The position numbers and the translations under genes are program-made. 64,000 bases of DNA from Antennarius striatus (lineage: Eukaryota; Chordata; Actinopteri; Lophiiformes; Antennariidae). The notes under the pieces were generated by a model. The model saw only the letters and a program-made list of their open reading frames with translations. It did not search any database and had not been told where the DNA came from. The stretch is taken from positions 18,381,001 through 18,445,000 of the forward strand of contig NC_090784.1 in the NCBI RefSeq assembly GCF_040054535.1, written 5' to 3'. Below, in pieces: positions 1 through 64,000 of the stretch (its first letter is position 1; every line of letters begins with the position of its first letter).

Positions 1-315
1 TTTGTGCCTTTCCTTCTCGAAAATATCAGTGTTTATTTCTTTGCTGCATGCAGAGATCAGATATAGTGGTTTTTCCCTTGGTCTTGATAATCGTAATAAG
101 GTTAATGTGTGTCATGCTTGTGTATCTGTGGGGCTCCTCTGTGTAACTGTCAGTGTGGTCATCTAAATATTTTCACAGATATATGAAATTATAAATGCTG
201 AATAATAACATCACCGCATACTGATAAAAAATGCACTTCAAATACATTTGCCATCTATGCGCGTATGGCATGTCTTTATCATTCATACTTAAATAATTGC
301 TCTGATTAGTAATCA

Positions 316-690
316 GATGACGGCACGGTGGCGCAGTGGGTAACACTGTCGCTGCACAGCAAGGCAGTTCTGGGTTCGATCGCCTCTCTGTTTGGAGTTT
401 GCCTGTTCTCCCCGTGTCTGCGTAGTTTCTCTCCGGGTTCTCCGGCTTCCTCCCATCTCCAAAAACATGCGCTTCAGGTTAATTGGCCATTCAAAATTAT
501 CTGTAGGTATGTGCGTGTGCTTGCCTGGTTGTTTGTGGCTCTGTGTGGCTCTGAGGTACACTGGCTTCGTGCCCGGAGTTTCCAACTCCCCACGTCTTCA
601 GTCAGCTGGGATAGGCTCCAGCTCCCTGTGAGCTGCAACAGCGGATAAGGCAGTGATGACAAAATGGGTGGATGGACAGTTATCAGATAA
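316..690 (+). mobile_element. tRNA-derived SINE copy with L2-like tail
   Basis: The 5' part carries pol III-type A-box (tggcgcagtggg) and B-box (gggttcgat) sequences. The body contains the recurring phrases about cctcccatctccaaaaacatg, and the tail reads agctgggataggctccagc and then gcggataag. The flanks share atcagat on both sides, a likely 7-bp target duplication. The same element recurs near 50930 and 60258 and, in reverse orientation, near 6985, 11700, 19385 and 47100. Confidence 0.8.
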
Positions 691-732
691 ATAACCTTTG
701 AAAAGGTTTTATGTGTTTTTCCTACATTACAG

Positions 733-9585
<8,853 letters not shown>

Positions 9586-10889
9586 CTCGGAGTTATTACC
9601 TACTGCAACTTGCAACTACCTCCATGCTGCCAACTAAGAAGAAGTCTTCAGACCCTGAAAATGCATCTAACAGTCAGTTTATCCAACGGGATGACGATGA
9701 GTGAAAGCCTGCACCTCAGTCTGGTGTGTCTCTTGGGTTACCATTCCTGAAAAGAGTGCCTGCAACCTATGCTCTTATTCAGCAGCTGTTGTGGGCAACG
9801 TCTCAGTGACTGTATAAAGTGGTGACCCACAAGCTGCTGCTATGTTCAACTGGAGATCTCCTTATGGACCTGGAATGTGCCGTTGAATGGAATTTCCCTA
9901 ATATGCCAGTAAACATAATATGCCACTTTATTCTTTACAGTGGCAGGGACTATATGTAGAATGAATCTTCACACATGACCCTGAATGACTGATTTGACAA
10001 AATAGATATTTAACAAATTGGAGTCTGAGTGCTGTAAGGTTTGACAATGTAGATTTTTCTGCTTTCATCATCAAAGGCCTCATTTTTACCATCACATAAA
10101 ATACATTCAGTTACTTCCAGGTCTGTATGTGCACATACAGACAGATGCAATGTTTTTGACCTGTGAAAAGTTTTTGAGGTGTTTTTCATATAAAATGTGC
10201 CACAGATTCACATCTGGTGTATTTTGTCATTTGATACAACATCTGCCTTTGGGGAGTGTTGTGATTGAAATTCTGACAGAACCAAAGCGTCAGCTTTTTG
10301 GAGTTTCACAAAGTTAATCTAACTGTTCATATAATCCTGTGTAAGAGGATATTATTGCAAAGGGGATATTAGAGTGCATTTAGCACCAATTCTTCATGCG
10401 TAATTATTTATTCAACAGTGATTAAAAATAGCATAGTCATTTGCAAATTCTAGTTACACTAACAATGCTAGCGTCTTCATGTCACCAAGTTTAATGCATA
10501 CAGCACTAAGAGCTGCAATGCAATAACAGTCTCTAATATCTACACATGCTCTCACAAGACCGAACGTTAGTTAGCTTAGCAACCATTTGGACAGAGTCTC
10601 ACTGCAGCATACAGAGTTTGGATGTTGTTTACAGGTGACATCGATTAGCGAACTTTATTGTCTGCTTCGCATTTTGTTCAACAAGGTTAAACTTGTGGAT
10701 CAGTAGGTTGGTGTGAAAAATTTAGATTGGCATCAAATTTTTGAGGGGCTCCCAACACAATCAATGCTTATCTAACCCTTATTCCTCCCAAAGATAAAAA
10801 GTTGAAATCTTTATTAAGACAACTTAAAGCTGGAGGAATTGACTCTTCGACTTTTGGATGTTATCAGACATAATTAACATTATAAATAT

Positions 10890-11240
10890 AAAGATAAAAA
10901 TAAATCAATCCTTTAATAATCCCCTTAGGGAAAATACTTTTTTCCTAATCCAAATACACTGACGTATATATTGTAAAGTCTCGTACACACACACACGCAC
11001 ACACACAAACACACACACGGAGCCTTTAGGCATGCTGATAATGGGAGGGCAGCTCGCAGGTGGGGCGAACCATGAGCAGCTTTTAAGTGGGTGCTCAAGG
11101 GCACCTGTGCAGTGTTCAGGACATGAACTGGCACCTTCCACTGCCAGTTCACAATCCAAACATTTTTGACCCACCTGTGTCTTGAAGCAGCCACTTCTGA
11201 TCCCCAGTCCAAGACTTAGTGGACTACTGCCGCCCAAATA
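10890..11240 (+). mobile_element. dispersed teleost retroelement fragment
   Basis: The segment starts tcctttaataatccccttag, contains a short CA run, and has a conserved core gtgggtgctcaagggcacc. A related copy in the same orientation occurs at 39400-39700, and short pieces of the 5' motif occur near 20628 and 25596. The family is not named with certainty. It may be the 3' end of a CR1/L2-type LINE. Confidence 0.5.
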
Positions 11241-11694
11241 TTTCCATAATATAAGTTAAAAACACATTTTTTTGAAAGTGGGTGAACAACTACAATAATT
11301 AAACAAGAGAAACTGTAAATATCCACATTTTTGCATGAATAAGATAATTAAATTAGGATCTGCTCTCTTCCTAGCACTGAAACATTCGAGGACTCTAGTT
11401 CAAAGGAGCGTAAATACTAGCAGCCTTGCCAATGAATAATATCCTCTTATCAAGAAGATTAACTGAAGTTTTACAGGATTTAAAGGTGAAGGGTTAACAG
11501 TTGTCCTTCTCAGGCTGCATAACAGCAGACAACATAGATTTGGGCAGAGCTCATTAGCACACACAGCCAGCTGTCTGTTCTGATGATTTCTATCCGTGGC
11601 TCATGGGGAGTAACAGAACTAAAAACTTAGCTTTGATATTTATGTTTCAGAAGAACCATGAAGGTTAATCTGTTTTTAGAATTCAGGGGTGAAA

Positions 11695-11910
11695 TAGACT
11701 GCTGCTGAACCAGATTGGTTGGGATGCATGGTGTTGCATGGATAGGTAACCAGTTTATTACAGGGCCACATGAATTGATTGATATTGGTACTTTGGCACA
11801 TTGGCAAACAACTAATAACATTCACATTCATGCTATAGGCAATTTAGAGTCTTCAATTCACTTGTATTATATGTATCTGGTGGTGGGAGGAAGCTGAGAA
11901 CCCAGAGAGA
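11695..11910 (-). mobile_element. reverse-oriented partial SINE/L2-tail copy
   Basis: Phrases ggataggtaaccagtttatta, caatttagagtcttcaattc and ggtgggaggaagctgagaac match, in reverse, the body of the SINE family seen at 316-690. It is truncated and diverged. Confidence 0.55.
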
Positions 11911-12409
11911 GCCATCTGCACAATGCTGCCCAAATCTAAAATGACTGAAATCTTCAATACTTTTCCCCACTTTTATTCGTTTGAGTGAATATTAGGGCCA
12001 GATGTCAGCGGGGAGGCAACAAAGCATTGCACAGTAGTGTCTTGTTGTTGATGAAATTATTTAACCTAAATGCATGCAGCACATATATTAATACAGTACA
12101 GTTTCAGGTTTAAATGGATTCCTCACACAATTCAAACTAAAACTGACTAAACTAAAATTTACATGAAATGCCAGTTATGAATTATACCATCTGCTATACA
12201 GTATACTATACACGTTTTTTAATTACCATTTTTATTTTAAAATGGCCACAAAATTTGCCATGAATATCTAGGGTTATTTGTTTAATGCATCGCAACATCC
12301 ATAAATAAAATAAAAATACATATGATACGGCCCTAAAAATAGGTGTACCCTTGGAATGTCATTCAGTGCAGATTGAATGAAGTAAATGTTACGAGAATGA
12401 AACCCGGTG

Positions 12410-12591
12410 TTACGTCATCACAAGTGGGCTGTTCTCAATCTGCTTTTAGCCAATGACAGTCGAAGTAAAGCGTATGTCAGCCAATCCAAGGATGGCTCGT
12501 TGGAAATGGGCTGGGACTTGACAAACTACGGTCACGGACGTTGTCTTGAACTTCTCCGCTGCTGAACTACCTCTGGACTTAAGCGGTCAGT
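12410..12591 (+). promoter_or_regulatory. tomm40: tomm40 promoter and untranslated first exon
   Basis: A comparatively CpG-containing stretch without a TATA box precedes a splice donor at 12592 (tcagt|gtaagt). The next in-frame exon carrying the start codon is at about 13268. This fits a housekeeping-type promoter with a noncoding exon 1 ending at 12591; the transcription start itself was not located. Confidence 0.6.
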
Positions 12592-13286
12592 GTAAGTAGC
12601 TGACATACTGTCGCTTTATTCATTACAGCAGAGAATACGAGGTAGAGTCAGTTCTTTATCCGTCATGTCTACAATTACCCTCAAATTTACGTAGACCACC
12701 ATTCCAGTGATCGGCTCCACATGGCTACCTACTTAGCTAGCTAGCTAACCACCCCTGCTAGTTTGTAGTAGCCGTCACAGGTTAAACGTGATTAGCGCAT
12801 AATTATGCCGGCTGCTGGCTATTCCGCTAGCAACTTCCGTATCAAATAAGATGCAGCACTATATCTGTTGCGACGATCAAGTTATCTGTTTTATCTGCTG
12901 TGAGTGTTGACAGCATGATTGAACTGGGCCTTAGCCTCAGCAGACCTGGTCTAAATGCCAGCAGGACAGTACACTTCATGTAGCTAGCCAAGTTAATGAC
13001 AGCTGAACGCATGCAGGTGAGCTAATGCCTATGGACAAACAAGCTCAAGTTTACTGTATGAGTTAGTACTATGGTCAAGGTACTTGTGTTTAAATTTGAA
13101 ATTTCTTAGTCATTTAAGGTAATGTGCCTTAAATATTTTCAACTGAAGTGCTTCTTAGCCGGGATTGGCAAGACTCTTTAATATATGGTCCACAGCAGCA
13201 TCGTTATACTTATTTGACACAATTTTTCAATCAAATAATTAAATTCAATAGTCCATTTTCATTCTAGTCTGTTACAGTCTCCAAGT

Positions 13287-16200
13287 ATGGGCAGTGTGTT
13301 GGCTGCCGCCTCCCCCAGTCCTGCCCCAACCGCAGCTGGGGGGAATCAAGTCCCAGGGTTGGTGTCAATCCCTCCAGGGTTCTCCATGCCCTCAGTGTCT
13401 TCCATCCCTTCAACATCTGGATCCGGCCAGGAGTCATCAGATTCAGCCCCCCCACTCCCCAACCCAGGTACATATGAGGAGTGTCACCGGAAATGCAAAG
13501 GTGAGAATATGTCTGAAATATCTCTTTATGTGCATATAAGATGGTTCGTGACTGAAGTACTGTTATCCTCTCTTTACTTTGAATGATACAGGTGTTGAAA
13601 TAACAGTGCCATTACAGGGTTTTAGTCATCAAAAGTTTTTCACTTATAACAGTGTTTATTCAAACCACTGATTTACAGTTGACTCATAAATGAATGAATG
13701 AATGAATTGTTGCAATAATTAATTGAAATATGACGAAGGGAGCATCTGCACTTCATTCCAACTGGTGTAGTCTGGAGATGAGAATGAAGAACACTTGTGT
13801 GCTAGAAAATAAATCATTTATTTGATTTATAAATCATTTACTTGTGAGCCTTGTTTTGATCAATAGTATGTCATGTAGTATTTTTTTGCCAGATATTTCA
13901 TTTTATTACAGAAAACAAACCAATTTTGTAAAATGCGATCTGGGCTGCCAAAATTAAAAATGTGTATTACATGTGAACAAAGGAAAGTAAACATCTGTAA
14001 ATTATTGTGATATGATGTCATGTTTTAATATGTACTGTGGGACCACACAAGCTACTTCTGTTTATTCAATACAGTTGACAAAAAGGGAGAGCAGTAAATG
14101 TGAAGAGAAGGGCATGTACGACTCATGACTAGGCATGTAGCTCCCCCTGTTAGTGGATAAGTGTTAATACAGTCTCATGTCATTGAACTCATGTCATTGA
14201 TTTTTTATTTTTTTTGTTTTGTTTCCATGGTAACGAATATCACTCATTCAATCGGGTTGTGGCATTTTCTTAAATACTTTTTTTTCCAGCAAAAATTTCT
14301 ACACACATCAACTAAGAACTGAAGTCACAAGTTCAACTATTTAGGGGTTTTATTTCAATCGTTTCTGTGATTCCATGGTTACAAGATGAATTTAGTATCT
14401 TTTGTTTTGTTTTTAATATATATATATATATACATATATATTTTAGCATTTTTTAACCTTATTAGTTAGGACAGATAAAGATTGTGACAAGTATTTGGAG
14501 AAGAGTGTGGTTTATAGACATGGAGCAAAGGGCCTTGAGTGGGAATCAATACTATCATAGTTGCCACTATCAGTTCAATAATAGGCTTTTGTCATTCTTC
14601 GGTTAAATACACCAATTGTGAGGGATCTTCAGTATCTCATACTTGTTGCCATATTTAACAGTTGTCTAACATTCGTGTTTTTCCAGAGGTGTTCCCTATG
14701 GAAATGGAAGGAGTGCGATTACTGGTCAACAAAGGCCTGAGTAACTATTTCCAGGTCAGCCATACTGTTACCCTCAGCACCTTGGGTGACTCTGGGTATC
14801 GATTTGGTTCCACTTATGTGGGAACTAAACAGACGGGACCAGAAGAGGTAATTATCATTTATACCTTTTACGTTTAATGATGCTGATATTTTGAATTTTG
14901 GGTTTTCTGTATTCAAGGTGATTGTAGAATATTGATTGCTGTGAGATATTGTGTGTGTTTTAAGGTTTGTCTTTGCTTTTTGAGTGGAAAAATAGCTAAA
15001 TTCCCTCCGTAGTTGCTTGGATAAGTGGTCGTGTTTGATCATAAATGAAGCTTAGGCTTGCAACTGGTTTCATGGTATACCATGATATAGAGTTTGATTT
15101 GTTTTTATAATTTGTTAATTAGCTTCAGTTTGTAAGAAGTGTGTGTGCAAAGTATCTGTTAAAGGAGGAAATTAATTCAACGGGTTAACCCAGCTGCTCA
15201 AACATCAACCTCTGCGGATCCCAAAATAAACTTTTTCAACTAAAAACATTCATGCTAATAGATGGAATAAATCAAAATCAAAACTACAATCCAACAGTGA
15301 GCCCGAGACACACTCAGGTGCATCGCTGTAGGAAGGTTTCGAACAAGTGTTGGAACTTTTTGTTGAGCATTATTTAGTTCCATCATCATAAAATGCTACC
15401 AAATGAGTTTGATGTGTCTTACTTCAGGTGTTTCCCTAAGAAAAGCTTTTTAATCATAAATCCACTTAAATATAGTTTTGTGATCCCGATGTAATAAAGA
15501 ATTTCCTCAAAAAAAAAAAATCTGGGGTTACTATCAGCACTAGTTGTACCACTGCTGCCAGTGCAGCTTTCCAGATGAAATAAGAGCTGAAAAAAATTGT
15601 TTTTTGCTCCCTGCAGTCATTCCCAGTCTTGGTTGGGGATATGGATAATACCGGCAGTCTGAATGCTCAGATTATTCACCAGCTCACAACTGCTGTACGC
15701 TCAAAAATAGCAATCCAGGTATGTACAATTGAAGAGGGAACAAGGTCACAATTATGGCTTTTTTTCCCACTCTGAGGTGACGCTGATATTATTCCAGACT
15801 GTGATTTTTTTGTGTGTGTGTTTTTCAGACACAGCAGAGCAAATTTGTTAATTGGCAGTGCGACTTGGAGTATCGTGGAAAAGACTTCACGTCTACTGTG
15901 ACGTTTGGAAACCCAGACGTAGTTGTCGGATCTGGTACGATTGCTTTGAGATTTATTACATCCTGCTTCAAAGCGGTGATGTATTGTGATTGTTAGTGCT
16001 GGTGCGTTCGTCCATTCATTCGTATGTCACTCAGGAACCGGATAAGATAGAAAGATGAGGGAGAAGGCCATGGTAAGACCATTGATCAAAGCTAGTGCTT
16101 TGATATATGAAAGTAGGTCAGAGCACTAGCTTTGATATTTGACCTATGCAAGTAGGTCAGGGTAAAATTTTGAATTCAGTTGTGTCGCGGGATCATCAGA

Positions 16201-18472
16201 GGGACAGCACATGTTAAAAGTTTTGGAGATAAAGTCAGAGAGGCCAGACTGAGATGGTTTGGACATGTCCAGAGGAGAGATAGTGAATATACTGGTGAAG
16301 GATGCTGAGTTTTGAACTGCCAGGCAGGAGGCCTAGGGGAAGACCAAAGAGGAGGTTTATGGATGTAGTGAAAGAGGACATGAAGGTAGTTGGTGTGAGA
16401 GAAGAGGGCGCAGAAGACAGGGTTAGATGGAGGCAACTGATTCGCTGTGGCGACCCCTGAAGGGAAAAGCCCAAAGGAGAAGAAGAGGTGTGTCATGGGA
16501 TGTTGCAGTCTTTGACTGACTTGTTTTATATTTTACCAGTTCTTAATAGCTTGTTCATCACTTGTCAGCAGTTACAAGAGCAGCCTTATTTATAGCTGGG
16601 CAATATGATTGAAGTCAATATCGCAATATTAATGTATGATAATGGACTGTCTTACGCATTACAAATACTCCATATAAATGTCTGAACTGAATGAATGTTT
16701 TGAATAAAACGCTTTGAGTTCACAAGAGAAACTTGTGGACTGAAAGATTAGTGGCAGTAGTAAAATTTTGTAGGTCTCTGTTCCAATGCACTTTATTTTC
16801 AAATAGTGATAATTTTTTATCAGAATTTGTTCATGGACACCAAAATTAGACCTTTTGGAGGATGAAATTAATATTAAAAAGCAATATTTAAAAATATGGG
16901 AGACTGAAAATATGTTTGCCACTGTATTCCTTCCCCTCAGGAATTTTGGTGACTCACTATCTCCAGTCTATCACACCAGCTCTGGCTCTGGGTGGTGAGT
17001 TAATGTACCATAGGAGACCAGGGGAGGAAGGAGCGGTCACCTCCCTCTTGGGCAGGTACACAGGTAAATCCCACAGGCCTACAATTCAAATTGTCCTTTT
17101 TTTGTTAACTTTATGGTATATAGCTAGCATTTTCCAAAATGTTCTGTCATTGTGAAGGACGATTAATTTGTCTGTAATCGAGGCATAGATAAGTAGTGTC
17201 TTAAAGAAGTGAACTGTTTTTTGTTGTTTTGTCTGAGTGGTGTTAAATTTTTTTGGCTTTGTTGTTGTTGTTTTTTCTTCTTTTTTGTAAATCTTCAGGT
17301 CCAAACTATATAGCTACGTTGACTTTGGGCGGAGTGGGGGCTCATGCTACATATTATCATAAAGCCAGTGATCAGGTAATTTACACCTTAAGAAGTGATG
17401 TGAAAAATTTTAAAAAATATTTGCACATCTGCCATTGTTTGCCTCCCAAAACCTCTACGATTCCCTATCCATCATGGGGAATAGTTGAACTACATGTGAT
17501 CAGGACCACTGAATGTTTCACATCTATTGCTTTGTAGGGCTGTGCATGTTTGAGTTGGATTTTGAAGTCTGCAGATTGAGATTATAAATCTGAAATTACC
17601 TGTCTGATATTGTGTGAAATTTTTTTTTGTTGTCTCATATGGCCTCAATTTGGGAAGGATTTAATGTACTTTTGCTCTGAGGAAAACTTGTTGATTTTGA
17701 GGGGGAAAGTACATCTCTAAGATGGTCACACATACTCACACAATTTTTTTCTGAAACAGCTGCAGGTAGGAGTTGAATTTCAAGCCAGCACAAGGATGCA
17801 AGAAACCTCAACGTCCTTCGGTTACCAGGTTGATGTTCCCAAAACTAATTTGGTCTTTAAAGGTAAAGAAATACAACCATAACCAGAAAGAAACAGTGGT
17901 TGAAATGTACTGAGTACTTAGTCAACTAAGTATCTGTATTTATATAAAATAAATGTTTTTAATTACAGATTTAGGCTGTGTTACTTAAGTTATTCCCTGT
18001 TTCGTGGATTTTGTACTGAAATCTTGAAGCGCGAATACGCAAGGGATTACTGTACTCCTGTATACTTTTGTATGCTTTTACTTTACTAGAGACAAATTTC
18101 CTGACATATTTTAATTCCTGAAAGTAATTCAGATTATAACAGAGCTAAATTCATTGAAATCATAATCTTATATATATACTGTGTGTAATATATATATATA
18201 TATATATATTTTTTTTTTATAACACTGAAATGGGGCCATTTTGAGTATTGTGGGCGTTTCCTTTTGTACTTGAAAAATGTATTTGTGAGTACTTTTCTGT
18301 TCATCCTCTTTTTCCCACTGTTTTTCCCACAGGAACAGTTGACAGTAATTGGGTGGTTGGTGCAACCCTTGAAAAGAAACTGCTTCCACTTCCACTCACA
18401 CTGGCCTTAGGAGCTTTCCTCAACCACCGCAAAAACAAGTTCCAGTGTGGATTTGCCATCACCATTGGCTAG
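13287..18472 (+). CDS. tomm40: TOM40, mitochondrial outer-membrane protein import channel
   Basis: TOM40 is the beta-barrel pore of the TOM complex through which nuclear-encoded precursors enter mitochondria. Coding exons: 13287-13500, 14687-14847, 15617-15718, 15829-15934, 16941-17063, 17299-17375, 17760-17862, 18333-18472. The frame closes to 341 residues, close to the usual vertebrate length of about 340-360. The N-terminus ([14 protein letters not shown]...) is Ala/Ser/Pro/Gly-rich and disordered-looking. From about residue 66 ([10 protein letters not shown]) the Porin_3/Tom40 barrel begins, with family hallmarks such as [15 protein letters not shown] and [16 protein letters not shown]. 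The C-terminus [10 protein letters not shown] has the beta-signal used for SAM-dependent barrel assembly. Start chosen as the first ATG after the acceptor at about 13267; it gives the conserved MGSVLAA start. Confidence 0.97.
15935..16940 (+). other. tomm40 intron holding an RTE-like LINE 3' end
   Basis: The intron between coding exons 4 and 5. Apart from the LINE fragment at about 16170-16492 and a short inverted repeat around agctagtgctttgata at 16090-16135 I see no other feature. Confidence 0.7.
16170..16492 (+). mobile_element. 3' end of an RTE-like non-LTR retrotransposon
   Basis: The plus strand encodes the typical C-terminal tail of a LINE reverse transcriptase protein ([15 protein letters not shown], then [16 protein letters not shown]), broken by a frameshift near 16300. 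It ends with a cgacccctgaagggaaaagc motif and gaagaagagg. The same tail is found in antisense at 42370-42790. Confidence 0.8.
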
Positions 18473-18550
18473 AGGAGCAAGGGCTGCCTGATGTTGGCTC
18501 ACAGGCCACAGCTTGGACTGGCACGGAGACGCACGGCAACCTGGACTGTG

Positions 18551-18581
<31 letters not shown>

Positions 18582-18850
18582 ATTGGATTCAGAGACTCTC
18601 TTTCTACTATTTCTGGGCCAGACAGAGAGACGATTACAACTACCAGGGGGCCAGAACTGGTCAAGCCATGCTACACTCTGTAGGACAAATGTTTCCTTTA
18701 ATGGTGTCTTGGATATTCCCTGAGGATAAAGATGTGTACTGTGGGCATCAGTGATGCATGAGAACGTTTGATGTGAAAATCAAAGTGGCTAGAAATAACA
18801 TATGGTGATCATGTACGATTGAAATAAATGTGAACATGTTTTGTAAACCT
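18473..18850 (+). other. tomm40 3' UTR with poly-T tract and polyadenylation signal
   Basis: The stop codon at 18470-18472 is followed by a 27-nt T run (18551-18577) and AATAAA at 18823-18828, the likely poly(A) signal. Confidence 0.75.
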
Positions 18851-19352
18851 TGATATTCTCATTGCTTACAGAAGAAGTGTGAAAAAGTTAAATAACTCAC
18901 TAGTTATGAAGGTTATGCTCAACTTTCAACATGTGTAACACTGCTACATGTTTTACACTGGTAATGATGTCTTTACTGAGACAATTGTAGAGACGCTGAT
19001 TTGGCTTGTCTTCCAAATTGCATTATTATACATCTTATAGTGTCACACAGATGGCAGTTTTCTGCTAATAAGCAGATTTCTTAAGTGAAATGAATCAATT
19101 CTGTGAACCATCTAAATCCATGTGGAAAATGTTAGGAGGGTGTGTTACCTTATTTTTATTCTTGTCATTGAACATTTTGTCTTGTCAATTCAATTTGTTT
19201 GTCAATGAATTGGTGACTAGATGAATATGAAATGATTTAGACTAATGAGAACGCTCGTAGCATTTTACTTCACAAATTCACAGCAAGCACACCAGAAGGA
19301 ATCAAAGAGGAAGGCGGTGCAGAAGTTGACGATAATGATCGTTTCGTCTCCC

Positions 19353-19382
19353 GTCACCCGGATTCACCTGAATCCGGGTGAC
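19353..19382. repeat. 14-bp arm palindrome with 2-nt spacer
   Basis: gtcacccggattca (19353-19366) is followed after cc by its exact reverse complement tgaatccgggtgac (19369-19382). It abuts the SINE relic at 19385. Confidence 0.9.
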
Positions 19383-19384
19383 CG

Positions 19385-19610
19385 GTTTAAACTGGAGCCT
19401 ATCCCTGCTGACTATGGGTGAGAGGCTACACGGGATACACCTTGGACACGCCGCCGGTTCATTGTAAGACCACACCTGTTCACACTAACAGTCATACCTA
19501 CAAATATTTTGGAGTGACCATTTCATTGAAGCAGTGTGTTTTTGGAGCTGGGAGGAGGTTGGAGAACCTGGATAGAACTCATGCGTGTAGAAAACAATCT
19601 GCAACATAGT
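19385..19610 (-). mobile_element. reverse-oriented SINE/L2-tail copy
   Basis: Contains ggagcctatccctgctgac, gggtgagaggctacacggga and ggaggttggagaacctgga, which are the reverse-strand signature of the SINE family at 316-690. Confidence 0.65.
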
Positions 19611-20689
19611 CGCAAAACAGTTTTATTTCATTAAATCTTTTTGTGTAGATAATGCATTGCATGTTTGAAGGACAGCTTCAGATCTTAAATTTACCACCAG
19701 CAGGAATTTCCCAACCTCATCACTTTTGCACATTTAGCCCTCAGCCATTCATACAGCCGGGTGTGTGAGGGGCTTTTCTACACTGAACCGAATTTTAACC
19801 AAAAAGAGAAACTGGCTAAATGTCAGCAACCAAGACAAAATAATGAGGGTGCAGCTTACAAAAGGTCAGTATGGAGATGGCTGTTTCAGCATGGTGCAGT
19901 GTTCACAGGAGAATATATGAATTAAAGCCAAAGAAAATTATCGAGTGACAAGCAAAAGTGAAAAAACTACTACAGCTTTTCTTTTTTAAAGATTGACCAC
20001 CAGACTTTAATGATTTGATGAGAGTAATATGTAATTTTACTTTTTTTTGTTTGTGTTTGTTTTTTTGTTTTTTGTTTTTATTAATGAAATCATTAAAATT
20101 ACCAGTTTTAGTTTAAATATTGTATTATTGGCAAAACTCAATCCTTGCACTCGGCATTATCTGTATATTTTGTTATTTTGGGATGCGTAAACTTCATGTT
20201 GGGATGCACACATTTTTTTTGAAGTGCATCCCAGCGATGCACTACTTTCTTGAGGTATAATGAGAAATGAGGTACTGTATAATGTTATCTTGTCTGCCCT
20301 GGAAAGTCTTAACATTCTGCGATATGTCCACATTTTAAAGACAGCCAGGTGCTTCATGATATTGGGTCCATAATTTTCAACCACAGAGAAGTGTTGACCA
20401 GACACAACATTTTAGTGTATTTGTTCTGGTGTTGATTAAGAGTTTCATTTTATTAAACACACTCCAAGCAATTGGTAAATTGGATTATTTTTCCCATTTT
20501 CAGTGGCCTGGCCTAAATATCTGTATGTTTCCACCTGATTCGCTACTTCGTAATTTATTTTAATGTCCAATTTTGTTGTTAAATTGTTTCTTAATCTTAC
20601 CATTGTCTTGGCATTATCATAATCATAATCCTTTAATAATTCCTGAGGGGCAAATTGCTTAAAAATACATTTTCATTCCATATTCCTTT

Positions 20690-21370
20690 CCTTACTCATT
20701 GACTACGTGTAGGATCTCTTTCAGCTGTTCTCCAGTCTCTGCTGTGAGTTCTGCGTCACCATAGTTGCTAAGATTATGTTTTGACCTGTGTACAAATTGA
20801 ATAGATATGGTGATAAGACACAGCCTTGAGGCACTCCTATCTTGATGTTTATCTCCTCTGAATAACCATTCTCCCTATCACGATCTAGTTTCTTGTGGGG
20901 ATAACCTTTAGAATGGTTTTCGTGACATGGCTTCTGAAGCTCATGGTTCTAAAATCTGAGTCTTTTGTTGCCATTGGCTTTTTTAGAAGATTGAAGTTTT
21001 CTTATCTCCTGGAAGTGATCCTGTCTACCAGACTAGAGTATACATACTTTCATCATGTAGTGTTCTTAACAGCTCTGTATGTCTTTATGTTGTGCATACC
21101 ATTGGCTTTCCCTGTTTTTAGATTTTTGATAGCTTTCTTTACTTCATGAGCTAAAATGTCCTTACATCTTCAAATGATGGAACATCAAGGTTGTCCTCTC
21201 TGTTGTCAACAAAGAGTTCTGGAACATAATCATGCTGTCTTGATTTTGTATCATCAAACAACCTTTTGCCTTCTTTATTTCTTATGCATTCACTGTCACC
21301 ACTCTTTATAATTTCCCCTCTTATTTGACTTTGTCTTCATTCCACTTTTTTTAACTTCACTGGAGTGTCG
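20690..21370 (-). pseudogene. degraded non-LTR retrotransposon reverse transcriptase
   Basis: Read on the minus strand, the segment gives AHEVKKAIKNLKTGKANGMH near 21150-21090 and, after several stops, GYSEEINIKIGVPQGCVLSP and YLFNLYT near 20870-20790. These correspond to the LINE RT segment around the E-(x)n-LK.GKA.G.D motif and to the PQGCVLSP (motif B) region. Multiple stops and frame changes make it a fossil. Family (RTE-, L2- or I-like) cannot be fixed. Confidence 0.75.
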
Positions 21371-21698
21371 TCCCCCGTTGTTTGGCTTTCTTTGTTTTCT
21401 ATGGTGACACATTTTGTGTAGCTTTGTTGAAAGCATGTTTCATAGATGCCCTGTTTTCTTCAATATTACCAATTTTCTCATTCTCTTCAGGTACAAAACT
21501 GTGAAACTGTTTTCTTTTTTTTTTATTTCTCCACACATGCATTTAAAAGGCATCACAGTTTCACCACCTGGTGGCATTATAGGCCACTATTTACACAGGC
21601 AAAGGACACCTGCTTACATTTACAGTGATCTGTGATGCATTACATGACAGTTATGTGGCAAATATTTCTCTTATGAAATACTTCTCATTTTAGTAATG

Positions 21699-21716
21699 TA
21701 CACGCATACACGCACG

Positions 21717-21798
<82 letters not shown>
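21699..21798. repeat. (CA)n microsatellite
   Basis: An impure acgc/acgcacgc start followed by about 39 CA units. Confidence 0.97.
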
Positions 21799-21799
<1 letters not shown>

Positions 21800-23640
21800 T
21801 AATCATTATCCTGAGTAGAGACAAGCGGAGATATTTGACATTTTTGAGTCATGTACTTTAGAAAATTAGGTAAACTACACAATGAAATCATTCTTTTCAG
21901 TCTTATTAATCGTATGAGATATCATGGACATTTTTGTTATTCATTTTGTTTTCAATAAATGTAGACTGTTACTGAACCAAACATGGTAAATTTTAAATGT
22001 AGGCAATGATATTTCTAAAAATGAAATAAAAATAATCAAGTTAACTGCCTCATATCTGTATTTATGAAAATGAATTTTATGAATAGATATATGAGTTACT
22101 TTACACCACTTTCCAATGGATAATCACCTGACTACAACAATCCTTATAGCTCTGATAAAAACAGGTGCTAAATCAGGTAACATCGGCAAAATCAAAATCA
22201 AGACTTTTATTTGAACAGTATTTTGCCATGAATGCATTCATTCTTCAAAAGGTGTTACCCTTAAGAAGTCTTGCTTGATCATAATTTTTTCGAAATTTTA
22301 TTTGTTATCAGTGACAAGATAAAAACATAAATGGTACCTTCCAATCAGTTTTAAACGGTACATTTATTTTTATTTTATTTATTCATTTCATTTTTTTCTT
22401 TCCAGACATGTTATTACAGCACACTTTACTTTCATCAGTTTTGGAACATCAACAACAACATCCGAAAAGAATCACGTGTATCATTGTGTGATTTCTCTGC
22501 CAGAAAATGTCTCCTTCCAGACTGCCAGTCCCTAAACCAGAGGTGTAGCTTAAGGGCATTTATGATGACCCACTGACATGAGACAGTCAGTTTCTTATCT
22601 CTACAGGCACTGACCTGCTTATCAAACCAACAGCAATAGACAACCTGTTATCTGCCTCAGGAAATTCTGAATGTCTCTTTGTTACTGTGGTGATGAAGTC
22701 AAGATGTGTCTTGTTCTAAGTAACTTGTATGCATCTTGCAACAAGTCCCTCCCCTCAGTCTTGTAGAGATTGCATGGAACAGATGTTATTAAAGTCTCCA
22801 GTGGGGCCATTGAGATAAGAGCCTTAATGATGCCTTTTGGCTGTTTTGTCTTGGAATGCAGCGTAAATCCACAGAAGTGCTAATCAGCTCTGAAACAGAC
22901 TGGAGACGATGTGAGATAAGATTTCCAATTGAAAAGTATCACAGAGCTTTACGGTGGTACTTCACATTTCAGAAAAAGAATGTGAAGTTATGGTGTTTCT
23001 CATTTGACTGAATCAACTGCTATCATGGTGTGTGGGTACCTCATTCCCAACTCTTGTGTGTGAGTGGTTACGTAGTGATGTGGACTGTACTCTGGCCTTC
23101 CACGGTCTGTTTCTGTTTCTGTTTATTTTTTTCAAAATTTCAAAGTTTGGCTTCGTTTTAAGGGCAACTCCAGGAATTTAAAGTAAGAGCTAATGAAAAT
23201 GCATTTGATCTTCAGCACAATTTTTAAAAAACTAAACTTTTTAGACTCATTTGAATCTTTTTTGCATTATATTTGTATCAAATGTCTCTCAGACATTTTT
23301 TGTATTTATTGCTGACACTATAAAGGTGTCATGGCATGCACTGAGAAGTTTAAGAATAAATACAGTAGTCTGTCTCTAGACAAAATAGGAAATGGAGTCA
23401 AAAAATGTCCTACTGTGGCTTGTGACCATTGTAGTCCCTCATCTTGAATATATTAGATGAAGAAATCATCTTTATGGTAAAAATCATAGCCGCGTCATTT
23501 CAGGATGGATAGTCAGTACATGGCATAAACCCATTATATGCATTTTTTTAATAGTTAGACATAGATTACCAATTGAAATTTTCTAGCAGTGTGGCGTTCT
23601 ATAAGAACAATGCAGAGAACAAACACACTAGTCATATTTG
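21799..23640. other. intergenic, no gene seen
   Basis: AT-rich, between the CA array and the 3' end of the apoA-IV-type gene. No open frame with recognisable similarity. Confidence 0.6.
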
Positions 23641-23659
23641 GATTTTTCATATCCATCCC

Positions 23660-23665
23660 TTTATT
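23660..23665 (-). terminator. polyadenylation signal of the apoA-IV-type gene
   Basis: AATAAA on the minus strand about 265 bp beyond the stop codon. Confidence 0.65.
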
Positions 23666-23927
23666 TTTGACAACTAACAGAAAAGGCAAAAAAAAAAAGT
23701 GTCTTCTACTTCACAACAAATACAATCCAATATATATACACATGTTTGACAAGTGCAGATGAGTATTATGTTCCCAACAGTAATTATTATAATAATTAGT
23801 AGTTGTGGAAATCTACACTACAGTTAACTTGCTTTACAGTACAATTGAGATATTTAAATTGACCATATTTCTTGAAAAACAAGGCTGGCGTTTGGTGAAA
23901 TATTGTGCGGACGTGACTATTGACATA

Positions 23928-24952
23928 TTAGTTGGCATTCACAAAAGATTGGTAGAAATTCATAAGCTGGGCCTGGAGATTCTGGGCATAGGGGTCCAGC
24001 TTTTCCTTGAGGTCTTCTGCATAAGGAGCAACCATCTGTTTCACCACACTCGTCCTCTGGCTCAGCTCGAGCTGGACCTTGTCGGTCATGGGGGCCAGAC
24101 TGTCCTTGAATGTTTGCAGGTGCCCGTCCACCTTGAGCTTCAGGTCATCAGTGTAGGGCCCCAGCTGAGTCTGAAGATCTTTCACACTCTGCTCTAGACT
24201 GGTCTGAAGCTCTTCACTCTTCTGCACCACGATGGCCCTCAGGGCCTCGGAGTCCATGGAGTCTGCGTAGGGGGCCAACTCCTGTTTTAGCTGCTCCACC
24301 GTCTGCTGGATCTGGGCTTTCATGTCCTCTGCGTAGGGCTCCAACCAGACTCGGACAGTGCTCAGCTCCTGACTCACACGTTCTCTCAGTGTGTCAGCCT
24401 CTGTGCTGACTTTGATGATCATGTCCTGGGCTGCAGGTGGGAGCTGCTGTTGAATGGAGACTGCATAGTTGCCGGCTATGTTTGCGCTCTCAGTGAGACG
24501 GGCGCTAGAGAATGGACAAAATATGTTAGACCCATAGAGCTTTGTCTTGTTCAGTACCAGTCTTCATGTTACATCCTTGTTTGTCCAGCAACTCACTTGA
24601 CTTCCTGTCCAATCTGGGACTTCCTGATCATCTGGAGGGTATCATCAGCTGTCTGGGTGGCTTTCTTAATGTAGTCCCAGAAAGCATCAGTCAGCACTTC
24701 CAGTTGTGGCTTTGGTGCATCAGCATAGAAGAGGTTGGCATGGCAGCCTTTTGGATGGACACAAAAATAGCTTGAGAACAGTTGTAAATGTTGGACATTA
24801 GATTGTTTTTATTTGTAAATTAGTTACAGAAGCATTGCTGCGTGGAACAGCTTGGATTAACCATATGGGAAAGAAGATAAAATAGTTAAATAAAACAAAG
24901 ATTTCAATTTACCAGACAGCACAGCGAGCGCTAGGACCACAAACACCTTCAT
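23928..24952 (-). CDS. apoa4: apolipoprotein A-IV-type, secreted lipoprotein component
   Basis: A secreted exchangeable apolipoprotein that coats HDL/chylomicron particles; in fish apoA-IV is about 255 residues. Minus-strand coding exons: 24952-24913, 24747-24597, 24504-23928, with GT/AG borders, giving 255 residues. A signal peptide (MKVFVVLALAVLSGCHA) precedes the mature start NLFYADAPKPQLEVLTDAFW. The bulk is amphipathic 11/22-mer repeats punctuated by Pro: VRVWLEPYAEDMKAQI, LKQELAPYADSMDSE, LQTQLGPYTDDLKLKV, VKQMVAPYAEDLKEKLDPYA, ending SFVNAN. Intron phases 1 and 2 match the apoE and apoC genes nearby. The A-IV assignment rests on remembered fish family features and the APOE-linked position; an apoA-I-like paralogue is the main alternative. 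It is transcribed opposite to tomm40 and apoE. Confidence 0.9.
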
Positions 24953-25048
24953 GGTTATGTCTTTCTGAAAAACAATTAAAATATAGTTAACATTTTAGCC
25001 ATTTTCAAAATGTCATTCAAAAGTTTTGATTACTAGTGTTATTCTCAC

Positions 25049-25093
25049 CTTCTTTTGGCTTGTGTGCCTCTCAGAATCAAAGACTGTTTGTGA
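25049..25093 (-). other. apoa4: apoA-IV-type untranslated exon 1
   Basis: On the minus strand a short exon ends in a donor (aagaag|gtgaga at 25049/25048). It lies about 30 bp downstream of a TATA box and splices to the acceptor at 24965. The start is inferred from TATA spacing. Confidence 0.65.
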
Positions 25094-25116
25094 TTATCTC
25101 AGACACAGGTACCTGT

Positions 25117-25124
25117 ATTTATAC
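25117..25124 (-). promoter_or_regulatory. TATA box of the apoA-IV-type gene
   Basis: Minus strand gtataaat, about 25-30 bp upstream of the inferred untranslated exon 1. Confidence 0.75.
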
Positions 25125-25129
25125 TGAAG

Positions 25130-27400
25130 CCAGATGACAGTTGTAGTCAAGAGGTCAGAGTCCAGGAGTCACTGCCATGTTGTCATAATGGCTCCCTTCC
25201 TTCTTTGAGGTGCGATTACAAGGCAGACACAAAGGCACAATCTTTACATTATACCAAACTTATGTGGCTTTTAGGAATGCACAGTCAATCAATACTAATG
25301 ATATTCTGAAACTGAGGCTCAACAAGTGGTATTGCAAGAATTCTCCACTGACCTGTTTCTAGAAAGCATTTAGGCCGTAGTAATTATCTGTCCACGTAGG
25401 CCAGTGCAGGCATCCTGTGGATAACTCCAGATAAACTCTGCATGCCAACACTGGTGGACTTTGTATCAGGGTCAAGCAATGTGACTAAATAATTGTAAAA
25501 TGTTTTTGCAGTGAAAATGACCAAAAACAATCCAGTGTTAACCTTCTTTTTATAATAATTTGTTAGTGTTTTTTTGTGCCATACACAATAATAACGATCA
25601 ATCTTTTAATAATCCCTGTAAAGAAAGGACTCTTTTCCACTCTAATCACACATGTATATAATCTAACATTCTGTGTTGCTTAAAACAATATACTTCCGCT
25701 ATATATTAATCAATCTGTCCATAACTTTACATGCTAGTAAAGAGTCACAACCTCATGACAGCTAGGCTCTGCTGAATGAATTTTATCCTCAGGGTGGGGG
25801 TTGAGGGTCAGGGGTCTAGAGTCTTTAAGCCACTGAGGTATTCCACTGACGTGAATGACACGCTGATGCGCTTCCTGGTAATCAAAAGTCCGACATGCCA
25901 CTTTATGTGTGATTACTCTGTTTTATTTCCCTTAAGTTTCTCAGTTAAGCAAAACATTCAATTAATACTTCCAGACAGAAACCTAACCAGGCTCAATTCC
26001 AGCAAACACATTACGTTAACACTTTTGAGTAAATCACTGTTTACGGTGTCTGTGTGTGACAAAAGTAATGAACTCAGTTTATTTCTAGTAATACTCTGTC
26101 ATTTTAAAGCAGTACATTTGCAGTTGTATCTATACCAACTTAGTTACAATAAATTAATAGATATGTTATACACTGTAAAACATTTTGATTCCTTTTCCCA
26201 ATAGAACTCATCAAGACTTTTATGTAAATGTTCTGAATTGCAAAGTGATATTCATGCATCTTGTGCTTCTTTTCTGATGTTATAAAAATGGTATTCTCAC
26301 AAGTAGTTTCGTAAATGCATTGCTATTCATTTTAAGTATTTTTGTTACTGATAGCACTCACATAAATGTATCGGCTAAAAATTTAAAAGCGTTTTATATT
26401 TTATGCAGACATAACGTCCCCTTAGAGTATTCAAAATAATAAGTGACGAATTAATTTGGGCACTGTCCTCTTTATAAACTGAGGTGCCAGCAAGCTAAAA
26501 ACACTTTCGTTACAGGTAAAAATAAATAAATAATAAAATAAATAAAATGCAGCATTCACACACAAATTCCAACAGCAATACTTTTTACAGCATGTTACAT
26601 TTACATTATTATTACATTGGTTCAGCCCAATCTTATTCAGATTTCACAGTAACTTTGCACAAGTTTTACAATGTAGTTTCAAAGACACATGAGATGTGTA
26701 ATTTTTTAATTATGGGCAAACAGAACTCAACACAAAGAAAAAGAAAACTGCTGCTCTTCAAATGTACCAAGAACAGCTGCTTTGTGATTGATGTAACTGT
26801 GTCTGAGTCTGCTAACCCTTGGCCACACTGTCTGAACATTGGCATAAGACAGAAGTTAGAACCAGAAATTAACTGTAAAATGCAAAGCTTAAATTGACAG
26901 TAAAACGCTGAAAATATATCTAACAAATGTAAATCCAAGAAGAGGTTTTGCTATCTTAGCAGAGAGTTATGCTAAGGACTGATCGCAGAGGACAATGTTC
27001 TTCTTTAAGTCCAGATTCAGTCTAGACTAGACACATGAAAGGCCATAAAGAATACATCATAATCAACATTAACCAGCAGTCAAGATGATATCTGGTGGAC
27101 TGTAACAGTAAATGTAGATTAGATTAGTGCATATATGCAGTGCTGTATGGCATGAGGGTACAAAATGTCAGGTTAGCAGGGTGACACAAAATGACAGCAA
27201 GGCATCAGATGCTGGACTTTGCGATCATTACTGTTGAGCTTGCTCTACAAGCAATGGAAACTCGCAACCTCAGCAGGATGGCTGCCAAGTGGAGCTGCTG
27301 AAGGACTGCATTAGCCAAAGCTCTGGTAAGATGATGTTAAGGAACCAGTGGAACCTAAAAATTGTGCTTCTCCACTCAGGGATAATTACTTTTGAATGTG
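25130..27400. other. intergenic region between apoA-IV-type gene and apoA-IV relic
   Basis: AT-rich with no supported exon. Includes a short dispersed-repeat motif at 25596-25665 (caatcttttaataatccctg). A stretch at 27200-27340 might be a more eroded continuation of the apoA-IV relic, but I could not align it with confidence. Confidence 0.5.
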
Positions 27401-27653
27401 CTACAAGCCCAGCTAGAATCCTACACTGATGAGATGAAGCAAGAAATGGACAAACACCTGAAGGGCTTTAAGGAAACCATGATGCCCATGACAGAGAAGA
27501 TCCAGGCTAAGATGAGTCACAGAGCCCAGCAGGTGCAACAGATGGCGACCCCCTATGTTGACTAGATGATGGAAAAGCTGGACTCTAATTCCTATTCCTT
27601 TTTCCCAAGACCAGGCTCATCTCCTTACTTTCTACCAGTTCACAAAACTAAGT
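27401..27653 (+). pseudogene. apoA-IV pseudogene fragment (C-terminal repeats)
   Basis: The plus strand reads LQAQLESYTDEMKQEMDKHL, then GFKETMMPMTEKIQAKMSHR and AQQVQQMATPYVD, followed by an in-frame TAG at 27563-27565 and MMEKLDS. After a frameshift near 27600 the sequence resumes as DQAHLLTFYQFTKLS. Residue by residue this parallels the C-terminal part of the intact gene at 23928-24952 (LQTQLGPYTDDLKLKVDGHL through FYQSFVNAN). No signal-peptide exon or intact 5' repeats were found, so this is a dead duplicate, inverted relative to the intact gene. Confidence 0.88.
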
Positions 27654-29718
27654 CAACCTCCATTTTATATGAAACAGATGGGAACTACTCATCCAGGATA
27701 ACAATGAATAATAATATAATAATATAATATTTTAAGTATTAAAAATGACCACTGTTTTTCCTCCTATGTAAGGGAAATAAAGAAACAGGAAAACAAACTT
27801 ATGAGTCTTGACATAACTAACTTAATGTAATATTCTGGTGAAATTTTTAGTATTGATGTGGTTTGACATTTTTCTTGCAATTAAAGTAGGTGTTAATGTA
27901 ATTTTTTTAAAAATTTGCATGTAATGCAAAAATCAAGTCAAAACTAAAAAAAACAATTTTACACTTCAACAATATAACATATCTATAGTGTTAGTCACAA
28001 CTGCATAAGTAAAGGTCTTTTTTCATCAGGCAAATATAAAGATTTTAATCGATTTTTGTTTTACATGAAACAACAATCTTTGGAAATAAATTGCACTGTC
28101 TGGTGACCATGCAAGGCATATAAAAAAAAGTTGCCACCCATTTTTGATCCACAGGTTCTGATTTCAACTGCTGTAAGGAATAAACTTTTGGTTATAACTC
28201 CAGACAACAGAACAAAAAAAAAGCAGATGGGGTTGTGGCCTTTCCTTTGTTTACTCTGTCTTTTTGTAAAATCTTGTGGCCCTACCACGCTCCTTGACAG
28301 TACATGTTCAGTTTTGTCTCTGCATGTCTGACAGGTCATAAACAGATTCTGCTTCCACCTTGTTTTTCTGGGCTTCCCTTTGTGTCCCAGTTTTGTGGGA
28401 GTTACATCGCTCCCACGCTGCTTTACCCAGTGGCAAACAACATTCCTGTTAGACTCCCAGCTGACACAGACTCAACATTAACCCTCCGAAAAGTCAAATC
28501 TGATTCCTAATTATTTCCGATTATGTGCAGGTTTTGAGAAATTACTCATTTGGTTTCGCTTGAGGAGGCACACAATAACTCCATAAATAATAAAAGAGGA
28601 CATTTTTTAGAAAGATATGTGAAGTCCAAAGGTGGTGCACCTCACAAATAGATGTGCATGATGCTCTTGTCATCATCTTTTCACAAGTTCTCTAAGCAGG
28701 CTGACAAAACTTTCACTTCCTTTGGATCAGTTACACATCAGAAGTGGTCCTATCATTGTAATCCTTACTCTTAGCAGTCTCTGAATGAAGAACGCTTATT
28801 TAATCTCAGTATTAAATGCAGAATTAAGAATTAAATGAAGTAATGTCATTAAAAGAGTATTCAAACTTGTAGTTTGGTTTCTCTTGGTCAAGACCAACGC
28901 AGAAATTTTCCCAAATATTATCAGGAACAACATTTTTGTCCCCTGTTACCTAAACTAAAAGATGCTAAACAAAAGGCACAGTGATGAGATCATGGAATAA
29001 TTGGACAGTTTTTATTACCTTTTAATGCCATATATTGTGCAATGGGACTTCCCATTCTCCAAAACGAAACTGTGTGTCAAGTCAAACGTGTTCATTGGAT
29101 TTCTGTGTTTCTGAAGATGTTTTAACCAGTTTACATTTCACGTAGGTCTTGTAAAACATAAGGGAAACAGCAATTCAGCTGTTACACAAAGGTGCTCTGC
29201 AAGGATCTGATGGCTCACGTCCTGCTTTTAGTCTCCAGTCAATGCATTCATAGTCAAACTGTCTCATCTGGGCGCTTTGTTTGCTGAAACAAACTTGCCC
29301 AGCATGAATTCTCCTGGACAAAGCCAGGCCAGCTGATTTATAGAACATGTTGCCAAGCACAATCATGCAGCATGTGACTGCAGGGGGAAATGGGACTCAC
29401 CTTTGTGGGTGAGGCATAAGTTGCTGAGTGAATCAAAAGTGTGACACCCCCCTTCAACTCATTACACTTATATAAACTCAGCAGATCCACTTGGACCTTT
29501 GTAATTTTTCCTGATTGGATGATACCACTGACTCAGAAGTAGACCATGAGGGTTATGTAGCACACCGCATCATTGAATATCCAGTTTTAACCAACAGACG
29601 TTAACTTCAATAACCTTGCATACACAATCCAAACAGAGGGATGAGGTCACCTGGACTAAACCAAAAACAAAATTTCTCAAATCAGCTTCCAGAAAACGGA
29701 ATCATCTGACTGGTTTTC

Positions 29719-29776
29719 TGTGCGTGTGTGCTTGTGTGTGTGTGTGTGTGTGTGTCTTTGTGTGTGAGTGTGTGTG
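29719..29776. repeat. (GT)n microsatellite, impure
   Basis: GT-rich run with ct and ga interruptions. Confidence 0.9.
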
Positions 29777-30308
29777 GGGGGTTACTGTCATTCACCCTAC
29801 CTATAGATAGACATTCACATCTGTTGTAGAGCAAAAGCAGAAGCAGGTAGTTAAATTGACCGTGTCAGATTATTTTACTGTATTAGCTCACCACTGTTTC
29901 ACTTCCCTCTGTCTGACCCTGCACCCTGGTGGCTCAGCAAAAAAGAGGCACGGCATTGTGTGTTCAAGCCTGTGCCGTGACATGCATGCATCCAACTCTG
30001 CATAATACAAACAAAATATCTATGTTATTAGTGAAAGTATGGGAATATTACTGATCATAACTGACTGTTTTTGTTTTTCAAATTATTAACAAGAAGTATA
30101 GCGACAATCCTCATGAATGATGACATATTTTGTAAAAAAAAACAAAAATCCCCAACAAGCTCAAAACACATTGCATAACAATTTTCTCAGCAGAGTGAGG
30201 GCACTGAATTACCGGCATTGATTTGTTTGCGTGTTTGAACTCACAGGGCTTGTTATTTAGCAGAATATAACCTGTCTGTCTGCGTGAGTGTGTCACGCCT
30301 CCTGCACC

Positions 30309-30309
30309 A

Positions 30310-30407
<98 letters not shown>

Positions 30408-30420
30408 CTCACACACACAG
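30309..30420. repeat. (CA)n microsatellite
   Basis: CA run with cg interruptions at its start and cagct interruptions at its end. Confidence 0.95.
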
Positions 30421-31654
30421 CTCAATGCTGTCGTGGAATACAAAGGTCGAAGGTTTTTGTTTTGAACATGGTGAGACCTAATCACTCTGGGTTATCTGAT
30501 CTGTTTTTTTGTTGACCAAATTTAGAAGAGAACACTTTCTTTCATTTTGATAAATTGCCTCTCTTAGGGGATCAATAAATTATTCTGATTCTAATTCTGA
30601 TATAAAGTAGATGATATTCAGCAGCTCACCTGATCATTAATAGTTGTGTTATCACACACTGCTGCTATCATCCCCTCATACTAACTACTTGAATGATTCA
30701 TCCAATTTCAACTTTGTTCCAGTGTGAAGTTGAGTTTTTGAGAGAAGTGACAAAACAAGAGTTGACAACAAAGTACTAAAGGGCAAAGGCCATTACACAT
30801 GGGCACTGGTGGTGCCATCGTGACCTTGACATGAACAATACCTTTCTTTTACATAAATGGACAAGCAGAACCGATCCAGTACAGTTAAAAAAAACAGTAG
30901 ATTTTAGTCACGTTTTACGTGAAGCTCAAGTCTCAGTTTGTGTTGATAATAAAAAACATGGCGCGAATAAACCATGCGCCTCATTTGTCATTTAAATATG
31001 AGAGTGATGTTGTCATGCAAAACTTGGGAGTTGTGAAGGGCTGCTAAGATGGAGGTGTCAGTGGTTTGGGAGCTCACAGCCCATTTAGATGAGAATGCAT
31101 GTGCAAAAGGTTCATTTACATCACATTTACATCAGATTACATCATTTTGCAATGAACAACCAGAACGTTGTTATTACTTCTGATTTAAATACGTTCAACT
31201 GGTACACATAATATTATATTTTCTACCAACATAGTGAATCTGCTAGACCATTTTTTCCAGTTGATGAAAACAAAAATTATATTTTCCCTCACATGTACTG
31301 GGGTATAAGCAGTATTAGAGATACAGTACATTTAATCAATAAAAAAAATGAATAAAATACATATTCCTCATAAATACGACTTTTTAAATGTCTTAAGGCT
31401 GAAAATGTTATTTTATATCACTGACTGCTGCGTGGCAACGATAAATGAGTGGATGTTGGAACTTTCACCCCGTCATTCTCAGAACACAACCCTGTGAGAA
31501 CTTCGAACGCTTTGTTGGCGACACGGATAGAAACAGGAATATGAGCAGACAACGATCATCTCGACGTGAACGCGTGGTTCCGCGAGTGAATGATCCTGCC
31601 CCCCTCCCATCCCCTCTTCCCGCCTCCCCACCGTCCACAGAAGCCTGAGGTTTG

Positions 31655-31662
31655 CATAAAAG
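31655..31662 (+). promoter_or_regulatory. apoE TATA-like box
   Basis: cataaaag about 50 bp before the splice donor of an untranslated exon 1 (cttccac|gtgagt, exon end 31708). Confidence 0.7.
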
Positions 31663-31982
31663 CCCGCAGTCACCGCTCTGGACTCATACAGAAGGCTCAA
31701 GCTTCCACGTGAGTGACGGGAGCGCGCAGATAGATTTCTCTCTGTTAGAAACGGGCGCGTCTGTGCGCGTCCGTTTATTTTACTTGACTTCTTTTTTCCA
31801 ATTAAATTTATTTATACTCTATTTATACTCTGTAACCAGCTTTTTCAATATGTTTTCTATTTAATTTTCTATCTTTCAAATTGATTTCCGTTTTTTAACT
31901 TGAAGAAGCTGTTACAATATCTGAAGTATTCAAATGTAAGTGACCTTTCTTTCTTAAATCCTCAGGTGTATCTGTGATAATC

Positions 31983-33131
31983 ATGAAGGCCGTAGTTCTG
32001 CTCGTTGCTCTGGCAGTCATCACTGGTAAGTGTGCGCTCGATCTTTAAATGATCTTTTTTTTTTTCTTTCCTGGAATGCTTTTTGTGTGTTTAACAATGT
32101 TTTTCCACATGTGTCCACCAACAGGCTGTAATGCCCGTGTTGTCAGCCAGTCTAATGTCAACCCCGACAACTGGGAGAACACCGTCAATCGTTTCTGGGA
32201 GTACATCGCTAATCTCAACAGACAAGGTGATGGAGTCATGCAGAGCCTCAAGGCCTCTCACCTCAGCAGGGAGCTTGAGTAAGTATTCTTGAATTTTCCC
32301 TTCGTTTTCAAGATATTTGCCTTCCTTAATTTCTCTTTACACTCTCCCTCTTACTTATGTCCTCTTACTTATGCCTAATATATTATCCCTAATATTATCT
32401 GTTCCCAGTACTCTGATTACTGACACCATGGCAGAGCTGGCAGCATACAGAGATGACATCCAGACCAAGCTCAGGCCCTACACTGATGGCACCACCGGCC
32501 AGATGTCTCAGGACCTGCAGCTCCTGGCCAACAGACTCAACAAAGACATGCTGGATGCCAAGGAACGCAGCATCGAGTACCTGAATGAGGTCAAGACCAT
32601 GATGACACAGAACACCGGTGAAGTACACGATCGCATCAGCACCTATTCCACCAAGCTGAGGAAACGTCTGAACAAAGACACCGAAGAGATTCGCAAGTAA
32701 GCAGGGTGGAGATTTACATACTTACATTGTTTTTTTTCTTTGTTTTTTTTAAACATTTTCATACACTATAATGTCCTTTTTTATTCTCAAGCACTGTGAC
32801 CACCTACCTGGATGAGATCCAGTCCCGTGCAACCCAGAACCTGGAGGCAGCAAAGGAGCACATCGAGCCCTACGTTGAAGAGGCCAGGGACACCACCATG
32901 AAGAAGTTAAGCGACCTCTCCACCATGCTGAAGGGCCAGACCGAGGGTCTGGGCCAGCAGCTGGAGACCCAGGCCGAGGGACTCAAGACCCAGTTGGAGG
33001 CCACTGCCGAAGAACTGCGCGTTTCTCTGGAAGGTAAATTCCAGGAGCTGTCTGAGATCCTCACTCCTTTGGCCACCCAGATCCGTGAGAAGTTTGAAGA
33101 CATGGTGGAAAAGGTCAAAATCACTGAATAA
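31983..33131 (+). CDS. apoeb: apolipoprotein E
   Basis: ApoE is a secreted lipoprotein ligand for LDL-receptor-family uptake. Coding exons: 31983-32025, 32125-32278, 32409-32696, 32792-33131; the frame closes to 274 residues, typical for fish apoE. Exon 1 encodes a signal peptide (MKAVVLLVALAVITGCNA). The N-terminal helix bundle contains NRFWEYIANLNRQGDGVMQS. A strongly basic segment at about residues 145-162 (TKLRKRLNKDTEEIRK) is the counterpart of the mammalian receptor- and heparin-binding helix LRKRL. The C-terminal exon encodes 22-mer amphipathic repeats (IEPYVEEARD, LGQQLETQAEGLKTQLEATA) ending KVKITE. An untranslated exon 1 is inferred at about 31686-31708 and exon 2 starts at 31966. 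The b suffix is based on linkage to tomm40 and apoC genes as I recall it from zebrafish. Confidence 0.95.
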
Positions 33132-33715
33132 AAAGAGACTCATATGGTTGGTAAAAAGAAAGAGCGAAAATGATATTTTCATATAGCTGATCCACTGTTC
33201 TGAGGGGGTCAATAAGGAGAATATGGTGTGTCTTCAACAGAACAATCAGCCAATTTGGTTTATTCCTTCTAAGTAGTCACCCTTTCTTCTCTTATTCATT
33301 TCCTTCACTGAGCACAATCACCCCAGTTGCCTTTAAAACACAACCAGGAGAGAGTTTTGTAACATGCTTTGCTTTTTTTTACTTAACATTTTTGTCTCAA
33401 CTCTCCTCCGTCTTTGGTTGTACATATAAATGTAAAGTCTGGTATGCAGGGGTCAGCCTATGTCATGTCTAATCACACCACGCAAATAGCTGTCATTTCA
33501 ATAAATGCACTGAATTTTTCTAGAGGTGATATTGAACGATTTAGCATGCCTTCCATATCGTCTGCATTGCTGTTGACAGTGAGTGTATTGCACCTGACTG
33601 TTTTTCATTCTGAATATAGCATGTGCTTTGTGTATCACTTGTCCTATACCCAACGTGCTGCTCACTGTAAATGCGCTGAGGCTGAACAGTGCTGAGAGAA
33701 TAAAGAACCAAGAAA
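33132..33715 (+). other. apoE 3' UTR
   Basis: AATAAA occurs overlapping the stop region (33127-33132) and again at 33699-33704; the second is the more plausible poly(A) signal, giving a 3' UTR of about 580 nt. Confidence 0.55.
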
Positions 33716-37735
<4,020 letters not shown>

Positions 37736-37741
37736 GCAGGC

Positions 37742-37748
37742 TTATAAG
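37742..37748 (+). promoter_or_regulatory. apoC-I TATA-like box
   Basis: ttataag about 60 bp before the donor (aaaacag|gtatgt) that ends an untranslated exon at 37809. Confidence 0.65.
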
Positions 37749-38536
37749 GAGGGATCAGTGTCAGCGCTCTAACACACTCAATTGCTTTCTTCCTTCAGAC
37801 GGAAAACAGGTATGTTTAAGATTTCCTTTACAACAGCATTTGATCTGACTATTCAATAATTGTAACCCTTTTCATTGCACCCACCCAACACAGAAACAGC
37901 TTCTTACCTCAGTCTGTCACTCTGATGAACTCATCAAGAGCATCATGGACTGTAACTTTGTAACATAAAATTGTAGAATAACCCCCATGCATAGTTCTTG
38001 CACTTTCCAATTTTTACTACTACTAATACAACATGAACTACCTCATTGGACTTCTGTTATTTCTAAAGTGTACTGCTTACTGCGCATGTTATCTTTTGTC
38101 TTTTTGTCTTTATTCCATTTGTCGTTAACACCCTGTACTTTGTGAGCAAAGTTTAACCATAGTGAAATTCCCTGATTCTTATTCTGATAGTATAATAGTA
38201 TTTATTAGGCTTCCATCTTATCCTAGGAAAACTGAAACTTAAGACTTGACAGCAATTTTTTAAAGTCCTTAAGAACTGCATTGGTTCAAATGTAATCTTT
38301 TAGCTTCTGAATATGTGGACTAATGGTTATACATTTATAATGTGGTTACAAAGATAGTCTGATTTAAATATTTCACCTGTTAATTATTTATTTGTTTAGT
38401 AAGAAACAGCTTGGCACTAAAGACAACTACCCAGTCGCCATGTTCCTGACATGCTGGGGCCTTTTTGTTGATGTCATGTCATGCAAGTAAACAGCAGTTT
38501 ATCTCTGTCCCTTCTCTTCAAAGAGTCACAGCCAAG

Positions 38537-38973
38537 ATGAGACTGTACCTTGCAGTTGCCGTGTTGATGCTGGCTTTTGTTGCATATGCAGGTAGACCCT
38601 TAACACTGGTGTCATCCTTTAAAAAACCCCAAAAACTGTTATCCATCTTAATAACTCTGTTTCCTTCCCATCCACAGCGGCTGAGGAAGAACAGACCTTT
38701 ATGGAGAGGCTAACTAACTTCCGCCAGAGGGCAGTTGAGCTTGGTCAAAATGCATATGCCAGGAGCGTAGAGTCGCTTCAACAACTGGCCAACAGTGAAT
38801 TTGTGACCAAATCAAAGTAAGCAGAAAGTAGCATGTAGGAAACACTCACAGATCACACTGATAATAGTGTGCACATTTTGACCCCTTGCTGTTTTTGCTC
38901 TCTTCTCCCCAGAAGCTATATTCAGAACACGATGGATACAATTGTGGAGAGAGTCAAAGGTTCTTCCAGCTAG
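38537..38973 (+). CDS. apoc1: apolipoprotein C-I
   Basis: A small exchangeable apolipoprotein; in mammals apoC-I inhibits CETP, blocks receptor uptake of remnants and activates LCAT. Coding exons 38537-38591, 38678-38816 and 38913-38973 close to 84 residues, close to human APOC1 (83). The signal peptide is MRLYLAVAVLMLAFVAYA; the mature part starts AEEEQTFMERLTNFRQRAVE and ends IVERVKGSSS, an amphipathic helical protein without repeats. The position directly downstream of apoE and the intron phases (1, 2) match APOC1. Divergence between fish and mammal apoC proteins is high, so the name rests on position, length, N-terminal sequence and gene structure together. Untranslated exon 1 ends at 37809; AATAAA at 39172-39177 is the likely poly(A) signal. 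Confidence 0.88.
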
Positions 38974-39179
38974 ACAACCGTCTGTGTCTCCAGCCCCCAG
39001 CAGCCCCTTTGGCCTCACCTTTGACAATTCACTGTCACCCAGAATGCTGATATGTCACATGGTACATTGATCTGCTGACCAGACAATATTGTTTTACTGC
39101 ATTGCTAAAGAAAGATGTTTTTATGTATGTATAATTTGAATGTAATCTGTAGGTTGAAGACATAAAACTATAATAAAAA

Positions 39180-41668
<2,489 letters not shown>

Positions 41669-41751
41669 ACAGCTGCTGAACTTAAATGAAGTTGAGCTGA
41701 AAATGCATTTAACGATATAATTGAAGTTAACCTTTCTGATATACAACAGAA

Positions 41752-41997
<246 letters not shown>

Positions 41998-42369
41998 CAT
42001 GTGCAATGTGGTGCAGGTGTTTAAAATTCAGAATTTAAAAACAAGAACAAAACTTGATCCCATCTGTTTAGACAGCTGTGAGATCAGCAACTAAGCACAT
42101 CTTAGTTATGAACTCTGCTTGCACTATTCGTGTCCCATTCAGAACATGCAGTTTAAAACATAGCCTCAGCACTCAGGACCAAATTGATTTTGTTGCTGGA
42201 CTTTGCCCACAGATATCCTCTGCTTGGCTTCAACTCTTTATCTCGTACCTACCTCCAGTCTCTGCTGAAACCCCAATCTGTCCTGCCAGAGGAGATGTTG
42301 TCTAGCCTGTGTGCATATCAGCCCCCGCAAAATGGATTTAGGTATCTGACCCAAAGGACATTGGGACAG

Positions 42370-42790
42370 TTACTGAACTCCAATAAGGCTACTCTTGATA
42401 TTGAAGTTGATCTGACTTCTTCTTCTTCTCCTCTCAACCTTTCCCTTCAAGGGGTCGCCACAGCAAATCAGTTGCCTCCATCTAACCCTGTCTTCTGCAT
42501 CCTCTTCTCTCACACCAACTACCTTCATGTCCTCTTTCATTACATCCATAAACCTCCTCTTTGGTCTTCCTCTAGGCCTCCTTCCTGGCAGTTCAAAACT
42601 CAGTATCCGTCTACCAATATATCCACTATCTCTCCTCTGGACATGTCCAAACCATCTCAGTCTGGCTTCTCTGACTTTATCTCCAAAACCTCCAACATGT
42701 GCTGTCCCTCTGATGTACTCATTCCTGATCCTATCCATTCTGGTCACTCCCAAAGAGAACCTCAGCATCTTCATCTCTGCTACCTCCAGC
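42370..42790 (-). mobile_element. 3' part of an RTE-like LINE, antisense
   Basis: The minus strand keeps an open frame of 134 codons (42774-42370): [60 protein letters not shown], ending CCGDPLKGKVERRRRR. This is the C-terminal tail typical of these elements and is better preserved than the tomm40-intron copy. The RT core is not present, so it is a 5'-truncated insertion. Confidence 0.85.
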
Positions 42791-43059
42791 TACCTCCAGA
42801 TTTATCAACATTAATCTGACATTGTTCTGAAATCAGAATTTTTTTACATAAGCTAAACGAGTCATTAGTTAGATAGTTCTGTTTGTTGTAACTAAATTAA
42901 TGACTGAGACTGGGACTGAGTTGGAAAAAATGTCATGTGCTGAGACTACTGTGGGTGGTTTAATTAAAATTTAATTAAAATTACTAATAGATTAGACTGA
43001 CAGCTTTCATTATGAAACATATATTCCAGCAATGTTCCATATACACTTAAATGTGCTCA

Positions 43060-43690
43060 CTGTTCTTGTAGGTCCCCCTTACACACTGAGACATGGACTC
43101 TATGGATTCTCCAGCACACCCCACAAATGCTCGATGGGATCGAGATCTGGGAGAGGCGAAGTTGACACCTCAAACTCTTGCTCCACAAACCATTCCTAAG
43201 CCAGTTGTGCTTTATGAAAGGGAACATTATCCACCAGTTAGGGACTTCTCTATGCTTGACTTCCTTCCACAGTGCATACTGGCACCATGTGTTCCCCAGG
43301 AAAGTGATGCACAAGCACTCAATCATCTATGTTATATAAAGGAATGACAAAGCCTCCTCCTTCCATCACTCCATAGGTTAGTTCTGATGCTCACATGACC
43401 CTTGTTGGCACTGTTGGGAGTGGACAGGGGTCAATATGGTCACCCTTACTGGTTTGCGGCAATGTGGCCTCACACACAACAAGCTGTGACGACTGTGCAT
43501 TTTGACACCTTTCCATAAGAACCTATATTAACTTCTTCAGCAATCGACAACACCTGTCGGAATGAACCACACAGGCCAAATGAAGGCCTCATTATACGTC
43601 AATGAACCCTGGCCACCCATGACTCTGTAGCCTGTTCCCAGCTTTACCTACTTTGAACCACTTCAAGTAGATTCAACCTCCACGAGCTGC
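43060..43690 (-). pseudogene. Tc1/mariner-type transposase relic
   Basis: On the minus strand, with stops and frameshifts, segments of a Tc1-like transposase remain: FPGEHMVPVCTVEG near 43300-43250, DNVPFHKAQLA and EWFVEQEFEVSTSPRSRS near 43225-43140. These match the order GEHM.PGC / DNAPCHKAK / EWF.E... / WP..SPDLNP. An N-terminal HGWPGFIDV...LACVVHSDR segment lies at 43620-43570. It is inactive and no terminal inverted repeats were found. Confidence 0.75.
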
Positions 43691-44177
43691 CCATAATAAA
43701 TATAATTTTCAAATCTGCCATTAAAATAAAGTAGATGACTTAATGCTTATTAAGTCTTATTATTTTTAGAAAAGGTAATGACAATATTACATTATGCAGC
43801 CTATCTCCAGGCATCAAGCTGTAAAGGAGACACAGAAACCAGTGCACTGGATTGACTGTAACGCGGTGTATCCAGATAGGTCCTATGTGATTGACCTGTT
43901 GATCATTTACTCTGATCTGGGTGGACATTACAAAATGACTTTGACTTTCAGTAGTTAATGCAGTTTAAGAGCATATTTTTCTGCAGCAAGCAATAATCTT
44001 CAGTTTTTTCCGCATTAATAAATTGGCACACAGAAAATGCAGTGACAATTTGAATGGCAATACACACAGCATCAGCTGGGCTATCACCATATGAAACAGA
44101 TGGACATTGCACAATCACGGTCACATTTCAACATACAGTGTTGAAAGTGAGGATCATGTACACTGAACTTTGTTTAG

Positions 44178-44207
44178 GTGAATGTGTGTGTGTGTGTGTG
44201 TGTGTAT

Positions 44208-44275
<68 letters not shown>

Positions 44276-44344
44276 GTATGCGTGCATGTGTTCGTTTGTG
44301 TGTAGGTGTGTGTTTGTGCTTAGGTACGTGTGTGTGTGCACATT

Positions 44345-44383
<39 letters not shown>

Positions 44384-44530
44384 GTGTGTGTGTGTGTGGG
44401 TGTGTGGGTGTGTGTATGTGTGTGTATGCGTGCATGCGTTCGTTTGTGTGTAGGTGTGTGTTTGTGCTTAGGTACGTGTGTGTGTGCGCATTCTCGTGTG
44501 TGCGTGTGTGTGTGTGTGTGTGCGTGAGTT
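44178..44530. repeat. GT-rich minisatellite with an internal duplicated unit
   Basis: A long GT-rich block containing two near-identical units at about 44272-44350 and 44422-44500 that share gttcgtttgtgtgtaggtgt, tttgtgcttaggtacgtgtg and cattctcgtgtgtg. Confidence 0.95.
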
Positions 44531-44900
44531 TGCATGATTATGCATGCGCATGTGTGCGTGTCGTTGTGTGTCTGCTCATCAGATGACGTTTGTTTGCAGT
44601 CCCCCCCTATATTATCCTGTCCAGATGTGAGCTCCGAGTTACAGATAACTCATCAGAGAAGACTGTCACTTCTTGGATCTGTTCGTCCAACTCAGCAGCA
44701 GGTAATTTTTTTTTCTTACCAGGAGCAGGAATTTTCTTCATTTGTGACGCTTTTTCAATATATTTTTTGAGATGTTTAAATGTTTTGTGTTTGCATGCAG
44801 AGTGCAATTTTAGCAAAGTATTTTTCTCTGCTAATGATAAGAATTAAGAGAAATGTTTTTGATTTGCCCAATTTAATTTCTGTTTCTTCTTGTTTCAGCA

Positions 44901-45921
44901 ATGAATGCAAAGTATGCCGTGGCACTGCTTCTTGTCTTTCAGGGTAAGGCAACATACCAGTAACATTTCACACATGTACTATATGTTTTTTTTATGTATA
45001 AAATATTATAATTACTATGTGGCGATTTAAACATTGAATTGAAATGCAATGCTTTTCGTTTTTCCGACAGTATGCATTGATTGTTATAAATCTAATATAA
45101 TTTACACACTTTCTTTTGTCCTCACATGGGCGTCATCAGTTTTCTGGTTGACTGAGGGGCTTTGCTTTGGTTTAAAATAATGACTGACAGCACCAAGGTG
45201 TTGTGGCAGTGAGACCTTTTTAACGGAATAAAATTTTTGAATATAGTTACTGAAAACCACCACGTACAAAGCACATTTTTGATGGTCATACACAAAAATA
45301 TAAATAATTATTTCACAATTCCTTCAAATTAATAAGTACAGTAAATGATCATCTTAATTATCATCTGTTCTGGTTTATTATTTATTTTTTAGTCTCCATG
45401 AGTCTGTGTGACGTCCCTACCCCATCAACTGAACTTCTTGAAAAGTATGAAAGAATAAGAGACGACATAATGAAGAAGTTAATGTCAGGTCTGAGGTTGT
45501 TAGAGAATAAAACAGCACCTGTAGTGGAGATGATGACATCAGACTCAGATGTACAGACTCTAACATCATCTGTGGGAGATTTACCTGAGGTCAAAAAATT
45601 CACCCAGACTTACAAGTAAGTGAAGCTGTACTTGTCAATCAAATTTCTGAAAACGAAAATGTTACACATACATCAAAACAAATGGAGGTGTTAAATCTGT
45701 TACCTTGGGATATACTGTATCTTTAAATAAGATTTCTCTTCTGATTTTGCAGTGCAGTGAAGACTGAAATAAAGAAGTTTGCTGCCAAGGTCCGCAATGT
45801 CGCCCTGAGTATTTATGAGCGACGCTTCAGACCAACTATTGGTGAACAATTCAGCAATGGCATCGACAAAGCGAAGGAGTTTGTGGACGCTCTATATGTC
45901 CCTGAGGGAGAACATGCATAG
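44901..45921 (+). CDS. apoa2: 14-kDa apolipoprotein / apoA-II-like
   Basis: A secreted exchangeable apolipoprotein. Coding exons 44901-44943, 45393-45615, 45753-45921 close to 144 residues. Signal peptide MNAKYAVALLLVFQVSMSLC, mature start DVPTPSTELLEKYERIRDDI. The pattern LLEKYE...KKL in the N-terminal third, and the C-terminal VRNVALSIYERRFRPTIGEQ then FSNGIDKAKEFVDALYVPE, agree with the fish 14-kDa apolipoprotein (apoA-II orthologue) as I remember it, in length and in the RP..G / I..K..D..P.E spacing. Positionally it sits between apoC-I and apoC-II, where mammals have APOC4, so an apoC-IV identity is the alternative. An upstream untranslated exon may end at 44700 (cagcag|gtaatt). ATTAAA at 46144-46149 may serve for polyadenylation. 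Confidence 0.78.
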
Positions 45922-46149
45922 GAGTGCATAGAATCCACACCGGTTAAGCCGCGAAGAGCAATACAAAAGGCGATTAAGATATTTTGCTTCCTTTCAGATC
46001 AAGATCCTCCCCAAATCATGCAAAGTTAAATGCAGGCCAGACATGTCACCACAACACCACATATGCAAATTGTGCATGTACAGTATATTATTTTGATACA
46101 CTAACTAAAGTGTGCTCGTGCATCAAGATGTGTGAGTGTGTTCATTAAA

Positions 46150-48700
46150 ATGAAGTGGAAAATATTTCAAATTAGTCTCTTCTTTGATATTGATTTATTT
46201 CCATAAAATCTCAAGCTTCATTTTCTGGCATCTGTTATGCTATCATATCGTTTTATGGGCCATTATTGTTCTATTACTTGTTAACCACCCTATTATATGT
46301 TTGGAAAATTGTGATTGAAATGAAAATTAAAGAAAATATGAGGTTCATTGAAAGAAGCATTATTACTAAAACTTACATTTAAATGATTTTTGCTAGTAAT
46401 CACAAGAAATTATTTTGTGTCACAATTTTAATACATCTCCTGGATCTCAGGCTCAATTTCATCCAGTTCTATCTATCAGAAAGGGGATTAAACAAGTGTT
46501 GAGTTGTGTCTAAATTTGATCAGTTCAAAATTTATCAATAAAACGCTGTCATCGAGATATACTGTACATATATAAAAATATTAATATTATCACATGATAA
46601 ACAGGGACATTTACTTAGGACATGATTAACATGTTGCAACAAGTTACAAAATGACTTCCAAAACCCTCAAGGCATCGCTTAAACCTCAGACTCTCAGTCA
46701 TCCAGGTCAGAGTGGAGCTCTGTGTTGGATAAAGTCAACTGGGCCTGTAGGAAAAGCTTGAAGATGTTGGATCCGAGTCAGACCATCTTCATCTTTGCAG
46801 CTGACCTTCTTTTCATGCGACGATCACTTATGCCATAAAACTATTATATAATTCACAGCACTTAGCTGGCAGCAGATTCAACTGCAAACTTGACAGCGTG
46901 TGAGTGGAACCTGTTCTTGAAAATTTACAACACAAAATTATTCAGTAAATTACTGTCTATCTACAGGATCCATCCTCTGTTCAATAATGACTAAATTAAT
47001 GCTGTTATAATACTATTACTATGATGGAGAACAAATTGCCCTGATACAGAACTTCTCTATTCTGACTGACCAATCAAGGTACTTGACAACTGAAAGCAAC
47101 ATTCACCCATTCATACACTATGGAGCTGCTTTTTTGCTCTGCGGGTCATGGGATGTGCTGGAGCCTATCCCATCTGACCAAGGGTGAGAGGGGCGGTACA
47201 CTCCAGATGTGTCGCCAGAGCCTCGCAGGTCCCCTAAAATTTCTAAATATGCAAAATATTGAAAGAAACTGTGGTTTGATGGATGCTTGTGCATATAAGT
47301 GTAGCTCCAATTTGCACTGCATTGCTCAGTGTAGGTTTCCTTATAAATGCTACTCTTGATATCTGTGTCAAAAGGCAGTGACGTGTCGGTTTCATTTTAA
47401 AATCCCTCTTCCTTTTTTCCCCATGATATTTTGTTGTTGTTTACGGTATATTTCTATAAACAATGGATTTGGGGGTTTTCATGCTGTTGTTGCTTATTAG
47501 TTGTCTCTTACTCTGCAGCTCATAGCATGTCACTGTGTGACATTAATAAAGTGGAAACAGGTTAAATTAATTAATCTTTTGTGCTGAACTTTGATAATTT
47601 ATAGATTACTCATTTCTGCCTACAACAAAGAAATACAAAATCCAGAGCACCCATAAACAACAGTTTTTCTCTGGGATTGCATTATGAGTGTGTTATATAG
47701 CACACACATATTTGTTGTTCACAAAGTGATCTGCATTAACGAGCAAACGTCTGCCCATATTAACCAGAATGATGATATTTCCCCAAAACCTGTAACCAGA
47801 AGACAAAGGAATCAAGACTAGCTTTAAAAAGAAATGAGGATTAAAGCAACTATTGTTTTCAAAAGGGTATCAAACACAAATAAAAGTTGCAGGAGGATAC
47901 CACAAACACAAACAACAGCGAGTAAACAACCTGAAATGACCTGCACTTTGTACTCCCACTTCCATTTGAAATCGGATTACATAAAGGGGAAACAAATATT
48001 TTATGTTTCGCCTGCGTCATCCAGGGACAATATAGCTGTTCCTCCATTTCTTATTAACAGCACATTGATTCGTTGAAACTGTTCGAACATTTTTTTACGA
48101 GCAGAGGAGAAGAAGGTCGCATCTCTCCCCAAAACATAAACCAAATACATCTCCATCATAAAACGCTGAAAGCTCCTTTTGATTTCTTGCTCGATGAATG
48201 TAATCTACCAGTCCACACATTTCATATCTGAATCAGGAGGGTGACGTGTTCAACACACTCTTGACTTCTGACTATCTTTATGGGACTTAGGACTATTGTG
48301 ATGTGACAAGAATGCACCATCACTATTATACAAGTAAGAAATGCCTCTTTAGAAAAGTTCTGAGAGGTCAAGGCATTACAGTTTGATGCACTAATGCAAA
48401 TCTCATTAATGTGAAATAATTGTCGATGGTGGAGTCTAAATTAGATGAGTGAAAAGTTTCAACACGAGGGCCACCTCAGTTCCTGTGTCTGTTAAATCAG
48501 GTCACTCTTAAGAGGACAGTACTTTTGTTTAAAGTCTCTGTTGGAGGATTTATTTGTGTCCTGGTGTTTAACTAAATGGTCGCTATGTTTATTTGATTGA
48601 AGGAGAGAAAAACAGACATGGTCCCACAATGACACGTCTGACAACAGTACAGGTTTATCTACCCTGAGGTGCACTTTGGCTCTGAGAGCGACAAGTCCAC
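46150..48700. other. intergenic, no gene seen
   Basis: AT-rich. Only an eroded SINE tail (47095-47240) is recognisable. Confidence 0.6.
47095..47240 (-). mobile_element. reverse-oriented SINE/L2-tail fragment
   Basis: Contains ctggagcctatcccatctga and gggtgagaggggcggtacac, the reverse-strand signature of the SINE tail. Confidence 0.6.
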
Positions 48701-48709
48701 ACATCTGTC

Positions 48710-48717
48710 CTATATAA
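48710..48717 (+). promoter_or_regulatory. apoC-II TATA box
   Basis: ctatataa about 60 bp before the donor (aacaca|gtaagt) ending untranslated exon 1 at 48773. Confidence 0.75.
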
Positions 48718-48821
48718 ACAGGCTGGGCAAATCTCTGTGTTCTTCATCACAGTCATTTCTGAAGAGGAACACAGTAAGTACTTACATTTTCATTTCAATT
48801 ACTTCCAACTTCTGACTAAGT

Positions 48822-49092
48822 TCATCCCGTGTCTGTGTGGGTTCTCTCTGGGTTCTCTAGCTTCCTCCCAACTCCAAAAACATGCTGCTTAAGTGAATTG
48901 ATCACACATTTTCTGTAGGTATGTGTGAGCATGGGTGTTTGTTTTTCTTTAATTTGGCCCCGCAATGAGCTGACATGTCATCCTGGGGTGTACCCTACCT
49001 ATCATCCATAGCTGGCTGAGATTGGCTCCAGTGTAACCTGTGACCTGCGAAATAGACAAGCGGCTGTACACGAAAATTAATGGATGAATGAA
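48822..49092 (+). mobile_element. 5'-truncated SINE copy in apoC-II intron 1
   Basis: Starts at cccgtgtctgtgtgggttct and continues through cttcctcccaactccaaaaa to the tail gattggctccag and atggatgaatgaa. The tRNA-derived head is missing. Confidence 0.7.
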
Positions 49093-49324
49093 TATTTTGA
49101 CAGAAACTGAGATTTTGAGATTCGCGTTGTATGTTCATCAGAATAGAGATTAAAAAAAATTAATTCTTGATTAGTTGAGAATAATTGATGTACAGGCAGT
49201 CAGTTATTATCGACACAAATCTCTGCTGATGTGTGTCGAGAAACGTGACAATGTCTCCCTCTCGTGGATAAAGTGAGGTAAGCTTTAAATGTCTCCTATG
49301 TTTCTTCCAGATTGGAGTGACACT

Positions 49325-49789
49325 ATGAATAAACTGCTGGTCATTACTGTGCTGTTTGCACTGCTCGCTCTCAGTACGTACATTCCCCAAAGACGAGAGG
49401 ATAAAATGCGTATGCAAGATTCTTTATTTTTTTTGTCTCAATTAAATGTAACCTTTGACCCTTCTTACCTGTTCTGTGCAGACACTGAATGCTTCCGCAT
49501 ATCAAGGCAAGTCGAGGAAGAGGAGGGGCTCTTGACGTCATTCACAAATTATATCAGGTCTTACTATGACAATGCTGTCGACACGGCCACCGATTACATC
49601 AACAGCATCAAGGGCTTCAAGATAGAGGAGAAGGCAAAGTAAGAGCTTCAAAATGTAGTCATGAATTAAAAAGTCCTGGATTTCTATTTGAATGTTTGTC
49701 TCTCCTGCAGGAACTTTTTTGAAGAACTTACCACAGTTGTGAGCACCTATGGTGGTATCATGCAAGACCAGATCTACCACAGCTTTTAA
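49325..49789 (+). CDS. apoc2: apolipoprotein C-II
   Basis: ApoC-II is the obligate cofactor of lipoprotein lipase on triglyceride-rich particles. Coding exons 49325-49373, 49482-49638 and 49711-49789 close to 94 residues, near the family norm of about 100. Signal peptide MNKLLVITVLFALLALN; the mature part has EEEEGLLTSFTNYIRSYYDN and an amphipathic helix DTATDYINSIKGFKIEEKAK. The C-terminus STYGGIMQDQIYHSF corresponds to the lipase-activating segment (human STYTGIFTDQ). Untranslated exon 1 ends at 48773 and exon 2 starts at 49311. AATAAA motifs at 50232 and 50263 mark the likely 3' end. It is the last convincing protein gene of the host before the repeat-dense right end. Confidence 0.94.
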
Positions 49790-50289
49790 CCCTAGCAGTA
49801 AACAAACCATCTCGTCTTTAATTGCCTCAACTACCTTTTCTGAGAGAATGAAAACTTCCAATATCTAAATGTCTTTTGTTACATTGAGAGTTAGGTCATG
49901 TCTCATATAATCCAGTTCTTATTTAAAACCACAAAGGATTTCTTCAGAATGATGGATTCTGCTGTCTACTTCTTGGACTATATTGAACTAGCGGAAAATG
50001 TTGGACTGTAAAAACATGACCCGCTCGTGCAAAGGGACTGGACATAACGATGTAGCAGAAGAAAGAATCTGAGCACACAGCATCTCATCAGGAACCATCA
50101 AATTCTCTCCATGGTTCAAAGAAAGAATTAGAAAAGGCATGAAAATAATGCAAATATTACCAGTGTGTTACCACTGTCCGGTGTTTTTGATCCCTATAGT
50201 TCACTCTAACAGTCCTCCCATCACTAATTAAAATAAATCCAAATATTTGTGTCATAACTTGAAATAAAATATTTATGCAACAATACAAA

Positions 50290-50925
50290 AATTATGTATG
50301 TGGTTCATAAAAGAAAATGTATTTTATTCTGTGATATTTAATTGAGATATTTTATCTTTCTGTTTGAGCAAGACGTGTGTTTCATTCAAACTTGCTGCTG
50401 CGAAAACATTGTGTTTTCATGCCTGCATCAATCTGTAAGCTGCCAACAGACTTTTATCAGCCGATGCAGCGCCAGAACAAAAAGCTTCTGTTGCAATCAA
50501 TAATGGATGAAAAGACACAACATGTGAAGTGTGAGCGCAAAGAAAATGATGGTGACGAATGAATACAGACTGTGATGTTTGTGTAGTGGCGACGCAAGAA
50601 TGTTGTGGTTTTTAACTAATGTATGAATCTACAACATATGGTCTCGTCTGAAGCTACAATCTGCAGAAACAAGAGAGGAATCCCCTCTCGTCTCGATTTG
50701 TTGTGAGAGAAGTTCCAATTTTTCAAGATGACAATGAATTCCAAGGACTGCAGATTGGAATATCTAAAAAAACAACTACTAAAATAAAATTTACATAATA
50801 CTATTAATACAATTTACACTAATGTAATTTAATATGTGGGCTCAGGGAGCACTGAGGTGGCCTCTGATCAGATTTCCATCCTGTAAAACCACATTTGTAA
50901 ACTTCACGAAGATGATATTCAAGCG
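50290..50925. other. intergenic, no gene seen
   Basis: AT-rich sequence between the apoC-II 3' end and the SINE at 50926. No recognised feature. Confidence 0.6.
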
Positions 50926-51192
50926 TGGGGCGGCACATTGGCACAGTGGGTAGCGCTGTCACCGCACAACAAGGCGGTGTCGGGTTCGAGTCCCGCTCTG
51001 TACGGAGTTAACATTTTCTCCCCGTATCTGCATGGGTTCTCTCTGGGTTCTCCGGCTCTCTCCCACATACAAATTGCCCGTAGGAGTGTGTTTGTGTGTG
51101 TGCGTTTGTATGCCTCTGTAGCTCCACGGTGTACTGGCGTCGCACCTGGAGTTTCCCGAGCCTTAATGCCCTAAGCCAGCTGGGATAGGCAT
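50926..51192 (+). mobile_element. tRNA-derived SINE copy, 3' end cut by LINE fragment
   Basis: Good A-box (tggcacagtggg) and B-box (gggttcgagtcccg). The body follows the family and stops at agctgggataggca, where RTE-like LINE sequence begins. Confidence 0.8.
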
Positions 51193-51783
51193 GACTGCCT
51201 TTCCACTCTTCATCCTCTTCAATGCCCTCCTCACTTCATCCTGACTAATCTTTGCTACTTCCTGGTCCACAACAGCCACATCTTCTAGTCTTTGTTCTCT
51301 CTCATTTTCCTTCTTCATCAACTCTTCAAAGTACTCTTTCCATCTTCCCATCACACTACTGGCACCTGTCAATAGACTTCCATCCCTATCCTTAATCACC
51401 CTATCCTGCTGCACGTCCTTCCCATCTCTGTCTTGCCAACCGGTATAGATCAGTCTCTCCCTCCTTACTGTCCAACCTAGCATACAAGTCATCAAAAGCT
51501 TCTTGTTTGGCCTTTGTCACCTCTACCTTCGCATTACGCTGCAACTCCCTGTACTCCTGTCTACTCTCCTCAGTCCTCTCAAGAAGGACTGAAGAAGAGG
51601 TTAGCCACTTCTTCTTAGCTAACCTCTTTCTCTGTATACACTCATGTACCTCCTCATTCCACCACCAAGTCTCCTTATCTACTTTCCTTCCAGATGGTAC
51701 ACCGAGTACTCTTCTACCTGTGTCCCTGATCGCATTAGCTGTAATTGTCCAGTCATCTGGAAGCACCTCCTGACCACCCAGAG
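51193..51783 (-). mobile_element. RTE-like LINE internal fragment (endonuclease-RT linker)
   Basis: On the minus strand: LPDDWTITANAIRDTGRRVL, WWWNEEVHECIQRKRLAKKK, AKVEVTKAKQEAFDDLYARL and, after a frameshift near 51450, GRWKEYFEELMKKENERE and DEVRRALKRMKSGKA. This is the stretch between the end of the AP endonuclease and the first RT motifs in RTE-type elements. Both ends are abrupt: SINE on one side, telomere-like repeats on the other. Confidence 0.82.
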
Positions 51784-51860
51784 CCTGTCTTAACCCTATC
51801 CCTAAACCATAACCCTAACTACAAACCCTAACCCCTAACCCTAACCCCTAATGCTAAACA

Positions 51861-51892
<32 letters not shown>

Positions 51893-52365
51893 CTAACCTA
51901 ATCCCTAACCTTAACCTTAACCCTCTAACCCTAACTCCCTAACCCTAACCTTAAACCTTAACCCTATTCCTAACCATAACCTAACCCCTTATCCCTAACC
52001 ATAGCCCTAACCCTAACCCTAAACCCTAACCCTATTCTTAACCTAACACGAAACCCTAACCCTAACTTACCCTAACCCTAACCTTAAACCTAACCCTAAC
52101 CCCAAAACGAAACCTTAACCCCAAATCCTAACCATAACCCCTAACCTTAACCCCTAACCCCAAAAACCAAACCCTACCCCTAAACCTTAATCCTATTCCT
52201 ATTCCTAACCCTAAACCCTAACCCTAACCTAAACATAACCCTAACCCCCTAACCCTAAACCTAACCACCCCTGCCCTAACCATAACCCTAACCATAACCC
52301 TTACCCTAACCCCTAACTCCAAACCTAACCCTAAACTTAACCCTGACCCTACACCTTAACCCTTG
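51784..52365. repeat. degenerate interstitial telomere-like (CCCTAA)n array
   Basis: About 580 bp dominated by CCCTAA and variants (CCCCTAA, CCTTAA, CCATAA). The C-rich strand is on top throughout. It starts immediately at the broken end of the LINE fragment. Confidence 0.95.
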
Positions 52366-53160
52366 GGGACTGATTGGTACCAAAAGTGACATTTTTGTTG
52401 TTTTTATGTTTTTCTTTCCCAATAAATCAGTCAATTAAAAGGCTAAATATATTAAATTTTGCCAGTCATTTTCTTTCAACTTTATTTTCTAAATTCCTTA
52501 ATGCCTGTCATTGGAAGTGTATAGAATAGTAGATTGTCGCCGTGTACACACAGGAACTAATTGGTACAAAAATGGTCTCATTGACTCCCATTATAAACAC
52601 ATATTTTTTATATGCTATAGGCATTATATATATATATTAATATATTATATATGCATATTATATATATTACTATTTACAATAATGCTGACATGTTATAATG
52701 CAACATGATCTTCATTGTCTGCAGCAAGTCACTGTCCCCACATTGACCCCACAGCACAGACACAGACCCACCGTCTGTGTTTACTCCTCCTGTTTACTCC
52801 TCCTGTTCTTATTTTCATTCCTTCATTCACAACAACTACCTTCATGAAAGGTAGTTGGTGTGACAGAAGGACATGAAAAAGGACATGATTTGTTTTGCAG
52901 GTCTGTGTTTATACACCTGCAAAAATATGTATTTCCATTCATCCAATAGGTGAGCGGAGGCTTCTTTTGATCCAGCAAAATTTGCTGGATCAAAAGATAA
53001 ATGGTCCCTTTTAGGGGCCGTTGTTCATTCAAACAATACATGCCTTCCAAACCAGCCAAGTACGGACTCAAAATCTGGGCTTTGTGTGATGTCCAGACCT
53101 CTTACGCGTGGAGGCTCCAGGTTTATACGGGGAGGTCGGTGTAACCCAGGTGAAGAAACA
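52366..53160. other. spacer, no gene seen
   Basis: AT-rich sequence with a small TA-rich tract at 52626-52668 and a short inverted repeat tttgctggatcaaaag / ttttgatccagcaaaa around 52967-52998. No recognised coding content. Confidence 0.55.
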
Positions 53161-53234
53161 ATCTATTTGGCGTTTCTAGTCGTCTCCTAGCGACCGTCGG
53201 GGCGTCACATGACCCCACGCAGCCTATCGGTGCC

Positions 53235-53739
53235 CATAAAACGGCGTCCCAGGAAGTGAGTCGGGTGATGCGAGAGGGGCCGTGAGGAGACGGACGCCGA
53301 ATTCATAGTTTTCATTTCACGGTGACAACACTTGAAAGGTTTTTGACGTATTGCCTGAATGTCAACTTGTGAGAGCCAACTGCAGCGCGACTACATTCGT
53401 GAAACGGCGGAACCGGTGAGCTGCGCTAAGTTAGCTTTTAGGCTGTATGCATACAATGGGGTTAGCGAGCGTAACTATGCCCGTTTCTCCGAATGTGTGT
53501 ATTTAAGTATCTTTGGTTATACACTTTAAAAAAGAACAAAGTAAATATTGTACAGTATTGTGATGCAAACTGCATTATTTATTGATTTTGATTAATTGAT
53601 TGATATATATATACTGTGTATATATATATTTGGTGTACATCGAGCTGAAACTGGTCCTGTTCCTTTTTTATTCAGGCCAGGTTTGGATGGCGAGCTAAGA
53701 AAAGAAAGAACTTGGAAAGCAAAATCCTGGTGAACTGAA
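53235..53739 (+). CDS. possible short spliced transcript (uncertain coding)
   Basis: A CpG-richer segment (53150-53420) with a TATA-like cataaaac at 53235 is followed by an ATG at 53359 and a good donor at 53416 (gaaccg|gtgagc). An acceptor at 53675 (ttattcag|gcc) joins in phase 0. The joined frame starts MSTCESQLQRDYIRETAEP and continues ARFGWRAKKKKELGKQNPGE, remaining open for about 76 codons to a TGA at 53848-53850; coordinates here cover the promoter and the first part. I recognise no family. It may equally be a noncoding RNA or element-borne sequence, because it lies between two telomere-like arrays. Confidence 0.3.
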
Positions 53740-53850
53740 TTTTGCGGTCTGTCCCACACTCACATTCACACATTCCCTTCCCTCACTTTGCACACTACCC
53801 CTCTGGAGATCCTGCTCGAGTCAACACTGGTACAACCCCGTGTTGTGGAC

Positions 53851-54445
53851 AACCTGAACTTTTGTTGTGCGTAATGCGCACATGGACTGAGACCCAATTA
53901 AGCGGGCTCATTGGACTTCAGATTTGAATGTATTACTTGAATGTATGCATTTGACGGCATTGATTTTGTTTTGTTTTCCTTGAGGCTAATTTAAGTTAGA
54001 AATGTCATTTGTTTTTCCTTTGTGAGAATAGCCATTCTTTGTGTTCTACAATTTTTATTTTTAAATATATGGTACCAAAGTCAAACCTCTGTCTCAGTCT
54101 TTTCCTCTCTCCACTCCTAGAGCCGAACCACATCTTCTGAGAAAGCCCAATTTGATATTGTTAATTTGTTAATATACACATATGTTACATCTGCGTCAGG
54201 CACTTGCCATGCGTGTGGCACTTGAGCTCACTGAATCGCTCCAGGGCCACACACTGACCACGGACAATTTTTTTTTTACATCTTTTCTGCTGGCTGGGGG
54301 GGCTGGCTGTGCTCCCCCCGCAGCTCTTAGACAGTAAACAGCGGCAAGTGCAGTCATCGTTGTTCGGATTCACGCATGAAGACAGCGATCGTGTCATATG
54401 TCGTCCCCCCCCCCAAAAAAAACAAAAACAAAACAAAAACAAAAC
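53851..54445. other. spacer before telomere-like block
   Basis: No gene recognised. Ends in a poly-C/poly-A-rich passage (54406-54444) that leads into telomere-like repeats. Confidence 0.5.
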
Positions 54446-54606
54446 AAACCCTAACCCTAACCCTTAACCCTTAACCCTAAGCCTTTAACCCTAACCCTAA
54501 CCTTAACCCTAACCCCAAAACCAAACCCCAACCCCTAACCCTAACCCGAAAATCTAACCCAAACCCTAGCCCTAACCCCAAACCCTAACCCTATCCTAAA
54601 TCCTAA
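54446..54606. repeat. telomere-like (CCCTAA)n block
   Basis: About 160 bp of CCCTAA and variants, C-rich strand on top, directly preceding the noncoding unit that starts cccttctttccccattaa. Confidence 0.95.
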
Positions 54607-55125
54607 CCCTTCTTTCCCCATTAAACTCCCCCCATCCTTCTTTTTCCTTTAATTTCCATGTTGAGTCCATTTTCACCTTATTTAATTTTATTTTTAATGT
54701 TATCAATTTATTTTATTTACTTTATTTATTAAAATTTAAGCCTACAGAAATATAAAGAATGAAATCTCTTATATTTGATGTTTTGCTTGCAATTTTATTA
54801 TGTAGTAAAAATACAATAAGTGTTTGGAGATGACCTTTTCTTGTTTTATAATGCCTCCCTTTTTATTTCTGAAATTATTTAACCAACAATATTTTTCTAT
54901 TTTTTCTGTTTAAGGCACCTTCCCCTTATTTCAAAAAAATAAAGGAATTTAAGACATTTTTAAGAGCTTTCTATTTATCCTTTATTTATTCTTATATTTA
55001 TAGATAATATGGACTATTTTTCTTCACTTCATATTCATTGCCTCTTTAGATAAGTGTAATAATAATAAACAATAAATGAATTATAAATTATGAGTGGTTT
55101 AGATATTTTCCCATTGTCAGTGTAC

Positions 55126-55200
55126 CCCCAGAATGGTGTAGAGGTAATATCAGTTTCCTTCAACTTGACATAGAGGGTTCAAAGCCCAACCGTACCACAT
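55126..55200 (+). other. tRNA-like module 1 in unit A
   Basis: A-box-like tggtgtagaggt and B-box-like gagggttcaaagccc at tRNA spacing, ending near accaca. The copy at 59541-59616 (minus) preserves gagttcaaacccc. It resembles the Gln/Glu type of tRNA in the D-arm but the cloverleaf is imperfect. Confidence 0.55.
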
Positions 55201-55263
55201 CTCTTTTAAAAATTCTTTTAACCAAAGTTTTCCTTATATCTGCATCTCCCCACAGGCACCACC

Positions 55264-55343
55264 AAGAAGCAATAGCTCAATGCTTTAAACACAAGCTTAG
55301 CAGTCAGGGGAGCAGGGTTCAAGGCCTGCTCTCTACGTACCAC
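55264..55343 (+). other. tRNA-like module 2 in unit A
   Basis: A-box-like atagctcaatgc and a convincing T-arm, gagcagggttcaaggcctgc, followed by tctctacgtacca. In the inverted copy (59398-59481, minus) the T-stem pairing gcagg/cctgc is perfect. Confidence 0.6.
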
Positions 55344-55648
55344 ATCACCTCATCATCCTCCCTGAACATCTGTAGCGTGTTTTTATTGTGGACCTTATTA
55401 ACTATTATTCTATTCCAATATTTTTTTCAGCTCTTCCCTGCTCCGTTTTCTTTCTACAGGAGTGCTTTTTAAATTTTATCATCCTTTTTACCTCACTTCC
55501 CCCAGTTTTTCCTAATTCCCCTAACTTTTCTTTTCCCTTCCCCTAATTTTAATTGATTCTAATTGATTTTAATCCTTTTTAACTCCTAATTTAATTCATG
55601 GCATTTTAAGGTGACCCTACTCTCGGGCCCCATGTGCCAGTGCACTTT

Positions 55649-55670
55649 GTAGTTCCTTTTAAGGAACTAC
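55649..55670. repeat. hairpin near 3' end of unit A
   Basis: gtagttcctt and aaggaactac form a 10-bp stem with a 2-nt loop. The other copy (59088-59108) keeps gtagttc / gaactac. Confidence 0.85.
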
Positions 55671-56143
55671 ATATTTTACTGTACCTAACCCAGCCAGTGC
55701 CCTGTGGACCCCAATCCGATTTCAGTAATTTTATTATTAAGAGTATCAGCCTTCTATTATTAAATATTTGCATTATCAATTTTAACTTTTAACCCCCTGC
55801 CCTCCTTCCCTCCCCCATCCCTAATGATGTATGATCATTTAATTTTAAACCCCCCCCCCCCTTTTTTTTAAATTGAATTCCTTTTCCCCACCCCCTTTCC
55901 ATTTTTTTCATACTTCCTTACCCTCCTTACCCCTCCCACTCTCCCACCCTCCCTCTTCCTGCCCACTTCCCCTTCAGGAAGCAATGAGAGAATCCTCTTT
56001 CTTTTTTTTTTTTTACAATTTTTACCAGGAAGTAACCTTTTGAATCTGTTTCAGCCAATGGATAGTGATCACATGGACCTTTGACCTCTCCACCCTCAAT
56101 AAAAGACTTCCTGTTTCCTGTTTCCTGCTTCCAGAGTCATCTT

Positions 56144-56180
56144 CCTCCTGATGAAGCCTTTATTGGGCGAAACGTTGAGG
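56144..56180 (+). ncRNA. hammerhead-ribozyme-like motif in Penelope-like leader
   Basis: cctc + ctgatga (56144-56154), a stem gcc/ggc, gaaa (56169-56172), cgtt, then gagg (56177-56180). The cctc/gagg arms would form stem I, and acgt is a palindrome that would form a minimal stem III across a dimer. One extra A after ctgatga departs from the canonical core. Hammerhead motifs are known in Penelope-like elements; activity here is inference. Confidence 0.5.
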
Positions 56181-57218
56181 CCTCCCATTGTGTGCTTTTT
56201 AAATTGGTTTTAATTCATTTTATAATTGGATTGTTTTAACTAGGCAGGGATTTTAATGTTTTATTCAGCTTTTACTCACTTATTCACTGAACAGACCCAG
56301 CATACAAGGACCTTCAAGGAACCGTCACACCGCAGAGCGGCCAGAACCCCAGACAGGTGGGTAATTCTTAACTTCTGTCACAAAGAGTGTGCACACTGAA
56401 GATTGCACCTCACCCTCCTTACCATCAACGCCGCCGCAAGCCTGCTCCACACCTGGTGGAAACTTCAAGCCCCACCCGGTCTGAAACAGAAGGCCTGAGT
56501 CCACGTGGTTTTTAAACACCACAAAGACATTTTAACTGTGAGTTTGAACTGGTCGTTTTTATCCCCCCATTCCCCTTTTCCCATCTTTTAAAATAGCACA
56601 AAAAAACCTCTACCCTCCCTCCTCTTACCCTTCCCTCTCTCTCCTTTCCCTTAATTAGCCTCCCCCCTCTTTATCACTCCCTCGTTTGTTCCACTTTGTT
56701 TAAACCCGCTGAATTTGGTTTAACATTTGGTATTTTTAAGCTTCCCCATTTCGTCGCCTCCCTCAATCTTGTTTATCATTTAAAAACCTTTTATGCTTTA
56801 ATATTTTTTATTTTTTACCAATTGATTTTAGTCCATTTTATAACCAGCCCACTTTTACATTGTTTTCTTACCCTTATTGGCTCTTATGTACTTTCTTAAT
56901 TAGTTTTTAAAAAGTTTAGCTTTTTAAACTTTAAATTTTATTATTTTTATTTATTTTAATTTATTTTATAACGAGTCCGCTTTTATATGGTTTTTTCGCT
57001 GTTGTTTGTTCTTATTCATTCAATTTCTTTTAATAATGCCTTTAAAGTTGAACCCTTTTAAATCTTAATTTTTTAGTAATTTAATTTTGGTTTTATCTAT
57101 TTTAACCAAAAACATTTTTTATATTGTCTAAATCAGGTGCAGACCCAGTGCTTCTGCCCTCTTTGTTTGTGCTTCATTTTATCCTTTTAGACCCGGTTTT
57201 ATCCAGAGAGGAATCAAC

Positions 57219-57458
57219 ATGTCGGTCCGCCTCTCAATCCGGTTTGCAGTCCTGGCAGCCGCACCGGAGGACCACACCAATAAGGCTACTTCTGCCAAAG
57301 CAAACCACCCATGCTCCGATGCGGCACCCACCCCCACTCCCACCTCCAACCGTTCTTCTGCCTCCGTTTCTGTCCCGCAGACCAAATTGTATTTTAAAAT
57401 TTTACAAGTCATCCACCATCTAGAAATCCTAGATTCTCACGTGGAGAGGGGGACATGA
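57219..57458 (+). CDS. N-terminal segment of the Penelope-like forward copy, unknown function
   Basis: A 79-codon frame starting MSVRLSIRFAVLAAAPEDHT, rich in Ala, Thr, Pro and Ser, ending HLEILDSHVERGT. It lies upstream of the segment that is collinear with the reverse copy, so its counterpart would fall beyond the window end. No domain recognised; it could be the start of the element's protein or chance. Confidence 0.3.
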   Translation: MSVRLSIRFAVLAAAPEDHTNKATSAKANHPCSDAAPTPTPTSNRSSASVSVPQTKLYFKILQVIHHLEILDSHVERGT

Positions 57459-57935
57459 CCACCCGGCATGAAAAAAAAAGGTTACAAATCTATCCCAATT
57501 CATAAAACCATCCTCACCCAACAACACAACGTCCAATAAAATCAGGGATAACAATAAATTGGCTCAAAGCAAATTTACAAATATTACACGACCACTACGA
57601 CGCTGTCATCCAGGCCTCCATCTCTGAACTCCATCAGTTTGTACGTTGACTGTATGTCCGGAACCTCACCGACACCCCACCACTTTCCGCAAAATCTTAG
57701 ACTGGTCCCTCACGGTTCGCAAACCCCCCACACGTCATCATTTCGACTGGCCTTAACAACTGCCTTCAGGAGCAGGTCCCACTGACCAGCTGGAAACAGC
57801 TGCAGCAGTTGTTAAGGACAGCCGAATCCACCTTCCCCTCTGCCAAATTTATATTCCTGTAATTAATTTCTCAGACCAATTATCCACCCGTAAACAAACT
57901 CTGATCAAGAAATTGAATCAAACGATTATCAGTAA

Positions 57936-58886
57936 ATGCACATTTTTACCCGAACTCGACCCCTCACTTTTTACCTCACCGTTTTTTTTCATGAACATAA
58001 TCGAAAACATAAGAAACTGGCCACAAAAGTTTATTTTAAAGAGACAGACCGACATGCCCTCCTTTTTAAAGCTTCTTACCACCCGAGGCACACTTTCAAG
58101 GGGGTAATCAAGTCGCAACTAATCCGCTTCCACAGGATCTGCACCTACCTGAAGGATGTGGAGGAGGCAACAAAAGTTTTATTCAGTGCACTTCGGCCGC
58201 GGGGGTATTCGAGGCGCTTCCTTAGGAGTATTAAGGCGGAGGTTATTGCAGCCCCCCCTCGAACTAGCACTCCCACCCCGGTCAGCACAGAAACCAATCA
58301 ATTTTCCATCCCCCTGGTCACTACATATTCGCAGTCCACGCAACCCCTCCTCAGCACCATCCGTCACAACTTCTCCCACCTGCACTCCACCCACCCATCC
58401 CTGGGGGGCTGCTGTCTGATCTCCGCCTACAGGAGGAACAAAAATCTCAAAGACCTCCTGGTCCACGCAGCCCTCAAACCGGTAACTCCTAGGGAAGCGT
58501 CTCGAGCCCGGGAGATACATTTTATCCAAACCCGCTATATTTTTAACCCATTCAGTCGGGCTGGTTCCAACCACTGGCAAGCCCCCACACCTGGCACCTT
58601 GAACGCCATTTACGCCATCAGACGTCAGGCCTGCCAGAAACTGTACATCGGGGAAACCAAAAATGCCATATTTTTACGCATTAAACACTTTTATATTATG
58701 AAAAGCGGAGCAGGAAATAACATCTTATACAATCATTTTAAAACTCATGGACCACACAATGTTCAGAGCCTGGGGATCGAGAGCGACAGCCGCTGGTCCC
58801 TCACACAACGACGCACAGCAGAGAGACGTCGGATCGCTAAACTGGACACGATCGATCCCCATGGCCTGAACGAAAAATTCAATTGA
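57936..58886 (+). CDS. Penelope-like protein C-terminus: RT thumb and GIY-YIG endonuclease (internally deleted ORF)
   Basis: An open frame of 316 codons. Residues about 17-85 give the conserved post-RT region (FKETDRHALLFKASYHPRHT, FKGVIKSQLIRFHRICTYLK, RPRGYSRRFLRSI). The last 100 residues form a GIY-YIG nuclease: AIYAIRRQACQKLYIGETKN, then the FLRIKHF arginine helix and NHFKTHG. In Penelope-like elements this nuclease nicks the target for reverse transcription. The first few residues come from the deletion junction: the RT palm that should precede the thumb is missing, so this copy is non-autonomous. Stop TGA at 58884-58886. The start ATG at 57936 is arbitrary because the frame is a deletion product. 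Confidence 0.85.
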   Translation: MHIFTRTRPLTFYLTVFFHEHNRKHKKLATKVYFKETDRHALLFKASYHPRHTFKGVIKSQLIRFHRICTYLKDVEEATKVLFSALRPRGYSRRFLRSIKAEVIAAPPRTSTPTPVSTETNQFSIPLVTTYSQSTQPLLSTIRHNFSHLHSTHPSLGGCCLISAYRRNKNLKDLLVHAALKPVTPREASRAREIHFIQTRYIFNPFSRAGSNHWQAPTPGTLNAIYAIRRQACQKLYIGETKNAIFLRIKHFYIMKSGAGNNILYNHFKTHGPHNVQSLGIESDSRWSLTQRRTAERRRIAKLDTIDPHGLNEKFN

Positions 58887-58983
58887 AAAAGTTTTTATTT
58901 TATTCCACTTTTACTCTGTTTTTAGGTCCTACAATATTTTAACACTCAAATTCTTCTCGCCATCCCAAACCAGACCCAACTCC

Positions 58984-59075
58984 CTCTTTAACCCTAACCC
59001 CTAACCCTAACCCTAGGGTTAGGGTTAGGGGTTAGGGTTAGGGTTTAGGCTTAGAGTTAGGATTAAGGGTTAGGT
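58984..59075. repeat. telomeric palindrome: (CCCTAA)n meeting (TTAGGG)n
   Basis: C-rich repeats (58989-59014) are followed without spacer by G-rich repeats (59015-59075). The arms are exact reverse complements for 26 bp each side (58989-59040), including the same irregular CCCC step; the centre is ccct|aggg at 59014/59015. Confidence 0.95.
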
Positions 59076-61042
59076 ACAGTAAGATACGTAGTTCCTTGAA
59101 AGAACTACGAAGTGCACTGGCACATGGGGCCCGGGAGTGGGGTCACCTTAAAATGCCGTGAATTAAAACAGGAGTTAAAATCAATTAGAATCAATTAAAA
59201 TTAGGGAAGGGAAAATAAGTTAGGGGAATGAGGAAAAACTGGGGGAAGTGAGGTAAATGGATTTTAAAATTTAAAAAGCACTCTTCTAAAAAGAAAACAA
59301 AGCAGGTAAGAGTTAAAAACATATTGGAATAAAATAATAGTTATTGAGGTCCACAATAAAAACATGCTACAGATGTTCGGGAAGGATGATGAGGTGATGT
59401 GGTACGTAGAGAGCAGGACTTGAATCCTGCTCCCCTGACTGTGAAGCTTGTGTTTAAGGCATTGAGCTATGGCTTCTTGGTGGTGCCTGTGGGGAGATGC
59501 AGATATAAGGTAAACTTTGGTTAAAAGGATGTTTTAAGGAGATGTGGTCCAGTTGGGGTTTGAACTCTCGATCTCAAGTTGTAAGGTACCGATATTACCT
59601 CTACACCATTCTGGGGCCTGCTAACAATGGGGAAATAGCTAATCCAATTCAGAGGGGTTGGGATGAGGGGAAAGAAAAGGAAAGTTTTGGAATTGGCAGA
59701 TTAGGGGTGGGGGGTGGGGGGGTTAGGGTTAGAAAAATCAGGGGTTAGGGTTTAGGGAAAGAGGGGGGGGGATGGGTGTTTGAGTTTAGGGAAAGAAGCA
59801 GCTGGAAAGAAAAAAAAGAAAGAAATGTATTTATATATTTATATACATACAAATAGAAATAACCTTAATAGAAATTTTAGGGCCCCTTCTGGTAAAAGAA
59901 CAATTTAAAATATGATCTGAATAATAATGATAAGTATTTTAGTTAAGTGCTATGTTATTAAAATATGTACAATAAATAAGTAAAATGAAACATGCAGTTA
60001 AAGACAAAAGTAATAATTTTAAAGAAAGGAGTTTGTATTAATAAAATAAGGGATTCACTCAGTCAGGGTAAGATTCATAATCAACTTGTTGGTTGTTCTG
60101 AACCAAAGGGGCGATTGACATTTGAAATTGACTTAATTCATTCAAAAAAATAATTTTATGAAATTAAATATATTCATGATTTCTATTTATTTTATTGTTT
60201 ATTATTACATTTATCTAAAGAGGCAATGAATATGAAATAAAGAAAAATAGTCCATACGGGGCGGCACGGTGGCGCAGTGGTTAGCGCTGCTGCCTCACAA
60301 CACGGCGGACCCGGGTTTGAGTCCCGCTCTGTGCGGAGTTCGCATGCTCTCCCCGTGTCTGCGTGGGTTCTCTCCGGGTTCTCCGGCTTCCTCCCACCTC
60401 CAAAAGCATGCGCTTCAGGTTAATTGGCCGGTCCCAAATTGACCATAGTCAATTTGTGTGTATAGAGTGTGTGTGTGAATGTATGTTTGTTTGTATGTGG
60501 CTCCGCGGTACACTGGCGTCGTGCCCGGAGTGTCCCCCGCCTCACGCCCTGAGACTGCCAGGATTGGCACTGGCTACCCCGCGACCTGCGTTAGCGGATT
60601 AAGCGGGTTGGACAATGAATGAATGAGTCCATACTATCTCCAAATATAAGAATAAATAAAGGATAAATGGAAAAGTCCTAAAAAGTAACTTAAATTCCTT
60701 TATTTTTTTGAAATAAGGGGAAGGTGCCTAAAACAGAAATATAAATCGAATAGAAAAATATTGTTGGTAAAATAATTTCAGAAATAAAAAGGGAGACATT
60801 ATGAAAACAAGCAAAGGTCATCCCCAAACACTTATTAGTATTGTTAATGTATATTAAAATTGCATGCAAAACATCAAATATAAGTGGTTTCATTCTTTAT
60901 ATTTCTGTAGGCTTAAATTTTAATAAATAAAATAAATAAACTTAAATTGATAACATTAACAATAAAAGTAAATAAGGTGTATATGGACTAAACATGGAAA
61001 TTAAAAAAAAAGGGGGGGATGGGGGGGGTTAATGGAAAAAGA
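59060..61042 (-). mobile_element. noncoding unit A, inverted copy
   Basis: Reverse complement of unit A at 54607-55691, fuller by about 500 bp, and interrupted by a SINE at 60258-60628. It contains tRNA-like module 1 (59541-59616), module 2 (59398-59481), an internal ttaggg-rich patch (59715-59755) and the hairpin (59088-59108). Telomere-like repeats border both ends. Confidence 0.82.
60258..60628 (+). mobile_element. tRNA-derived SINE inserted in inverted unit A
   Basis: Near-intact copy with A-box tggcgcagtggt and B-box gggtttgagtcccg, ending gcggattaagcgggttgg and gaatgaatg. The duplication agtccata flanks it on both sides. The forward unit A at about 55005-55020 preserves the empty site (reverse complement aatagtccatattatc), proving insertion after unit A was duplicated. 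Confidence 0.92.
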
Positions 61043-61076
61043 AGGGTTATGGTTAGGGTTAGGGGTTAGGGTTAAA
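61043..61076. repeat. telomere-like (TTAGGG)n at the 3' end of the reverse Penelope-like copy
   Basis: gggttatggttagggttagg and following; on the minus strand this continues directly from the element's 3' UTR (accagacccaattccctttt), as in the forward copy. Confidence 0.93.
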
Positions 61077-61193
61077 AAGGGAATTGGGTCTGGTTTTGGG
61101 ATGGAGAGGAAAATTTGATTGAGTGTTAAAATATTGTGGGACCTAAAAATAGAGTAAAAGTGGAATAAAATAAAAACTGTTTTTCAATTGAAT

Positions 61194-62090
61194 TTTTCGT
61201 TCAGGCCATGGGGATCGATCGTGTCCAGTTTAGCGATCCAACGTCTCTCTGCTGCGCGTCATTGTGTGAGGGACCAGTGGCTGTCGCTCTCGATCCCCAG
61301 GCTCTGAACATTGTGTGGTCCATGAGTTTTAAAATGATTGTATAAGATGTTATTTCCTGCTCCGCTTTTCATAATATAAAAGTGTTTAATGCGTAAAAAT
61401 ATGGCGTTTTTGGTTTCCCTGATGTACAGTTTCTGGCAGGCCTGACGTCTGATGGCATAAATGGCGTTCGAGGTGCCAGGTGTGGGGGCCTTCCAGAGGT
61501 TAAAACCCGCCCGACTTATGGGGTTGAAAATGTAGCGGGTATTGATAAAATGTATCTCCCGGGTTCAAGACGCCTCCCCAGGAGTGACTGGTTTCAAGGT
61601 TGCGTGGACCAGGAGGTCTTTGAGGTTTTTATTCCTCCTGTAGGCGGAGATCAGATGGCAGCCACCCAGGGACGGGTGGGTAGACTGTAAGTGTCTGAAA
61701 TTATGACGTATGGTGTTGAGGAGGGGTTGGGTGGACTGAGCGTATGTGGTGACCAGTGGGATGAGAAATGGGTTAGTATCTATACTAACTGGGGTAGGGG
61801 TGCTAGTTCGAGGGGGTGCCGTATTAACCTCCGTCTTAATACTCCTAAGGAAGCGCCTCGAATACCCCCACAGCCGAAGTGCACTGAATACAATTTTCAT
61901 CGCCTCCTCAACATCCTTCAGGTAGGTGCAAATCCTGTGGAAGCGGATTAGTTGTGATTTAATTACCCCCTTGAAAGTGTGCTTTGGGTGGTACGACGAT
62001 TTAAAAAGGAGGGCATGTCGGTCCGTCTCTTTAAAATAAACTTTTGTGGTCAGTTTTTTAATTTTGTGGTTGTGTTCTTGAAAAAATACT
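61194..62090 (-). pseudogene. Penelope-like RT thumb and GIY-YIG endonuclease, frameshifted
   Basis: Minus-strand counterpart of 57990-58886. RLWGYSRRFLRSIKTEV and SLGGCHLISAYRRNKNLKDL match the intact forward frame; a frameshift near 61570 then moves the GIY-YIG part into another frame before the TGA at 61196-61194. Confidence 0.85.
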
Positions 62091-63178
62091 GTGGTGTCTA
62101 AAAATTCTATTGCTTTGGGATGGGTTTTGAGTTATTTTGGGGTGGTGGGAGTTGAGGATATGAATAAACTTTAAGAACTCTGCCTCTGATCTGTCCCACA
62201 GACCAAACATGTCATCCAGATATCTGACATTGGGAAGGGGCTGGTGGGGGCAGTTGCGGAGAGCGGACTCCTCCCACTTGGCCAGGTAAATGTCGGCGTA
62301 TGAGGGGGAGTATTTCCTTCCCATCGCACAGCCACAGACCTGGAGGTAGTGCTGGTTATTGAAGAAGAAATCATTCCGGGTGAAGGGTTATTTCTACTAG
62401 TTGTAGTATGGCGGAGTCAGGTTGGGAGGGGTCGGGGTGACGGAGGAAGATGTTCTTGATTGCGGCGTATAGCGAGTCAATGTCTATTGAGAAGAGGAGT
62501 GTGTGGGGCGGGACCTGAACAGAAGACAGACGGTGAACAGAGGTATAGGTGTCCTTGATATAGCTGGGGTGCAGGTGGGAGAGGGGGTTGATGTAGTGGT
62601 CTATATTCTGCTATGTGTTGGGACTCGGACCCGCAATCACTAACGATGGGTCTCCCTACTGGGACCACCGAGGGGACCGTCCAGGTTTGGGGCGGTTTGT
62701 GTATTTTGGGAAGTAAATAGAAGAGGCGCAGTCGGGGTTCGTCTGGGCCGTCCAGGTAGGTCTTTTGTTTGTATGTGATGTATTTTTTGGTGTAAAGATC
62801 TGATATTATATGTTGGATGATTGTTTGTGTTTCTGGTTGTAATGATGTTTCCAATTTTTTATAATAATTTGGATTGTTGAGTTGGTGGTTTGCTTCCAGG
62901 ATGTAGTTATTGAGGTCTTGTAGTACTATTTGGCCGCCTTTGTCCGCTGGTTTGATGACTATGTGTGTGCTTGTTGATAATTGTTTGATGATTTGCTGTT
63001 GTGACGGGGTGATGTTAGGAGTGGTTGGAGTGTGCGGACGCCAGCGGCTGAGGGAGTGGAGGTTGGTGTCCACCAGGTCACGGAGGTCTGGGGACGCCAA
63101 GTCCGGGTTCGGTTCCCACCTGGAAGGCCCAACGAACGGCACCGGTTCCTGCATGTTTGATGTTCCAAAGTGATCCAT
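62058..63178 (-). pseudogene. Penelope-like reverse transcriptase domain, frameshifted
   Basis: Minus strand motifs in order: IVIKPADKGGQIVLQDLNNY, FYLLPKIHKPPQTW, VGRPIVSDCGSES, (frame change) HTLLFSIDIDSLYAAIKNIF (motif A), (frame change) LQVCGCAMGRKYSPSYADIY (motif B), NVRYLDDMFGLWDRSEAEFL (motif C, YLDD). This is the RT fingers-palm of Penelope-like elements. At least two frameshifts (near 62570 and 62390) break it. Confidence 0.88.
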
Positions 63179-63268
63179 TAGGAAGAGGCGTCTATGAAAT
63201 AGGTGGAGGTCCCCTCGGATGTCCGGTCGGGAGGGAGGGGGTGGAGTGGGAATGAAGGTAAGTCCCTT

Positions 63269-63997
63269 CTACAGTAAATGTTGAATTTCGGGCGTGAGTT
63301 GGAAAGTAGAACAAAGATTGAGAACATTGGAGTGTGAGTTGGAGAGATTGGGGGTCGTGGCTGCACTGTTACCCCCTGTTACAAGTTTAACTGGTTGCAC
63401 CAGTACTGAAAAATGGTGTAAGCGGTTTGGGGGGTCCAGTGAACAGGGTCCGAGTCCACAACCTGAAAAAGTGAGGGGCTGAGTGCCGGTCGAAACGGAC
63501 ATTGCTAATTGTTGGGTTGAGTTGTTTGAGGAGATTTTGTCTGCGGGGGGTAATTGGGGGGAGAAATTGACCACGGGAATATAAATGGTGGCTAAGGGGA
63601 AGGTGAATTCGGCTGTCCTCAACAACTGCTGCAGTTGTTTCCAGGTGGTGGTTGGCATCTGCTCCTGAAGTTAGTTGTTGAGGCCAGCCGAAATGATGAC
63701 GGTGTGGGGGGTGGGTTGTGGTGGGAGTTTCTTTAATATACAGGTAATGTGGTGAAACGTGGCGCCGGGGAAACTGTCGATTTGTATGGTGGGGTGTTTG
63801 AAGGTGGGGATGCGTGATAAGTTGGAGTCTCCGATGATAAGGGTGGGTTTGTGGATGGTGAGAAACCAGTCTAGAACCTTACAGAGGGTGGACGGGTATC
63901 GGTGTGGTTCCGGACGTCCAGGTGAGGGCGGAGTCGCCACTGGGGAATTCCCTGAAGCAACAGTGATGGACTCAGATGTTATGGATGAACTCAGCAT
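63269..63997 (-). pseudogene. SGNH/GDSL-hydrolase-like segment of the Penelope-like reverse copy
   Basis: Minus strand: KVLDWFLTIHKPTLIIGDSN, LSRIPTFKHPTIQIDSFPGA and HTVIISAGLNN, then (after a stop near 63671) LLRTAEFTFPLATIYIPVVN. The order GDSN...(P)G...GLNN resembles blocks I-III of SGNH hydrolases, with the Ser in GDS and the Asn in GLNN. Esterase-type domains are known in some CR1 LINE ORF1 proteins. A catalytic D-x-x-H block was not seen. The forward copy has lost the GDSN core by deletion. Confidence 0.6.
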
Positions 63998-64000
63998 TGA

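Follow-up and report, generated by a model that had tools for sequence, protein, structure and literature searches.

Do Penelope-like elements (PLEs) that carry an endonuclease (EN) insert at telomeres? Attachment to telomeres has been known mainly for EN-less PLEs from certain animals, fungi, protists and plants (PMC3846280), whereas EN-bearing PLEs have been held to insert elsewhere: the part of the literature available here describes integration of GIY-YIG PLEs as random, at AT-rich sites (PMC12031113), and a lizard PLE as cutting AT-rich DNA (PMC11167929). The question is raised by a locus of Antennarius striatus, for which a sequence-only reading had suggested that the element, although it carries a GIY-YIG nuclease, may insert at telomeres or telomere-like tracts. 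With a probability of roughly three in four, we conclude that a fish harbours two-ORF, GDSL/SGNH-bearing, Neptune-like PLEs with a specialisation for telomeric DNA.

Two Penelope-like copies bounded by telomere-like repeats

The window, that is, the whole stretch of 64,000 nucleotides that was analysed, contains two old, broken PLE copies on opposite strands, with an SGNH-like ORF1 and an ORF2 encoding reverse transcriptase (RT) and GIY-YIG. The segments 57977-59015 and 62093-61048 of the two copies are 89% identical. At a distance of 6.55 Mb from the nearest chromosome end, the locus is interior. On the plus strand, a CCCTAA-like tract (54447..54610) precedes unit A (54611..55691), the end of which (55631..55691) forms a hairpin and then unpaired CCTAACCC; this unit A is about 530 bp shorter than that of the minus-strand copy, in which the missing stretch is present. 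The 5' leader of the plus-strand copy (55692..57218) starts directly after ...TGTACCTAACCC and includes a minimal motif, CTGATGA..GAAACGTT (56148..56176, plus strand), found by regular expression, which we take to be hammerhead-ribozyme-like; its stability was not above that of shuffled sequences. Next come an N-terminal remnant of ORF1 (57219..57470), recognised by translation and similar by eye to the ORF1 start of a further PLE contig, L001, and a C-terminal, SGNH-like remnant (57723..57972). The RT core is missing thereafter, and the copy resumes at 57977, which pairs with 62093 of the other copy. The C-terminal part of ORF2 with the GIY-YIG endonuclease (57977..58886) has a weak Pfam GIY-YIG match, below the cut-off (E 0.065), and is followed by the 3'UTR (58887..58985).

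The minus-strand copy begins with the C-terminal part of ORF1 (63466..64000, by translation), which leaves the window edge and is SGNH-like by eye (IIGDSNLSRIP ... IISAGLNN); an 85-residue piece of it gave no match in a Pfam search. There follow the RT region (62096..63465), the C-terminal part of ORF2 with GIY-YIG and two internal stops (61187..62107), the 3'UTR (61080..61181), a CCCTAA tract that separates the 3'UTR from unit A (61043..61074), and unit A itself (59075..61046), which a SINE-like insert splits at about 60258-60625.

Allowing up to two mismatches, CCCTAACCCTAA has 96 matches in the window, compared with 4.3 expected from shuffles. As the sequence-only reading had stated, both 3'UTRs run through the same sequence into (CCCTAA)n: both junctions read TTTAACCCTAACCCCTAACCCTAACC, with identical register and an identical CCCC variant. 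Two of the tracts form the arms of a palindrome: on the left, the one at the plus-strand 3' junction (58986..59013; 58989-59013 according to the tool), and on the right, the one after unit A of the minus-strand copy (59014..59074, CCCTAA on the minus strand and TTAGGG on the plus strand). In the central part, 58989-59040, the palindrome is an exact (CCCTAA)n(TTAGGG)n, the polarity of which is opposite to that of an end-to-end telomere fusion. Both ends of unit A (54611-55691; 61046-59075 for the minus-strand copy) carry telomere-like repeats.

The 3' junctions and 5' truncations throughout the genome

Following the proposal of that reading, we tabulated the downstream sequence and the distance to the chromosome end for the genomic copies of the 3'UTR that were found (n = 22). 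In 20 of the 22, CCCTAA on the sense strand of the element follows directly, rather than the unrelated single-copy DNA that would have spoken against telomeric insertion; in the other two, L022 and L024, unit A follows immediately, with no tract. The junction register is common to 18 of the 20, and in nine of the 22 copies the tract opens with the same 24 nt, including the CCCC variant. Unit A starts after the 3'UTR at 18 of 22 loci. It is the element's own 3' region rather than an accompanying unit. The four exceptions are L004 (the palindrome in the window) and three loci lacking a full unit A after the telomere tract, where the tract leads to an ORF2 fragment (L017), an assembly gap (L019) or a unit A 3' fragment (L020). 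Of the 19 copies of the unit A 3' end at the loci read, 18 continue into CCCTAA (17 distinct sequences), the plus-strand copy of the window being the sole exception. Covariation in the 3' hairpin at the end of unit A was not significant.

Three further PLE contigs were compared. Two of them, L001 and L002, which are presumably from fish, have a 3'UTR resembling the telomeric C-strand, to a degree reached by 0 of 300 shuffles; the 3'UTR of L003 is not telomere-like. The tandem units of L002 are 99.8% identical. The hammerhead motif is found by regular expression in the window, L001, L002, and the units at C6 and C25; Rfam searches gave no hammerhead match.

Because the tract is absent at L022 and L024 and comprises only two repeats at L025, the tract between 3'UTR and unit A is in part element-borne. 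In the extreme case, CCCTAA would merely be part of the element RNA, insertion would occur elsewhere or at random, and enrichment at chromosome ends would reflect passive survival in gene-poor DNA. The shared first 24 nt in nine copies, the tracts inside the L001 and L002 units, and the short or absent tracts at the three loci just mentioned are all compatible with this explanation. However, it is improbable, given that two control repeats show no such enrichment, that copies within 100 kb of ends show an outward bias (both described below), and that a 3' tail cannot account for telomere repeats at some 5' truncation points. Nine distinct 5' truncations were counted (eight of the 22 copies leave the stretch read); four are capped by telomere repeats and five adjoin other DNA. 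The capped truncations are located 0.57 Mb (C19), 0.9 Mb (C1), and 3.6 and 3.7 Mb (C16) from an end, all beyond 100 kb, so that the strongest terminon-like sign was not seen at a tip. At C2:247.8-249.9 kb, 0.25 Mb from the end, there are four unit A 3' fragments with three cut points, each flanked by telomere tracts.

Chromosomal location and orientation

An ORF2 search of the genome yielded 71 merged ORF2-type loci on 24 chromosomes. In 40 of these, a chromosome end is no more than 100 kb away, compared with 0.63 expected, and 38 of the 40 have their 5' end outward. They are spread over 15 of the 48 chromosome ends, with outward orientation at 14; the single exception is C3, the left tip of which reads TTAGGG, so that the terminal contig is probably inverted. 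The same pattern is shown by the 17 loci that have 600-800 aa frames (15 within 100 kb, 15 of 15 outward), most open-frame loci being located in the terminal tens of kb, and by the 3'UTR copies, six of 22 being located within 40 kb of an end, all six with the 5' end outward. For the controls, one LINE family (40 scored of 2117 candidates) and one LTR-type family, with matches left unmerged, only 2 of 82 repeats were within 100 kb (LINE, 1/40; LTR-type, 1/42). These distributions support the suggested insertion at telomeres or telomere-like tracts.

This reading has to be qualified in that the two copies in the window are old and interior and that 31 of the 71 loci are further than 100 kb from an end. 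Of the 16 loci at distances between 100 kb and 1 Mb, four point outward and 12 the wrong way; inverted terminal scaffolds might be the cause, a sign of inversion having been seen at C3 only.

The C9 tip consists of 10 kb of CCCTAA repeats, an assembly gap up to 25 kb, and a PLE at 25.0-27.8 kb, followed by CCCTAA, unit A and CCCTAA. The right tips of C10 and C16 carry 5.9 kb and 4.9 kb of terminal TTAGGG, with a PLE about 20 kb and 25 kb inward, respectively; the intervening stretches were partly read and contain gaps. Indeed, N runs begin many of the examined tips, several PLE contigs are gap-flanked, and C3 is apparently inverted, as would be the case if telomere-like and PLE repeats had been collapsed or misjoined at scaffold ends. 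Such an artefact is nevertheless extremely improbable, because many loci, among them interior ones, have their junctions in uninterrupted sequence, and because the same is seen in the contigs L001 and L002 and in a published sturgeon assembly.

The outward orientation would also be maintained if a few chance insertions into subtelomeres, with no targeting, had been copied between ends by recombination between telomere-like tracts. Over 710 bases, the copies on C2, C6, C9, C10 and C16 show 98.5-99.6% identity and are therefore not independent; those on C2 and C6 agree in structure and in their 5' start, several end copies score equally in the ORF2 search, and tandem arrays at C6 and C25 have a near-constant period of about 4.1 kb. 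However, outward near-end copies are found in each of two EN-bearing subfamilies and in an EN-less family, the end copies at C7, C10, C17 and C22 are structurally different, and there are nine distinct 5' truncations, mostly at interior loci. Interior copies also have the CCCTAA junction, the trait recurs in two other presumed fish (L001 and L002), and first insertions into telomere tracts would still be required. Exchange between subtelomeres probably multiplied the copies; as a replacement for targeting, it is unlikely.

The endonuclease and the mode of insertion

In L002 and L001, ORF2 matches PF01541 (GIY-YIG) above the curated score (E 2.4e-6 and 3.4e-5, respectively) and PF00078 just under it (E 9.1e-7 and 1.5e-5). 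Open ORF2 frames of 779-784 aa at C9, C2 and C22 align to these proteins, with 54-64% identity in the RT and 42-43% in the EN for C9. The family has the hallmark of EN-bearing PLEs, RT and a C-terminal GIY-YIG domain in one ORF. The dN/dS values for C9 versus C22 are 0.088 for the RT and 0.106 for the EN (bootstrap 0.04-0.20). The endonuclease is under purifying selection, and its conservation suggests that an EN-dependent step is still important. An EN is absent only in the tandem-array family of C6 and C25 (two units read), which is nested among EN-bearing families (0.956; 94.1/97). Both units have broken frames and could be dead tandem derivatives.

Elements of the TRAS/SART type insert into telomere-like tracts by target-primed reverse transcription. 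The PLEs might likewise depend on their EN for insertion into double-stranded, including interstitial, tracts, with no addition to ends. The purifying selection on the EN, the telomere tracts on both sides, and interior copies, some truncated, within telomere-like tracts (window, C1, C16, C19) are consistent with this possibility, which we consider somewhat doubtful, given that the nested family lacking an EN in the units read is found near ends and that open-frame loci are concentrated near the tips. EN-dependent insertion and end addition are not mutually exclusive.

If the PLEs are specialised on telomeric DNA, as we favour, the element RNA would end in a hairpin and a single-stranded run of CUAACCC repeats, complementary to the vertebrate telomere. 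This tail would pair with a TTAGGG 3' end, either the natural G-overhang or a nick made by GIY-YIG in the telomeric duplex, from which the telomerase-like RT would copy the RNA; reverse transcription would thereby be primed on the telomeric G-strand, as it is in terminons. Synthesis would stop early at times, and telomerase would then add TTAGGG to the 5' end; repeated rounds, together with subtelomere exchange, would produce arrays of element, CCCTAA and element. Interior copies like those of the window would mostly be older relics. The sequence is compatible both with insertion at the very end and with insertion into double-stranded telomere-like tracts. A more far-reaching proposal, which we regard as finely balanced, is that one lineage of EN-bearing PLEs in ray-finned fish acts as a telomerase mimic that extends ends by means of the hairpin and CUAACCC on the overhang, and that one branch dropped the EN and became terminon-like independently. 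PLE reverse transcriptases and telomerase share ancestry. If the proposal is true, the transition from EN-bearing to EN-less telomeric PLEs has been caught in a vertebrate, and the old link between PLEs and telomerase would be testable in fish cells. More generally, a vertebrate family with a conserved EN in telomere repeats, together with a derived EN-less family, would link both modes and provide a tractable system for telomere-primed reverse transcription. It would also suggest that some interstitial telomere tracts of fish are retroelement debris.

Comparison with known systems

TRAS/SART, MoTeR and Tx1_Acar are non-LTR elements, not PLEs. They resemble the fish PLEs in being retroelements within telomere repeats (PMC10088271, PMC9693754, PMC7367193).

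The assignment as Neptune-like is putative and is based on the GDSL-type ORF1 and the fish relatives. The GDSL/SGNH motif was recognised by eye; Pfam Lipase_GDSL_2 matches ORF1 of L001 below the cut-off (E 0.0043), and ORF1 of L002 has no Pfam match. Neptune-like PLEs of fish and molluscs encode esterases and share the combination of a GIY-YIG PLE with a GDSL/SGNH-type ORF, but the available part of that account describes no association with telomere repeats (PMC5408684). Poseidon PAc of Anolis is likewise a PLE with tandem copies and a hammerhead, and its reverse transcription initiates internally at an AC-rich stem loop; it differs in cutting AT-rich DNA, with no telomere link described in the portion of the source used (PMC11167929). 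In lake sturgeon, GIY-YIG PLEs at herpesvirus integration sites are also bounded by telomere-like repeats, which the source, as far as available, does not interpret as targeting and does not test genome-wide (PMC12031113). Our results offer a reading for these PLEs adjoining telomere-repeat-bearing herpesvirus integrations.

Close parallels are found in the Athena elements and terminons of bdelloid rotifers, which are EN-deficient. There, the sense element is followed by C-strand telomere repeats in head-to-tail arrays, telomere repeats truncate 5' ends, and some elements have GDSL ORFs (PMC6431247, PMC5408684). The C-strand 3' junction, the head-to-tail arrays and an RNA fold right before the telomere-complementary stretch are shared with the fish elements, as far as these sources describe them (PMC6431247, PMC5408684); the likeness may extend to the telomere-capped 5' truncations, seen in the fish at interior loci for four of nine. 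However, what precedes the tail in the fish is a plain hairpin and not the hammerhead, the motif of which is located in the 5' leader. A 3' end in reverse-complement telomere repeats and a location at chromosome ends are features of terminons also seen here, whereas the main fish family, that of a vertebrate, retains a GIY-YIG endonuclease under selection.

Results

The 54.4–64 kb region of the window harbors two Penelope-like element (PLE) copies arranged tail to tail on opposite strands. The plus-strand copy starts with a CCCTAA-like tract (54447–54610), followed in sense order by a segment termed unit A (54611–55691), a leader with a hammerhead-like motif (56148–56176), ORF1 remnants, the C-terminal part of ORF2 with the GIY-YIG endonuclease (EN) domain, and the 3'UTR (58887–58985), which passes into CCCTAA; the reverse transcriptase (RT) core is absent. 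The minus-strand copy, which is cut by the window edge, comprises in sense order the ORF1 end, the RT region, the ORF2 end, the 3'UTR, CCCTAA, unit A with an internal SINE-like insert, and again CCCTAA. Altogether, 96 CCCTAA-like 12-mers are present in the window, far over the 4.3 expected by chance. Between the two copies lies an exact (CCCTAA)n(TTAGGG)n palindrome (58989–59040); an end-to-end chromosome fusion as its origin was ruled out by the opposite polarity. A degenerate CCCTAA array of 570 bp (51791–52363) follows an antisense LINE-like fragment (51236–51790), and no match to the PLE of the 54–64 kb region was found beside this array. Elsewhere, the window contains an apolipoprotein-type ORF (23.9–24.4 kb). 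Among the protein homologues with an organism in their name, nine were from fish and two were bacterial; both this ORF and these names are consistent with fish DNA.

A search of the Antennarius striatus assembly (548 Mb, 42 contigs) with the 97-base 3'UTR yielded 22 copies, including the two in the window (22 of 22 candidates scored). CCCTAA directly follows the 3'UTR in 20 of them, in identical register in 18. At two loci (L022 and L024) the 3'UTR passes directly into unit A, at a third (L025) just two telomere-like repeats follow, and at a fourth (L021) the register differs. Unit A begins after the 3'UTR at 18 of the 22 loci, and its own 3' end is followed by CCCTAA in 18 of 19 copies of the fetched loci, the exception being the plus-strand copy of the window. 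Because of this position and these ends, we read unit A as the 3' region of the element. That unit A is a separate, SINE-like element containing two stretches similar to tRNA was dropped as the main reading in view of the start after the 3'UTR at 18 of 22 loci; A and B boxes resembling those of tRNAs were seen by eye in both copies (55130–55195 and 55262–55345), and neither ARAGORN nor Rfam detected a tRNA in unit A. The 3' end of unit A forms a hairpin, after which CCUAACCC is unpaired (z for the fold, −5.5 in the window and −4.7 on C7); pair changes in this hairpin over 16 copies did not significantly exceed those of shuffles. At C2:247.8–249.9 kb, four 3' fragments of unit A with three different cut points are each flanked on both sides by telomere tracts.

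Six of the 22 3'UTR copies lie less than 40 kb from a chromosome end, all six with the 5' end outward; the remaining 16 follow no such rule. At their 5' side, eight copies run off the stretch read, three have internal breaks only, and 11 are truncated, at nine distinct points. Telomere repeats cap six of these 11 (four distinct cases: C19, C16 twice, and the C1 cluster), and the other truncated copies adjoin other DNA. In the C1 cluster (C1:899–924 kb), made up of near-identical copies, an LTR-type repeat accompanies PLE fragments and CCCTAA tracts. None of the capped truncations lies within 100 kb of an end. This interior location slightly lowers confidence in priming at telomeres, and likewise in the idea of telomerase-mimicking elements that extend chromosome ends, and slightly favors two alternatives: EN-dependent insertion into double-stranded telomere-like tracts, a serious candidate at somewhat less than even odds, and insertion elsewhere or at random of an element that merely carries its own CCCTAA tail, which is improbable.

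The wider family was surveyed with an ORF2 query: 126 of 168 candidates were scored, giving 105 matches that merged to 84 loci. The 24 chromosomes hold 71 of these loci (the 13 on the small contigs C25 and C30 were excluded). Forty of the 71, distributed over 15 of the 48 chromosome ends, are less than 100 kb from the tip (0.63 expected), 38 of these 40 with the 5' end outward. Both exceptions are on C3, at its left end; the first 100 bases of this chromosome (C3:1–100, L053) are TTAGGG, where CCCTAA would be the norm, and the assembly therefore probably has this terminal contig in inverted orientation. Frames of 600–800 aa are present at 17 chromosomal loci, of which 15 are within 100 kb of an end, all 15 outward. 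Frames above 800 aa, which appear to read through N runs, were dropped, and a figure of 26/29 for open frames of at least 600 aa was set aside because it still counted them. Contrary to the pattern at the tips, just four of 16 loci between 100 kb and 1 Mb from the ends are outward, for which we suspect inverted terminal scaffolds. As controls, repeats from the same window were counted as unmerged matches: for a LINE fragment (40 of 2,117 candidates scored), one of 40 was within 100 kb and three within 1 Mb, and for an LTR-type repeat one of 42 and five of 42. Fisher tests gave p = 5e-15 (40/71 vs. 2/82) and p = 0.001 (6/22 vs. 2/82), with copies treated as independent although they are not.

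At the start of C9, 10 kb of CCCTAA repeats and an assembly gap reaching 25 kb are followed by the ORF1 end, RT, ORF2, 3'UTR, CCCTAA, unit A, and CCCTAA. The right tips of C10 and C16 end in 5.9 kb and 4.9 kb of TTAGGG, with PLEs about 20 and 25 kb inward, respectively, beyond gaps and unread stretches. A PLE copy on C10 (24.323 Mb; L051:2142–2806) carries a 40-bp ORF1 step repeated about 13 times. Because the copies on C2, C6, C9, C10, and C16 are 98.5–99.6% identical over 710 bases, exchange between subtelomeres probably multiplies them; such exchange alone, however, leaves the junctions and the existence of several lineages unexplained.

ORF2 is open on C9 (782 aa) and C22 (779 aa), and between these copies dN/dS is 0.088 for RT and 0.106 (bootstrap 0.04–0.20) for the GIY-YIG part. 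A second family forms tandem arrays with a period of about 4.1 kb on C6, 40–57 kb from the left end, and on C25, 10–51 kb from the end of this 1.09-Mb contig. In the one unit read per array (L074 and L075), ORF1 has a GDSN motif, ORF2 ends ahead of the GIY-YIG domain, no GIY-YIG remnant was found downstream of ORF2, and the frames are broken. Matches assigned to this family by identity (C4, C6, C12, C21, C22, C25, and C30) stop at or before residue 199 of the 316-residue query. In RT trees, the family is nested with the EN-bearing P0016, P0018, and L002 (support 0.956; 94.1/97). Its ORF1 (L074:2095–2241) encodes CCCTAA-like repeats as (NP)n, that is, telomere-like sequence within coding DNA.

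A scan of GTDB genomes yielded three PLE contigs, two of which, from an Enterovibrio MAG (L001) and an Epulopiscium single-cell genome (L002), are presumably host-fish DNA. In both, C-strand telomere-like sequence directly follows the PLE stop (0 of 300 shuffles as high); L002 contains two tandem units of 99.8% identity, and the 5' end of this contig carries CCCTAA repeats over about 40 bases. No telomere-like sequence follows the stop in the third, L003, a Saprospiraceae MAG contig (1–3788) in which bacterial-looking genes are joined to a Penelope fragment and which is probably chimeric. Searches of viral contigs by protein and profile patterns, of phage records at both the DNA and the protein level, and of plasmid records at the protein level detected no relatives; there were no telomere translations (LTLT, PNPN, etc.) among 64 protein matches, and no solved structure matched ORF2 of L002.

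Discussion

The best explanation for the junctions, chromosomal positions, outward orientation near tips, selection on the EN, and units devoid of it is that these PLEs are specialised on telomeric DNA, with reverse transcription primed on the telomeric G-strand (probability roughly three in four). An RNA tail CUAACCC, a motif that vertebrate telomerase RNA also contains, would pair with a TTAGGG 3' end, at which synthesis would be primed; telomerase would then cap early stops. The role of the GIY-YIG enzyme may be to open the telomeric duplex, or it may act at other steps.

In the titles, abstract openings, and passages of openly licensed papers that were covered, no report was found of EN-bearing PLEs targeting telomeres in fish. 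Individual accounts describe telomere-like repeats bounding the GIY-YIG PLEs found at junctions of herpesvirus DNA in lake sturgeon (PMC12031113); a lizard PLE that uses an AC-rich stem loop for internal initiation of reverse transcription (PMC11167929); Penelope among the pericentromeric repeats of a frog (PMC10794172); and terminons, which attach via reverse-complement telomere repeats beside a 3' fold (PMC6431247). It is close to an even call whether the EN-bearing fish PLEs act as telomerase mimics that extend chromosome ends, with one branch that lost the EN having turned terminon-like.
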